Made by a program: the position numbers and the translations under genes
Source of the DNA: Moesziomyces globuligerus
Lineage: Eukaryota; Basidiomycota; Ustilaginomycetes; Ustilaginales; Ustilaginaceae
Direction: 5' to 3'
DNA length: 64,000 bases
NCBI GenBank assembly: GCA_030849465.1
Contig: JARVLF010000009.1
Span: 248,001-312,000, forward strand
Shown: piece by piece, positions 1 through 64,000 of the stretch
How positions within the stretch are numbered: position 1 is the stretch's first letter
Layout of the letters: every line of letters begins with the position of its first letter
The notes under the pieces: model-generated
What the model was told of the DNA's origin: nothing
Databases searched by the model: none
Seen by the model: only the letters and a program-made list of their open reading frames with translations

Positions 1-141
1 CGAGCCAAACTGCACGCACGCCGACTGCGCATTGTTCGTCGTCAGCGGCGGCGCCGCCTGCGCCCGAACCGCCGACAGCGACGACAGCGCAGCCAGCACG
101 GCGACGATCACCAACAACACTGAGCGCGCGTATCCGCCCAT
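1..141 (-). CDS. Secreted protein, N-terminal fragment (cut by the window edge)
   Basis: Only the first 47 codons are present; the gene runs off the left edge. The ATG is at 141 on the minus strand. It is followed by a textbook signal peptide: a short start with one Arg, a hydrophobic core rich in Leu, Val and Ala (about residues 7-22), and an AVRA-type cleavage site near residue 27. The mature part begins with Gln-Ala-Ala-Pro-Pro and has one Cys (residue 41) before the edge. I do not recognise the family. In a smut this could be a cell-wall protein, a secreted enzyme or an effector; 20 mature residues cannot decide. The long plus-strand frame over the same bases lacks these features and is taken as a shadow. 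Confidence 0.6.
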   Translation of the reverse strand, partial: MGGYARSVLLVIVAVLAALSSLSAVRAQAAPPLTTNNAQSACVQFGS

Positions 142-1020
142 CGGAAAAATCGACGTTTCTCTTTGGTCCGGCCAAATCCAAGAGTGGGTTCAAAGCAGTG
201 CCTACGCGTTTCGAAGCGTTCCCTGTAAAGGCCTGGAAGGTGCGAGATCCGATCGGTTGCTATGGTGGTCTTGTCCAGATGCGGTATATGGTGGATGATG
301 GTAGAGGTAGGCGAGGTGTGTGAGATGGATGGCCAGTGGTGGTGCCGAGCAGGTGACGGTGGGATGGCGGTGGGCAGATCCATAGCCCAATCCGGGGCAG
401 CAACTGTAACAGCTCGAGCAAGCGCGGGGGAAACTCTGCGCGGTCGGATCCCAAGACAGCAGCTGCGGGTGAGCACCAAGCGAGTTTTCTCTTTTCGCCA
501 ATTTCAACTTCCGCAATCGGCGGCGCCGCTGCTGCTGCTGCTGCTGCTGCGAAAAGGCCCTCGCCTCGCCCGGCCCCCGTTCGGGGTAATCGACGCTGCA
601 TCAAGTCGCGCCCACTCGCATTTGCCGCCTAAATCCAACACGCTTTCACACCTCACACAAGTCCGCCTTCGTCAGTTCCTGGATCGGGCTTCATCGCTTG
701 CAACACCTTCCCGATCTCATCAAGAGGCTGCTCGTTGCGCATCCAGGCTCGACATGTGCGCAGCGACGGATGCATGGCGACGTCTCTTCTGCCGTATCTG
801 CAGACGGGGGCTCCATCGAAGGACGGACGAACCTTGTTCGCTGCGCAGCCGCGGCAGATGCACCCGTGCACGCTGTGTAGATTCATCCCGAGCTTATGTG
901 CGCACTCGTGTCGATAATGTCCAAGTACCCAAGCCTACCGCCTGATCAATGCGCCAGCCACGCCATCGTTCGCTTCTTGACCATCGTTTGACCCTCCATC
1001 CCCATCCCAATTGCGTTGCG
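142..1020. other. Intergenic, divergent promoter region
   Basis: It separates the secreted-protein start on the minus strand from the membrane-protein start on the plus strand. It holds a (CTG)7 run at 529-549. I see no convincing gene; the short frames here have no recognisable domain. Confidence 0.5.
529..549. repeat. (CTG)7 microsatellite
   Basis: Seven perfect CTG units in a non-coding stretch. It is one of three long CTG/CAG tracts in the window; the others are at 31130-31183 and 45727-45780. Confidence 0.9.
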
Positions 1021-2196
1021 ATGGGTGCCGCAGCGATCGCCGGTCTTGTGCTCGGCCTGCTCTTTGGTGCAGCGGCGCTGCTCTCTGGCATCCTCGCCTG
1101 CGCCAACCGAACCGAATCCGACGCCCTTCCGCTGCACAACAAACCCGCCGACCCCAAAAGCAAGGCCAAAGAACCCGAAAAAGCGGACAAGCAGGACGAA
1201 GCTACCAAGCCAACGGACAACCAATCCAAGGACAAGGGCAAGGGCAAGGACAAGGAGTCGAAGCCCGCCCCGCAGCCCAAGCCGGAAGAATGGTCCGGCG
1301 CAAAACTCTGGCAGGAGTACGTGGCCAAGGCGGGTCAGGACGCGGACAAGCCCCAGTACGTCGGCTTCGATCCCAAGACGGGCAAGATCGAGCTCCGTCC
1401 CGCGCCCGCCGCCGACGCTCCCTTCCTCAAGGTGCACGCGGACGGAAAGGTCGAGCTCGTTCAGCCCGACGGAGCTGCTAGCAAGAAGCAGGACAACAAG
1501 AAGCAGGATGACAAGAAGGACGATAAGAAGGAGGAGAAGAAGGACGATGAAAAGGAGGAGAAAAAGGACGATAAGAAGGATGGAAAGAAAGAGGAGAAGA
1601 AGGACGAGAAGAAAGACGAGAACAAGGACGAGAAGAAGGACGAGAAGAAAGATGACAAGAAGGACAACCAGAAGGACAACCAGAAGCAGGGTGGTGGGGA
1701 GCAGAAGGGCAAGCAGGGTGAAAGCTCTGGCGGTGGAGGAGGAGGAGGAGGAGGAGGAGGAGGAGGAGGAAAAGAAGGCGGCGGCGATATGAAGGGCAAG
1801 GGCAAAGACGCCTCGTCCGGGGCAGCCGACTCAAAAGCGGATGGCAAGCCGGCACCATCTCATCAGGGGGATGCTAAGAAGCCTCAGGCTGCGGGAGCGA
1901 AGAAGGATGCGGCTGAGCCAGCCAAGCTCACGGTGCAGGGGACGGTGGAGCTGGCGCAGATGCTTGAGGCGCTGGGCATCGTGCCTCCTCGGTCGGCCGA
2001 ACGCGCGTCGCCGGCTCGTCGAGCAGACTGCAGGCGGTGTAAGCGGAGTGATAGCACGGGCCGAAGGAAGCACTCGATGAGCCGAGGTGAGTGTGATCGT
2101 GCGCACTGTCATCGACACTCGAGCGCGCGGTTTGGCGATCACGCGCGCCAGACGTGCGCGCACACATGCGCGTGCGACGAGGTAAGCCCAACCTAA
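1021..2196 (+). CDS. Lys/Asp/Glu-rich single-pass membrane protein, unknown function
   Basis: The start is placed at 1021 because a hydrophobic helix (about residues 3-27, rich in Ala, Leu and Gly) follows at once; the frame also has an ATG 24 codons earlier. After the helix come a charged linker, a conserved-looking stretch around residues 98-155 (Glu-Glu-Trp-Ser-Gly, later Gly-Phe-Asp-Pro-Lys-Thr-Gly-Lys), about 75 residues of KKDE/KKDD repeats, a poly-Gly run and a basic tail. The 391-residue reading to the stop at 2194-2196 is uncertain at its end. A good 5' splice site (AG/GTGAGT) lies at 2087-2088, and a CAG acceptor at 2241-2243 would give a shorter tail stopping at 2294-2296. I do not recognise the family; the composition predicts a disordered, highly charged cytosolic or lumenal domain. 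Confidence 0.55.
   Translation: MGAAAIAGLVLGLLFGAAALLSGILACANRTESDALPLHNKPADPKSKAKEPEKADKQDEATKPTDNQSKDKGKGKDKESKPAPQPKPEEWSGAKLWQEYVAKAGQDADKPQYVGFDPKTGKIELRPAPAADAPFLKVHADGKVELVQPDGAASKKQDNKKQDDKKDDKKEEKKDDEKEEKKDDKKDGKKEEKKDEKKDENKDEKKDEKKDDKKDNQKDNQKQGGGEQKGKQGESSGGGGGGGGGGGGGGKEGGGDMKGKGKDASSGAADSKADGKPAPSHQGDAKKPQAAGAKKDAAEPAKLTVQGTVELAQMLEALGIVPPRSAERASPARRADCRRCKRSDSTGRRKHSMSRGECDRAHCHRHSSARFGDHARQTCAHTCACDEVSPT
1735..1770 (+). repeat. GGA-type microsatellite in coding sequence
   Basis: A run of about twelve GGA units encodes the poly-glycine segment of the Lys/Asp/Glu-rich protein. Such tracts often vary in length between strains. Confidence 0.85.
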
Positions 2197-2524
2197 TCCA
2201 TGCCATAGGCTAGAACGAACAATGCTCATGCTACGATACGCAGTCTCAGTGCGATACGTCTTCCGAGACTACACAAAGCATCGACCACTTCGGTAAGCTC
2301 AATCCACCCCCTTCCTCCCCCGCACCGCATGCAACAAGTCCAGTCCAAGAACTGACCTCATGCCCCTTGAGACTCGTAGCCTCTTTCCGACCTCACTGCC
2401 ATTCTCGACATCGCTAGAATCCTCCGTCCAAATCATCGCCGACAGTGCATATCAACCCCACAGCATTTCTCTCGATGCGGATGTGTCCAACTTGGACGAT
2501 TTTTTTTTTTTTTGGCGCATTGCA

Positions 2525-4522
2525 CTACTCTGCCAAGAAGCGCCAGAGCGCGTCGGTATCCTTGTAGTCGTGGTGTACGATGGTGACGAGCCATCTGGAA
2601 GCGCGAATGTCGTCGATGAGCTCACGGCTAGCCGAGCGTTTGGCAAAGAGCATGCTCCACTCCTTCCAGATCTCAAACGCCTCGTCCCTCCACGCCTCGA
2701 AGCTCTCGCGTTCGATGATGGTGGATTGGACGATCTCCTTGCCCGGAAACACGGCCCATGTGACCGTGTTGGCCTCGGTGTCGGCGAGGTTCGAGGCAAA
2801 GTCGCCGTGCGCATTGCCCGCAAAGTACGTCAGCTGTCCATTGCTACCCAGTGCCTCGATACGCTCCACCAACCGGTCCTTATCCTCGGCTGACATGAAG
2901 AGCTCAACAAACGCCTTTTGAAAGATAAAGCCTCCCGCTGGACCAAACCCTACGACAGGATCGGTCGACGGCGCTCCGTCCACACCGGGCTGAGAGCCTA
3001 CCGACCACCAACCCTTGCCCGCCGCAGGCGTGTCGCCGAGTCGGTTGAGAGCCAGCAGCCGATCGCGGATCTGGATCGTCTCGTTCATCAGCGGCACATC
3101 GCACCACGGGATGCACGCGATTTTCTCCTCGAGATACGAGGCAAAGATGGTCGAGATGTCGGCAAGCGTGACGGGATGACCCCAGATACGCAGTGCATCG
3201 GCCGCAGGCACCTTGAGGCTGACTCCGTAGCCGTCCATTTCGCCGAAAGCGGGGCTGCGCGAATCGCCGTAGCGTCCGTTGGGGAATTCGTCCCAGGTGG
3301 TGGTTTCGGGCACCTGGTAGGAGCTCGAAGTGCGCGCGAGCGTCCGACTCAACGCCTCTTGCGTCGAGACCTTGAAGTCGCGCGGCGTATTGGCACCCGT
3401 GCGATCGGAGAGCATCTGATTCTTGGTCGCCTCGAGATGCAGATGCGGCGGAAGACCGCTGAGCCTGGCCTCGGATTCGGCCTGGGCGCCCGGATCGGAC
3501 TTCCAGCCAAGGCCGTCGAGGATGCGTTCGATGCTCTTTTCGAGGTTGAGCGAGCAGAGGTGGAAGCCGCGGATGTCGGATTCGAGGAAGAGGCGACCGA
3601 CCATGTGGATGGCGAGCGCGACGCCGTACTCCTTGACCGCGGCGTCGTCGATCTTGATGGGCTCGAGCGCGTCGAGGACGAGCGGCGGCACCTGCACCTT
3701 GCACAGGTTGGTCATCCGGCGGAAGCTCTGGTAGTTCTGCACGGGCATGATACCGGGGAGGATGGGGATGGTGATGCCGATGGCACGCGCCTGCTTGTAC
3801 CAGGCGAGGAAACGGTCGACGTCGTAAAAGAGCTGCGTGACAATGTACTGTGCGCCTGCGTCCTGCTTCTGCTTGAGGTAGCGCAGATCGCGCTGGACGT
3901 CGCGGTCGACGTAGTCGGCATGCCCCTCTGGATAGCCAGCGACTCCGATGCAGAAGTGGTCGCCGTGGGCCTCGCGGATATAGCTTACGAGGTCGGTGGC
4001 GTGCTGGAAGCGCTCGTCTGCGGCGACCCAGTACTCCTCGCCACGCGGAGGATCGCCTCGGAGGGCGAGGATGTTTCGGATGCCGAGGCGCTTGGCGGTG
4101 AGCAGCGTCTGATCGAGCGTGCTCTTCTCGACGTTGGTACATGTGAGGTGAAGGCAGACGTCGCAGGCGTCTGCGGTCTCGTGGTCCCAAGCGCGCGGCT
4201 GGGATCGTTGTTGCTGCTCTTCGGAGGGGAGGAGCGGGAGAGCCGGGTCGAGTCTGCCCTTCTGTATCCTGCCTGCGAGCTCGAGCGATTTGTCGACGGT
4301 GGTGCCACCAGCACCCCAGGTGACGTGGATCCAACTCGGGTCGAGGTTGGCGCGCATGCGGGCGATGCGGTTGTAGAGGTTGGCCAGACCCTGTGTGGTC
4401 TTTGGCGGGAAGAATTCAAACGACCAGAAGGGCGCATCGCGTGCTGCGGCGTCTCGAATCTTGGCGGTGATGTGCGCCGGGTGAGGCTGCACTTGGCCGG
4501 GCATGGAGGAGGTGCTGGCCAT
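2525..4522 (-). CDS. Methylenetetrahydrofolate reductase
   Basis: This enzyme reduces 5,10-methylene-THF to 5-methyl-THF with FAD and NAD(P)H, supplying methyl groups for methionine synthesis. From the ATG at 4522 it has 665 residues, close to human MTHFR (656). The N-terminal catalytic domain carries the FEFFPPKT motif at 35-42, a WGAGGTT-type strand just after it and an ALRGDPP segment. The C-terminal half is the regulatory domain typical of eukaryotic enzymes, ending near a tryptophan-rich segment. The frame is open 36 codons further upstream (ATG at 4630); I prefer 4522 because homology begins soon after it. Yeasts have two paralogues, Met12 and Met13; I cannot say which this matches. No intron is needed. 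A T14 run at 2500-2513 lies just past the stop. Confidence 0.93.
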   Translation of the reverse strand: MASTSSMPGQVQPHPAHITAKIRDAAARDAPFWSFEFFPPKTTQGLANLYNRIARMRANLDPSWIHVTWGAGGTTVDKSLELAGRIQKGRLDPALPLLPSEEQQQRSQPRAWDHETADACDVCLHLTCTNVEKSTLDQTLLTAKRLGIRNILALRGDPPRGEEYWVAADERFQHATDLVSYIREAHGDHFCIGVAGYPEGHADYVDRDVQRDLRYLKQKQDAGAQYIVTQLFYDVDRFLAWYKQARAIGITIPILPGIMPVQNYQSFRRMTNLCKVQVPPLVLDALEPIKIDDAAVKEYGVALAIHMVGRLFLESDIRGFHLCSLNLEKSIERILDGLGWKSDPGAQAESEARLSGLPPHLHLEATKNQMLSDRTGANTPRDFKVSTQEALSRTLARTSSSYQVPETTTWDEFPNGRYGDSRSPAFGEMDGYGVSLKVPAADALRIWGHPVTLADISTIFASYLEEKIACIPWCDVPLMNETIQIRDRLLALNRLGDTPAAGKGWWSVGSQPGVDGAPSTDPVVGFGPAGGFIFQKAFVELFMSAEDKDRLVERIEALGSNGQLTYFAGNAHGDFASNLADTEANTVTWAVFPGKEIVQSTIIERESFEAWRDEAFEIWKEWSMLFAKRSASRELIDDIRASRWLVTIVHHDYKDTDALWRFLAE

Positions 4523-5411
4523 GTTTGTGCTTGCTGCAAGGCGCGTTGGGATGATGGATCGAATGCTACCTAGATGGGGTGGGTGGCACAGGCTCACAGT
4601 CACTCGCTGGGTTTTTGAGCGCTCGGTCATGCGAGGCTCGACCTGAGCCTCATGTCCGACTCCCGAGCGAGGCCTTCTTCTGAATCAAAAACAAAAGTTG
4701 AGTGTTAGACTTTGAGCTGATGGCTCCGATGTCCGAGGTCCGCGAGCGGATGGAATGCATGGATGCTTCTGCATCAACGCGGTGCATCATCGATGAGAGC
4801 GGCCGAGACGGGAGGCAGAGAGGAAGAAGGGCGGGCCCTGGATTCGCCGTGGCAACGCTGAGGCATCGGGTCTTACAGTCTTGGACAGTCTTGGACAGTC
4901 TTGGCTTTTCTAGGCGTGCGAATGCGTCGTACAGAGTGAGAGCTGTGGTGTATGCTCGCTCCCAGCTGTGACGCACGAATATTCGGCCATGCATGCACAC
5001 TCTCGACGTGCATATCACTGCACTTCGGCAGAGCACCTCCGCACCGCCTGGACCCGTGTTCGTGTTGGCAAAGGCCTTTTCCTCCTCCACTCTCTCGCGG
5101 ATCGCCTGGCTGCGATTTTGGCCCGGTCTGACACAGAAAGCGAGCCGCACTCACAACTGGCGTAATTGATTGATTGCGTGCCGAACGCACCGCGAACGCA
5201 CCGCTTCCAAGCACCGCATCGGCACGCTCGCTCTCCCTCTCCCTCTCTCTCTCTCACACACACACATCCAACCGGATCGCTGACCCCTCGACACTCTCTT
5301 CTTCGCCATCCATCGTCTCGTATCCCATCGCTAAGCATGCCAAGCATGCCATCCACGCCCTGACTCACTCCACGATCGCCATCTTCCAGTGCTCACAACA
5401 ACAGCATCATC
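4523..5411. other. Intergenic, divergent promoter region
   Basis: It lies between the MTHFR and phospholipase D-like genes. It holds three perfect copies of ACAGTCTTGG (4875-4904) and a CT-rich run passing into a CA run (about 5231-5266) roughly 150 bp before the phospholipase start, a typical fungal pyrimidine-rich promoter or leader. No gene seen. Confidence 0.55.
4875..4904. repeat. 10-bp tandem repeat, three copies
   Basis: ACAGTCTTGG is repeated three times without mismatch in the shared promoter of MTHFR and the phospholipase D-like gene. Confidence 0.9.
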
Positions 5412-8400
5412 ATGCCCATCTGCGGCTCCTCCCACGTCCGCAACGAGGCCGCCGACAAGGCGCATCTCTCGGCGGGCTCCCAGATCGGCTCCACACAGGA
5501 TGCGCGTCCACAGGCCACGCAGCCCACCATCACTTCCGCCGTAGCTGCCGATCCCACCCTAGCACCTTCCGACGCAGCCGACTACCTCTTCCCCGTCCCC
5601 TCCGCCGCAAAGCGCGGCGTCATCCGCTTCAAGATCAAGGAGCAGCTCGAAGAGGGCAGGGGCAAGCACTGGGTCTGGGACAAGGGCGCCGTCCACCAAG
5701 GAAATCGCGAGCCCGACGACCACGAGCTCGACACGGTCCGTAAACGCTATGGATACAAGCCTGCCGACCAGGGCGGGCCCTCCCGCCTCTACCTCATGGT
5801 CCTCGCAGACTGCCTCCTCCCGCTCCCTCGCAACCCCATGTCCGGCGTCGTCTCACCTCCACTCCTCGCAACCACCGGCATCGTCCCGCTCTCCATCTTC
5901 TCCACAGGTCCCGACATCATCGGCCACTACTACGACTGCATCGTAGCAGCTAGGAGGGAGGTCATCCTCCTCACAAACTACTGGCAGGGCGGCAAAAACG
6001 TAGATCGCATCGCAGACGCACTCCGCGAGCTCAACAAGCGTGTCCTTCAGCGGCGCAAGGCTCGCGCCCTCAAGGCGAGGCGCAACGGCACTTCCACCCC
6101 CGCCGACGCGCCCCCAAATCCTTCCAACACGCCCCAGGTCGAGAAGGCCGCCAAGCAACAAGACGATCTGCTCGAGAAGCAGGGCGCTCCCGGCTCCATC
6201 GCTCGCGCCGGCAAGGACGACGTCAAGCTCGCCAGCGACCCAGACCAAGACCTCGACATCGAGCTCGCCGCCCCCACCGCAGAGGAGCGCGTCGTCGTCA
6301 AGCTCATGTGGGACCGGGGCCCCCAAACCCTCGCCGACCTCTTCCGCCTCCGCAAGCCCGTGCCTCCAAGCATGTGGAAGTCCAACGGCCTCCCCACAGA
6401 GGACGAGATCCCCAACCTCACCGTCGAGATCCTCAACTACCACCGCCCCCTCATGGGCACCTTCCACGCAAAGCTCCTCATCGTCGACCGCCAGGTTGCC
6501 CTCATCAACTCCAACAACATCCAGGACCGCCCCAACATTGAAGCCTGCATCCGCCTCGAAGGCGACATTGTCAACTCGGTCTACGACCACGCGCTCATCA
6601 GCTGGGGCAACCGCCTCCAACCCCCGCTCCCCTGCCTCACCGCACCCGCGCCCGTCGCCCCTTCCCCCGCCGCCTTCATGTCCGGCGACCAGAGCTCCCT
6701 CCCTTCCCTCACCGTAGAGAAGCTGAAGCAGCTCGCCCTCAACGTCCGCCAGCGCCTCCACGACGAGGACACCGCCACCGAGGACGAAAAGGAGAGGAGT
6801 CTGCAGAGCCCCATCAACTTTAGCTTTGGCGACGTCGTAGACCAGATGAGGCGTAGAGACAGCTTCGGCACCAAAGCCGGCGCCTCGCCCGTCCGCAACG
6901 CTCCCCCAGAACCACGCGTAGACAGCGACAAGGCCGCCCGCAACGCAGGCGCTCTCTGGGCACAGAAGGTGCTTGGCGAACGCTTCTCCCACTTCCAAAG
7001 CACCAGCAACACCAAGACCGACAAACCCGGCGAGGCGCCGCTCGAAAAGGCCGAGCCCGCATCCTCACCCTCGCATCCTCGCAAGCACTTTGCCGACGTC
7101 GTCGAGGCGCTCATGATGAAGGAGGGCCACAAGCCACCCGCCTGGGCCGAGGGCGCGCTCGAGGTCTTTGGCCTCGGCCAGAGCAGCTCCAAGAACGTCG
7201 CCCAGGAGGTCCGCCGCAATCCTCGTCCCAAGACCACCCTCGCCTCCGGCGCCAACATCCCCACCTCGGTCGCCGAAGAGGACTACGCAGAACAGCCCGA
7301 CTGGCGAAGGTCCATCGAGATCGACGAGGAGAGCCTCGAGGACGGCGTCGGAAACGCCCGCAGCCACACGGCCGTCGACGGCGCCGCGTCGCCCAAGCTC
7401 GCTCTCAGCACCACGGAAAGCGAGGACACCTCCCCGGTCAACAATGCATCCAAAGATACCACTCCTGAGGCCGGGGCTGTGCCACTCAAGCTCACTATCC
7501 CTTCGAAAGAGGATACGGCTGTCGCCGCTCCGCCGATCAACAATGAGATCTTGCATGCCAACAAGGAGGCGGCCGCCAACCCCGAGAAGGAGTTGGCCGC
7601 CGCCGCCAAGGACGACGAGGGTGTTCCTGGATCCGTGGGCTACCGACGCGTCCACCGCCGCACGCTCTCGCAGATCTCCAAGTCGTCGGCTGCCGAGCGG
7701 CTGAGCGCCATCACCAAGTCGCTCGACTTTGCCAACAACTCCAAGGTGCAGGGCGAGATCACCGCCGAGCACCTCTCCGACGAGAAGCTGCAGGCGCTCA
7801 ACGACGTGCTCGACTTCCAACCCTACGTCTTTCACCGGCCGCACGAGCCGGTCCCCATGGCCCTCGTCAACCGACGACCCCACGGCACGCCGGGACACTC
7901 GGACATCCGCAATCCGCAGGACGCCGCGTGGCTCGCCGGCTTCCGATATGCCAAGCGCCACATCTTTATCCAATCGCCCACGCTCAATGCGTCGCCCATC
8001 AAGGCCGCCGTGCTGGCGGCGGTGCGACGCCACGTCAAGGTGGAGCTCTGGCTCGACTTGGGCTTCAACGACAAGTCCGAGTCGATGCCATTCCAGGGCG
8101 GCACCAACGAGCAGGTGGTCACCGCCTTTTACCGGCAGCTGCGCCGCGAGGGCAAGGGCGACGAGCAGTACCTCGAGGTCTACTGGTATACGGGCAAGGA
8201 CATGACGCGCCCGCTCAACGCCGTGAGGAAGCAGCGCAACTGCCACGTCAAGTTCGCCGCGTTCGACGGCCAGGTCGCCGTGCTCGGCTCGGGCAACCAG
8301 GACACGCAGTCGTGGTTCCACTCGCAGGAGATCAACGTCATGGTCGACTCGAAGCAGATCGTAGACGAGTGGATGGCCGCGCTCAACCGCAACCAGAGCA

Positions 8401-8633
8401 CCAAGCTCTACGGCATGGTCGACCAGCGAGACGGCATCTGGCGCGGAAGGGACGGCCAGGAACTCGTCGACACGGGTAGAGATACGGCAAGCAAGGACAA
8501 GGAACGCACGCCCACGCCTCCGCCAGCCGCGACGCAGCCCGCACACACCAACGCCAGTGTCAGCGACGCCACCACCACCACTGCTGCCACCGCCAGCACC
8601 CAGTCAGCATCCACCGTCTCTGCAGCCAAGTAG
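5412..8633 (+). CDS. Phospholipase D superfamily protein with two HKD motifs
   Basis: An intronless gene of 1073 residues. Two HKD-type catalytic motifs are visible: HAK-x4-D at about 353-360, followed by NSNN in place of the usual GSxN, and a classical HVK-x4-D ... GSGN at about 944-961. The family uses the two histidines in a phosphohistidine mechanism on phosphodiester bonds, in lipids or nucleic acids. Before the first motif lies a conserved block (about residues 175-205) with a GHYYD and an LLTNYW segment, as in fungal phosphatidylserine/cardiolipin-synthase-like PLDs. Between the motifs there are about 370 residues rich in Ser, Ala, Glu and Pro, plus a Thr/Ala-rich tail; both look disordered. 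No PX or PH domain is seen, so it is not a Spo14-type PLD. The substrate is not predictable from sequence alone. Confidence 0.85.
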   Translation: MPICGSSHVRNEAADKAHLSAGSQIGSTQDARPQATQPTITSAVAADPTLAPSDAADYLFPVPSAAKRGVIRFKIKEQLEEGRGKHWVWDKGAVHQGNREPDDHELDTVRKRYGYKPADQGGPSRLYLMVLADCLLPLPRNPMSGVVSPPLLATTGIVPLSIFSTGPDIIGHYYDCIVAARREVILLTNYWQGGKNVDRIADALRELNKRVLQRRKARALKARRNGTSTPADAPPNPSNTPQVEKAAKQQDDLLEKQGAPGSIARAGKDDVKLASDPDQDLDIELAAPTAEERVVVKLMWDRGPQTLADLFRLRKPVPPSMWKSNGLPTEDEIPNLTVEILNYHRPLMGTFHAKLLIVDRQVALINSNNIQDRPNIEACIRLEGDIVNSVYDHALISWGNRLQPPLPCLTAPAPVAPSPAAFMSGDQSSLPSLTVEKLKQLALNVRQRLHDEDTATEDEKERSLQSPINFSFGDVVDQMRRRDSFGTKAGASPVRNAPPEPRVDSDKAARNAGALWAQKVLGERFSHFQSTSNTKTDKPGEAPLEKAEPASSPSHPRKHFADVVEALMMKEGHKPPAWAEGALEVFGLGQSSSKNVAQEVRRNPRPKTTLASGANIPTSVAEEDYAEQPDWRRSIEIDEESLEDGVGNARSHTAVDGAASPKLALSTTESEDTSPVNNASKDTTPEAGAVPLKLTIPSKEDTAVAAPPINNEILHANKEAAANPEKELAAAAKDDEGVPGSVGYRRVHRRTLSQISKSSAAERLSAITKSLDFANNSKVQGEITAEHLSDEKLQALNDVLDFQPYVFHRPHEPVPMALVNRRPHGTPGHSDIRNPQDAAWLAGFRYAKRHIFIQSPTLNASPIKAAVLAAVRRHVKVELWLDLGFNDKSESMPFQGGTNEQVVTAFYRQLRREGKGDEQYLEVYWYTGKDMTRPLNAVRKQRNCHVKFAAFDGQVAVLGSGNQDTQSWFHSQEINVMVDSKQIVDEWMAALNRNQSTKLYGMVDQRDGIWRGRDGQELVDTGRDTASKDKERTPTPPPAATQPAHTNASVSDATTTTAATASTQSASTVSAAK

Positions 8634-8774
8634 GCATCGCCTCGGTCTATTCCTTGTTTAATCTGCGCACCGCATCGCTCTCAGCTTACTTGTTCTTGTC
8701 TTTTGCAAGCGTACCGAAATATCGACACTCCTTTGCACTCGTATTGAACGATGGTCTACCGAGAGTTGGCGAAT

Positions 8775-11654
8775 CTAGAGCATCTTGCGAAGGCGTTCGT
8801 CGGGGTCGTGTTCGAAGGCGAGGCGGACCTCGTCTTCCTGACAGGCGAGCATGAGTCTAGCGAAGCCGGCGGCTCTGCCGGTGCCTGCGCCCTGGCCTAC
8901 GCAGATGAGGAGGCCTAGGGAGCTGAGCGTTGCGAGCGGGGCGTTGAGCGAAGCGGGATCGGCGGCGGCGTTGGGGAGGGAGATGGCAAACATCCTGCAG
9001 ACGGCGAGGTGGTGAGCAGCGACGTCGGCGAGTTCTGCCTCGGCGAGACCGGAGCGACGGAGGCAGCTGAGGAGGCTGAGGAGGAGGATCTTTGCGTGGA
9101 GCGGGAGCGAGAGGATGTGGGCGACCTTGCCGGACTTGACCATGGCGTCGAGCACCGACTTCATGTCGAGGATCGAGACGGGTTTGGGCGGACCGGTGAG
9201 CGAGTCGGATTTGGATTCGACGAGTTCGATTGCACGACGACAGACGTCAAGCATGCGACGTGCGTCTCCCGAGACGTTGGAGACACGTTTCGAGACGTAG
9301 GTGATCGCATCGAGACTCAGCACCTGACGATCCTGCGGCGTCTCTGCGCCAGCATCGGACAAACCGAGGCGAGATTGGACAATCTCGACAAGCTGACGAT
9401 CGGTATAGGGCATAAAGGTGATGCGGGTCATACCGAGACGACTAGCCACCTTTGCGTTGAGCGTACGCTCGGGGAGATCCATCGTGTTGGCGACTGCGAT
9501 GACGACGAGACGCGAACCGCGCGTGTTGGGCCAGTTGAACATGTTGTACATCACGTCCTGCCTCGCGGTGACGAGCTGATCCAACTCGTCCATCAGCACC
9601 ACCGTAGCTGCTCTGCCCGGACCCGCCCCCACTCCAGCACCTCCTGCGGCGCCCGACATCTTGGCACCGACGCGCGCAAAGTGCGAACTCAACAGGCCCA
9701 AAGCCGTCTTGGGCGACGTCCGCTGACCGCCAGAGATGGCCGACCACAGCAGCGTGTACGCCTGCGAGGCATCTGCGAGCTTCATGCCGTTGATCTCGAC
9801 AAACGAGAACGGGTTCATCTCGTTGCGTTCGGCACGCGCCGTCAGCGCGCGGATCACCTCGCGCACCGTTGCCGTCTTGCCCGTTCCGGGCACGCCCGAG
9901 ACGTAGACGCAACCACCGATGCCTTCCTCGACCGCATCCTCGACGCACGCCATGATCTCCTCGTACTGCTCCTCGCGGCAGGGAAGATGATCCGGGGTCG
10001 CACCCACGTGCAGCAACCGCTTGGCGCGATCGTGCGCCGTCAACGCCTGCATCTCGTCGTTGGCCAGCGCCGACAGCTTCGGTGGCCGCGTCGGCAGCAT
10101 CGGATGCGGAAGGCTTCGTGCCTTGAGCCCCATCAGCCGCGCTTTGGACCGCGGCGTCGCCTGCGCCTTGGCCGGACTCGCCAGGCCGTACAGCGCCTTT
10201 TGCGGCGTCGAGAGCACGCGTCGCTTGGCAGGCGTCATGGGCGCATCCTTGAGCACGCGCGTGCGTTTGCGAGGCGTGAGGTTGAACGTCTTGCCGAACT
10301 CGTCGTCGTCATCGTCATCATCGTCCGAAGCGGCGCTAAAGTGCGAGCCTTCGTTGTCCGACGACTCGGGCGTCTCGACGTGCTTCGCCTTGACCAGCAG
10401 CTCGTCTTCGGCGACAAACTCGTCGCCGCTCTGGAACGAGTCGTCCGAAGCAACGTCCGAGTCGGACCAGTCGGCGTGCGCCTTCTTCCGGCTGTACTTG
10501 CGCTTGGGCGCCGCAACGCCCGCCGAGAGCGAGTCCTCCTTCCTCGGTCGACCCGGCCGCCTCTTGGGTGCCTCGCCCAGCTCCGCTGCGGCCGCCGAGC
10601 CTGCCCGCGCCGATCTGCCTCCCAGGTCGGACGCCGAGACGAGCGAGGAGGGCGTCGAGGACCGTTGGCGTGCGCCTGCTGCCGAACCTGCCCGCGCGGA
10701 AGACGGCGCCTCTGCAGCGGGCGTGCCGTCTCGATGCACCTGCTCGACCAGGTCCTTGACGCCCTGTCCCTGCGAGGTGGCCACGTCCGAGAGGTCGTCC
10801 TTGAGGTCCCAGCCTGCGCCGAGTTTGCCCTTGTCGACGAGCCTAGCCCAGTCGATGCGCCAGAAGAGCTCGCGGTTGGGATCGACGGCGCGTTCGCAGA
10901 AGAGATGCGTGGGGAACGACTTGTTCTTGTACAGCGTCGTGGCTCTGTTTGCCTTTTTCTTGGGCGGTGGTGCTGTGGTGGGTGAGTCGTCCTGGTTGGC
11001 CGAGAGCGCGGCGAGTGCCGACGACTCCTTGAGCGCGCGTGCGCATTCGGCCTGGCTGGGATGGATGTGGACCTTGGCGATGATCTCGTCGACGTCGAAC
11101 GAATAGTCGTGCAGCGAGGGTCCGGCCTCGAACGTGTCTCCGTCCTGGCCCGACTTTGCGCTCGTCTTTGTCCTGCGCTTGGTGAGCGAGGTGGCCTTGT
11201 GCGTGTAGTAGATCTCGTAGCGGCTCGTGATGCCGGCCATGCGCTTCTTGGCCATCGTCGACATCCACTCGGGCCAGTGCAGGAGGCGGCAGACGCCAAA
11301 GATCTTGCCGTGCTCGGCGGCGTCGGTCCAGAGGTGCGTCAGCACGCCCGCCAGCGGTGCCTGGTACGAGGACGGCAGATACACCACATCGCCGATACGA
11401 AACTGCTCGGCCTCGAGCGTCGCCTTGGACGACGAGGGCGAGCGTCGCCGCGAGCGTGGATCGTGGTTCTCGTCGTCATGGTTGTCGCCGCCGTCGTCCG
11501 ACGACTGGTCCTCCCCCTCCGAGTCAGGCACGATCTCCTGCGAGCGCGGCATGCGCGTAAAGGCGCGGAAGCGGCTCGTCGAGGAGCCAGCCTCGGGCGC
11601 TGAGAGCGGCTCGAGCGGCTCGAATGCGAAGGGCGTTGGGATATTTGGCGGCAT
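8775..11654 (-). CDS. ORC1: Origin recognition complex subunit 1
   Basis: ORC1 binds replication origins and, with Cdc6, loads the MCM helicase. The 959 residues show a BAH domain (about 85-270, beginning FRIGDVVYLPS and containing an EIYYTHK segment), a disordered basic/acidic middle (about 270-540), then an AAA+ ATPase domain with Walker A GVPGTGKT (about 583-590) and Walker B DELDQL (about 686-691). A sensor-type strand ending in ANT-x-DLPER follows, and a winged-helix region lies at the C-terminus. BAH plus AAA+ distinguishes ORC1 from CDC6 and ORC4/5. It is intronless, starting at 11654 and ending just 141 bp from the stop of the convergent phospholipase gene. Confidence 0.95.
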   Translation of the reverse strand: MPPNIPTPFAFEPLEPLSAPEAGSSTSRFRAFTRMPRSQEIVPDSEGEDQSSDDGGDNHDDENHDPRSRRRSPSSSKATLEAEQFRIGDVVYLPSSYQAPLAGVLTHLWTDAAEHGKIFGVCRLLHWPEWMSTMAKKRMAGITSRYEIYYTHKATSLTKRRTKTSAKSGQDGDTFEAGPSLHDYSFDVDEIIAKVHIHPSQAECARALKESSALAALSANQDDSPTTAPPPKKKANRATTLYKNKSFPTHLFCERAVDPNRELFWRIDWARLVDKGKLGAGWDLKDDLSDVATSQGQGVKDLVEQVHRDGTPAAEAPSSARAGSAAGARQRSSTPSSLVSASDLGGRSARAGSAAAAELGEAPKRRPGRPRKEDSLSAGVAAPKRKYSRKKAHADWSDSDVASDDSFQSGDEFVAEDELLVKAKHVETPESSDNEGSHFSAASDDDDDDDDEFGKTFNLTPRKRTRVLKDAPMTPAKRRVLSTPQKALYGLASPAKAQATPRSKARLMGLKARSLPHPMLPTRPPKLSALANDEMQALTAHDRAKRLLHVGATPDHLPCREEQYEEIMACVEDAVEEGIGGCVYVSGVPGTGKTATVREVIRALTARAERNEMNPFSFVEINGMKLADASQAYTLLWSAISGGQRTSPKTALGLLSSHFARVGAKMSGAAGGAGVGAGPGRAATVVLMDELDQLVTARQDVMYNMFNWPNTRGSRLVVIAVANTMDLPERTLNAKVASRLGMTRITFMPYTDRQLVEIVQSRLGLSDAGAETPQDRQVLSLDAITYVSKRVSNVSGDARRMLDVCRRAIELVESKSDSLTGPPKPVSILDMKSVLDAMVKSGKVAHILSLPLHAKILLLSLLSCLRRSGLAEAELADVAAHHLAVCRMFAISLPNAAADPASLNAPLATLSSLGLLICVGQGAGTGRAAGFARLMLACQEDEVRLAFEHDPDERLRKML

Positions 11655-12198
11655 GGTCTAAGGATGGGATTGATGGACGATGGGCGATGGACGAGGGGAG
11701 AGTGTCTCATGCAGCATGCAGCATGGCATTCACCGAGCGTAGTTCTGCGAGCGGCATGGTGGCAGGTCGGATGTCGGACACGGGCTCCCAACGACCGAAA
11801 TTGTCATCAACACTCGAAGGCTGAGAAGCGGCTCAGCTGTGAAGTCAACGCGTGGCGTAAATTGCATTTCCACGTCGAGACGCGTCTGCGGAAGGCAGCG
11901 AGTCGCTGGCTTGGCTTGAGCCTTGAGCCGCACGAGAAAAGGGCGCACGTCCCATGGCTATTTACGGTCGAGTCAAGCACAAGTCGTACTGTACTCTGCC
12001 TCGTGCCTCGTGCTTCCGGCTAACGCATGGTCCACTTCATCCGGACCGCCACCACGCCTTGCCATCGCCTCGCATCAAGCATCGACCAACGACGCAAGCT
12101 CTACATCAAGGCAATCGAAGGGGAAACCGAAGAGTCAACCGAAGGCAACCGGACATACGCACATCGCTCGCCGCATACGGACCCAAGTGGGGCTCGCC
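11655..12198. other. Intergenic, divergent promoter region
   Basis: It lies between ORC1 (minus) and the mitochondrial kinase (plus). The kinase frame stays open back to 11923, but that part lacks conserved sequence and I treat it as leader. No other feature seen. Confidence 0.5.
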
Positions 12199-13686
12199 AT
12201 GGTCGCCCTGCGCGCCGCAAGAGCGTTCGGCCGCCCGTGTGCTGCTGCTCGGCTTCGAGCGGCGCCACTTCGTAGCATCTCGTCATCATCGCATGCTGCT
12301 GAGAAGAGGTACTATCCTCCGCCAGAGCCCTTTGTCGGCGGCGACGCCATCTCCATCCAGCCCTCGCCCTTCTCCACCTTTGGTGCCTCGCCCGACCTGC
12401 TCACCCACTATCTCTCGCTCCAGCCTGCGCCACTGACGCTGCGCCAGCTCATGGCCCAGGGCGGCAAGCCCGGCCAAGCGCTGACGCCCGAGCAGCTGCT
12501 CTCCTCGGCGCAGCACACGCACCGCGAGCTGCCCATCCGCCTCGCCCGCCGCGTCGGTGGCTTTCGCGCCCTCCCCTTCATCGTCGGCAGCAATCCGTTC
12601 ATCTCGCGCATCGCCCGCCTCTACGCCTCGAGCTTCGAGACGCTCGTCAAGTTCGGACCCATCCACACGCAGCAGGACAACCAGCGCTTCACCGCCGTCA
12701 TCGAGGACCTCGTCGCCGCCCATGCGCAAAACATCCCCACCCTCGCCAGAGGCTTTCAGGAGGCGAGAAAGTACATGGACGCGCGCCAGATCTCGGCCTT
12801 CCTCGATGCGGCCATCCACTCGCGCATCGCCATCCGCATGATCGCAGAACAGCACCTCGCGCTCTCGGCCACCTCGAACGACCTCCGCCACGTCGCGCCC
12901 AAGACCACCAACAACATCGCAGAGCTCGCCGACCCGCATCACCATCTCGATCCGGATCTGCCCGCAGAGGGGACGAGCAGCCAGGGTCACCACGAGTACG
13001 GCTCGCCCACCGCCGTGGGCATCATCGAGACGCAGCTGAGCCCGGCGAGGATGACGCGCATGTGCGCCGCCTTTGTGCGCGATCTGTGCGAGGGCACGCT
13101 CGGCGCCGCGCCCCAGCTCATCCTCGAGGGCGATCTCGACGTGACGTATACGGGCGTGCCCGTGCATCTCGAGTACGTCATGACCGAGCTGCTCAAAAAC
13201 TCGTACCGCGCCACCACCGAGAACTTTTTCAAGCAGCAGCACCAGTCCGGCGCTTCGGCCGCCTCGACCAGCACCATGCCGCCCGTCATCGTGACCATCG
13301 CCCAGTCGGCCAACCACGTCTCGCTCCGCATCCGCGATCAGGGCGCCGGCATCTCGCCGCAGAACCTCCCGCACGTGTTTAGCTACGCCTTCACCACCGC
13401 CGGCAGCGCCGAGCTCGAGGATGCAGAGGAGACCGGCGGCGGACCGTACGCGATGCAGGCCGTAGGTGGTACGGGCGGCGACGCACTCGCAGAGATGGGC
13501 AAGATGGGCCTCGCCTCGGGCCTCGGAACGCTCGCAGGCCTCGGGTATGGCTTGCCGATGGCGAGGATCTACGCAGAGTACTGGAAGAACGGCTCCGCGC
13601 TCGACCTCGTCTCTCTGTACGGCCACGGATGCGACACCTTTGTCAAGCTGCCCCGACACATTGAACTCTCCAACACCGTCATCTAG
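12199..13686 (+). CDS. Mitochondrial PDH/BCKDH kinase family protein
   Basis: These kinases of the GHKL ATPase fold phosphorylate and switch off the E1 subunit of the pyruvate or branched-chain 2-oxoacid dehydrogenase complex in the mitochondrial matrix. The chosen start (12199) opens an Ala/Arg-rich leader without acidic residues, a likely matrix presequence; the product is 495 residues. The helical regulatory domain covers about 55-260 and the ATP domain about 310-480. Visible boxes are the N-box ELLKNSYRAT (about 329-338), G1 DQGAGIS (about 380-386) and a G2-type GYGLPMARIY (about 450-459). A His-Asp-x-Pro-box-like region can be expected near residue 150. Fungi have two such kinases (Pkp1 and Pkp2 in yeast); I cannot tell which this is. 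It has long low-similarity insertions around 235-270. Confidence 0.9.
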   Translation: MVALRAARAFGRPCAAARLRAAPLRSISSSSHAAEKRYYPPPEPFVGGDAISIQPSPFSTFGASPDLLTHYLSLQPAPLTLRQLMAQGGKPGQALTPEQLLSSAQHTHRELPIRLARRVGGFRALPFIVGSNPFISRIARLYASSFETLVKFGPIHTQQDNQRFTAVIEDLVAAHAQNIPTLARGFQEARKYMDARQISAFLDAAIHSRIAIRMIAEQHLALSATSNDLRHVAPKTTNNIAELADPHHHLDPDLPAEGTSSQGHHEYGSPTAVGIIETQLSPARMTRMCAAFVRDLCEGTLGAAPQLILEGDLDVTYTGVPVHLEYVMTELLKNSYRATTENFFKQQHQSGASAASTSTMPPVIVTIAQSANHVSLRIRDQGAGISPQNLPHVFSYAFTTAGSAELEDAEETGGGPYAMQAVGGTGGDALAEMGKMGLASGLGTLAGLGYGLPMARIYAEYWKNGSALDLVSLYGHGCDTFVKLPRHIELSNTVI

Positions 13687-13939
13687 CCGCCAGCTTAACC
13701 ACCCCCGTTTCGATTGCAACCGTCCTTTACGTCCACTCGCTCGGCTCTTGTATTTGTACCTCACTGCATGTCCATGATTCCTTTGCAACACTGCGGTTTC
13801 TGCTTGCACGCACGGGTGGTTAGAGATGGATGACATTTCGAGCGCGGACAGATTAAGCACGAGGAAAGGGAGAAGAGAGGAGCTGCCATTGTCAACGGGG
13901 TGCGTGTCGCACCCAGGAGGGTGGGGACCTGGAGCGGAT

Positions 13940-15002
13940 CTACTCCTTCTTGGCGAGCGGGATGACGGGGAGGGTGAAGAACGAGTTGTACGGGGTAAGG
14001 AACGAGGCGATGCCGAGGTAGTAGCCCGAGAAGCCCGTAGCGATGCCAAAGGCGCCGCCTGCCGTCTGCCAGGCCGAGTTGCCCGTGTAGTAGAAGACGC
14101 CGAGCATGATGAACGTCACCCAGAGCATGAAGATGAGCACAAACAGCGCCACCGAGCCGCGAAGCGAGGCGATCTAGCCACATGCAAAAGCGAAAGTGAG
14201 TTTCGAGCATGGTCAGCCTCTGAAGCGGCCAAAAAAAAAAAGGTCAAGCTATCTCGGTGGGGGAAACTTACGAGGTAGATGGTGGTGATGCCGAACCAGA
14301 TCCAGAGGTACATGCCGACTGCGGTGGTTTCTTCAGCAGCAAAGGGAGAGCCCATGGCGTAGATGCCTGGCTGACCGTTGTACTCGCCGACGAAACCGAA
14401 GAAAGGAATCTGTGCACCGCCACGCAAAGAGCAAAGAAAGCGGTCAGAATCGACAGCTCACGGAGAGGAAGAATAGACGGTAAAGGACTTACGAGGATGA
14501 CGGCGTAGCCCCACCAGAACATGCCGAAGGAGCAGAAGACGGTGGCACCAAACGTGTTGCCGCTGGCAAACTCCCAGAGGCCGGCGAGGAACTGGGCGAG
14601 GCCGCCGTACGAGATGGCGTAGCCGAGCACGGCGTTGGGCATCTCGATGCCGGCCACCTTGATGTTGAAGAGCGAGAGGAGGAGGGTGGTGGTGGAGAAG
14701 CCAAAGACGCCGAGCGGGAGCGGGTTGGCGATGCGGCGGTGCGCGTTGGCGATGGCGATCAGGTCGTCGTCGGCAAAGTGACCGCCCGGGGTGAGCGTGC
14801 GGCTGAGGCCGGCCCTCGAATCGCCGCCCGTGTAGAGCGGAGCTTGATGCGGCTGGCCCTTTTCGTTTTCAAACGACGAATGGCCGTTGCCGTTGCCGTT
14901 GGCGTGCAGCGCGCCATTGCCGTTACCGTGGGTCACCGTCGAGGCGGTACCGTTGGTGGGCACGGCGGCGGTCATCTGGTGACCGTTTGCGACTTGCGAC
15001 AT
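13940..15002 (-). CDS. GPR1/FUN34/YaaH family membrane protein (acetate transporter type), three exons
   Basis: The family (yeast Ady2/Ato1, Yarrowia Gpr1, E. coli SatP) moves acetate or signals its presence at the plasma membrane, usually with six membrane helices. Exons are 14493-15002, 14272-14409 and 13940-14173; all junctions are GT-AG and phase 0, giving 293 residues. The diagnostic NPLPLG motif is at residues 93-98 just before the first helix. The N-terminus (1-80) is hydrophilic with Asn-Gly repeats and the protein ends with a basic Ala-Lys-Lys-Glu. Helices follow in each exon, with GMYLWIWFGI in exon 2. The gene is divergent from a second family member 2 kb away. Confidence 0.9.
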
Positions 15003-17054
15003 GATTGGACTTGGCTCGAGGACGAGGCGGAAGGGATGCGATGGGCGCGAGTAGGATGTGATGGTGGTGTGGAAAGACGTCGAGACGACAACGACGACCA
15101 AGAGCAGAGTTCTCGATGCGCGCCTTTTGCGGACAAGGTACAGTAGACTAGGAGCAGGGGCGGCCGAGACGCGCGGGTGGTCGTCGTCGATCGAGCACAA
15201 ACTCGAGCGTGTTTGGAGATCAACCGAGCCAAGGCTCTCACACACATGCTACCGAGTTGCGGGGCAAGCTTACGGTTAAACCGGAACGGTCCTGTACTAG
15301 TGCGGATAGCTTGCATGAGGCAGAAAGAGCTACGAAAAATTTGGGGGGGAGGCACATTGCGGGGCAAGCATGACACACATGCGAAACAACAGTGTTTCTA
15401 GGCGAGCGCGAAGGCTCGAGTGAGCTTACCAGCGCAAGGTAACGTACTAGTGAGATTCGCATGCGTGCCATCGCATGGGGGGGGGGTTGCATGGTGGCCG
15501 GGTGCGCGTGTGCTGTTTGGTGTTGATGTTGCGTCGCTGTCGAGTTGGGCAGAGGCATGCAAGGCGCGCGCACTGACTCCGATGCCGCGGAGAAAAAAGG
15601 CACCTACTGTACTGTACAGGACGTCGTCGGTCGGAGCTTGGAATGGCCGCCCTCTTTTGGATCGCTTGCATCGCTTCGCTTGTTGAGCATGCCGCGGCCG
15701 GGGGCGGACGCATCGAAATGCGGGGTAACGTCTCTGCTCCTTTGCGCTTGATCGCTTCGGCTCGGCACAGTGACGGAATGCAAGCCATCTCCGCTCCGTC
15801 CATGCCGAACGAGTCGATGCCCAACACCTCCGGCATGCTACCTCCCAACACGCTGCCTCCGAGTCCTCGACTCTGACCGTGCCAGCTGCAAGCCCAACTG
15901 ACGGTTGTCGCTCGCCATCGTGCAATGTCAAAGGGGGTCGGGGGATGACAGACACCTCATGTGACCGCTTCGATTCACTTTGAGGTCGCCCGCTTTCGCA
16001 AACGTGCCTCGCGCATTGCGCGTCGCTACGACTTGGTGGCACGCTAAGCTTTTAGGCTGCGGACCCTGCCAAGCATGCTGGTAGCGCCATTCCATCAGAG
16101 AGGCGCGACTAGGCCAACACGACCCGAGCTGAGACAGGCGCGGATCGCGGCGTTGTCCTCGGTTCATCCTGGCTCCTCAGCCGTCACTTCCGCGATGTTT
16201 TCCATGACTTCCTCCACCGCCTTTGGCCTCCATGCGGTCGCAGGCGCCAGATCGACGTGCATCATTGACCCCGCGCGCGCGCGCGTGCGCTCGCCCCGAC
16301 CCGCGAATCATCTCGCATAGTACAGGACGAACTTGATGCCGGTCCAGGTTGTCATGCCTTTTTTTCCATAGAGGGCGCTGACCATGGCTCGATCGATCGT
16401 CTGGCCTTGGCTTCCCCGCACCGGCTCGCTTCGGTGCACCATGCCACTCGTGTTTTCCCGTCATCATTCCCCCCGCCCCGCTTTGCGAAGGGATGCCGTC
16501 GCGAGGCTCTCTCCCGCGGGGCCGCGCACGCCGTTCCTTGCGTCAACCCCAGAATGGCCCACACCGTCTTTGCCGAGGTTCACGCATTGGCCGCTAAACA
16601 CACACGAAGCGCACTCTAGCTAGCTAAGTTGCTCCACTAGCGCCCCTCGTGCCTCTCCATCAGCAAGTGTGTCACACCCCACCGCTCCATTCCAAAACAC
16701 GCTCTCTGCTGCGTTCTTAATTCACCCGTCCCTAGCGAGCGCCTACAGAGGCCTCCGCATTTCCCCACGCCCCCAACCAAGCTCGTCGATCCAGTTGCTC
16801 GGACTCTCACCAGCGCTGGAACTCTTGATACCATCGCTCTTCGGCAACCGTCCGCTCGATTCCCCACCCCGCCAGACCCCCGTCCTTGCTTCCCTGTCTA
16901 CGCACGCACGTCCATCACCTCCGACCTCTCCACCATCATCTTCACCCCCTCTCTCTGTTGATCAAGTCGTCCGTACCCACAGCATCGTTGCTGCGTTGCA
17001 CATCCCCTCACACGACCCAAGTCACCCTCGCTTTCCGCTTCTGAGCTTTTCACC
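15003..17054. other. Long intergenic region between two divergent acetate-transporter-family genes
   Basis: About 2 kb without a supportable gene. It contains a G10 run (15477-15486) and a CG-alternating run (about 16272-16284). The frames here are short and compositionally random. It probably holds the promoters of both transporter genes; a CT-rich stretch (about 16900-16960) lies before the start at 17055. Confidence 0.5.
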
Positions 17055-18027
17055 ATGGCCTACCGACACCCCAACCTCAAGGAGCAGTGGGGCCTCGCCG
17101 AGGACCCGAACTCGGGCGACCACATTGTCACCTCCAAGGGCCAGAAGCTCACGCGCACCGTCACCGCAGGCGGCCACGAGGTCGACTCGTCCCAGCCCGG
17201 ATTCCCCGTCTACCACCGCAGGATCGCAAAGTAAGCATTCACACCTCGAGGATCTCGCTTTCGCTGCTAGGCAGGCGGCTAGCATGTGGCACGGACACCG
17301 AGAGCTGACGCTGCCTGACTTGTTGTGTGGTTTCTGTTCTGTGCAGCCCGTTCCCGCTGCTCTGCATCGCCACGGGTGCTTCCTTGCTGATGCTCGGACT
17401 CATCCTGGTCCGCAACCGCGGAATCACCAACCCGGCCATCTGTAAGTGCTTCCACCTCCATGCCACGCAACCTCTCTCACGCTGCGCCAAGCGGACGCTG
17501 ACGATTCGACTCGATGATGGTCGCTGCGCACAGTCATGGCTATGGGATTGCCGCTCGGCATGTTTGGCAACTTTGCCGCGTGCATGTTTGCCTTTGCTGA
17601 GGGTTCGACGTACCTGGCCACGATCGCGGGTACGCTCGCGGGTTTGCTCGGCGGCACTTCGCTGCAGTTCCTGCCCTGGACCGGAATCCAGGCCACCTAC
17701 CTCGCTGGAGGCGCAGCGGGACTCCAGGAGTACTACAAGGCCGAGGCGATGGTGTACTTTATCGCGCTCATCCCCATCTTCCTCATCTTTGTCGCCTCGG
17801 CACGCACGAGCGGTCCCATCGCCGGCGCTGCTCTGCTCATCACCGTCGCACTCGCCCTCCTCGGCGCCGCCTACATCAACGGCTCGGAGAACTTCATGAT
17901 CGCCAAGGCCTCCGGCGCCATCTTCATCATCATCGGCGTCCTCCTCTTCTACTCGGCGCTCGCCGTCATGCTCGCCGAAGAGGGCCTCAAGATCCTCCCC
18001 GTCTTCCCCCTACCCCGTCTCGACTAG
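17055..18027 (+). CDS. Second GPR1/FUN34/YaaH-type membrane protein, three exons
   Basis: Exons are 17055-17230, 17347-17441 and 17534-18027 with GT-AG introns of 116 and 92 bp; the joined frame gives 254 residues. The family-type motif NPFPLL spans the first junction (about residues 59-64). Six hydrophobic helices can be traced, including GLPLGMFGNFAAC and the GGTSLQFLPW region. It differs strongly from the neighbour on the other strand: the motif is less canonical (Phe for Pro/Leu), the N-terminus is shorter and the intron positions differ. The two are therefore old paralogues rather than a fresh duplication. A role in weak-acid or ammonium export is possible; the substrate is unknown. Confidence 0.85.
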
Positions 18028-18589
18028 ATTGCTGGTGGTCGCTGCGGCGCTTTGCCTGACCGGGTTGCGGCCCGGTTGGGGCAGAGCGCGATGCTTGCTT
18101 TCTTCTCCTGCCAGGTCAACACGCTCCTCTAGCTTTAATCTTGTCCCCGCGCCTCCCGTCGTACGCCTCGTGTCGCAGACGGACCCGGGTGGCAGTCTCT
18201 TCGTACGGATGATGGAATCCCAAATCAAAGTGCTTTGATCAGTGTCTGCGAGTGCAAGGTGCTCAGAGGTGCTCAGAGGAAGCTGTTCGAGGCGGAGGAC
18301 GGCCAGCGTGGTAGGTGTGCATTCACATTGTGGTACAGCGCTCCCGCCTCCGTTTGTCCGCTGCAGCCGGCGGGAAAGCGGGGTTGGCCCGCGGAATTCG
18401 CACTGCGCATTTTTTGATTCAAACGATGTTGCATCGTCAATCTGCACACCTGCTGGAATTCGGTTCCAGTTCTTCGTTCGGCTATCCAACCGTTGGCCTT
18501 GCCGGCTGAGAAGACTTGCGTCTGTTCACCACCTCCGCCATCATCCCCTGCTGCTCTACCTCAGCACGCTGCTCGACCAAAGAGTCACA
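18028..18589. other. Intergenic region
   Basis: The 3' end of the transporter gene and the promoter of the decarboxylase gene. A direct repeat of AGGTGCTCAG (18257-18276, two copies) is the only structure I see. Confidence 0.5.
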
Positions 18590-20415
18590 ATGGATATCGA
18601 AGGGTAGGTTTACGATACGCTTCACGCCCTTGGACGCGGTCCTCAGCCCGGTGTACGACGAAGCCAGCACTGACGTGTTCTGCTGCGCGCCGATAGCTTC
18701 CGCAAGGCGGGCTATGCGGCGGTCGACCGGATCTGCGACTACTACGCCTCGCTTGCCGAGCGTCCTGTGGCAGCGCAGGTGCAGCCCGGCTTCCTGTCCA
18801 AGTCGATCCCCGACTCGCCTCCCGAAGATGGCGAGGCGTGGGAAGCCATCGACAACGACTACCACAGCGTCGTCATGCCTGGCATCACCCACTGGTAAGC
18901 AACCACCACCACACCACGTCGCGCAAGACGGAACGCTTCATAGCTCGAGATGCTGATTCGAATCATATGGGTACCGTGGCGCGTAGGCAACATCCAAACT
19001 TCTACGGCTACTTTCCGTGCAACGCGACGTTCGAAGGCGCGCTGGCCGACCTGTACTGTGCGAGCATCAGCAATCCGGGCTTCAACTGGTCCGTCTCGCC
19101 CTCGGTGACCGAGCTCGAGATCCTGATGATCGACTGGGTCGGCCGTATGCTCGGTCTCGACGAGGCCTTCCTATCCACCTCCTCCTCGGGCACGGGCGGT
19201 GGGATCATCCTCGGATCGGCGAGCGAGGTCGCCGTGACCGTAGCCATCGCGGCTCGAGAACGCTGCATTGCTCTGCTTGCCGAAGAGCACCCCATGCCCA
19301 CCACGACGCCGCCCAATCGCGTCGATGGAAGCCATAGCCTAGATGCGGAGCAGGACGTGGCGCAGGACGGCAAGAGCGCCGCTCAGGTCGGAGAGGATGC
19401 TACGCTCGAGGCCAACACGAGGCTGGCGCAGTGGCGAGGCGGACTGACGGCGAGGCTGGTCATGTACGGGACGACGCAGACGCATTCCATCGCCGCCAAG
19501 GCGGCGTTGATTCTGGGACTCGACTTCCGCGCTCTGCCCGTGTCGGCAGCTTGCAACTACTCGCTCTCGGGCGCGACGTTAGCTGCGGCGATTGCCGAGG
19601 ACAAGGCGCAGGGCCGCGTGCCATTCATGCTGATCGGCACCATCGGCACCACCTCTTCCGGTGCGGTTGACAATCTGAGCGAGATCGTCGAGGTGGTACG
19701 ACAGCATCCGACGCTGTGGCTGCACATCGATGCGGCCTACGCGGGGGTGTGCTTGTCGCTGCCCGAGATGCGCGCCGAGATGCACCTGGATGCGATCAAC
19801 GCCGGCGGCGTCGACTCATTCAGCACCAACCTGCACAAGTGGGGGTTGGTTCAGTTCGACTGTTCGCCGCTCTTTGTGCGTGATCGCGGTCATCTGGCGC
19901 GCGCGCTCACCATCACGCCCACCTACCTGCGCACCAAGCACGGCGATGCGGGCAACGTGCTCGATCTGCGCAACCTCCAGATCTCGCTCGGCCGTCGCTT
20001 CCGCAGCCTCAAAGTCTGGTTCGTCCTCCGCTCCTTTGGCCAATCCGGCTTCCGCGCCCACCTCCGCTCCACGATGCAACTCGCCAATCACTTTGAATCG
20101 CTCCTCAGACAGGACGACTCGGGTCTCTTCCACATCGTCGCCCAGCCAAAGTGGGCGTTGGTCGTCTTCCGAATCCAACCGCCCGAGGGCAAGAGCGAGA
20201 CGGTGGATCTGGACGTGCTCAACCGCGCGTTTTGGGACGACCTCGAGTCGCTCTCGGCGCACTTTGTCCTCACCCAGACCAGCCTACCCGAAGTCGGCTT
20301 CTGCATCCGCTTCGTCGTCGGCAGTCCGCAAACCCGAAAGCACCACGTCCAAGACACCTGGACGCTCGTCGCACGCACCGCGCGCCAGACGTGGGCGCGC
20401 TTCACCGCCTCGTAG
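18590..20415 (+). CDS. Group II PLP-dependent amino acid decarboxylase (aromatic-L-amino-acid decarboxylase type), three exons
   Basis: Exons are 18590-18603, 18697-18894 and 18987-20415; introns are 93 and 92 bp, GT-AG. The first coding exon is only 14 bp. The joined product has 546 residues. The order of motifs is that of AADC/tyrosine/tryptophan decarboxylases: an FRKAGYAAVDRICDYY start, PGITHWQHPNFYGYFP across the second junction, an SSSGTGGGI segment, HIDAAYAGV with Asp319 for the PLP ring, and STNLHKWGL with Lys355 as Schiff-base lysine. The reaction is removal of CO2 from an aromatic amino acid to give an amine. Substrate (Trp, Tyr, Phe or DOPA) cannot be read from the motifs. About 50 residues near 170-220, rich in Asp and Ala, look like an insertion. 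Confidence 0.92.
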
Positions 20416-20496
20416 ACACACGCACAAGTGGAAGCAAATCGCAGCCAAGCCGGCGTTGGAATTGAAGAAAACTGTCTCGGTGCGCGAGGGGATGGA

Positions 20497-21441
20497 CTAC
20501 TTGAGCGGGCTGAAGGGGAGGGGGCGCATGATCTGTGCGTGCATCTTGTCGATGAGCTTGACGGTCTGGCTGACGGTGTCGTTCCAGGTCTCGACCTGCC
20601 AGGCCTGGTCTCTGGTGCGCTTTCGCTCTTCGAGGGAAGGGTACTCCCAGATGTGGAAGACGGTGTGCAAGCCGCCGATCTGGGTGAACCATGCGCCGAT
20701 GGGTTCTACGAACTTGCGGCGGGCCTCGAGGCCGCGTCTCCAGTGCTGCTCCCACTCGAGCAGGTGGCCGGGCTTGAGGTGGTAGGTGCGGAGCTCGTAG
20801 AGGCCGTTTGTGGTGCGCGGGGGCGAAGAGGGCCAGAAGCTGAATTCCTGGGTGAGCCAGTTGGAGCGGTTGGAGAGCAGTGGGCGGATGCGCTGGGTGA
20901 GTTTCTGGAAGTCGGGATCGCTGCGAAGCGCCGCCTCGGCCTTGTCGTAGCCTGCGTAGCCGTCGTACTCCCAGATGTGGTAGAAGGTCTCGAGGTCGCC
21001 GACGATGACCTCCCACGAGCCGGTGAGGCGCATGGGGAGGCCCTTTTCGGCCAGCTTGGGGAAGTATTCGGCGATCAGCGCACGGTACTCGTCGGCATGC
21101 GCCGGTGCGACCGACTGGCGCTGGATCTCGTGGATGTACTTGCCGCGCGCCACCTGCATCGAGTGCGACTGCGTGGTGACGCCCTCGGCCTTGGCCTTGT
21201 CCGAGCCGTGCAGCAACGACTTGAGCAGGCTCTGCTTGGGCTGTGTTCCATCCGAAGCGGGCTGCTGCTGCTCACCCGGGGCAGCAGCGGAGGCGGCGTT
21301 CTGATCGGCGTAGACGGGGCGCGAGGGGACGATGAGCGATCGGGATGCGACCAGCGTCGAGGCCGGCGGGGCTGCGAGCGTTCGGGTGGACCAGCCTCGG
21401 GTGGCGGTGCGCAAGCCGCGGCCGGCGAGCGAGGTGGACAT
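20497..21441 (-). CDS. NIPSNAP family protein, mitochondrial
   Basis: The product has 314 residues. The N-terminus (about 1-45) is rich in Arg, Ser and Ala with few acids, a likely mitochondrial presequence. Two copies of the ferredoxin-like NIPSNAP fold follow. One begins near KYIHEIQRQSV (about 96-105); the second begins at YELRTYHLKPG (about 206-216). Each copy contains the family signature HIWEY; the two are about 110 residues apart. NIPSNAP proteins sit on mitochondria and have been linked to mitophagy in animals; the fungal role is poorly known. Its stop lies 81 bp from that of the convergent decarboxylase gene. Confidence 0.92.
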   Translation of the reverse strand: MSTSLAGRGLRTATRGWSTRTLAAPPASTLVASRSLIVPSRPVYADQNAASAAAPGEQQQPASDGTQPKQSLLKSLLHGSDKAKAEGVTTQSHSMQVARGKYIHEIQRQSVAPAHADEYRALIAEYFPKLAEKGLPMRLTGSWEVIVGDLETFYHIWEYDGYAGYDKAEAALRSDPDFQKLTQRIRPLLSNRSNWLTQEFSFWPSSPPRTTNGLYELRTYHLKPGHLLEWEQHWRRGLEARRKFVEPIGAWFTQIGGLHTVFHIWEYPSLEERKRTRDQAWQVETWNDTVSQTVKLIDKMHAQIMRPLPFSPLK

Positions 21442-22214
21442 ATTGATGGAAGCGGGTATGTGTGTGGACCTGTTGCAGCGAGAGCGAGATGGTCTACAGC
21501 AAGATGAATGGATGGTGGTGGTGGTGGCAAGGTGAAGCGGTGATTGTGGGGTAAGTTACAGTAGAGTGGCTTGGATGGCTCGTCCGAGGCTTAAGGCTTG
21601 TGCGACGCTCGAGCCAACCGGGCTGAGCAGCGCTTGACGAGTCCAACGCGCGTTTTGTACGAGACATCTCCACTTTGGCCGCCCTTCAGTGCTGAGGTCC
21701 AGGCTCCACACTCCTACAGCTAATATTTGTTAGACCGTGATTGCGATCAGATGACTCGGTCCAGATGTGAGAATTGCAAGGCAGAGCGTGTGGCGCAGGT
21801 TGCCGTCATCGCTGCTCGGCACAGCCCTAAATAACTGAGACACGAAATTCCGCCCTGACTGACTCGCTGCTCCACTTTTTTGGGTCGGCCCGTAAGATTC
21901 TGTGATTCAGGGCAGCAGCAGAGCTAACAAAGCTAACACCCGCACGGCACAGCCTCGGCCCTCGCATCAGCCCGGCCGTGCCGAGTCTCTTTGCCAAGCC
22001 ACTTGACGATTCGACCGTCGAGTACACTACTGTACATCAGCCACCATCCATCCACCGCATCCTTCCTCGCCACCTCCACCATTGCCCGAGCAAGGATCCA
22101 GTATACCCCCTTTTCTCCGGCAGCACATCATACCCCGCAGCGACCTCCGTTCAAGCCATCCCTCAGCATCCAAGTCCGCAGCTCGAGCACATCTAACCGC
22201 GCGACAGCTCCACC
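21442..22214. other. Intergenic, divergent promoter region
   Basis: It lies between the NIPSNAP gene and the eisosome gene. No gene or repeat is supported. A pyrimidine-rich leader precedes the start at 22215. Confidence 0.5.
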
Positions 22215-24407
22215 ATGTCGCTCTTCAAAAAGGCACAGCAACATGTGGCGCACACCTCCAAACTGCCCGCTCTCGGCAACCAGGACCTGAGGCAGCTCCA
22301 GGACGTCATCACCTCCGAGAAGAACTTCATCCAGTCCAACGCCAAGGCCGCCGCCGACTTCAAGAAGAACGCCGACGCCGTCAAGGCCTGGTCCGCCGAA
22401 GAGGGCGCCGACCTCAACGACGTCGTCGGCAAGGTCTCGCTCCTCTACGACCACTACACCGCCTCGCAGAACCGTCTCAACTCCCACCTCACCACCGTGC
22501 GCCTCCACTTCAAGTCGATCCGCACGCGCGAGGAGGCGCTCTCCGAGCTCAAGGCTCGCAAGCGCTCCCTCGGCTCGGACATCGAAAAGATCGAGAAGAA
22601 GCTCGCAAAGATGGGCCCCGAGAACAAGGATCTCATGCGCACCACCGCCTCGCTCAAGGAGATGCGCAGCGAGATGGAGGGCCTCCACGTCGAAGTCATG
22701 AACGAGGAGGCTGCCCTCGGCGACTTCAAGCGCCGCACCGCTCGCGAGGCGCTCGGCATCAAGTCGGGCGCGCTGCTCGAGATGGCCGAGAAGCTCACCA
22801 TCGTCGCCGAGATCTCCAAGCTCATGCTCGACGAGATCCCGCTCCAGCCCACCCAGCCCGGCATGCCGCGCGCAGAGTACTACGGATTTGCAAAGACCGA
22901 GTCGCTCCTCCAGGAAGCTACGCGCTGCGTCGCAGACGTCGGCTTCAACCCTTCCGCTCCCTCGGCCGGCATCCCCAGGTTCGGCAGCATGACGCTCAAC
23001 GACTCGACCGCCAACGAATCGCACAACCTCAGCCGCTCCTACGCCAACCAGGACGCCGAGGGCTACAACAATTCGGCCTTCCACGGTTCGGCAGCAGACG
23101 CACACGCCGACACGGGATACGACCCTTCCGCACACCGCGTGCTTGGCAACGACGACGTCGCTCACACGCCCATCTACGCCGCGCACGCCTCGCGCTCGCA
23201 GTGGGCGCAGGAGGGCGCAGAGCCGGAGCACAGCACGCCCGATCCCGTCACCAACGAGTGGGCCCAGTCGAGCTACGATCGCGCTGACGCCTCGACCGCC
23301 TCGGCGGCGGCGGCGGCTGCCATTGCTGCGACCGCCGGCGCCGACCTCAACGCCGTGCCCGGCCACGGCGATCCGAACCAGCCGGACGGCGGCTTCCTCA
23401 TGCAGAACAGCCAGTCGTACAACGGCTCTGCGGGCGCACAGCCGTACGGATCCAACCGCAACAGTGCCGACTACCAGAGTGCCCAAGGTGGGCATGTTGG
23501 TGACCACGCGCCTCCCCTCAATTCGGTCCGCGCCACCTCGACCGAGGGACACCATTCTGATGCGTACGATGGGTATACGGCCGGTGCGGGCGCGGGCAGC
23601 ACGCAGGCGCACCCGGAGCCAGCCACCGGCGCCACTGGTATGCTGGGTGCACCGGTGCTGCCGCCTCTGCGGACGGCGACGCCGCTGAACGGGTCGACGA
23701 GTGCGGCGCAGGCGTCGGTGGCCTCGCCGACGTCGTATGCGGCGAACGATGATTCGGCGTACTTCCAGTCGATCGGCAGCACGCGCGCCATGCAGGAGGC
23801 GGTACGACGACCCACCTCGCCGCACCAGAATGCGGGTCGTCAGTCGTCGTACGGTGCGCTCGGTGCTGGTGGGGCGGCACTTGCGGGCAGCAGCAGTACC
23901 GAGGGCAAGAAGGTGACGGCGGCGGCGTTCCGTCGTGGCTTTTCGCGCAATCCCTCCAACCAGGCCAACATGGCTGCGGCTGGGACGGGGCATGATGAGG
24001 GTTACACGGCGAATCCGTTGCCGCAGCCTCCGAATCTGCATGCGAATCTGACGACGCCGACGCCGCCGGGTGGATATGTTGGTTCGACGCCAGAGTCGGA
24101 AGCGGTTCAGCCGCTGCACATCCAGAAGCGCAACTCGAACTCGCACATGCCGGGTGCGAATCCGTTGGCTGCAGCTGCCGCAGCAGGCGCACCTGCTAAC
24201 ATGCAGGGTAGGAGGTACAGCAATGAACTCAGTGTTTCGGGGTCGGATCATCCGGCTCCACCGTACTTGCCTGGTCAGCAACCAGCGGGTGGGGCAGGGT
24301 ATGCGGAGCCGTATCATAATGCGTACGAGTCTCAGAACCAGAGACACGCCTCGTCACAGTATGCAGAGTACGCCGCACCTCCCCCGCCCGGATACGGATA
24401 TGCTTAA
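22215..24407 (+). CDS. PIL1: Eisosome core component, Pil1/Lsp1 type, with long C-terminal extension
   Basis: Pil1-type BAR proteins bend the plasma membrane into eisosome furrows. Residues 1-260 match the family: an N-terminal amphipathic MSLFKKAQQH segment, then coiled-coil helices of the BAR domain (LLYDHYTASQNRL, KSIRTREEALSELK) and the end block with PRAEYYGFAKTE. The remaining 470 residues have no homology that I see. They are rich in Ser, Ala, Gly, Pro, Tyr and Asn, with an alanine run around residue 357-365. Yeast Pil1 has 339 residues, so this is more than twice as long. No intron is needed. The antisense strand carries a frame as long as the gene, which I treat as a GC-codon shadow. 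Confidence 0.92.
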   Translation: MSLFKKAQQHVAHTSKLPALGNQDLRQLQDVITSEKNFIQSNAKAAADFKKNADAVKAWSAEEGADLNDVVGKVSLLYDHYTASQNRLNSHLTTVRLHFKSIRTREEALSELKARKRSLGSDIEKIEKKLAKMGPENKDLMRTTASLKEMRSEMEGLHVEVMNEEAALGDFKRRTAREALGIKSGALLEMAEKLTIVAEISKLMLDEIPLQPTQPGMPRAEYYGFAKTESLLQEATRCVADVGFNPSAPSAGIPRFGSMTLNDSTANESHNLSRSYANQDAEGYNNSAFHGSAADAHADTGYDPSAHRVLGNDDVAHTPIYAAHASRSQWAQEGAEPEHSTPDPVTNEWAQSSYDRADASTASAAAAAAIAATAGADLNAVPGHGDPNQPDGGFLMQNSQSYNGSAGAQPYGSNRNSADYQSAQGGHVGDHAPPLNSVRATSTEGHHSDAYDGYTAGAGAGSTQAHPEPATGATGMLGAPVLPPLRTATPLNGSTSAAQASVASPTSYAANDDSAYFQSIGSTRAMQEAVRRPTSPHQNAGRQSSYGALGAGGAALAGSSSTEGKKVTAAAFRRGFSRNPSNQANMAAAGTGHDEGYTANPLPQPPNLHANLTTPTPPGGYVGSTPESEAVQPLHIQKRNSNSHMPGANPLAAAAAAGAPANMQGRRYSNELSVSGSDHPAPPYLPGQQPAGGAGYAEPYHNAYESQNQRHASSQYAEYAAPPPPGYGYA

Positions 24408-24995
24408 GTCGGGATGCGTCCAAGCCACATCCGCCGTTCGATCCTTGGTTGCTGGTAATTCACGGTTCCGAAGTCTGAAGATGATCACCATTCCACATTG
24501 GCTTCTTGACCGTTTGCTTTTCACCACGCTCGTGGCCTTTTCCCCCCATCTTGGCCTTGCAAGGTTGTGCACTGGTTCACGGACGCGGCACCGCTCAGAA
24601 GTTTCGGGGAAAGGTGAGGCTTTGATCCGCTTTGGCTTGCTGCTTGCTTGCGCCACATGCGCAAGAGACAAGGTTGACGCACCGCCGCTTCGACGACCGC
24701 AGTCCCCAAAAGGTAGGATGTGGTCATCTTGGACACCTCCGACACGGCACTGAGCTCCATCCGCGCTGCTTTCAACAAACCTGTGAAACCGGACCAAAGG
24801 CACGCCTCGGGAAACCTCATCACGGTTCCAGGTCACCTCGAACCAGGTTGGGCGAACCTCTTCACAACGTCTGTCGCGTCGAGCAAAAGCAGAGCTCAAG
24901 CGGTGACCCTAGGCTTGGGACGATTCTGAATGATTGCGAGTTGGGTTAAAAGAAAACAAACACAGATGGACTTGTTGGCGGGGAAAGGGAGAACG
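24408..24995. other. Intergenic, convergent 3' region
   Basis: It lies between the 3' ends of the eisosome gene and the PRPP synthetase gene. No gene or repeat seen. Confidence 0.5.
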
Positions 24996-26315
24996 TCAGA
25001 GCTTCTTGCTGAGCGGCGAGGGGGCGTACTTGGGGTCGGCGGCCGAGGCCTTGGGAGTGTCTTGTGGACCACGGCCCTGTTCGGCGAAGAAGTGCGGAGC
25101 GGCAGGAGGGTCGGGGAGGGTATACGGGCTCGGGTGTACGTTGCGACTTGCCGAGGGACTCATGCCCCTACTCTGGGGTCTGCTGCTACTTGCGCTGCCA
25201 CCACTGGCTGCGCTTTCGGGGTTCTGTGCAAAGGCGCCGTTGGACAAGGCCGGCGTAGCCGCCGTCGCCGCCGCTGCGGCCAAGACCTCTTCGTCGTTCT
25301 CGTGTCGATAGGGCTGAGGCGTATCGTAGGGGATCTGGTTGAAAAGCACCGAGACGCTCTCGCCGTAGTGGCTACGACGGATGGTCTCTGCGAGGACGTG
25401 CGAGATGTCGATCTCCTCGATCTTTGCGCAGCGCGCGCGGTTGTGCGACTGCGGGAGCGTGTTGGTGACGATCAACTTTTCGAGGCGCGATTTCGAGATG
25501 CGTTCCAGCGCGGGTCCCGAGAGGATGCCGTGCGTCACGATGGCGAGCACGCGCTCTGCGCCGTACTCGATGAGCTGCTGCGCGGCGAGCTCGAGCGTAC
25601 CGCAGGTGTCGGCCATATCGTCGACGAGGATGGCCACCTTGCCCTCGACGTTGCCGACGAGCACCATGCGCGAGACCTCGTTGGCGCGCTTGCGCTCCTT
25701 GTGGAAGAGCGCAAAGTCGAGCTCGAGCCTATCCGCGAGCGAGGTGGCACGCTTGGCACCTCCGGCGTCGGGCGAGACGATGACGGCCTTGTTGACATCG
25801 ACCATCTCGCGGATGTACTGGAGCGCGGCGGGTTCTGCGTAGAGGTTGTCGACGGGCACGTCGAAGAAGCCCTGGATCTGCGAGGCGTGGAGGTCCATGG
25901 TGATGACGTGATCGCAGCCGGCGTTTTCGAGCATGTTGGCGATGAGCTTGGCGGTGATGGGCGCGCGCGACTTGTCCTTCTTGTCCTGACGGGCGTAGAA
26001 GAAGTGCGGGATGACGGCGGTGATGCGCTTGGCCGAGGCGGTCTTGCAGGCGTGGATCATGATGAGCAGCTCCATGAGCGAGGTGTTGGGCGAGGCGGCG
26101 GCGCCCGAGGGCGTGGGCGAGACGCACGAGGTGTTGATGATGTACACGTCGTGCTCGCGCACCGACTCGGCGATGCGGACGATGCTCTCGCCCGACTCGT
26201 TGCGCGTCACCGTCGCCTTGCCCAGCGGCTGGCCGAGCCGCTTGGCGATGAGCTGCGCGAGCTCGGGATGCGATGTGCCCGAGAAGACCTTGATTCCGCC
26301 CGCGGTGGTCGCCAT
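24996..26315 (-). CDS. Ribose-phosphate pyrophosphokinase (PRPP synthetase)
   Basis: The enzyme makes PRPP from ribose-5-phosphate and ATP for purine, pyrimidine, His, Trp and NAD synthesis. The start at 26315 gives 439 residues. Core motifs are intact: [12 protein letters not shown] (divalent metal and ATP region), [25 protein letters not shown], the HKERKR flexible loop and the PRPP-binding [11 protein letters not shown]. Two differences from human PRPS1 (318 residues) stand out: a Pro/Ala-rich insertion of about eight residues after YIINTSCV (about residue 58-68), and a C-terminal tail of roughly 100 residues rich in Ala, Ser and Pro. Yeasts have several PRS subunits, some carrying insertions; this may be one of them, active or regulatory. 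A CT-rich run (GA on the plus strand) lies directly before the start. Confidence 0.94.
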
Positions 26316-26999
26316 GATGCTTGTCAGAGAGAGAGAGAGAGATGAGAGGGGCGACTGGGTGACCAAGAAGAGGTAAAGAAGCAAGTCGGATTGAGACCAA
26401 GCTCCACGAATCTCACCCCCACCACGACGCCGAGCGAGCAGCCAGCCGAGACGCAGATTCGCGGTGCCTTTACTTGGCGGCGACCCCACTCGAGCCAGCC
26501 CAAAAGAACCCAAAAAAGGTAGGAGCCAATTCACGATTTGCATTTCTTCCTGCGGCCCAACTGGCCCAGCTGTGTGCGCTGCCAGCCCACCGCCAACCCA
26601 ACGCCTGCCTGCGCCTGCCTGCGCCCAGGGCAGGAAAAGTTTTAAAAATTGCGCCTTGACGGAGCCGAATTGGGGCACCACTCTATCGGATCTTTCCGCT
26701 CTTCATCGGCGATAATCAGTCCCGATTAGATAGCCAGGCGCCTTGGATGCGATGCCTCCACACCAGATGCGCTTGGAATGCATCGTTTTTGGACAGGCGG
26801 ATGCAGCTGGCATGCACGTCGAGATTAGCAAAGCCGATCTGATCTTTTTGCCTGCCGCTCTGTGCTCATCCCGCATCCACTCGAGCCAGCATCGAGCCAG
26901 CATCGAGCCAGCCGTACATAGCAGAGAACAGCTCATCTTGAACGCTCGCTGTTTGGCACCCACATTGTCGCATCCCTACTCCGCTGCTTTGGTCTCTAT
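26316..26999. other. Intergenic, divergent promoter region of PRPP synthetase and photolyase
   Basis: It holds three tandem copies of an 11-bp unit TCGAGCCAGCA (26881-26913) and a small group of GATA/CGAT-like words (26685-26731), discussed as a possible light-response region. No gene is supported. Confidence 0.5.
26881..26913. repeat. 11-bp tandem repeat, three copies
   Basis: TCGAGCCAGCA is repeated three times (the last copy ends in C instead of A), about 90 bp before the upstream photolyase ATG. Confidence 0.9.
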
Positions 27000-29099
27000 A
27001 TGCGCTTCCGGCCTTCGGCTCTGCTGCCCATCCTACGCTCACTTCAAATCAGAACCGGATCCAGCTGCGCCGCTTCCATCCGCGCCGCTTGCTTCAGCCC
27101 ACGACTCGCACCCTATCCGCCTCGTAGAACGTTTGCCAGCAGCATCATGGTGGCCACCAAGCGCAAGGAACAGCCGGCTGCCGAGGTGCACGACGAAGAC
27201 GAAAAGGCGCTCGACCCCAAGCTCGCCGAGTATCCGGACGAGGACGAGTCCGAGACCTCCAAGCCGCCGGGCAAGCGCCAGAAGCGCACCAAGCGCGCCT
27301 CGGCCGTCACCGCTGGCGGCAAGGGCGTCGAAGCCAAGTACGGCGCCTCGTCCTACGCCGAGTCTGGCGAGGGCTGGCACCGTAGCGACTTCAACCCGGC
27401 GCCCAAGGGTCGGAAGGACAACGGGACGCCTCTACAGGATCTCGAGGCGGCGCTCAAGGAGCATGCGCCAAGCAAGGCCAACGATACGGCGGATGGGAAG
27501 AACGTCGTCTACTGGATGCGCATGCACGATCTGCGCATGCACGACAACCGCGCGCTCGCGCACGCCTCGGCGCTCGCCGAGGCGCGCCGCAGCAAGGGCG
27601 AGGGCGGCCATCTCGTGGCGCTCTTTGTGCTTACGCCGGCCGACTATCGTGCGCACGACCGGAGCGCTCGTCGGATCGACTTTGTGCTGCGTACGCTCGC
27701 GGATCTGCAGCGTCAGCTCGACGAGCTGCACATCCCGCTCGTCGTCTACACGCACACGGGCAAGCGCACCGACGTCGGCAACAAGGTGTTTGAGCTCTGC
27801 GCCGAGTGGCACGCCTCGCAGCTCACGGCCAACATCGAGTACGAGGTCGACGAGCTCTGGCGCGATCTCGCCATGGTCAAGCAAGCCGGCGAGCGCGGCG
27901 TCAGCTTCAGCATGCTGCACGACAGCTACGTTGTACCGCCCGGTCGCGTCGTCACCAACGACGGCCGACCGTATTCGGTCTTTTCGCCCTGGAACCGCAA
28001 GTGGACCGAGGCGATCTCCAAGGACATGTCGCTCATCGACGAGTCGCCCGATCCGCAACCCAACCAAAAGTCCATCCGCAAACACGCTCACCTCGCCAAG
28101 CTCTTTGATCCCGCCGAGCTCGGTGAGGGTTTTGGCGTGCCCGATCAACTCGAGGGTTTCGAGTGCGAAGATCGCGAGTACATGGCCAAGCTGTGGCCGG
28201 TGCAGGGCGATGCGCCGAGCCAGGTGCTGGACAACTTTATGAAGGGCAAGGGGGGCGAGACGGCGTTGGATCGGCCTGCCAACGAGCCGAGCACCAAGGA
28301 GGTCGGTGGCAATGCAAAGGAGTCGCGACTGGCTCGGTATGCCGAGGGACGCAACCTGATGAACGAGAACGGCACTTCGAGGATCAGTCCCTACCTCGCA
28401 GCCGGCTTGGTTTCCGCACGCGAGTGTCTGCGTCGTACCAAGGAGCTCACCAAAGGACGACTGCATGTCGGACGGGATTCGGGTGCTGCTATGTGGAACA
28501 CCGAGATCTCGTTTCGCGATTTCTACGGTCACGTCTTGGCGGCTTGGCCAAAGGTGTGTATGGGGCATGCGTTTATCACCAAGTACGAAGACGTCAAGTG
28601 GGAAACGGATGACAAGACATTGCAGGCATGGAAGCAAGGTAAGACGGGGTATCCGATCGTAGATGCTGCTCAGCGTCAGTGCATCCAACAAGGCTACATC
28701 CACAACCGAGGTCGAATGATCACTGCCATGTTCCTCACCAAACACCTCCTTCACGATTGGAGAGAGGGAGAATGTCACTTTTCACTCAACTTTATCGACC
28801 AGGATTTCGCATCCAACAACGGTGGCTGGCAGTGGAGCGCTAGCACGGGCACCGACCCGCAACCTTACTTTCGCATCTTCAACCCGCTCTCCCAGTCGGA
28901 AAAATCAGACCCCCAGGGCGATTACATCAGACACTTTGTCCCCGAACTCAAAAACGTAAAGGGCAAAGCCATCCACGACCCCTTCAATCGCCTCACAAAG
29001 GCAGAGTTCAAAAAACTAGGCTACCCAGAACCCATCGTCGTCCACGCACAAGCCAGACAGCGCGCCCTCAGACGCTTCAAAAACCCAGGCGACGAATAA
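27000..29099 (+). CDS. PHR1: CPD photolyase (class I), two possible starts
   Basis: The enzyme uses FAD and light to split UV-induced cyclobutane pyrimidine dimers. From the ATG at 27000 it has 699 residues; from the in-frame ATG at 27147 it has 650. Domain order is an antenna-binding Rossmann domain beginning VVYWMRMHDLRMHDNRAL (about 168-185) and a C-terminal FAD domain with EISFRDFYGH, GYPIVDAAQRQ, IHNRGRM, WREGE and NNGGWQWSASTGTDPQPYFRIFNP. The Asn/Trp-rich block and yeast Phr1-like antenna start favour a CPD photolyase over a cryptochrome. Residues 2-49 contain eight Arg and no Asp or Glu and end RRTFASS, like a mitochondrial presequence. A basic GKRQKRTKR stretch behind the second start could be a nuclear signal. 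No intron is needed. Confidence 0.94.
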   Translation: MRFRPSALLPILRSLQIRTGSSCAASIRAACFSPRLAPYPPRRTFASSIMVATKRKEQPAAEVHDEDEKALDPKLAEYPDEDESETSKPPGKRQKRTKRASAVTAGGKGVEAKYGASSYAESGEGWHRSDFNPAPKGRKDNGTPLQDLEAALKEHAPSKANDTADGKNVVYWMRMHDLRMHDNRALAHASALAEARRSKGEGGHLVALFVLTPADYRAHDRSARRIDFVLRTLADLQRQLDELHIPLVVYTHTGKRTDVGNKVFELCAEWHASQLTANIEYEVDELWRDLAMVKQAGERGVSFSMLHDSYVVPPGRVVTNDGRPYSVFSPWNRKWTEAISKDMSLIDESPDPQPNQKSIRKHAHLAKLFDPAELGEGFGVPDQLEGFECEDREYMAKLWPVQGDAPSQVLDNFMKGKGGETALDRPANEPSTKEVGGNAKESRLARYAEGRNLMNENGTSRISPYLAAGLVSARECLRRTKELTKGRLHVGRDSGAAMWNTEISFRDFYGHVLAAWPKVCMGHAFITKYEDVKWETDDKTLQAWKQGKTGYPIVDAAQRQCIQQGYIHNRGRMITAMFLTKHLLHDWREGECHFSLNFIDQDFASNNGGWQWSASTGTDPQPYFRIFNPLSQSEKSDPQGDYIRHFVPELKNVKGKAIHDPFNRLTKAEFKKLGYPEPIVVHAQARQRALRRFKNPGDE

Positions 29100-29257
29100 A
29101 TCGCACTCGCCTCAATCCCTTGCCTCTGCCCTCGCTAATCCACTCACCCCCAAGATCGCCCACAACATCTGCGCACGCCTTTCTGCACCGAACGCGAGTC
29201 AGACAAAAGAGGTTGCAATTGCGATTCGTGATTGTCCATTGCCGTGCATCGCACGCT

Positions 29258-30706
29258 TCAGTTGTGACTGCAGTTGGGGATCGTGATCTGCTTGAGCTTC
29301 TTGTCCTTGTCAAAGAGGCCCCAGTGCGCCTCGACGCCGCCGTAGAGCGCGTCCTTCCACACCTCGTCGTAGAGCTCGAACCAGAAGTAGCCCGTTCCGT
29401 TCTTGTTGGCCTCGCACACGTAGCCGTCGAGGAAGGTCTGCAGCTCCGAGACGCCCGCCTGCGCGCCCGTCGTCTGGCCGTTCTCGTTGATGTAGGTGCC
29501 GGAGCGCGTGTCGTTGGCGCCCGACGGCCAGCCCGTCTCGGCAATGTAGGCCGCGGGCTTGTTGGGCGCAGCCGCAGCCACGGCGGCATCGTTCTGCTCA
29601 AAGTAGTTGTACGTCCAGCCCGGGCCGTCCTCGACGAGCGTGCCGGCAAACCAGGCGTGGACGTTGGCCATAAAGTAGTCGACGCCGGCGGCGACCGTCG
29701 AGGTGAACATGCTTCCGGCGTCACCGGTACCGACGGGGAAGGACCAGCCTTTGGACGAGGCAAGCGTGCGGAAGCGCTGGACGTACGAGACCAGGTTGGT
29801 GGCCGAGCCGCCGTTGAGCAGGTACTCGTTGCCGACCGAGATGCCTCCGATGTGGTCGGTGCCAAAGCTGTCGAGGGCAAAGGTGATGTTGGCCACCTGG
29901 CGGTTCCAGGTGACATCGTTGGGGTCGGACTGGTCGAGATAGATGGCTGGGTAGATGGTGAGGTTGGTCTTGGTTCGCTGGATGGCGTCGAGCACGAGCG
30001 CGGTGACGTTGCAGTCGGCGCCGTAGAGACGCACGCGCGAGGTGAGCTGGGAGAGGGTCTGGACGTCTTCGACGACCGAGGCGAGGGTGACGCCGCAGCC
30101 GTACTGATACTGCGAGTTGAAGGGGGTGTAGCACATGCCCCAGAAGCTGTTGTGGAGCGCCGAGTTCTTCTTGAAGTTGGAAGGATCGCTCGAGAGCTTG
30201 GCGCCGCTGCTGCTGCTGCTGGAGTTGGCACTGGACGAGGAAGCGCTGGCGTTGGAGTTCTTGCGCTTTGCTACGACGATGCCGACGACGACACCGACGA
30301 TGAGGATGACGGCGACGACGGCGCCTGCGATGGTCCACATCTTCTTGCGACGGTGTCGGACGGGGTCGGAAGAAGTGTAGACGGTTTCGTCGGGGACACC
30401 GGACCTTCGCTTTTCGGTCCAGCCTGCGTCTGGGTCGGCGTAGTCCTTGGGGCCGGACGCGAACGAGTAGCGATTGCTAGCTGGTTTGCGCATGTCCTCC
30501 ATGCTGTACTCGGGCGAATAGCTGTCGGCAGCGAGCGCCGGAGTGGGTGCATCGTAGGCCGCCTCTGGATACTGCTGGCGTTGGTAGTACTGCGGGTACT
30601 GCTGCTGCTGCTGATACTGGTTCATGCTGTTGTCGTGGTTGTTGGATACGATACGCTCGTAAGCTGGGCCAGGGCCGGGAGATCGCATTGCGTACGGAGA
30701 CGGCAT
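29258..30706 (-). CDS. Membrane-anchored GH17 beta-1,3-glucanase
   Basis: GH17 enzymes cut or remodel cell-wall beta-1,3-glucan. From the ATG at 30706 the protein has 482 residues. It is a type II membrane protein: a Gln/Tyr/Pro-rich cytosolic part (1-120), basic residues, one hydrophobic helix (about 123-146), then a Ser/Asn-rich stalk. The catalytic domain starts at FWGMCYTPF (about 188). The acid/base Glu is in VGNE (Glu294) and the nucleophile in IAETGWPSG (Glu390). This layout matches the basidiomycete and Aspergillus BtgC-type transmembrane glucanases rather than secreted Bgl2. The frame is open for 135 codons upstream, but without conserved sequence. Several N-x-S/T sites fit extracellular glycosylation. 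Confidence 0.93.
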   Translation of the reverse strand: MPSPYAMRSPGPGPAYERIVSNNHDNSMNQYQQQQQYPQYYQRQQYPEAAYDAPTPALAADSYSPEYSMEDMRKPASNRYSFASGPKDYADPDAGWTEKRRSGVPDETVYTSSDPVRHRRKKMWTIAGAVVAVILIVGVVVGIVVAKRKNSNASASSSSANSSSSSSGAKLSSDPSNFKKNSALHNSFWGMCYTPFNSQYQYGCGVTLASVVEDVQTLSQLTSRVRLYGADCNVTALVLDAIQRTKTNLTIYPAIYLDQSDPNDVTWNRQVANITFALDSFGTDHIGGISVGNEYLLNGGSATNLVSYVQRFRTLASSKGWSFPVGTGDAGSMFTSTVAAGVDYFMANVHAWFAGTLVEDGPGWTYNYFEQNDAAVAAAAPNKPAAYIAETGWPSGANDTRSGTYINENGQTTGAQAGVSELQTFLDGYVCEANKNGTGYFWFELYDEVWKDALYGGVEAHWGLFDKDKKLKQITIPNCSHN

Positions 30707-30910
30707 GGCTGGATGATGGTGGACGGAGCGGAGGAGAGGAGGAGAGGAAAGAACGAAAGCTGATCCAGTGGAGTCGCGGCGGGTGCCTTTGCTAGCGCTG
30801 TCTGCCTGCAGAAGCGCGTGGATCGAGGAGCACCGACGACGATGGATCGAGAGAGGTGGACGAAGGAGGCAAAGGGGAGCGTAAGGTCGCATCGCTCGAC
30901 TGGCTAAAAG

Positions 30911-30938
30911 CAGCGCCAGGGTTCCAGCGCCAGGGTTC
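30911..30938. repeat. 14-bp tandem repeat, two copies
   Basis: CAGCGCCAGGGTTC is repeated twice exactly, then starts a third partial copy. It lies about 205-230 bp upstream of the GH17 start. Confidence 0.85.
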
Positions 30939-31127
30939 CAGCGCCAAGCTGCAAGCTGCGGCGTGACGGTGTAGAAAATCAAAAGGGGCAAGCCGGCATC
31001 TTTGCGATGGGGGCTGTGCTGCTGCGCTGCTGCAGGGACCTCTACTTTTTCTTTTGGGTGAGACCAACACTTCCCCTGTCTCGGCAGGGCCGAATTGCAG
31101 GAACCCGACATCAGACCGCGCGGATGC

Positions 31128-31129
<2 letters not shown>

Positions 31130-31179
<50 letters not shown>

Positions 31180-31183
31180 ACTG
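31130..31183. repeat. (CTG)16-CTA-CTG trinucleotide repeat
   Basis: Sixteen uninterrupted CTG units followed by CTA and CTG. On the strand of the GH17 gene this is a CAG tract 424 bp upstream of the start, so it may lie in its promoter or 5' leader. It could change length between strains. Confidence 0.95.
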
Positions 31184-32573
31184 GCCAGGCGACCCTGCGT
31201 CTGTCGGCTTAGCGCCCGAAAAGGGCAAGGAGAGGGGCGGCAATTTTTCAATTTCCATTCTTGAACCAAATTCTATCCAAGTCTGCAGGAGAAGCTTGCT
31301 GTCGCTGCCGGCCTCTTGCGGAGCTGAGGCACAGGCGAAAAATAGAGTTGCAGAGAGCCACAAGCTGCCGTTGGACAGGGGCTGCACGTTTCCACACTTG
31401 CCACGCTGCAGAGTCAGTTGCATGGTGAGCCTAGCGCGCGCGACCTTGTGATGCTGCAAAGCGGCGTCGCCCAACCGCGCGGTCGCTTCGGCGTCCATGC
31501 GAGCTTGGCTGCAGCGAGCCGCCGATCCCTTGCCGCACACTTGTGCTCATCCTCGTCCACATCTGCCGATGCGATGCGTCGGAGCATTCCGATCGTGACT
31601 ACAGTATCCCAAAGCAGTACGATAGGGCAGCGACCAACAGAGACGTGGCCGAGGCCTGCATCCCCATATCGGCCGGCCCGATCGGTCCCGTCCACTGGAC
31701 GCTGAGGAAATAGGTCGCGTTCCTCGCCTTGGGCCAGGCAGACGCAGCCTGACGCTCGAGATACGCCGTGTAGCGCATGCCTTGAACGCATCCAGGCCAT
31801 GCGAGGGTCCTGCTCCGGTGCGAGATGTCCGCTTGGCCATCTCGCCGAAACAGGTTCGCCACCGAAGCTGTCCGCTCGAACATACCTCTCACACGCTTAT
31901 CTTTACCCGCGGTCGGTAACAGCAGCACCGCTGAGGACCGGTCCGGATTCCCAGCCAGATGCTCTGGGTGGGATCCGAAATTCAAGCGCCGAACCTGTCC
32001 CGCTGGCTGTTCATACAGTCAGGTGGTGGCGACGAAAGCTGGTGATTGTAGTGGATCACAAGCGAAGCCACATGGACGGCGAGGCATAGCGCTGACGTCC
32101 TCCACTAGCCAGAGGGCACCAACGACCTGCGTGACGACACCAATCGACGACAGGCATGGATCGCCTTGGTGAAAGCCAAGACACCTTGGACCGGTAGCGC
32201 TGCGAGATTTCAATTCTGCCATCGGTCCGAGCGCGCTTTTCTGGCCGTCAGACGACGCGAAAACGAAAAATCCCACCACCGCTGCGTGCTCAAGAGCCTA
32301 AATTTGAATTTTTCAATATCGCCAGAAGCACCGCCCATTCAGACGCTGCAGTTCGAGAAGGCGGAGTGCGTGGGCAGAAGGCATGGCTGGAATGACGAGG
32401 ATGCGATGAGATACACCGAAAGCATCAGATCTAGCAAAGCCAGTCACTGCGTACTAGCGTTACAGAGGGGGAAATGAACCCAGGGCAAAGGAGTAACAAG
32501 GGGTGTGGAAGAAAAGGAAAAAGGGGGTATCTTGGCCTCGTGCTGCGGGTGGACAAGAGCATGGCGGACGAGA

Positions 32574-34514
32574 TTAGGCGGTCGAGACGACCGTGTGACC
32601 CTCCTTCTTGGTCTCGCCGTCCGAGTGAATGTCGGAGCCCTTCTCGTCGACGTCGTCCGAGGCGTTGTCGCCGTGGACGGCGCCAGCCTTGGGCTCCTCG
32701 ATGCCGGCGAGGCGGAGCAGACCGACGTCGCGCTGGGCCTGGAGCATGATACCGGCCTCCCACTGGGACCTGCCCGAGTTGTCGCCAAAGACGGCGTCGA
32801 GCTCGTCGAGCGTCTTGAGCTTGGTCTCGGGCACGAAGAACTTGACGTAGGCCACCGAGACGAAGCAGATGACTCCGAGGAAGATAAAGACACCGTAGGG
32901 AGCAGCGGTGATGAAGTCGGGCGTCGACATGGCGACCGCAAAGTTGTTGAGCCAGTTGGAAGCCGCACCGATCGAGACACCCTTGGCACGCAGACCGAGA
33001 GGGAAGACCTCGGCAACGATGATCCAACCACAAGGTCCCCAACTGAAGCCGAAGCCAGCAGCAAAGATCCAGACAAAGGCGCAGGCAACCCAACCGGCAG
33101 CACGGTGCGCGGGCCAGTCGCCACCGCAGCGAGCGATGATGATGGCAACCGACAGATGGCAGATACCCATGACGACAGCGCCAGCAAGCAGCGTAGGCTT
33201 GCGGCCCCAAGAGTCGATGTAGAGCACGGCAGGGATGGTGGCAAGGAAGAGGACGATGCCGACCACACCAGAGGCCAGGAGCGAAGTGGTGCTGCCCGAG
33301 AGGCCGATCTGCTTGAAGATAAAGGGCGCGTAGTAGAGAATAAAGTTGATACCGGTCCACTTTGAGCCGCGAGAGTGTTGCGAGGACGATAGACATCATG
33401 GGAGATGACAGAAAGCATATGGGAGATGGTTGAGATGGTGTCAGTCGAGTAAAAAAAAAAAAAAAGGAAAAAAAGGAAAAAAGGAAAAAAGGAAAAAAAG
33501 GAAAAAGGCGCGAATTCGACTTACCTGCTGGAAAAGCATGATCAAGATGGCAACAAGAGTCCTCCTGAGGTTGGCCGGGTTGGTGAAGAGCGACTTGTAA
33601 CCAGCAAGGCCGAGCTTGAAGTTGGACGATCGCGAGCCGTCCTGCAGGTCGGGGTAGTCGTGGGCAGAGACGCGGTCCTCAAAGAGCTTCTGCGCCTTGA
33701 CCTCGAGGAACTCCATCTGGACGAGGAGGTCCGACTCGGGAAGGCGACGGAGGCTGGCGATGATGGCAAGCGACTCCTGCTCGCGGCCGACGTCGATGAG
33801 CCAACGGGGCGATTCAGGAAGCCAGAAGATACCCACTCCGAGGATGAGGGCGGGGAGGATCTGGACGGTGACGGGGATCAACCACGCAGCGCGGCTCTGT
33901 CCAGCGCCGGTGCCGCCGATGAAGTTGGTGCCGTAGGTGAACCAGAAGCTGATCATGACGCCAGCGACGATGGCCAGCTGCTGGAGCGCGACGAGCGCAC
34001 CACGGATCTCGGGGGGAGCGAGTTCGGCGTTGTAGAGAGGGACGATCATCGAGAGCGAACCGATACCCACTCCCACAATAGCGCGGCCAGCGGTGATAAA
34101 GTCGTACGAGCCGCCGGAAGTGGAAGCCTGGATGATGCAGCCGAGGAGGAACCATGCGAGACCGAAGAGGACACACTTTCGTCGACCGAAAGCGTCCGAG
34201 ACGTAACCGTTCATGAGCACGCCGACAAACGCGCCGAGCTCGAGGATGGCGGTGATGAAACCACCGAGAGTGGGGTTGGTGATACCCTTGACGCCGGACG
34301 CCTCCTGGAAGGAGTGCATGCTGAGGATCTGGCCGAACATGCCCTGGTTGTAACCATAGATGAGACCACCCATGGAAGCAAAGACGGCGATGGCAAAGGT
34401 GCGAGCATTCTTGATCAGACCCGCAGCGCCCGTAGCGCCGACCATGGAAAGACGGTGCTCGGCGAGCGCCTGCGAGACATGGTTGAGCTCGCCGGTGGGA
34501 GCTCCGGCAGGCAT
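32574..34514 (-). CDS. MFS sugar transporter (hexose transporter type), two exons
   Basis: Exons are 33525-34514 (330 codons) and 32574-33359; the product has 591 residues. Twelve-helix sugar porter motifs are in order: GLIYGYNQGMFGQ in helix 1, D-x-FGRRK between helices 2 and 3, GRAIVGVGIG, PESPRWLIDVGRE, FQQ-WTGINFILYYAPFIF spanning the splice junction, D-x-WGRKP, and PETK-x-KTLDELD after helix 12. The C-terminal tail (about 65 residues) is acidic and cytosolic. It imports a sugar by facilitated diffusion or proton symport; which sugar is unknown. The 165-bp intron (33360-33524) has a normal GTAAGT donor and a CTGAC branch site but an AAAG acceptor, and it contains a long pyrimidine tract. 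The joined protein matches the family across the junction, so the intron is well supported. Confidence 0.92.
33449..33507 (-). repeat. CC(T)n pyrimidine tract inside the sugar transporter intron
   Basis: On the transcript strand a series of T runs of five to about fifteen, separated by CC, fills the space between donor and branch site. It reads as GGAAAAAA-type repeats on the plus strand. Confidence 0.9.
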
Positions 34515-36531
34515 GGTGGTGTTGGACTTGAGGGGGGAAAGATGTGGAAAAGTGGTTTGCGGGGGGACGTCTGCAACTTGATCGAAGGTTGAGACGCAGA
34601 GTATTTCTACCTTTTCCGAGAGCTGGCATGCATCCAACAAGGCAAGCTGGAGTTGGTTTCGTCTGGGGCTCCAATGGGGCTCCAAGGCCGGTGTCGTCGC
34701 CGGTGCGAGGGGGAGTTGGAGAGTGTGGCTTTCGAGGCGCACACGAGGATTGCGGGGGTGCGATGCGGGGAGAAGACGGAGCGGCAAGCGAGCGAGTGTT
34801 CGGTGGCCACGGTGCCTGAAGCTCAGCGTGGAACGGCCACCGAAATAGCCGAACTTGGCGTCAGGGTAGATGCAGAAGGCTCGAACCGAGCCGAGCAGAG
34901 CGTGCATGACAGGTGCAACGGCCAGGATGGCGCGGCGGTCAACCTGAATCGCCATGGACGAGGCGAAAGGGCGAAGCGAAATACCAGCAGACGAGGCTCC
35001 CAAGGAAACTGCGAGCGCGCCACCCTTTTCCCCCCTCCCGCAAAAGAAAAAGAAAGAATTGGATTAAAAATCGGCAGAACCGCCGTCAGACCTTGCAACC
35101 GCGCCATGAGCCTCTTAGTCCAACGAGCTTGTTGCTGCTGCTGCGGCTGTCGGCGTCGATCCTCCAGCAGTATGCTTTCGGAGCGGCAGTGAATGCAGAC
35201 GGGGATCCGTGCGCTAGAGCCACCGCGATGGTTGGGACGAGACAAACATTAAAAACAAAAAACAAAAACGGGAAAAGGAAGTGAAATCAGATGGAATGAA
35301 ACGAATTGAAATGAAATGGAATGACCAACCAAAAGGGGAAAAGTAGAGGCAACGCAGGGTCAGGGTCCCACGCGCGCTCGCCATGAGGGCGAGTGCGGGG
35401 GATCGTTAGCGGGCGCGCGCAATGCCAGGTTGACCGGTCGACACAAGCGTCTGCGGCCGAGGTGAGGTGTTGTAAGCTGAATTCACGGGCGGGTCAGCGG
35501 CGAGGCGGGAAACCGGCGACGTGGTGCCTGGCGCATGACTCCTGCACTCGAACACACTTGGTGTATGCTTCCGGTCCGGCACTCTCGCAGCCGTGGCGAT
35601 TCCGGTAGGACCAAGCGCGCATGCGAGCGTGCGTGCGAGCGTACGTGCTTGCTCCACGCGCATTCACATGGTTGGCCAGAGAGACAAGTGCGGGGGCCCC
35701 ACTTGTACCGGATCCGGGCGGAGGTTGAAAATCGAGGCCAATACGTGACTTGGCCGACACGGATGTATGTGGGGATTCAGTCGCTCCCAGCTAAGAGAAA
35801 AGGGCCGAGCATATCGGTCAGCGCGGCCATAGCAAGCCCGACCCCGACCAACCCATAGTTTGTGCGGCCACGCACGCCCCGTGCACTCCCGCGTCCCATG
35901 GGTCGCCGGTCAACCTCTTGCTCGGCAACTTTCCAGCCGATGGCCCCGTGCAACCATCCATCGGCGAGTAGGATCCCCGGTGCACGTTGGCATTGAGTCC
36001 GCGGATCGCAACGTATCATTTGACAACCCTCCCTTCACCGGGCTTAGCCAGAGAGGCATGATTGCTTCTCCCTCGTGTCTTTCATGCCCCGCGCTCGGGT
36101 GCGCGTGGTCAGCACGGCGTTTGCTGACTGTATTTGCTTGCAACTGCTTGCACCACTCGATTGACCGCTCCTCTCGTCCGAGTCTTTGCTCAGAGTGGTA
36201 GGGTATGAGCTGTGTCCCTTTAGACGGCGCTCGGCGCTCGGCGTTTCGGAGCTGAAAGCTTCAAGTGGTCAGCTGGTGCCTCGGCAGGAGCGGGTTGGAC
36301 AAGGCGTGCTGCGTGGCTGGTCGGACCTGTTTGTTAGTTGCGCCAGGTCGAACAAACAAGAGCGGAGGGGACGCGTCAACGGTCGGAAGCGTTGCGAGGC
36401 GCGGATGTGGAGGATGCATTTGCACGAAACCAACACCGCCGACCTCGTACCGTCCGTGACCAAGCCGCTTGCGGCGCATCTTGCTTGCCAGTCGACGTCC
36501 ACCTCAGCAGCGCCGAGGACGGAGAACCGCA
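34515..36531. other. Long intergenic region between sugar transporter and OTU1 (divergent)
   Basis: About 2 kb. An A-rich island (about 35247-35345) with loose TGAAATGGAATGA-like repeats stands out from the GC-rich surroundings. No frame here shows a recognisable domain, so I see no gene. Confidence 0.5.
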
Positions 36532-37707
36532 ATGATTCGCATACGCCATCCGCAAGGCACAAGCTCCTTTCCGCTCGACGATCGCACCACGCTCTCGGCA
36601 CTGTACGAGGGGATCGAGCGCGAGTGCGGCATCGCGCCAGCGGATCAGGAGCTCAAGATCGGCTATCCGCCCCGAGCGCTCGCGCTCGACGCACTCGAAG
36701 GCAGTACGCTCCTCAGCTCGGATGCGGTCGGGATCAAGAAGGGCGAGCAGGTGATCGTGGCGCGTCGAGCGTCGAGCAGAGCTCCGACTGATGGAGCAGG
36801 AGCAGGAGCAGGGGCGAGTGGGTCGGGACAGTACGGCGCATCGACCTCCTCGTTCGGGGCTCTGGGAGGGCCCAAGCCGATCGTATCGACGGCCACCGGT
36901 CCAAGGTCGTACGGTCTCGGAGCACGGACACTGCAGGACGGGCTCACGGCTCGCAATCCCGCCGCGCCCGCATCTACATCTGCGTCAAGCGCGGCAAGCC
37001 GCCCGCGTGCGTCTGCACGAGCGGACAAGGTGACAGACGGCTCGGTCAGCGTACCACTGCCATCGGGCCAGGGCCATCTAGCGCTCAAGGTGGTGCCGGA
37101 CGACAATTCGTGTCTGTTCAACTCGGTCGGGTTTGTGTTTGAGCATCGGCTCGGCTCGGACCTCTGCAGCGGACTGCGCTCGACCGTCGCCGAGGCGATC
37201 CGGTCCGACCCGACCTCGTATCCGGACATCGTGCTCGGCCAGCCGCGCGACCGCTACGTTGCCAAGATCCTCTTGCCCCAGACCTGGGGTGGCGCGATCG
37301 AGCTCTCGGTGCTGGCGACGCACTTTGGCGTCGAACTCACCTCGATCGACGTCGCCTCGGGCACGCTGCATCGCTTCGGCGAAGATCGCAACTTGCCCAA
37401 CCGGGCCATCCTCATCTACTCGGGCATCCACTACGACGCCGTCGCCCTCGTAGACCATCCCGCAGCACCGCTCGAAAGCGGTACGACCATCTTCCCCAAC
37501 CTTGCCGCGGCAGGCGTGGACGATGATCAGGATCCCGTCCTCGCCGCTGCCAAGCAGCTAGCAACCGAGCTGAGGCAGAGGAGGTACTACACGGATACGG
37601 CTAGCTTCCGCCTCGCGTGCAAGACGTGCGGCACCAAGCTGACCGGCGAGAAGCAGGCCGTAGAACACGCCAAGTCCACCGGCCACGGCGACTTTGGCGA
37701 GGTCTGA
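36532..37707 (+). CDS. OTU1: OTU1/YOD1-type deubiquitinase
   Basis: OTU1 is a cysteine protease that trims ubiquitin chains from Cdc48/p97 substrates, for example in ER-associated degradation. The 391 residues hold all three expected parts: a UBX-like N-terminal domain (1-78) that binds Cdc48, an OTU domain (about 183-315) and a C-terminal C2H2 zinc finger (Cys363, Cys366, His379, His385). The catalytic Cys194 lies in DDNSCLF and the catalytic His300 in GIHYDAV. A Ser/Ala/Gly-rich linker (79-180) joins the UBX-like and OTU domains. The start at 36532 opens the UBX-like fold directly. The frame is open 21 codons upstream without homology. Confidence 0.94.
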   Translation: MIRIRHPQGTSSFPLDDRTTLSALYEGIERECGIAPADQELKIGYPPRALALDALEGSTLLSSDAVGIKKGEQVIVARRASSRAPTDGAGAGAGASGSGQYGASTSSFGALGGPKPIVSTATGPRSYGLGARTLQDGLTARNPAAPASTSASSAASRPRASARADKVTDGSVSVPLPSGQGHLALKVVPDDNSCLFNSVGFVFEHRLGSDLCSGLRSTVAEAIRSDPTSYPDIVLGQPRDRYVAKILLPQTWGGAIELSVLATHFGVELTSIDVASGTLHRFGEDRNLPNRAILIYSGIHYDAVALVDHPAAPLESGTTIFPNLAAAGVDDDQDPVLAAAKQLATELRQRRYYTDTASFRLACKTCGTKLTGEKQAVEHAKSTGHGDFGEV

Positions 37708-37993
37708 AAAGAATCGACGCTTCCGGCGCATTGCACTGGACAATCGTAGACCCGCATGCATCGGATCGCGACGGCCAAGTTGCATATTTCCACAAGCAAG
37801 CAGTTTGCCAGTGGCTGCAAGGTGGCATGGCAAGTGTGGCGTCGAGGAGAGTCGTGTGGATCTGGAAAACCTGGATCGGTGGTGAGCTACCTTGCAGACA
37901 TGCAGGCGAGGAGCCTTCGTGGCGTGCTCAGCTCTAGGGCGGGTGGCGGAATCGGAGTCCGGCGATGCCTCTCTCCGTTCCGGCTGCCTGAAG

Positions 37994-38002
37994 TCCCTTT
38001 GT
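37994..38002 (-). promoter_or_regulatory. Pheromone response element, copy 1
   Basis: An exact reverse match to ACAAAGGGA, the binding site of the HMG-box regulator Prf1 in Ustilago maydis. It lies 684 bp upstream of the esterase start and within the 13-mer GTCCCTTTGTTCG that copies 2 and 4 share. Confidence 0.6.
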
Positions 38003-38076
38003 TCGCCTGCCGTTGCAGACGGCCGGAGCGCAACAGCCGTGGCACTTGAAAGGGACCTGCTCCTTCTGCCGGGCGA

Positions 38077-38085
38077 ACAAAGGGA
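38077..38085 (+). promoter_or_regulatory. Pheromone response element, copy 2
   Basis: An exact forward match to ACAAAGGGA, 601 bp before the esterase start. The flanks match copies 1 and 4 (CGA before, C after), giving the same 13-mer in inverse orientation. Confidence 0.6.
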
Positions 38086-38170
38086 CTCTGTTCTGCGATC
38101 CGACGGAGAAGGATGTGGTTGGTGGAGACGCCACCAATCCGCTGCGTTGTCGCGTGGCAAATGCGCCACC

Positions 38171-38179
38171 TCCCTTTGT
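38171..38179 (-). promoter_or_regulatory. Pheromone response element, copy 3
   Basis: An exact reverse match to ACAAAGGGA, 507 bp before the esterase start. The flanks differ from the other three copies. Confidence 0.55.
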
Positions 38180-38504
38180 TGTTTGATGCCGTGCAGATGC
38201 TTCGATGCAGCTCGACGTCGAGTCTCGTCGCGCCACCCCATGCAGCGACATGCCGGAATGGGCGCTTGGACCCTTGCCCTCGCCCGACGTGCCTGCACGG
38301 GCGGCTCGCTAGTCCGAGAAGGACACATGGTCCGTCGAACACCTCTGGCCCTTTGTCGCGGATTGGATGGACGAGGCAAAGTGTGGTACGCAGCAGGGTG
38401 GTACTGAGTGTGCAGGCGCTGCATGCGCTTCATTCGCCCGACGGACGGTGGGGATCGTCATGCATCGTTTGCCGGTGCCCGCGCCGAGGCAAACGCCCAA
38501 AAAG

Positions 38505-38513
38505 TCCCTTTGT
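38505..38513 (-). promoter_or_regulatory. Pheromone response element, copy 4
   Basis: An exact reverse match to ACAAAGGGA with the full shared 13-mer. It is 173 bp before the esterase start and about 60 bp before the TATA-like box, the best position for direct activation. Confidence 0.6.
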
Positions 38514-38573
38514 TCGTTGCACGCAAACCTTGACGTGTTTGATGGCCTCCCGCTCTGCTACGTCAGATGCGAC

Positions 38574-38579
38574 TATAAG
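38574..38579 (+). promoter_or_regulatory. TATA-like box of the esterase gene
   Basis: TATAAG lies 104 bp upstream of the esterase ATG, a normal spacing for fungal promoters with a 40-70 bp leader. Confidence 0.45.
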
Positions 38580-38677
38580 AGACGCTGCAGACCGAAACAT
38601 CACCCTCCCGTCTCGTCATTCCAGACCTCGTCGGATCTTTGTCTTTATACCGCAAGCGCTCGACTTGGTCCGCGAAG

Positions 38678-40462
38678 ATGACCTTGATCAGCTCTCTCCT
38701 CTGCCTGGCGTGCAGCTTGGTCACCTGCGCACGCCTGTGCGCCGGGATGCCGGTGCTCACGTGTCCCGCACCCCGCCGATGCCAGCTCGCCGATCCGCTC
38801 CAAGTCCACCTCGCGCTCGGCACGGTGCGGGGAGCCAAGACGGCGTACGGTTCGCAGCGATTCACGCTGCCCTATGCGGAGCCTCCGGTAGGGGCGCTTC
38901 GATTCGCATCTCCACAGCCCCTCACCGCTCTGCCCAACGCCACGCAGGGTGTGTACGATGCGACGCAGCTGCCGAAAGCATGCATGCAGCCGCCGGACGC
39001 GCGCTACGGTATCGCAGCCGACAAGGTCAGCGAGGACTGTCTGTACCTCAACGTCTTCCGCCCGGCGGCTTCGACGGCGGGTCCGCTGCCCGTGCTCGTG
39101 TGGGTGCATGGCGGGAGTTTTGTCGCTGGCTCTTCCACAGCACCGGGACTCGACGCATCGTACCTCGCCGCACAGCACAACGTCGTTGTCGTCACGATCC
39201 AGTACCGTCTGGGAATGTTTGGCTTCTTCTCCCCCGCGCAGCTCACCGACGAGTCGCACGCCGACGGCGCAACGAAGATCGAGGGCAATCAGGGCGTGAG
39301 GGATGCGATCGAGGCGCTGCAGTTCGTGCGCGACCACATCGGCGCGTTTGGCGGCGATGCCGGCAGCATCACGCTGGCTGGCCAGAGCAGCGGAGCGCAT
39401 CTCATCCGTACGCTGCTTTCGACGCCTACGGCGGCGAATCTGTTCCACAAGGCGGTCCTGCATTCGGACCCGGCCAACTTCGGTACGCAGTCGGCGGGCA
39501 CGAGCGATGCGGTGAGCGGGTACGCGCTGGGCCAGACGGGCTGCACGGAGCTGACGTGCCTGCGTGCGCTGTCGGCGGCCGAGATTCTGGATGCCAGCAT
39601 GCAGACGGTGCAGGCGGGGCCGAGCATCGATGCGGCCGTGGCCGTGTCGGAGGTGTGGCGACCCTTTGTGGGAGAGCTGACGGCTGCGCCGTTCGAGGCG
39701 GATCCGACAGTGGCCGCGGGCAAGGCGCTGGTGGTGACGAGCGTCGAGAACGAGGCGGGGTCGGTGGTGGGTGCTATGCTGCTGCCGACGGGGACGGATG
39801 CCGGGTCGGCGCAGCTGCGTGCGTGGCCGCTGTCGCTATCGCGCGAGCAGCTGCTGGAACAGATGTTCAACGGCGCGCGCGGTCAGCTGCTCGCATCGGC
39901 CGCACAGTACGCCATGACCACCAACGTCTCGGCCTACCCGAGGCCCGTTCAAGTCAAGCTCTACTCGCACGCGGACGATGGCCTGAGAAGGAACCTCGAG
40001 GCTGTGCTGACGCAGGGCATGTTCACCTGCGCGGCCTGGTACAATGCGCAGCGCTACGCTGCCGTCGGCGCGGTGTACGTGGGCCTCTTCGAGCGCGGCC
40101 TCACCTACGCCTCGAACAAAGACAACGACTACTGCACCCAGACCAAGGTCTGCCACGAGGACGACATCCAGCTGGTCTTTGTCGACCCGGCTCGGATCGA
40201 CGCTGCGCTGCGCGAGTTGGTGCAGGAGGTCCAGGCTCGCTGGATCGCCTTTATGCGCACCGGCAACCCCAACACGGCCAACTACGCTGCCTGGCAGACC
40301 GTCGGCACCAGCAGCCAGTCGGCACGCGTCCTGCGTCTCGGCCTGCCATCCTCGACGACCGGCTCTACGCCGGACGACGTCTCGCTACAGTCCGGCCAGT
40401 ATGCGGGCTGCGGACAGGTGTGGGCCGCGGCCGCCCAATTCGACTGGCAGCTCTACGCATGA
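38678..40462 (+). CDS. Secreted type B carboxylesterase/lipase
   Basis: The family hydrolyses carboxylic esters with a Ser-Glu/Asp-His triad. From the ATG at 38678 the protein has 594 residues and begins with a signal peptide (hydrophobic core about 2-17, Ala/Cys-rich end). Family marks are EDCLYLNVFRP (120-130), the oxyanion loop HGGSF (144-148) and the nucleophile elbow GQSSG (235-239, Ser237; the usual sequence is GESAG). The His is probably in CHEDD near 501-505 and the acid in VENEAGS near 365-371. Many Cys fit disulfides of an exported enzyme. The frame is open 13 codons upstream, but starting there would put a basic segment before the signal peptide. The promoter with four pheromone response elements suggests a role during mating or early infection. 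Confidence 0.9.
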   Translation: MTLISSLLCLACSLVTCARLCAGMPVLTCPAPRRCQLADPLQVHLALGTVRGAKTAYGSQRFTLPYAEPPVGALRFASPQPLTALPNATQGVYDATQLPKACMQPPDARYGIAADKVSEDCLYLNVFRPAASTAGPLPVLVWVHGGSFVAGSSTAPGLDASYLAAQHNVVVVTIQYRLGMFGFFSPAQLTDESHADGATKIEGNQGVRDAIEALQFVRDHIGAFGGDAGSITLAGQSSGAHLIRTLLSTPTAANLFHKAVLHSDPANFGTQSAGTSDAVSGYALGQTGCTELTCLRALSAAEILDASMQTVQAGPSIDAAVAVSEVWRPFVGELTAAPFEADPTVAAGKALVVTSVENEAGSVVGAMLLPTGTDAGSAQLRAWPLSLSREQLLEQMFNGARGQLLASAAQYAMTTNVSAYPRPVQVKLYSHADDGLRRNLEAVLTQGMFTCAAWYNAQRYAAVGAVYVGLFERGLTYASNKDNDYCTQTKVCHEDDIQLVFVDPARIDAALRELVQEVQARWIAFMRTGNPNTANYAAWQTVGTSSQSARVLRLGLPSSTTGSTPDDVSLQSGQYAGCGQVWAAAAQFDWQLYA

Positions 40463-40609
40463 TGCCTGGCCCCTCGTAGCCGCTACCGTCGTGTCTGCTG
40501 GAATTGTGTCTCCTGTGATCCAGATCCTCTAATCGCCGTCTCCACTGTCGTTACGCGTGTCCAGAATGCCAACTTTCTCGTCTCGATACTGCACAGCACC
40601 TCGGCGCGT

Positions 40610-40620
40610 AACCCTAACCC
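40610..40620. promoter_or_regulatory. Telobox-like AACCCTAACCC
   Basis: Nearly two units of the TTAGGG-type telomere repeat inside a gene-rich region, about 580 bp upstream of the pyrophosphatase start. In fungi such words can be sites for Tbf1/Teb1/TRF-like proteins; here the function is unknown. Confidence 0.35.
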
Positions 40621-41088
40621 AAACGGTGTGTGCCTAGAGTGGCTGCCAAGATGCATCCATCTATCGCGATACAGTGGTGATCGGGCGAAGGGCTGTCCTG
40701 ATCGTGAAATGGCGCCATCGAGAGATTTGGTCGAATTGCAATTCAAGTCGGCTTGAAATGCGCTGAATTTCAAAGCCTTGACAGCCAGCCTCGGAGGCAC
40801 GGGCGGTGAAAGCGGGGCCAAGGCACGGGGCCAAGGCACGGGGCAAGTGGGTATTTTTTTTTTGGGAGAGGAGAGCGAGCTGGAAGAAGCCGGAAGTGGC
40901 TCGGCGGGAGCAGCGCATGTGGAGCCTATCACAGCACCGAGCCTTGGCTGTGGCGCGCGGACGTGGGACCGATCGATGCGGCACTCGAGCTGTGCCGGTA
41001 CACCTGCGATGGAATCTGGAAGAAAGCGCAACACGCACTAGTCCTGACTGCTGTAGCATCCCGACCACCATCGTACCGCAGCCCCGTA

Positions 41089-41094
41089 TATACC
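41089..41094 (+). promoter_or_regulatory. TATA box of the pyrophosphatase gene
   Basis: TATATA lies 16 bp upstream of the first candidate ATG (41110) and 97 bp before the second (41191). The spacing favours 41191 as the main start, unless transcription also begins further upstream. Confidence 0.45.
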
Positions 41095-41109
41095 TCTCGT
41101 CTCAGGTAT

Positions 41110-42081
41110 ATGCCGTCTCCTGTTCGTGCTAGCGCTTCACTCCGCAGACTCTCCCAGACCGCTCGCCAGCTGTCCAACAGTCTCCACACCATGGCTTCCG
41201 CCCAGGACTACACGACGCGCGCCGTCGGAGCGCCCAACACGCTCGACTACCGCGTCTTCCTCGAGAACACCAAGACCGGCCTGCCCGCGTCGCCGTTCCA
41301 CGACGTGCCGCTGTTCGCCGACGAGAGCAAGACGATCCTCAACATGATTGTCGAGATCCCGCGCTGGACCAACGCCAAGGTGGAGATCAGCAAGGAGGAG
41401 AACTTCAACTGCTTCCTGCAGGACACCAAGAAGGGCAAGCTGCGCTTTGTGCGCAACTGCTTCCCGCACAAGGGCTACATCTGGAACTACGGCGCCTTCC
41501 CGCAGACGTGGGAGGACCCGCACCACACGCACCCGGACACCAAGGCCAAGGGCGACAACGATCCGCTCGACGTCTGCGAGATCGGCGAGCAGGTGGGCTA
41601 CACGGGCCAGATCAAGCAGGTCAAGGTGCTCGGCGTCATGGCGCTGCTCGACGAGGGCGAGACCGACTGGAAGGTCATCGTCATCGACGTCAACGATCCG
41701 CTCGCCGCCAAGCTCAACGACATTGAGGACGTCGAACGCCACCTCCCCGGCCTCATCCGCGCCACCAACGAGTGGTTCCGCATCTACAAGATCCCCGACG
41801 GCAAGCCAGAGAACCAGTTTGCCTTCTCCGGCGAGGCAAAGAACCGCAAGTACGCCACCGAGATCGTCCACGAGTGCAACGAGGCCTGGAAGCGCCTCAT
41901 TTCGGGCCAGGCCGACGCCGGCGACATCAGCCTCACCAACTCGTCCGTCCAGGGCTCCAAGGGCTTTGTCGGCGCCAACGACGCCGCCGTCACCAGCGTG
42001 CCCAAGGCCAACCCCCTGCCCCCTGCCCCCATCGATGCCAGCATCGACAAGTGGTTCTACATCTCGTCCTCGTCCAACTAA
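41110..42081 (+). CDS. IPP1: Family I inorganic pyrophosphatase, two possible starts
   Basis: The enzyme splits pyrophosphate and drives biosynthesis forward. From the ATG at 41191 it has 296 residues, close to yeast Ipp1 (287). The metal-binding block [12 protein letters not shown] (Asp122, Asp124, Asp127) and the early EIPRWTNAK segment are intact. The frame also opens at 41110, adding 27 residues with four Arg and no acidic residue (an [15 protein letters not shown] helix), like a mitochondrial presequence. The first ATG has T at -3; the second sits in CACC-ATGG, a strong context. Cytosolic and mitochondrial forms could come from one gene; yeast uses two genes (IPP1 and PPA2). The cytosolic form is surely the main product. 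Confidence 0.93.
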
Positions 42082-42261
42082 ACGCCCTGCAGCTGCTGCA
42101 GCAGCTGCTGCAGCAGCGGTGGCAAATCTCTCTCCATCGTGCCCGCGCAATGACCGGTGTCGAGTTGTCGAAATCTGACAGGTTCGGCCTGAGGGCTCAA
42201 AGAATTCGTCGAGTGGGAGTGTGCGAGTGGATGAGACGTGCAAGTGGGTTGGTGGTGGGGA

Positions 42262-44046
42262 CTAGGAGTCGGGGTTGGAAGCGAGGCGTTGTTTCTTGCG
42301 TCGTTTCTGGAGCTTCTTTTTGCGGTTGGCGGCCGAATTTGTGCCGAGCGGCGTGAGGTCGAGTGGAGCGGTCTGGGATGGTGTATCGTCGTCTTGGCTC
42401 TGTTCTTGATCGTGGTGGGATCTTTTGCGCGATGTGTTTCGGACGAAGCAGGCTACAAAGAAGCCATTGCAGGCTTCTACGTGCGGGGCATCGCCGACGC
42501 CGGCGCCGCCGGGTACGCATCGGATGACAGCGTCGGCAACGTCCTTGTTGTCCTTGCAGGCTGATGGATCGCCGCGCACCGGCCAGGAGGGGATGACCTG
42601 GGATCGAGGCGCAAGGCTCCAACCGAACCGACGTGCTTCTTCCGTCTGCAGCGCGCGAATGACCACCGCCTCGTTCTCCTGCGCATGCACCGAGCACGTC
42701 GAATACACGACGCGCTCGAGCGCACCAAACTTGAACGCATGCCGAATCATAAGCAGCTGAAACTCACCCAACTGCCTCAAGCGTCTGGCCAACTTTGTCT
42801 CGGCCCCGTCCTCGGACTCGGCAACCTCGACGGCATCGTCGTCGGTGGTGGAGGTTTCCACATCGTCGTCTTCCTTGAGAAAATCGAGACGGTTGACGAT
42901 GCCCGAGCCGCTGCAGCTGGGGTCGAGGAGCATGTGCGTGACGCCTGCAAAGTCGTCCGGGTCGGTGGTGAGAAAGTCCTTACGCTGCGCTACCACGTTG
43001 CCCGACGAACCGCCGACGCTGGGATCGCGAGTCTGCAGTGCGCCCACAGCTGCCAGACGTTTGAGGAGCGTCTTGTATCGTTGCGCATCCCTCTCGAATG
43101 CATGGATGAGGCCTGTTGGACGCTGGGCTGCAGTGCTAGGGATGGATTTGGAGTGCATGATGGCCGAGAGATGCGAGGTTTTGTTTCCGGGTGCGCTGGT
43201 CGCGTCGATCACCTGCGCCGCGGCGGGAGGGTCGAGGATGGCGGCAGGGAAGCACGAGGCGAGGTCCTGCATCACGATCCAGCTGTCGCGGTAGAGTTCG
43301 GTCTGGAGCAGCGCACTCGTCGCGCGCGGATGGAACGCCAAGAGCCCGTCGACGTGCTTCGAGAGAGCAAACTGCCTCACGTTGGCGATCTCGTCGGCTT
43401 CGACCTGCGTGTAGTGGTTGTCGGCGAGCCAAGCGAGCACCTGTGTGGATGTGGCACGGAGCCGGTTGATGCGGATCCAGCGAGGCATGCGTGCGGTCAT
43501 CTCGTGATACAGAGCGCCCGAGCGCAGGTCTTGGATGCGTGCCTTTCCCTCGCGGATCTGCAGCTTGACCAGCGCAGAATGCAGCGATGCCCGATACTTG
43601 TCCAACGTCACTTTGGGTGGCCACGTCTTGCTAGCTTGGATCCCGCGCGTCTGGAACAGCAGATCGTGGCATAGCACCAGCAGCAACGCTTCCTTGGAAG
43701 GATACTCGCGAGAGCCTTGCACCTCGTCCCTCGACCGCTTGGAATCCTTGGACCCGTTGGCATCTTTGGACTCCTTGCCCGGCTTGGTGGAGGATCTGCC
43801 AGGGGTCGGTTTGTCGAGCTTGGATTTTTTGGCAGGGGGTGCGAGGACGAAGGCTCTGGGCTCGAGTTGGAGCACCCTGGCTTCGTGCAGCGCATGGTTG
43901 AGCGCCGAGCGGTAGGCGAGCGCGTTGATGAGCACGGCGAGCACACGGCCCGAATCGGCGTGCGGCGCCGCCGCCGCCTTGACCGAACACTCGTCGCGCA
44001 GCACCCGATCCAACGCCCGCGCCGACCGAATGTAGAAGTCAGCCAT
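42262..44046 (-). CDS. RCM1: 25S rRNA cytosine-C5 methyltransferase, Rcm1/NSUN5 type
   Basis: The family uses SAM to methylate a conserved cytosine in the large-subunit rRNA, in the nucleolus. The 594 residues run from a helical N-terminus (MADFYIRSARALDRVL) through a Lys/Ser-rich linker (about 65-110) into the Rossmann methyltransferase domain. Motifs visible are DATSAPGNKTSHL (SAM loop), LLDPSCSGSGI (motif IV, about residues 372-382) and YSTCSVHAQENE (motif VI with the nucleophilic Cys, about 445-456). The motif order and an RxNxLR-type segment (RWIRINRLRATS) are typical of NSUN5/Rcm1. The C-terminal tail is basic and Lys/Arg-rich, fitting nucleolar location. No intron is needed. Confidence 0.92.
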   Translation of the reverse strand: MADFYIRSARALDRVLRDECSVKAAAAPHADSGRVLAVLINALAYRSALNHALHEARVLQLEPRAFVLAPPAKKSKLDKPTPGRSSTKPGKESKDANGSKDSKRSRDEVQGSREYPSKEALLLVLCHDLLFQTRGIQASKTWPPKVTLDKYRASLHSALVKLQIREGKARIQDLRSGALYHEMTARMPRWIRINRLRATSTQVLAWLADNHYTQVEADEIANVRQFALSKHVDGLLAFHPRATSALLQTELYRDSWIVMQDLASCFPAAILDPPAAAQVIDATSAPGNKTSHLSAIMHSKSIPSTAAQRPTGLIHAFERDAQRYKTLLKRLAAVGALQTRDPSVGGSSGNVVAQRKDFLTTDPDDFAGVTHMLLDPSCSGSGIVNRLDFLKEDDDVETSTTDDDAVEVAESEDGAETKLARRLRQLGEFQLLMIRHAFKFGALERVVYSTCSVHAQENEAVVIRALQTEEARRFGWSLAPRSQVIPSWPVRGDPSACKDNKDVADAVIRCVPGGAGVGDAPHVEACNGFFVACFVRNTSRKRSHHDQEQSQDDDTPSQTAPLDLTPLGTNSAANRKKKLQKRRKKQRLASNPDS

Positions 44047-44337
44047 CTTGTAGACCGATGAAGAGCAAGGTCGGGATGCAACTCGCGCGTTTCCAGATGA
44101 TGTTCTCCCGCCTTTTTTCTCCCCCCACCTCCAACCGCGAGAGGACCCTGAGCAATTTTCCTTCTCAAACTCATCGTGCCCGCTCCACATCCCGCACCCT
44201 CTCTCCGTGTCCCGAACTCGTTCGCTGATATTCACGCTGACGATCCGCCATGCCACACGCCTTGACTGCGCTCGGCTTGAACAAGATGGGTATTGATTTT
44301 GGAAGGAGCGCACGGTTTCGTCTACATCATTGGCTCT

Positions 44338-45724
44338 TCACTGCTGACCGGACGCCGGCGTAGTGGCAGCACCCGTGCCAGGCACAACGTTCTGCAACGA
44401 CGGCGCGGCCTGAGCGGTGTGTTCGGCGACGCTGCCCGGCTGCTGCTGGAGGTCGCCGAGGGAGGCGCTAGGCGCCTTGGCGAGGCCGCCATTGGTGTGA
44501 TCCCTGCTGCTCTGGCGCGAAGGCGTGCGCTGGCCGTTCTTGGGAGGCCGCGGTGGCGTCTCGCCGTGCGCGGGGCTGGTGGGCATCGGGGTGACGGCAG
44601 AGTCGAGCGTCGACTTGCCGCTGGGCAGGGCTGCTGTCTGGACGTGCTCGGACTGAGCAGGAGGAGGGTGCGTCTCGTGCGACTGGGAGCCCGTGGGCGT
44701 GACAAAGTCGGCCGTGTCGATGGACGGGCGGACGCTGCCGTTGGCGGTGTTGGTGGCGGGCGTGGACTCGGCAGCGTTGGCCTGTTCCTTGATCTGCTCG
44801 ACGCGGCCGTTGGCCGGGCGTGGGGATTCGGCCAGCTCGTTCGGTTTGTGCAGCGGAGCTGATGCCGACGCTGCGGCAGATGCCAGCTCGGCTTGGTCGT
44901 TGGATGGCGATGGCGCTGCGAGTTCCGAGAGGTCTTTGCGAACCGAGCTCCTGCGTTGCGGGATGTCTCGAGAGGCAGCGGCCGAGTGGGCGGGCATGTC
45001 GGCGCCATTGCCGAGCGAAGGGGCGGGCTTGCGAGTGAGGCTGCCAGACTTGCGGGAGGCGGCGGCGTCGTTGGAGGCGACAAAGGCCGAGGTTCGGAAG
45101 GACTGGTTGCGCGAGGGCGGGGCAGGTGCGGGCGGGAGCGTCTGTGCGGACTTGGCAGCAGCGGCTGCGGCGGTAGCGGGGAGGATGGCGGAGGCCGAGG
45201 TGGTGGGGGTGGCGGCCTCCTCGAAGATGGTGCCGTTTGCGGTGGTGGCTAGCGGCGTTTGGTTGAGCAGGGCGGCCTTGCGCTTGTGCGTGTCCTCGAG
45301 GTCGCTGAGGCTCTTGAGGCCGACGGAGGACTTTGCGACTTCGGCGGTGTCGGCAAAGGAGAACTCGTCGAGCTTGTTGGGGAGGTTGAGAGCATCCTGG
45401 TGTACGTTGTCCGAGTCCTTGAAAGTGGGGATCCACTGTCGGCGCTCCTTGAGGAACTTCTGCATGTCGATGTTGTTGGAGGGAGAGTCGGTGGGCTTGG
45501 TGAGATCGCGGGAGGTGAGGTCGATCTGGTTCCACTGGACGCCCTTGCCGGCAAAGAGGTCGGAGGGACGCGGACCGCCGGTGGGGGAAGAGGGCGAGGC
45601 TATGCTGCCCGGAAGGCCGGCGCCGACCGCCTCGGCGAAGGAGGCTGCCTCGCCGTTGGGAGAGCTGAGCGAGAGGGCGATGGCGGAGGGGGTGATGACG
45701 GGGGGCGATGTGGGTGGAAGCGAG

Positions 45725-45783
<59 letters not shown>

Positions 45784-46128
45784 GTTGAGGCTGGTGTGGC
45801 TGGCGTGCTTGGCGGTGGCGGTGGTGAAGTAGTCGGAGGCCTTGGTGGACTGGGGAGGAGGAGGGGAAGCAGCGGCGTCGATGCTCTGGGAGCCCTTTCT
45901 TCGGGTGCTTCCGAAGAACTTTTTCATGCTGGTAGAGTTTCGGGAGCGAAGGGAGGAGGAGTCCGAGGTGGTGTTGTAGGTGCTGCGGCGGTGGTGTGCC
46001 GACTGGCCAAAGTCGGGGCTGTCTCCGATGACGTCGGCTGCCTCGAGGTTTTGGGAGGGTTGGTGCTTGGTGAGGCTCGAGGCGACCGAGGAGTGGGACT
46101 TGCGCGACTTGAGGCCGAAGATCGCCAT
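44338..46128 (-). CDS. Ser/Ala/Pro-rich protein with polyglutamine tract, unknown function
   Basis: An intact frame of 596 residues. I recognise no domain. The N-terminus is short, basic and Ser-rich (MAIFGLKSRKSHSS, and a KKFFGSTRRKGS segment near 69-80). A run of 18 glutamines follows near residues 117-134. A more ordered segment near 220-290 reads DMQKFLKERRQWIPTF, then LNLPNKLDEFSFAD and LKSLSDLEDTHKRKAALL. The last 300 residues are low complexity. The basic/serine blocks and lack of membrane helices suggest a cytosolic or nuclear disordered scaffold. It could be a clade-specific protein. Confidence 0.75.
45727..45780. repeat. (CTG)18, polyglutamine-coding CAG tract
   Basis: Eighteen uninterrupted CTG units on the plus strand encode 18 Gln on the minus strand. 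Pure CAG, with no CAA interruption, is prone to length change. Confidence 0.95.
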
Positions 46129-47038
46129 GCTCTCGAGAGGATGGATGGGTGGGTGTCGAGTTTTGGCTTGGGGGGGAAAGAGGAGCGAGGAGGCGGTCGC
46201 GAGGCAAGCGTCGAGTGGGGACGGATGCGTGAGAAGGATGCTCGGCGGGGAAGCTGGGCGTGGCTGCGCGAGGCTGAAATCACTAAAATGGGTCGGTGCG
46301 TGCGTGCGTGCAAGCGTGCGGACGGACGTGCGGACGGACGTGCCGACATGCGTGCGAGCGAGACTACTGCATGGGAGCTGTCTGTCTTTTGGATGCGCTT
46401 CGGCTGCTCCGCCAAGCGTCTTGCGCCGAACACACGCACTCTAACCTTGACACACACACACGTTTGCCTCGACGGCGCATCCGAGGCGAATCCGACGCTG
46501 AGCTGTGACTGCAGGACGGCACCACACGGTGGGTCGCAGGAGAGCCCAATTGTTCTTCATCTGGAGCTATTGAGCCAACAGCCAACGATGCTTCATTCGC
46601 TGACTTGGCAGCCGCCGTGTCTCGCAATCAAGGTTAGGTTAGGAACCACCTCACGATGGCGCAACGGCCAGGGCATCAGAGTCGGTGGCGGTGTCTTGTC
46701 GCGCCTCGTTTTTTGCCACTTTAACAATTTGAAGTGATGGATTCACGATCGGGAGTGTTGCGCCCGATGCTTCTGAACTGCAGTTGCGGCGGCGGCAAGA
46801 AGAAGCTGGAAGAACGCGGCGCGCGCGCAACGCTGAGCAGCAAGTCTGTCTGAGTCTCGGAGTGCCGAGTGTTGCTGTTGGCGTCTGTGCAAGCCGATTT
46901 TGCTTGCTCTGCATCTGTCCGACTGCGACTGCGACTGCAACTCACGACTGCAAGTGACACCACCACCAGCAGCACCCGCTCGCCATCTCTTCGCTGCTCT
47001 CCCGCACTCGATCTTGATCCCAACCCACCGCCGCAACC
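46129..47038. other. Intergenic, divergent promoter region
   Basis: It lies between the polyglutamine gene and CCT3. A 12-bp tandem repeat CGTGCGGACGGA (46315-46338, two copies and a degenerate third) and a GGTTAGGTTAGG word (46633-46644) are the only structures. No gene is seen. Confidence 0.5.
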
Positions 47039-48736
47039 ATGTCCGGACAACAGCCCGTGTTCGTCATGAACACCGGGCCTGAGCGCCAGACCGGTCGCAA
47101 GGCCCAGATCTCCAACATCACCGCCGCAAAGACCGTCGCCGACGTCATCCGCACCTGCCTCGGCCCCAAGGCCATGCTCAAGATGATCCTCGACCCCATG
47201 GGCGGCATCCTCCTCACAAACGACGGCAACGCCATCCTCCGCGAGGTCGAAGTCGCCCACCCCGCCGCAAAGTCCATGATCGAACTCAGCCGCACCCAGG
47301 ACGAGGAGGTCGGCGACGGCACCACCTCGGTCATCATCCTCGCCGGCGAGATCCTCGCACAGTCCCTCCCCCAGCTCGAGCGCGGCATCCACCCCGTCGT
47401 CATCATCTCCGCCTTCAAGAAGGCGCTCGCACGCGCGCTCGAGATCGTCGAGCACATCTCGGTCCCCGTCGACGTCACCAACGACGCAGAGATGCTCGCG
47501 CTCATCAAGACCTCCATCGGCACCAAGTTCGTCTCGCGCTGGTCCGAGCACATGTGCAAGCTCGCGCTCAAGGCCGTGCGCACCGTCGCCATGGTCGACT
47601 CGGCCGCCGGCTCCTCGGCCGCCGCAGACCCCACAAAGACCGTCGACATCAAGCGCTACGCCCGCGTCGAAAAGGTGCCCGGCGGCACCATCGAGGACTG
47701 CCGCGTGCTCGACGGCGTCATGCTCAACAAGGACGTCACGCATCCCAAGATGCGCAGGCGCATCGACAACCCGCGCATCATGCTGCTCGACTGTCCGCTC
47801 GAGTACAAGAAGGGCGAGTCGCAGACCAACATCGAGATCACGCGCGAGGAGGACTGGAACAAGATCCTCGAGATCGAGGAGCAGCAGATCCAGGCCATGT
47901 GCGAAAAGATCATCGAGTTCAAGCCCGACCTCGTCTTTACCGAGAAGGGCGTCTCGGATCTCGCGCAGCACTATCTGCTCAAGGCCGACATCACCTGCAT
48001 CCGCCGCGTGCGCAAGACGGACAACAACCGCATCGCCCGCGCCACGGGCGCCGTCATTGTCAACCGCGTCGACGACCTCCGCGATGCCGACATCGGTACG
48101 CGCTGCGGCCTCTTCCACATCGAGAAGCTCGGCGACGAGTACTTCACCTTCCTCGAGCAGTGTCGCGAGCCCAAGGCGTGCACCATCCTGCTTCGCGGTC
48201 CCTCGAAGGATATCCTCAACGAGATCGACCGCAACCTGGCGGATGCGATGGCGGTGGCGCGCAACGTGGTCTTCAACCCGCTCCTCGCGCCCGGTGGAGG
48301 TGCGACCGAGATGGCCATCGCCTACGGGCTCTCCGAGTACGCCAAGGAGCTCGAGGGCGTCGAGGTGGGGCCGATCAGGGCGGTGAGTGATGCGATGGAG
48401 GTCATCCCGCGTACGCTCATCCAGAACTGCGGCGGCAATGCGATCAAGACGCTCACCACGCTCCGTGCCAAGCACGCCAACGGCGACCACTCGTACGGCG
48501 TCGACGGCGAGTCGGGCAACGTTGTCGAGATGAAGGAGTATGGCCTCTACGAGTCGGCAGCGGTCAAGATCCAGACGCTCAAGACCGCCATCGAGTCTGC
48601 TTCGCTCTTGCTCAGGGTCGACGATGTCGTGAGCGCCAAGCGGGGTCGTCAAGCCGGTGGAGGCGCAGGTCCAGGCGTTCAGGCCCCCGACGCCGGCATG
48701 GGCGAGGATACCGCCCCAGACATGCCTCAAATGTAA
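47039..48736 (+). CDS. CCT3: T-complex protein 1 subunit gamma (CCT3)
   Basis: One of eight subunits of the cytosolic chaperonin TRiC/CCT that folds actin, tubulin and others. The product has 565 residues, matching the family's usual 540-560. Chaperonin motifs are intact: LGPKAMLKM (41-49), LLTNDGNAILRE (58-69), GDGTTSV (92-98, with the catalytic Asp in DGT) and GGGATE near residue 419. The N-terminus (QQPVFVMNTGPERQTGRKAQ) is typical of the gamma subunit. The C-terminus ends in a short Gly/Ala/Pro-rich tail as in other gamma subunits. No intron is needed. Confidence 0.97.
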   Translation: MSGQQPVFVMNTGPERQTGRKAQISNITAAKTVADVIRTCLGPKAMLKMILDPMGGILLTNDGNAILREVEVAHPAAKSMIELSRTQDEEVGDGTTSVIILAGEILAQSLPQLERGIHPVVIISAFKKALARALEIVEHISVPVDVTNDAEMLALIKTSIGTKFVSRWSEHMCKLALKAVRTVAMVDSAAGSSAAADPTKTVDIKRYARVEKVPGGTIEDCRVLDGVMLNKDVTHPKMRRRIDNPRIMLLDCPLEYKKGESQTNIEITREEDWNKILEIEEQQIQAMCEKIIEFKPDLVFTEKGVSDLAQHYLLKADITCIRRVRKTDNNRIARATGAVIVNRVDDLRDADIGTRCGLFHIEKLGDEYFTFLEQCREPKACTILLRGPSKDILNEIDRNLADAMAVARNVVFNPLLAPGGGATEMAIAYGLSEYAKELEGVEVGPIRAVSDAMEVIPRTLIQNCGGNAIKTLTTLRAKHANGDHSYGVDGESGNVVEMKEYGLYESAAVKIQTLKTAIESASLLLRVDDVVSAKRGRQAGGGAGPGVQAPDAGMGEDTAPDMPQM

Positions 48737-49052
48737 CATCACCCCTTGCCGCCACCAAGCTTGCAGAAAAAAAAAGGCTCTTTGACTTCAATCACAAACT
48801 TGCTTCGCATTCATGAATCCGTCGTGTGCATTCCAGACCCGCGTCTCTTTCTCCCCGAGACCAGGTCGGAGGAGAGGTTGGACAGCGTGGCAAAAGACAA
48901 GGGCATCCCGTTTGCCGAGGAGGCAATGCACAATCAAAGTGGAGGATGCACCCGGACACCATCACGCAAATTTTTCGACAAGTCGTTGGTGCAATTGCGG
49001 GTGGGTTCGATTCTAGAGAATCCGAAGGCGAAGTGGGGGGTCATTGTTGGGG
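48737..49052. other. Intergenic, convergent 3' region
   Basis: It lies between the ends of CCT3 and ALG9. An A9 run follows the CCT3 stop near 48767. No gene seen. Confidence 0.5.
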
Positions 49053-51419
49053 CTACGAGGAGAACGAGTCAGCCTGTGCAGCCGGGGGAGCGAAACGGCT
49101 GTCGCGGTTGCGGAGGAGGCAATAGTCGCCGTACATGTTTGCGTTCCCAGGCCAAGACTTGGGGAGCCAGAAGGCGCGATGGAACGTCGCCACGACCCTG
49201 AGCAGCGCCTTTTTGAGCCACGAGTCGCGCGGGTCGGCAGCATAGCGGCTAAAGTCGGCGTCCAAAAACGGCGAGCAGAAGACGCGATCCCACTGCGCCG
49301 ATGTAGCATATCGAGGTTCCTGGGGCGACTCGGTGCCGGTGAGACTGCGATGCGGGAGGTCGAGGTCCACGAGGTAGTCGCACGAAGCCACCTCGACGTA
49401 CCGATCCACCTCTTCGCGGTTCAAGTCGTTGAACCCAGCCTGGACCCGACGCGTCAGCTGCGACCAGGGCCAGGCCCAACCGAGCGAGACGTCCAACGCC
49501 CGCACCGCTGCGTCCGGGCGCTGCAACGGTGCCGCCGCGTCGACGTCAAAGTGCTTGGGCAGGATACCGCGGAACTCGCTTCGCACCCATTCGACCTCGA
49601 CGCCCGCGGGCACGAGGAAATGGGTCGGGAACCGATGCCACTCCTTGCCATAGCACAAGCGCACGGGGGTCTGCATCTGCTGGAGCGGAGCGAGGTCGAT
49701 CGAGAGGTCGACGCTGATGCCCTTGTTCTCGGCGCCGTAGCCGCGGTCGTTGTAGTCCTTCTCCTGCTCGGTAGCCACGGGCGAGAGACCGCGTGCGATG
49801 CGCTGCTGGACGGCCGCATTGAGCGTCTCGGGAAACAGCTGCGCAACGACGCGCGGCAGCTCGTAGCCCTCCAAGTGGAAGAGGACGTCAAAGGGAGCGT
49901 GGTAGTGGTTGAGCTGGCCCACGGATCGCAGCACGCCGAGAACGATGCCCAGACCCAGCAGCGTCGAGGTGAGCGTGGTAAAGAGGCTCGACTTGGACGC
50001 CCGGTAGGGCGACTTGGTCACGTGGACAAACGTGATCTCGACGAGCGTGCGGATGAGGTAGAGCGAGACGGCGGCGTTGAGACAGAGCAGCGTGTAGGCC
50101 GGATACATGAAGCGCTCCTCCTTGTGCGCCTGCACGCTGAGCAGGACGAACCATGCGTAGAAGGGTGCGATACGAAGCAGTGCGAGCGTGAAGAGGCTCG
50201 AAGGCTGGTCGACGGCGACGTGGCCCTTCTTGAACGAGGTGTCCTCGGCGGGACGTCGGAAGCGCTTCGGATCGACGCGCGCCGTGAGGAACAGCAGAGG
50301 AAGCGAGAGCAGCGCCAGCGGCAGGAAGACGTTGAAGTTGAGCACGAGGTTGGAAAAGTAGAAGCTGAAAGGTTCTGTGCCGTAGAGCTCGGGCCCAGCA
50401 CCTCGGCTGTGGGAAAAGAGGTTGTAAAGGATGGTGTTGAGGGGCACGAAAGAGAGCTTGCCATAGGCGAGCGAGTCGATTGTCGAGACCGGGATGGCCA
50501 GCACGGCTGCAAGAAAGGCGGCGCCGATGGCGCTGGACCATCTTGAGACGAGCCAGTGCGAGTGCTTACCGCTGGCGACGGTATCGTCGCCGCGCATCAG
50601 GAGCTGCTCGAGCACAAAGGGGATGGCGAGGACGATGGCAAAGGGCCAGCCGAGCAGAGCGCCAGCGGCAAACGAAGAGGTGGCGACGACGAGACGTTCG
50701 GGTCTGAACGGCCTTTGCGATGGCGTGTTGAGGACCGAGGTGTCATTTGAGGGCAGTCGTGCAGGGTAGAGAGAGGCGGAGAAGGCGAGGGTGGTGGCAT
50801 GCATGACAAACGTCGAGGGGAGCAGCGCGACGGAGGCTTCGTAGATACCAGCGCTGGCAGCCAGGGCGACGAGACAGTAGCGACCGACTCTGGCGCTAAA
50901 CACGTCTGCGACGGCCTTGTAGAACCTCGCGTCGACGAACGAGGAGATAAAGGCGAGGAGGAGTCGGACGGCGAAGAAGACCTGACGCTTGCCCATGCCG
51001 AACGATGCAAGCGGCTTGGCGAGCGGAAGGTACTGGGCGAGGAAGGCCCATGAACGGATGGCGTATTGCGGCGAGTACTCCCAGGTCTGGAAGGGCACGG
51101 AAGCGTGACGATGTCCACGGCCAAAGACGAGGAGATGGAGGGGCTCCCAGTAGCCGAAGGATTCGTCGCAGTCCTTGATGACCGAGTACATGGCGGAGGA
51201 GACGCGGATGATGATGAGGAAGCGGAAGGCAGCCGAGATGGATGGCGACCATGCAGGTTTCTGGTGCAACCTGGTGTAGTCCTGGAAGAGCGCATTGCGG
51301 CGAGCGAGGAGGCTGTTGGCGGCGGCGGCGTCCTTGGCGGCCGAGGCCTTTGCGTAGCTGGCGTTGCCCTGCTTCTGGAAGCGCAGTCCCTGGCCCTTGG
51401 GCACGTGTGGAGACGCCAT
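49053..51419 (-). CDS. ALG9: ALG9-type dolichyl-phosphate-mannose alpha-1,2-mannosyltransferase
   Basis: ALG9 adds the seventh and ninth mannose to the lipid-linked oligosaccharide in the ER lumen (GT22). The 788 residues include an N-terminal FGYWEPLHLLV (about 93-103) and TWEYSPQYAIRSW (about 120-132), which are strong family marks. Multiple membrane helices follow to about 500. The lumenal C-terminus matches human ALG9 in segments such as LVPAGVEVEWVRSEFRG, CDYLVDLDL and a final YGDYCLLR. The length exceeds human ALG9 (611) mainly by insertions. The gene is intronless and lies tandem with SPC2 on the same strand, 392 bp away. Confidence 0.95.
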   Translation of the reverse strand: MASPHVPKGQGLRFQKQGNASYAKASAAKDAAAANSLLARRNALFQDYTRLHQKPAWSPSISAAFRFLIIIRVSSAMYSVIKDCDESFGYWEPLHLLVFGRGHRHASVPFQTWEYSPQYAIRSWAFLAQYLPLAKPLASFGMGKRQVFFAVRLLLAFISSFVDARFYKAVADVFSARVGRYCLVALAASAGIYEASVALLPSTFVMHATTLAFSASLYPARLPSNDTSVLNTPSQRPFRPERLVVATSSFAAGALLGWPFAIVLAIPFVLEQLLMRGDDTVASGKHSHWLVSRWSSAIGAAFLAAVLAIPVSTIDSLAYGKLSFVPLNTILYNLFSHSRGAGPELYGTEPFSFYFSNLVLNFNVFLPLALLSLPLLFLTARVDPKRFRRPAEDTSFKKGHVAVDQPSSLFTLALLRIAPFYAWFVLLSVQAHKEERFMYPAYTLLCLNAAVSLYLIRTLVEITFVHVTKSPYRASKSSLFTTLTSTLLGLGIVLGVLRSVGQLNHYHAPFDVLFHLEGYELPRVVAQLFPETLNAAVQQRIARGLSPVATEQEKDYNDRGYGAENKGISVDLSIDLAPLQQMQTPVRLCYGKEWHRFPTHFLVPAGVEVEWVRSEFRGILPKHFDVDAAAPLQRPDAAVRALDVSLGWAWPWSQLTRRVQAGFNDLNREEVDRYVEVASCDYLVDLDLPHRSLTGTESPQEPRYATSAQWDRVFCSPFLDADFSRYAADPRDSWLKKALLRVVATFHRAFWLPKSWPGNANMYGDYCLLRNRDSRFAPPAAQADSFSS

Positions 51420-51811
51420 CCTGGAATCGAAGCGAAGAGGAAGGAAGACACGGGCAAGGATGGAGGTGGGAAGGCGGGAGGGACGATGATGGACCTGGGA
51501 CGACAGGACCCTGGGTTGGCCAACGCGCGGTCTGTGCCTGAGTGCGCCTCTCGACGAGAAGAAATCTCAAAAATCCGACAGCGTGGTTGGGCCAACTCGA
51601 CTCGCACACAGGCTTTTCACTGCTCGACGGCGGGAAAAAATGCGTCGTTGGGAGCGCAACCCACTCGCGGAATGCAAAAGCTACGAATGCGAGTGTGTTA
51701 CGGCGCTGAGTGGAGTGCGCTCTCGGATGGAGCACGCAGGTGCGCGTGCGGGTATTGGATTGGATTGGATTGGAGGGTGCAGCCGGCTTTGCCAGCCGAT
51801 CTAGGACGGCC
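51420..51811. other. Intergenic region
   Basis: The 3' end of SPC2 and the promoter of ALG9. It contains three GGATT units near 51756-51770. No gene seen. Confidence 0.45.
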
Positions 51812-52596
51812 TCATTGGCCCAAGGCCTTCTGGAGTCCCTCGAGAAGGCGCTGCTCAAATATAGGCTCGACGAATTCTCCTTCCTCGGTGAACCATTCGC
51901 CTGTCAGCATCGAGTCGGAGCAAGAGGAAAGCGGGGTCAGTTTGAGACCGAGTCCGAGTCAAATGTGGACAAGCAGCGAGACTCACCGAGATGTCCGAGG
52001 GGCAGCTCACCGCTCTTGCGGCCGAGAAGAGACTTGCCCTTGTTGGTCTTGCGGGTGTACTTGAAGTGGAGCGTATAGGCCGGTGGTGTGAGGAGGGGTT
52101 TGGCACCGGCGGCACCGGCGGCACCCGCCTTGTGCGAGGGCTTCTTGGTGGCCTTGGGCAGCGCTGGCGAGGCGATGACGAGGTGTTCGGTCTCGATACG
52201 ATTGGAGAGCATCTTGCGCGTGCCGCTGAAGATGGTGTTGCCCTGCATGTACGAGTCGGCCATCTGAACCGACGAGAGAAGCACGTAGATGAGCACGGCG
52301 AGGCCGCAGGCGTGCTTGTTGCGACTCCACTCCTTTTCGACGAAGTAAGACCATATCGAGGTGCCGATCATGATGGCCGAGGCAGTGAACCCCAGCACGA
52401 GGCGCAGGTCGGCATGCAGATGGCTCACCCTAAAGGGGGCAAAGCCGAGCAGCTTGGCCTGCGATCCGTCATCGGCGTGGCGCGAGAGAATGCGCTCCAC
52501 GGCTTCATCGCACGTCGACTTGAGCTCGGAGAGATTCGAGTTGTCCACGACGATGCGGTCGCCCTTGCTCTGGCCGGCGGCCTGTGTTTTGGCCAT
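51812..52596 (-). CDS. SPC2: Signal peptidase complex subunit 2, two exons
   Basis: Spc2 (SPCS2, SPC25) is a non-catalytic subunit that links signal peptidase to the Sec61 translocon in the ER membrane. Exon 1 is 51987-52596, the intron 51901-51986 (GT-AG, 86 bp) and exon 2 51812-51900. The joined frame gives 232 residues. The family pattern is visible: N-terminal cytosolic part with a KLLGF-type segment, two membrane helices (about 67-85 and 94-113), then a cytosolic domain with a YTLHFKYTRK strand. The end encoded by exon 2 (EWFTEEGEFV, then a helix) continues the family homology and fixes the intron. An Ala/Gly/Pro-rich insertion sits near 150-170. Confidence 0.94.
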
Positions 52597-52599
52597 GGT

Positions 52600-52627
52600 G
52601 GGCTGCGGGCTGCGGGCTGCGGGCTGC
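52600..52627. repeat. 7-bp tandem repeat, four copies, at the SPC2 start
   Basis: GGGCTGC is repeated four times. On the SPC2 strand it reads GCAGCCC and ends four bases before the ATG, so it is probably part of the mRNA leader. Confidence 0.9.
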
Positions 52628-53185
52628 GTGCAACGAGGCGAGATGATCGTCGATAGCAGAGGTGTCTGGGTGTGCTCGCAACGGTTACTGCGCTACTGTG
52701 ACTGACCGCACAGCACTCTCCAACCGCGACGTGGAAGCCGGCCCGGGCCCACCACGCCCTTTTCCCGCCAAAGGTGTGAGGTCGAGTCGAGCTAACTTAA
52801 ATTACTGTACGCTCCGTGCTCCCGATTTGATTGTACATCGGGCGCAGATCTCATGGGCTTTCCGAGCCAGGAAGAAAGGCAAGTCAATTGATTGGCAGAC
52901 TCGCACCCGGACAAATTTGCACAGTGGTCGAGTGCCCGACGCCCGCCAGCGCGAATCTTCCACTGGAATTGATGTCGATTTTTTCGCAGCGCCTGACGCT
53001 CGCAGACCCTCTCGGCCAAGTCGAGCTACTGTACGAGCAAAAAAGCGCCGTTTGACCCCCGCGCCTGGAAGCAGCCGCCCGCGTCGCTCGCCTTTCTCGA
53101 GACGCTTCGCCCGCCCAGCGCCCTCTCGAGCGCCGTGATCCGATTCATCTTCGATTTGCCAGAGATTCGAGCCAGGAGCCAGCCT

Positions 53186-53205
53186 CCAGCCAGCCAGCCA
53201 GCCAG
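53186..53205. repeat. CCAG x5 microsatellite
   Basis: Five tandem CCAG units about 155 bp upstream of the eIF4B-like start, probably in its leader or promoter. Confidence 0.85.
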
Positions 53206-53359
53206 GGTGTCGTGCTCCGTGTCACCCTCTCATCATCCGTCTCGTCTGCTCCACCAGCATACTTCGACCTCGCTACCTCAACCAACAAGGTAGCCGAACA
53301 CCAACCTCACCTCCAGCCCTTCCTCGACCACTCGTGGCCGTGCCCTAAATCCAGCCATC

Positions 53360-55079
53360 ATGCGTAAGTACAACTCACACACCGTGCTGCAAACGCTGCT
53401 TTCGCTGACCCGTCTGCTTACCCTGCCCACGCCGCTTCATGTTTGACCCTCCTCCGCATGCAGCGCCTAAAAGGGGACAGAAGATGTCTTTCCAAGACTT
53501 CTTGGCCGACGAGTCCACCGGCAAGACCTCTTGGGCCGATGAGATGGACGACCTCCCCATCTCCTCGGCTCCCAGAGATTCGAGCTACCGCAGGGGAGGC
53601 GACTTCCTCTCCACCGTCCCCGACCGCGTCGACCGCGACCGCGGATTTGAGCGTCCCGAGCGCAGCTATCCGCCTCGCGAAGAGCTCCCCCTTCCCGACA
53701 AGCCTCCCTTCACCGCCTTTGTCGGCAACCTCTCCTTCGACGTCATGGAGACCGACGTAGAGGACTTCTTTGCTCCCTCCAAGCTCGTCAGCGTTCGCAT
53801 CGTCACCGGCCACGACGGCAAGCCCAAGGGCTTCGGCTACGTCGAGTTCCAGTCCCAGGACGACCTCAGAGCCGCTCTCGACAAGAGCGGCGCGCAGCTC
53901 GCCACCAGAACCGTCCGAATCAGCGTCGCAGAGCCGCCCAAGGGCGCCTTCGGCGGCGACCGCGCCATGATGTCCAGCCAGGCCGACGACGCCTCCCAGT
54001 GGCGTCGCGCCGGTCCCCTCCCACCCTCCGAGCCCCGCGGTGGCTTTGCCCCTCGCCCCGAGCGTTCCGGCGTCCCGCGCACCGAGGGCTCCGGCTTCGA
54101 TGGCATGGACGTCAGCGGTGGCGTCCGAAGCGGCTTTGGCGCCAAGTTCCAGCCTCCTCCTCCGAGCCGACCTCCGCGCGATGCAGCTCCTCTCGAACCT
54201 AGCCAGGCCGACATGGCCGACAAGTGGAGGACTGGCAAGCCCGTCGAGGGCCGATCGCCCGCCAACTCCCGCCGACCCTCTGGCATGGCCGACGCCGAGT
54301 CGCGCCAATCCTCCTTCCGCCGCAACGACGCCAACGACGTCGACGACCGCTTCTCCTCTCAGGAGCGCATGGGCTTCGGCTCCAAGTTCACCCCGGACCA
54401 GACGCCTCCCGAGAGCCCCGGCAACGCCAAGAAGGGCTTTGGCTTTGGCGCTGCCGAGCGACGCGGCAGTGGCCAGCCCGCTGGCGCTCCCGCGGCCGGA
54501 GAGCCCGACAACTGGCGTATGGCCAAGAAGCCCGCTTCGGGTTCCTCGAGCCCCGCTCCCTCGGCTGCCGCCCCCGCCGAGCGCAAGAAGCTCGACTTGA
54601 AGCCTCGTTCCGCCGAGGCCAACGCTACGGCGGCCGGCTCGGCTTCGTCCGCCAACAGCTCCAAGCCCAACCCGTTCGGCAACGCCAAGCCCATCGATGC
54701 CGCAGAACGCGAGCGTCAGATCGAGGAGAAGCTCGCGCAACGCGAGAAGGAGAGGCAGGAGGAGCTCAAGGCCAAGAAGGAGAAGGCGAGCAAGGAGAAG
54801 AAGGAAAAGGCCGAGGCAGCTGCGCCGACCGAAAAGTCGCAGGACGACAGCTCGAGCACCGCAGCCCCGGCTCAGGAGGCCGCTGCTCCCGCCGCTGCTG
54901 CCAAGGCACCACGGGCTCCGGCGCCCGTTGGCGCTTGGGGTGGTGGACGCAAGCCGTCAGGCGCACTCGTCGGCGGAGAGCAGAGCCCTGTCGCCAAGGA
55001 TGACAAGAGCACCGACGGTCAGGCGGACGAGGTCGCCGAGGTGGCCGACAAGGTCGAGGAGACCAAGCTCGATGCCTAA
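53360..55079 (+). CDS. eIF4B-like RNA-binding translation factor, 4-bp first coding exon
   Basis: eIF4B/Tif3-type proteins help eIF4A unwind mRNA leaders. The coding frame starts with a minimal exon ATGC (53360-53363), then a 100-bp intron (GTAAGT ... CAG), then 53464-55079. The joined product has 539 residues beginning MPPKRGQKMS. This restores the basic N-terminus seen in fungal eIF4B; without the intron the frame would use the internal ATG at 53484. Residues 84-158 form one RRM with RNP2 AFVGNL (86-91) and RNP1 KGFGYVEF (123-130). The rest is rich in Arg, Ser, Gly and Pro, with repeated RRG/FG-like patches and a Lys/Glu-rich coiled stretch near 415-460. SWADEMDDLP (24-33) is also an eIF4B-type motif. 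The yeast equivalent is Tif3 and the fission yeast one Sce3. Confidence 0.88.
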
Positions 55080-55761
55080 TGCATTGGTGCGAGGCACGCT
55101 GCTTGGTTGGTCGTGGGCGGGGCGAAGAGAACTGCAGAGGACTTTGTCTGATTCCCTCGTCGACTGGCGTCAAGGCACCGCTTCTCTCTGCTTTGTGTTC
55201 CTGCGACACAACCCAAAAGAAGAGCCCAGACGAGAGCCCTTCACGCTGCCTTTTTAGCAGCATTCCCCCCCCCCTCCCCTCCCGCAAACGCTGACGTCCC
55301 AGAGATGCGCGTTCACCTCTTGGATACCCTTCCGTCGATTGTGTAGTGTCGCGCATCGGGATGGCAGCCATTTGCGGTCTTGGGCAACCTCCTCGAGCCC
55401 CCGCACGGTACAGCCCTTTGTGGTTGCCTTGGCTACTCTGTAATGTACGGCCTTCGTCTTTCGTTTCCTCTTCTCTTCTTGTCAATATCATGTTTCCTTT
55501 TCCTGCCGTGTGCTTGCGGCATCGATTCAAAGCCAGTCCGACACGACGAGCTCGCATGGAAGCCGCGGCTTTTGTCTCGAGACACACTCTCCCGGTGCGC
55601 AACGCAGTCTCGTGAAGGGTCGCAGTTCGGGGTCGAGGGGAGCTCGGTCCTGGGAAGAAATGGTGCGGTTGCACAGAAGTAAGGTACAAAAAGGAAAGAG
55701 CAAGGGCGACGAGCACACAAGAACGAGGAGGCGATGAGATAGGGGGGTGGGGGGATCAGCA
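55080..55761. other. Intergenic, convergent 3' region
   Basis: The 3' ends of the eIF4B-like gene and the hydrolase-like membrane protein gene. It contains a C-rich run (about 55266-55280) and a G-rich run (about 55742-55756). No gene seen. Confidence 0.45.
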
Positions 55762-57780
55762 TCACAGCGAGGTGACGGTGGCTGTCGCGTTCCACATCTG
55801 GCCGGCGGCGATGAGCTTTCGGACGGCCTCTTCGCAAAAGATGACGCCCATCTTGGTCGAGCAGATGCCAGCGGGTCCGCCCTGATCGCCACCGCCCGAC
55901 CTCGACTTTCGATCGCCGACGCGCCACCAACCCACCAAGCTCGAGGTGTTCTTGGCGGGAGCGACGAGCGATTCGCGTTGCTCCTGCGCCCAGCCGTCTA
56001 CATCCGCATGCAGCCTCCAGAAGCTCGAGAGGACCGCGGTAGGACGCCTAGCCAGCAGCGTCGCGTACTCGGAGCTCGAGTTGGTGAGACGCGCATAGTT
56101 GGGACTCAACCGGCCGAGGTTGGCATCCAGCCGTTCGAGCCAGGACGACATGAGCAGTCGAGGGTTGGAACCTCCAGCGCCGTAGATGCGCCATCCTCCA
56201 CCTGCCAGGTCGTTCTTGCGTGCCGAGCGGCCACGTTCACCGGGAGCGAGGATGCGATCCACGACCGATTTGCCGTGCAGCATGCCAATGATCCGAGTGA
56301 CGCCGATCGGCTCAAGCAGAGCGGGAAGCAGGTCGTAGAACAGCGAGCCAAAGGCACCGTGGCGCCGAGCGAGGTAGCCGGCGCGTGCACCCGAGCCGGG
56401 CGAGACCTTGTCCGTGTACCACGAAGCCGGAGTCTCTGCATCGATGTGGAGGAAGGAATGGACGAGGTGCGGATGCTGAACGGCAAAGTCTTGGGCAAAG
56501 AGATGGCCGTAGCCGGTGGATACGAGCATGAACTTGCCGAGAGTCTCGCCATCGCCCTTCTTCTTCTTGTTGTTGCGCTGGAGGATGCCGTCGTGGCTGG
56601 CACCGCCATGAGGGTCGACCTGTCCCGAGTTCTGCAGCGCGTGGTAGAGGGCTTCGGTCTGCAGGCGGACCGAGGTTGGCTGGTAGACAAAGTCGGAGTG
56701 TCCGTAGCCGATGCGGTCCCAGAAGCAGACGCGGGTGAGGGCGAGATGGCCGTCGTCGCCGCCGCCAATGTGCGAGGCGGATCTGGCGACCATCTCGCGG
56801 AGGAACTGAGCGGCGATGACGCCCGAGACGCCGCGTTCGGACATGACGAGAGCGGTGGGTGTGACGGCCGAGGTGTTGTGGGACTTGAGCGCGCCGGGCT
56901 GGGAGGGAGCATCCTCGCAGGCGAGATGGAGGCGGAAGGAGACGGGGTAGGGATTGACGTCGGCCGGATCTTGAGGATAGACGGGCTGCTTTGTGAGCGA
57001 GGTGGGATGGACGAGGGTGAGGTTTCCGAGGGGTCTGAAGCGCGAGTCGGCGGCGTCGAGGACGAGGTCGAAGGTGACGAGGGCCGAGGCGAGAGCGATG
57101 GTGAGGCAGCCAAAGATGGCCCAGAGGAGCTTGAAGCGTCGGGACCACTTTGCCTGAGCACGGGCGAGAGGGACCTCGGTGACGATGGGCGCGCCGACGT
57201 CTGGGTTGAGGGTGAAGGGGATCTTCTGCTTCTGCAAGTGGTAGGAGGAGAGCAAGGCCCAGAGGGTGGACAAGAGGCAGAGACCGGCGGAGAGGAAGCC
57301 GAGGTAGGAGTGGGTGATGCGGAATTCGGGGACGGCGGCGAGGAGGATGCCATCTGCGATGGTGAAGCAGAGGACAAAGAGGTGGAAGATGTTTGTGGAG
57401 TGGGAAGCGAGCTCGAAGAAGAGGAGGCCGGGCGCGAGCATGGAGAGGGAGATGATGCAGAACCACAAAGGGAGGAGGGCAGGAGAGCGATGAGGTGGCA
57501 GGAGGAGGGGGATGGGTTCGAAGTAGTTGATGGCGAGAAGGATGAGGAGGACGGTCACGGGGAGGAGGAGGAGGACGCCGGTAGCAAAGTAGAAGCGGAG
57601 GAAAAAGGTGAGGTAGGGCGATCTCCTGTGCGGGCGGGTTGCAGGCGGTGGTGCGGGCTGCTGGACGGGGATGGAGCGATAGTCGGGGCTCTGTGAGGAG
57701 GCGTCCGGGAGCAGCGGCTGGCGCTCGTCGTCACGCGCTCGATCTGCGGCCGACGAGGCTGCAGCGGCCTTGGGAGCCAT
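55762..57780 (-). CDS. Multi-pass membrane protein with alpha/beta-hydrolase fold, probable pseudoenzyme
   Basis: The start at 57780 gives 672 residues. The first half has an acidic, Pro-rich cytosolic start and about seven hydrophobic helices (from about 58 to 265). It resembles the fungal membrane family labelled DUF2417, in which such a region precedes a hydrolase domain. The second half carries an alpha/beta-hydrolase pattern: FWDRIGYGHSD (as in YDRxGxGxSD) and a strand-turn-helix at FMLVSTGYGHLFAQDF. At that turn the usual GHSxGG is replaced by STGYGH, so Gly occupies the place of the nucleophile Ser. I infer a membrane-bound, possibly inactive hydrolase. Fungal relatives have been described as mitochondrial membrane proteins; location here is unknown. 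No intron is needed. Confidence 0.8.
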   Translation of the reverse strand: MAPKAAAASSAADRARDDERQPLLPDASSQSPDYRSIPVQQPAPPPATRPHRRSPYLTFFLRFYFATGVLLLLPVTVLLILLAINYFEPIPLLLPPHRSPALLPLWFCIISLSMLAPGLLFFELASHSTNIFHLFVLCFTIADGILLAAVPEFRITHSYLGFLSAGLCLLSTLWALLSSYHLQKQKIPFTLNPDVGAPIVTEVPLARAQAKWSRRFKLLWAIFGCLTIALASALVTFDLVLDAADSRFRPLGNLTLVHPTSLTKQPVYPQDPADVNPYPVSFRLHLACEDAPSQPGALKSHNTSAVTPTALVMSERGVSGVIAAQFLREMVARSASHIGGGDDGHLALTRVCFWDRIGYGHSDFVYQPTSVRLQTEALYHALQNSGQVDPHGGASHDGILQRNNKKKKGDGETLGKFMLVSTGYGHLFAQDFAVQHPHLVHSFLHIDAETPASWYTDKVSPGSGARAGYLARRHGAFGSLFYDLLPALLEPIGVTRIIGMLHGKSVVDRILAPGERGRSARKNDLAGGGWRIYGAGGSNPRLLMSSWLERLDANLGRLSPNYARLTNSSSEYATLLARRPTAVLSSFWRLHADVDGWAQEQRESLVAPAKNTSSLVGWWRVGDRKSRSGGGDQGGPAGICSTKMGVIFCEEAVRKLIAAGQMWNATATVTSL

Positions 57781-58675
57781 GATGGCGGGATGAGGGCGAA
57801 GGTCGGAAGGCTCGATGGACTCTTGGCTTATGCAGTGGGTCTGGTCGCTGCGAGGAGTATTGTGGAGATGATGGGGGCGATGGTGGTGAGGAGGGATGGC
57901 CAAGCGATGGCTCCGTGCGCCGACTTGTGTGGGGGAAAGCGGGAAGCGGGCGATCCGCAGGCGGATGACGCCAACTGGCCGCTTGTGGTGATATGCATTC
58001 ATTGCATTCCATCCTGAAATAAATCCAAAGTGGAGGCGAGCATCGGTGCATGCCCACTTGCATCGGAATCGCCGCGTCCTCGACGCCTTGGAACCCTTGG
58101 AACCCTTGGCGCCCCGGCTGGGCGCCTCGGCTGGGCGCGATCTGGTGCCCGATATCCGTCGCATCGCGCTTGCGATTGACGCGCCTCGTGCGCCTATTCG
58201 GAGAAATGAGCTCGGATGGTCGAGTGGGAGCGGCGGTGGTACAAACCAGGATTGGCTGCTGACTAGCGTGGACACCGAGCGGGCCCCAGCGCTGTGCGTG
58301 TGCAGTGCATGCATTGCACCAAAAGTTGCAAAAGTGTTGGACACACCTCAGCCTTGCACTCGACACTTTTGCCAAGCCAACCGCTCCACAGCCTCCTCAC
58401 CACCGCACTCCATCTAGCCATCGTCTCGTTCCGCATCATCAAAGTCCACGACCAGCCGCATCCCACCACCTGCTGCCTTTGCTACTGCCCGCAACCAGCT
58501 GCGCCCACCGCGCTCGTCCAACTTCGCCTGCGCTTCTCCCAACCACCTCCCCGCACCTCCTCCTCCTCACCTCGCGCACATGACGGCGTAGGCTCAGCCA
58601 CCGCACCGCCCCCCTCCAATCCCCCTCGACCTTGCCGCTCGTCGGTCTCGTCGCCAAACGGGCTGCGCCTCCATC
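57781..58675. other. Intergenic, divergent promoter region
   Basis: It holds a nine-base repeat TTGGAACCC twice plus a variant (58088-58114), followed by a GGCTGGGCGC direct repeat, and a CT-rich leader before the transporter start. No gene seen. Confidence 0.5.
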
Positions 58676-60100
58676 ATGGCCAGCCCCATCTTCGGCATGA
58701 GCCTCAAGCAGGTCTCCCTCGCCGTCCTCACCCTACAGAACACTGCTCTCGGCGTCGTCATGCACCACAGCCGCGTATCCGCTCCCATAGGCAAGGCCTA
58801 CTTCTTCCCCACCGCCGTCCTCCTCACTGAATTCCTCAAATGCGCCATCTCCTTTCTCATCGCTGCCATTTCCATTCGTCCCCCCAACGCCTCTTTGCCC
58901 CTCCCCTCCGTCTCCCAGACGAGGTCAAGTCGTACCTCCTCTGATAAGCACACCGCCCACTCTCGCCTCCTCTCTTCTCCTGCCTCCTCCTCCGCACCAA
59001 CATCGCACGATGATCACCTCTCAAAACTACAGCTCGTCATCCACGAGGTCACCGCACAAGACTACTGGAAGCTTTCCATCCCCGCCTTCCTCTATGTCCT
59101 CCAGAACAACCTCCAATACGTCGCTGTGTCCAACCTAGAACCGCCCATCTTCATTTGCGCCTACCAGATGAAGATCCTCACCACCGCCTTCTTCAGCATC
59201 GTCCTTCTCCGCAAAAAGATCGGCATGTGGCAGTGGCTCTCCCTCGCCATGCTCGCCATCGGCGTCGCCGTCGTACAGATACAGAGCAAGTCCGTCTCCG
59301 GTCTCGTCCCTTTCGAGGTTCGCACCCACGGCTACGGACACGTGTCCGCCGGCCCCGTCGCAGACCTGCCCCCGCCACCGCCTCCGCCTCCTTTCGATTC
59401 ACATCGAGCCCCACCCCCAGAGCGCCTCCCCAGCCTCGGCTCCTTCCTCTCAGGCTCCGGCACAAAGGACTACGATCGCCTCCCGCCTTCCTCCCCCTCC
59501 TTCGACGGCAATCGTATCTCCATGAGCATGGAGGAGAGCGCCAAGGCCGACAAGCCCATGCAGCCCATACAAGGCTTCCTCGCCGTCATCGCCGCATGCT
59601 TCACCTCGGGTCTCGCAGGCGTCTACTTTGAAATGGTCCTCAAGACCTCGTCCGCCAATCTGTGGACAAGAAACGTCCAGCTTTCTGCCTGGTCCATCAT
59701 CCCAGCCGCGCTGCCCGTCCTTCTAGAGATGGTCCGCCACGGCCCAGCCGCCCCCTTTCTCCACTTCGGCGCCAGCGCTTGGGCCACCGTCGTGCTCCAG
59801 GTCACCGGTGGCCTCGCGGTCGCCATGGTCATCAAGCATGCGGACAACATCTTGAAAGGCTTCGCCGTCAGCTTCAGCATCATCCTCAGCTTTGGCGTCA
59901 GCGTGCTTTTCTTTCACTTCCCCTTCACAGCCCCGCTCGCTGTAGGCGTCACCCTCGTCATTTTCAGTACCCTCTCATACTCACGAGGCTCAGTCTCCGG
60001 CTTCAAGAACACCGCAACCGGCTGGGGCGCCCTCGCCGGCGCGGCTCCCTCCTCGTCCGCTTCGACGCTGCGTGACAAAGCCAGATTGCTCAGAGATTGA
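58676..60100 (+). CDS. Golgi nucleotide-sugar transporter, SLC35A type
   Basis: The family exchanges a UDP-sugar (galactose or GlcNAc) for UMP across Golgi or ER membranes. The 474 residues have about ten hydrophobic helices. Family blocks are LTLQNTALGVVMHHSR (about 18-33), VLQNNLQYVAVSNLEPPIF (about 141-159) with YQMKILTTAFFSI after it, LAGVYFEMVLK (about 317-327) and a final GFAVSFSIILSFGVS. This fits Gms1/SLC35A2-like UDP-galactose or SLC35A3-like UDP-GlcNAc transporters. Cytosolic loops are enlarged: about 35 Ser/Thr-rich residues near 78-112 and about 85 Pro/Ser-rich residues near 208-293, both absent from short relatives. The substrate is not decidable by eye. No intron is needed. Confidence 0.92.
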   Translation: MASPIFGMSLKQVSLAVLTLQNTALGVVMHHSRVSAPIGKAYFFPTAVLLTEFLKCAISFLIAAISIRPPNASLPLPSVSQTRSSRTSSDKHTAHSRLLSSPASSSAPTSHDDHLSKLQLVIHEVTAQDYWKLSIPAFLYVLQNNLQYVAVSNLEPPIFICAYQMKILTTAFFSIVLLRKKIGMWQWLSLAMLAIGVAVVQIQSKSVSGLVPFEVRTHGYGHVSAGPVADLPPPPPPPPFDSHRAPPPERLPSLGSFLSGSGTKDYDRLPPSSPSFDGNRISMSMEESAKADKPMQPIQGFLAVIAACFTSGLAGVYFEMVLKTSSANLWTRNVQLSAWSIIPAALPVLLEMVRHGPAAPFLHFGASAWATVVLQVTGGLAVAMVIKHADNILKGFAVSFSIILSFGVSVLFFHFPFTAPLAVGVTLVIFSTLSYSRGSVSGFKNTATGWGALAGAAPSSSASTLRDKARLLRD

Positions 60101-60351
60101 TCGTGCCATCGCAATATCATACCATGCATGAACCTGCCGAAAGGCCAACGAGGAATCACGTGTTCCCTCCCGCCCGCGTCCCCCAGAATGAACAGACATC
60201 GGCTTCCGTGCTCCAGTCATGATTCCGGAGATGGCGGACGCAGACTGACTCACAGCAAGAGGCTCGTGATTCTCAACTGAATCGCGGCCACATTGAGCTC
60301 ACAAGACAAGACACATCTGATTGGCAATGGGAGGCTATCGCGTGGACAGGA

Positions 60352-61323
60352 TCAGAAGAGGTCCGCTGCCTTGACTTTGTGCTGGTCTCGGCCGTCTTCG
60401 ACCGATTGAGGCATGTTCTGTCCACCCACCGGCGGAGGATAGGTCGGCGCTGCTGCTTGCCTGGACCCGGGCGGGGGAGCGCCAAATCCGGGCGATGGTT
60501 GCACGGGAGGTGGCCTTGCAAAATTGGGCGGAGGCACTGCGAAGTTCGTTGGAAGAGCTGGCGGTGGAACCGAATAGGGCCCTGCCGGGCCAAAGCCGGA
60601 CAGCGGTGCTGCGCCCAGTCCAGGCATGGGCGCCTTGCCGCTCATCAAGGCCTTGTGCGCCTCTAGTTGGATGCGTAGCTGCTCCTTCGTCAGCACGAGT
60701 TTCTCGATCCTGGGCCTTTTGTTCTGCACCGGTACACCGCCATCGGCTCTTTGTGCTGCTCGCCTCTCCTTCCATTCGGCTAGATCGTTGTCAGGTATAC
60801 CCGCCATGCCGTAGATCTCGATCTCGAATGAGTCGCGCCCGGGCAGAGTGTTCTCGATTCTGTAAAACGAACGCGCAGAAGGGCAGCCGCAGAGACCGGC
60901 GATTGTCAATATTGACTCAAGACCGTAGTCGGTGAGTGAATCCGCTCTGCTTACTTGTCTGGCTCGGCCTTGTGTACTTGAGTGAGATGCACCGCAAGGC
61001 CGCCCGCGGTATTCAGCCGTCTAGGACATTGTGGGCAGCGGTAGTGTTTCGACTTTTGATGTTGAAGTAGAACTGTGTTGGGCGACAGTGCAAGACTCGG
61101 TGTCAATTTGTAGCCCTATCGCTGCAGCGGGCACGGTACCTTCGCCAGACTTGGAGATCGCTTACCTTTCTCATCCTCGAACTCGCGGCTGCAGTGACGT
61201 GAGAAGACGATTGGAAGGTCAGCAGACGGGTCGTGTGTTCTGGCTTGATAAGGCTTGAGCGACGTACTCGCAATACCAGCACCACGCTTCCAGCTGTGGC
61301 GCTTTCCTCTTCTTGCGCGCCAT
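60352..61323 (-). CDS. BuGZ/ZNF207-type C2H2 zinc-finger protein, four exons
   Basis: Exons are 61268-61323, 61166-61188 (23 bp), 60955-61072 and 60352-60859, with GT-AG introns of 79, 93 and 95 bp; the joined frame gives 234 residues. The first 60 residues match animal ZNF207 closely: a basic start, WCWYC, and two C2H2 fingers (Cys15, Cys18, His31, His36; Cys39, Cys42, His55, His60). The block NTLPGRDSFEIEIYGMAGIP follows, again as in ZNF207. The rest is Pro/Ala/Gly-rich, as in BuGZ, which forms condensates, binds microtubules and Bub3 and aids splicing and kinetochore function. I see no clear GLEBS motif for Bub3 binding in this short tail. The internal homology fixes all three introns. Confidence 0.92.
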
Positions 61324-62285
61324 CGATGCAGAGACGGGAAGCTGTAGTCGGCTGGCGGTCAAGGTTGCTGTTGGTTGGAAGGAAGGGTCGGCTCAGCCAG
61401 AAGAGGCGAGGTGCCGTTGACAAACTCCACTTGGAATTCGCGCTTAGACCCTGAGTCCGCAGGGCGCGTCTCGTCATCTTGACTAATCCAGATCTCCGCC
61501 TCTGCAAGCTCGAGGACATTTCTTCATGCTCATCCGCCGACTTGGACTGCAGTCATGCCGAGCTTCTCAGTGCATTCAACCTGGGCGGCTACCAGGGACA
61601 AGCTGCATGACACATGACTGGCCACCCTGCCGGGTAGTCAGGCTGAGACGCAGACCCCTGACCCCGACGCAGTCTCAAGGTGGCGAGAAGCAGCGATTCA
61701 GCAGCCACCTTATGTGGCTAGAAATTATCAGCCCCTCAGCAATCAGCCGTTCCGGAGCGGCTAATTGATTTGTTTGATCGTGAACATCAGCCATTCTGAG
61801 TCGTGATGCAAGTGGCTGCTCGTCGTCAAACGATATGATCAAAAAGTATATTGGTTGGTAATAACTGCCTCACCCATCATGCATAGCACTGGCTTCTCAT
61901 AGCGGATACTCTCGACAAAGTTGGGTCAAGCACTCATCGTCCCCCAGGATTAGAGAGCCGAGTCGATTTGATCACGATTATAGCAGTATGACTGGGTACC
62001 ATGGTGGGAGCCAAGAGCTTCTGTATGCTTCCGAAGAGTATCTTTGAGAGGACCTCCGGCAGTCATTTCACAACTTGATTCAGGAGGACTGCGACACAAA
62101 TTACAATCATGACTTGTTCTTCATTTATGGTCGGATATTATCGATCCCATCCGAGCACGCTTGAGAAGCTTTCCAGCCGTGCAGAATGCATGATAAGCAT
62201 TAGGAGCTTGCGGCAACAAATTGGTTTTACTCACACCAGGAAAGGACGCAAGGTGCGTTCGCCAAGTCACACCTTATCCATCTCT

Positions 62286-62328
62286 GCAGAGCCACTTGTG
62301 GTTCAGAAAACTACTACAGTGGCTCTGC
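62286..62328. repeat. Short inverted repeat (hairpin) with AGCCAC arms
   Basis: An 11-bp perfect inverted repeat, GCAGAGCCACT (62286-62296) and its complement (62318-62328), with a 21-base spacer. It uses the same AGCCAC core as the elements to its right. Confidence 0.7.
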
Positions 62329-62560
62329 GGAACTGCTTCTCGAATCCGATTCGATAACATCATACATCAATGCTGATGCATTTTTGATTCGAAACAGTCA
62401 GATTCTGGCTAAAGAGCAAACACAGAATCTGTCTTATCATGTGAATTACTTTTGGGATCATAAATCTGACGCAATTCTACACCGCACTCATGATTTATCA
62501 GGCCACCATGCATTGGCCCAGATTGTTGAGACCTCAGAAAACGAAATATTGGCCAAACAA

Positions 62561-62802
62561 CATATATCCGAAGAAGCCACGGATGCGGTCGGGATGCGAG
62601 TGCGGGCGCGGTTGGAACGGATTGGGACGGTGTAGGTGGGCTGTAACGTCGCCCAAGCCACCCTCCAAGCCACCCGTAGTGGCTTGATATTCCAAGCCAC
62701 TGGAGTGTGCGTGGGTGGCTTGCAAGTGGCTTGGATCGTTAGCCACCCGTGGTGGCTTAGGGGGTGGCTTGGAAAACGTCACAACCCTATTTCCGGGATA
62801 GG
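62561..62802. mobile_element. MITE-like inverted-repeat element A
   Basis: The right end (62761-62802), read in reverse, matches the left end of element C at 32 of 42 positions without gaps. The inner arms start with TGTAACGT (62642) and TGTGACGT (reverse of about 62775-62782). The left end at 62561 (CATATATCCGAAG) is less certain. The interior is packed with AGCCACC and GGTGGCT. No coding sequence is present. Confidence 0.55.
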
Positions 62803-62849
62803 ATGGCCTAGCAAACTATGAGCTTGCCTTTTGTTTCTCCGGAATAAAT

Positions 62850-63407
62850 CATATCCTGAAGAAAGGCGGCGACCTGGCGAGGAGCAGCCACCCCGGATGG
62901 CTGATGGGTGGCTGATAATTACCAGCCACCAGCGGGGGGTGGCCGCTCTCCGCTAACCCATCCATCCGCAGCCCCTCCTTCCGCAGTCCAGCATCCGCAC
63001 CTCCTCCATCCGCTCTCCATCCATCAGCAGCCTATCCATCCGCACTCCAACCATCAGCAGCGCACAGTGAATAATCATGCTCCTGGAAAGCAAAGCGCTG
63101 AGATACCGGCCAAATAGCTCTGACATATAACCTCAATCGCGCTGAAGTGATGTCTAATACCTTCAAATTGCATACCTGTTGGGTAGCGGTTTTACGCGTG
63201 GCCCGGGTACGGTGTGTGTGTCGAGATGGAGGATGTGTCTGCAGGCCTCAGGTTCGAATTCAGGAGGCGTGTCAATTGTTTTCGAATCTTGGAAAGGAGG
63301 GGTGGCTGCTGCAGAGAAGCCACCCGCCTTAGCCACCCATCAGCCATCGCGCGTGGGTGGCTAATGGGTGGCTGGTCCTTCGCCACCTCGCCACTTTTCA
63401 GGATATG
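62850..63407. mobile_element. MITE-like inverted-repeat element B
   Basis: Ends are an exact 11-bp inverted repeat (CATATCCTGAA at 62850-62860 and its complement at 63397-63407). Inside them an 18-bp exact inverted repeat (62896-62913 with 63331-63348) and further AGCCACC-rich similarity extend the arms to roughly 60-110 bp. The centre contains the ATCCGCA-type tandem repeats (62959-63062). No coding sequence is seen. Confidence 0.6.
62959..63062. repeat. Degenerate tandem repeats of CCATCCGCA / CCATCAGCAGC
   Basis: About eight loosely periodic copies of an ATCCGCA or ATCAGCAGC word in element B. Units differ in length and sequence. Confidence 0.7.
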
Positions 63408-63643
63408 AGTGAGTGAGTCGATGTGAGGACGTGCAAAGTTGGGCCATGTCGTGCATGAGGGGCAGGACGCCTTAGGGAAATTAATTGGTCTAGTGACCGT
63501 TGGGTTGGAAAACTCATGACTGACATTTCTCTCGTCAATTCTCAAAAAAATGATGGTCAAGCCAGCAAACGCAAATCTATCTAGGATCATCCTGCATTAT
63601 TATTCACCTATTGTTGCTGCGGACGAAAATAACCCTAAGGAGG

Positions 63644-63790
63644 CATATCGCGAAAAACGGCTTGTAACATTTTTCAAACCACCCCCTAAGCCACTCACCC
63701 CCAGTGGCTTAATTTGGAAGCCACTACTAAGCCACCCGTAGTGGTTTGCAAGTGGCTTGGCCCATGTTACACTCCGTTTTTCGCGATATG
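63644..63790. mobile_element. MITE-like inverted-repeat element C
   Basis: The cleanest element: 27-bp terminal inverted repeats (63644-63670 and 63764-63790) match at 25 of 27 positions. The outer ends begin CATATCGCG. AGG directly precedes the left end and directly follows the right end, a possible 3-bp target-site duplication. The 93-bp interior carries AGCCAC/GTGGCT words and shares AAGCCACCCGTAGTGG with element A. Confidence 0.7.
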
Positions 63791-64000
63791 AGGTGGCTTA
63801 GCGAAGCAATTTTCGACCATTTTTGACATATATAGCAGTGCCAAAAATTTAGAAATCATGACTGATCATGTTTGCTGAACATATCAAGTGCATGTATGTT
63901 CAAAAAGCCTAATTGAGTCTGCCAAAAGATCCAAGTAAAAATTCGTAAGTGTGGCCATGTACGTCAAAAAGCTCCGAAAATAAAGAACTACCGAAAGGTG

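Follow-up and report, generated by a model that had tools for sequence, protein, structure and literature searches.

A pheromone-element cluster without equal in a smut genome lies upstream of a probably secreted type-B carboxylesterase gene

The DNA analysed here, referred to as the window, is the 64-kb stretch C9:248001-312000 of the Moesziomyces globuligerus genome (18.5 Mb, 24 contigs). A scan of the window locates four exact copies of ACAAAGGGA within 520 bp (37994-38513), at the positions given in the preliminary description, and all of them are confined to the 970-bp gap which leads from an OTU1-type gene to a carboxylesterase gene. Since the two genes lie on one strand, the gap is most simply taken as the promoter of the esterase. 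The features of the region are listed below, in window coordinates.

36532..37707, plus strand: OTU1-type ubiquitin thioesterase, upstream neighbour
37994..38002, minus strand: ACAAAGGGA element 1, in the extended form CGAACAAAGGGACT; arm of a perfect 16-bp inverted repeat
38077..38085, plus strand: ACAAAGGGA element 2, in the extended form; second arm of the 16-bp inverted repeat
38171..38179, minus strand: ACAAAGGGA element 3, without the extended flanks
38348..38356, minus strand: copy of ACAAAGGGA with one mismatch
38505..38513, minus strand: ACAAAGGGA element 4, in the extended form; ends 60 bp before the TATA-like box
38574..38579, plus strand: TATA-like box, TATAAG
38678..40462, plus strand: type-B carboxylesterase (PF00135), 594 aa, single open frame, signal-like N-terminus
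41191..42081, plus strand: inorganic pyrophosphatase, downstream neighbour

The elements start 684, 601, 507 and 173 bp upstream of the esterase ATG, and the 60-bp distance separating the last of them from a TATA-like box, also claimed at the outset, is measured to TATAAG at 38574. A fifth copy of ACAAAGGGA is present in the window at 57465-57473 (plus strand), where it had been placed before; it was then assigned to a coding region, and it does sit within overlapping long candidate frames, which occupy both strands. When the window was shuffled 100 times, ACAAAGGGA was found on average 0.29 times, with a maximum of 2 copies. The 970-bp gap was likewise put through 5000 dinucleotide shuffles: a single copy arose in 28 of them, more than one in none, and the other 4972 lacked the word. 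The cAMP input which had been tentatively attributed to TGACGT words gains no support, as 36 of them occur in the window and 2 of these in the gap. Neither RNA families at gathering score nor tRNAs were found across the 64-kb window. The last portion of the window (62001-64000) has a GC content of 0.494, versus about 0.6 in the rest, and a tandem array is located at 62957-63061.

Over the whole genome ACAAAGGGA occurs 167 times, 79 in forward and 88 in reverse orientation, and the same total was obtained by splitting the word according to its preceding base (74+93 places). The reversed word, used as a control, is found in 57 places. When a span of 600 bp was allowed, 18 clusters of at least two copies were obtained, and the esterase promoter was the sole cluster of four; it is also the only place in the genome where four copies fall within 520 bp, and three of its copies make up the tightest trio, spanning 186 bp. 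Under a span of 1000 bp the b mating locus likewise attains four, spread across 701 bp. In 20000 runs of random placement of 167 sites, four sites within 520 bp were never seen, and three were seen in 41 runs; close pairs number 26, versus a mean of 0.76 under random placement. No pair within 511 bp was found among the 57 places of the reversed word, for a computed expectation of 0.09; with its fewer places, the reversed word is a weaker control than a set of equal number. A chance origin of the cluster is ruled out by the shuffles and by random placement. The genome scan and promoter ranking proposed in the preliminary description single out the esterase promoter, with the a and b loci ranking beside it, and lend partial support to the putative mating- or infection-induced pheromone target suggested there.

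The two mating loci served as internal positive controls. ACAAAGGGA is presented, in the available parts of two papers, as the element bound by Prf1 near smut mating-locus genes (PMC3248468, PMC4466345). At the a locus (C13:804500-812000, L094) the STE3 pheromone receptor gene has three elements in its upstream region, at distances of 177-440 bp from the ATG. Two different pheromone-like frames ending in CaaX are also present (L094 3992-4111, minus strand, and 5872-5991, plus strand), one of which has two elements 359-491 bp upstream. The b locus (C15:1654000-1661500, L095) encodes a homeobox-containing Ustilago mating protein (PF05722) and a divergent homeodomain protein, and contains six elements, including the four in 701 bp and a pair. 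The interval from the bE-like gene to a C1D-type gene holds four of them; the other two fall within or close to the bW-like gene, and the short gap separating the two b genes has none. The exact 9-mer core of the esterase promoter thus recurs at both mating loci of this genome, and it is clustered, in both orientations and upstream of a gene, as at the Prf1-regulated a and b promoters of smut fungi. The distances to the ATG are also similar, 173-684 bp for the esterase and 177-491 bp for the receptor and the pheromone-like frame. The esterase promoter differs from the a and b promoters in the gene that follows, which encodes an esterase instead of a mating-type protein, and in having three copies with a long common flank, absent from the rest of the genome.

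The esterase matches the PF00135 profile over its full length (residues 41-559, E 2.2e-85). Catalytic roles were assigned from this family: no variation is seen at Ser237 or Glu359 across all 18 aligned rows, His493 is conserved in at least 90% of them, one row ending before that position, and the serine motif aligns with that of para-nitrobenzyl esterase. Judged by these residues, the gene codes for a carboxylesterase with its catalytic residues intact. The N-terminus appears hydrophobic by eye and resembles a signal, a helix is modelled at residues 3-19, and the protein probably leaves the cell. For the secreted esterase announced earlier, the enzyme family is confirmed and secretion is probable. 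The best 16 relatives among the matches listed are 51-75% identical, several being annotated as para-nitrobenzyl esterase-related; ten of the 16 carry names of smut fungi and relatives (S. reilianum, U. trichophora, S. scitamineum, U. tritici, P. hubeiensis, S. graminicola, K. brasiliensis, M. pennsylvanicum, T. cyperi and U. loliicola). The closest among the matches listed, 75% identical, is an unnamed protein. The name of U. maydis does not appear among the 120 matches listed, in which many proteins are unnamed, names are shortened and clusters hide members. A scan of viral contigs for DNA of an orthologue revealed no encoded relative.

The relatives of solved structure identified by sequence comparison comprise para-nitrobenzyl esterase, liver carboxylesterase 1 and cholinesterases. 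The predicted structure is of moderate quality (mean pLDDT 70.8), and its fold matches cholinesterases at 24-27% identity. The conserved Ser/Glu/His, the full PF00135 profile and the modelled cholinesterase-like fold make the protein resemble type-B carboxylesterases (para-nitrobenzyl esterase, carboxylesterase 1, cholinesterases), from whose solved cholinesterase members it differs in being only about 26% identical. PF00135 was matched at 12 places in the genome, reduced to 10 matches by dropping two second pieces and keeping two below the family cut-off; only one of the 10, the esterase of the window, has an element within 3 kb upstream.

Taken together, these data lead us to assign a probability of about three in four to the gap being a Prf1-type pheromone-response promoter which drives the type-B carboxylesterase. 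The scheme would follow the route known from U. maydis, outlined in the accessible portions of PMC6918084 and PMC4102580 as pheromone, receptor, MAP kinase and Prf1. Pheromone would be seen by the STE3 receptor, a MAP kinase cascade would activate the HMG factor Prf1, and Prf1 would occupy the ACAAAGGGA elements that precede the TATA box, so that the esterase would be switched on jointly with the pheromone, receptor and b genes. This suggests that the enzyme is made during the courtship of two cells, and it may act in hydrolysis at the plant surface, in remodelling or detoxification, or in cleaving off the pheromone methyl ester.

The kind of promoter is known and its ranking is strong; the gene behind it is unexpected, the densest pheromone-element cluster of the genome being found at a probably exported esterase and not at a mating-type gene. 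Should the esterase respond, the smut pheromone regulon would include an exported enzyme, acting on the pheromone methyl ester or on the plant surface, and either action would tie early mating to extracellular chemistry. The key study of Prf1 targets is reportedly Zarnack 2008. Within the open-licence PMC literature, no paper was found that combines smut, carboxylesterase, pheromone and mating-type, nor one that pairs para-nitrobenzyl esterase with Sporisorium; in the available text of PMC4466345 the sole mention of esterases is a count of carbohydrate esterases.

A candidate for Prf1 itself was sought among the HMG genes, of which 8 were counted from 10 places by dropping two second boxes, the genome total being at least 8. 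Only one of the 8, the 827-aa frame at C10:646614, has an element within 3 kb upstream. Its N-terminal part, which was read, contains an HMG box at residues 128-197. According to the parts available of the respective papers, Prf1 of S. scitamineum has 722 aa and an N-terminal HMG box (PMC6747018), and Prf1 autoactivates via its own promoter (PMC7766764). The position of the box and the element in the upstream region fit Prf1; as a search with the fragment matched two unnamed proteins only, C10:646614 stays a candidate.

The elements might instead be bound mainly by some other factor, either an HMG protein such as Rop1 or a reader of a 13-14-bp form, and the gene would then answer a signal other than pheromone. 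The extended form speaks for such a factor. CGAACAAAGGGACT is common to three of the four elements, and the 13-mer GTCCCTTTGTTCG, already reported to surround three of them, occurs three times in the window, the same three being all those of the genome; the three genomic occurrences of CGAACAAAGGGAC likewise all fall in the esterase promoter. When two mismatches were allowed, the extended pattern gave 429 matches versus 397 for its reversed control, and the flanking bases at 76 sites with readable flanks showed mild raw preferences only. The long form is thus a property of the esterase promoter and not of the element in general, and the fact that neither mating locus carries it could hint at a different binding factor. 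The genome offers at least eight HMG genes from which such a factor could come, and Rop1 is a published HMG regulator of prf1, as stated in the accessible parts of PMC7766764 and PMC3164652. However, the 9-mer core is common to the a and b loci, and element 3 has no long flanks, so that we regard a different main binder as unlikely.

A more specific proposal concerns the substrate. The pheromones of smuts are expected to be peptides that carry a farnesyl group and, at the C-terminus, a methyl ester, and a secreted type-B carboxylesterase, induced by the pheromone, could strip the methyl group, thereby turning the signal off and making its gradient sharper. Yeast Bar1 is a secreted protease degrading a pheromone which is an unmodified peptide. 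If the esterase acted on the pheromone, it would share with Bar1 the logic of a secreted enzyme whose production is triggered by the very signal it eliminates, and would differ from it in being an esterase; it would represent a lipopeptide counterpart of Bar1, with an esterase in place of the protease. The proposal draws on the pheromone-type promoter, on the a-locus CaaX frames, on the chemistry of mushroom pheromones, described as carboxymethylated and farnesylated in the available part of PMC7288658, and on the report, in the portion available of PMC4154947, that the enzyme which demethylates polyisoprenylated proteins as a methyl esterase is carboxylesterase 1, a relative within the same family. 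A signal-damping pheromone methylesterase is nevertheless considered quite improbable.

It is very unlikely that the cluster is a by-product of composition, local duplication or a small repeat, devoid of any regulatory role. Elements 1 and 2 do form a perfect 16-bp inverted repeat, and the stretch 37992-38087, taken as a single strand, folds into a hairpin better than 200 of 200 shuffles. Composition is however excluded by the shuffles and random placement reported above, the repeats found in the gap measure merely 10-21 bp, without long duplications, and outside this promoter the genome contains no further 13-mer copy; for the last two reasons a dispersed or mobile repeat is ruled out as well. 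It is hardly credible that the elements act on some overlooked gene within the gap, small or antisense, and not on the esterase. Nine ATG frames of 35-105 aa are present in the gap or at its margins, and it is overlapped by an antisense frame of 291 aa. None of the nine was flagged for a CaaX end, which speaks against a hidden pheromone gene, and the frames tested have a third-position GC of 0.57-0.65, versus 0.77-0.95 in the three neighbouring genes, a lack of coding bias which speaks against an antisense gene.

For a Prf1-type promoter, the other clusters of the genome are also of relevance. Neighbour genes were read for the 18 clusters less seven two-copy ones (C15:40990, C15:846533, C15:1083630, C16:76919, C17:229179, C18:866530 and C20:181228). 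Equally dense clusters at non-responsive genes, which the preliminary description regarded as contrary evidence, do not occur as four copies in 520 bp, but clusters of three lie beside genes without a known mating role, so that the presence of a cluster may not by itself imply regulation by pheromone. These trios, at C2:273427, C10:630682 and C15:1531787, adjoin genes without a known mating role or family match; C10:630682 has the housekeeping gene for fructose-bisphosphatase on one side, and the three elements at C15:1531787-1531996 (L096), contained in 209 bp, are upstream of a function-unassigned membrane protein with two weak family matches, below cut-off. Genes without a Pfam match adjoin the clusters at C1:235232, C2:273427 and C7:348999. 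The ranked list of element-dense promoters provides candidates that others may test.

Two further gene families were searched for upstream elements. Neither of the 2 matches to ICMT, the enzyme of pheromone methylation, has an element within 3 kb upstream. ABC transporters were matched at 29 places, corresponding to 16 genes when one membrane domain was kept per gene, and in 2 of the 16 an element is found in the 3 kb that precede the domain. A pair of elements at C2:425806-425863 (L018 1501-1556) is located some 0.5 kb upstream of the start of a gene for a full-length ABCB-type transporter, a 1518-aa frame with two membrane domains. P-glycoproteins are the best matches to the first part of this protein, yeast Ste6 being a weaker one (E 7.6e-14), for which reason it is only possibly a pheromone exporter. 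Another pair, at C7:348999-349046 (L049 1464-1510), is found about 0.6 kb before a frame of 167 aa that lacks a Pfam match and whose N-terminus is hydrophobic; it might encode a small secreted protein.
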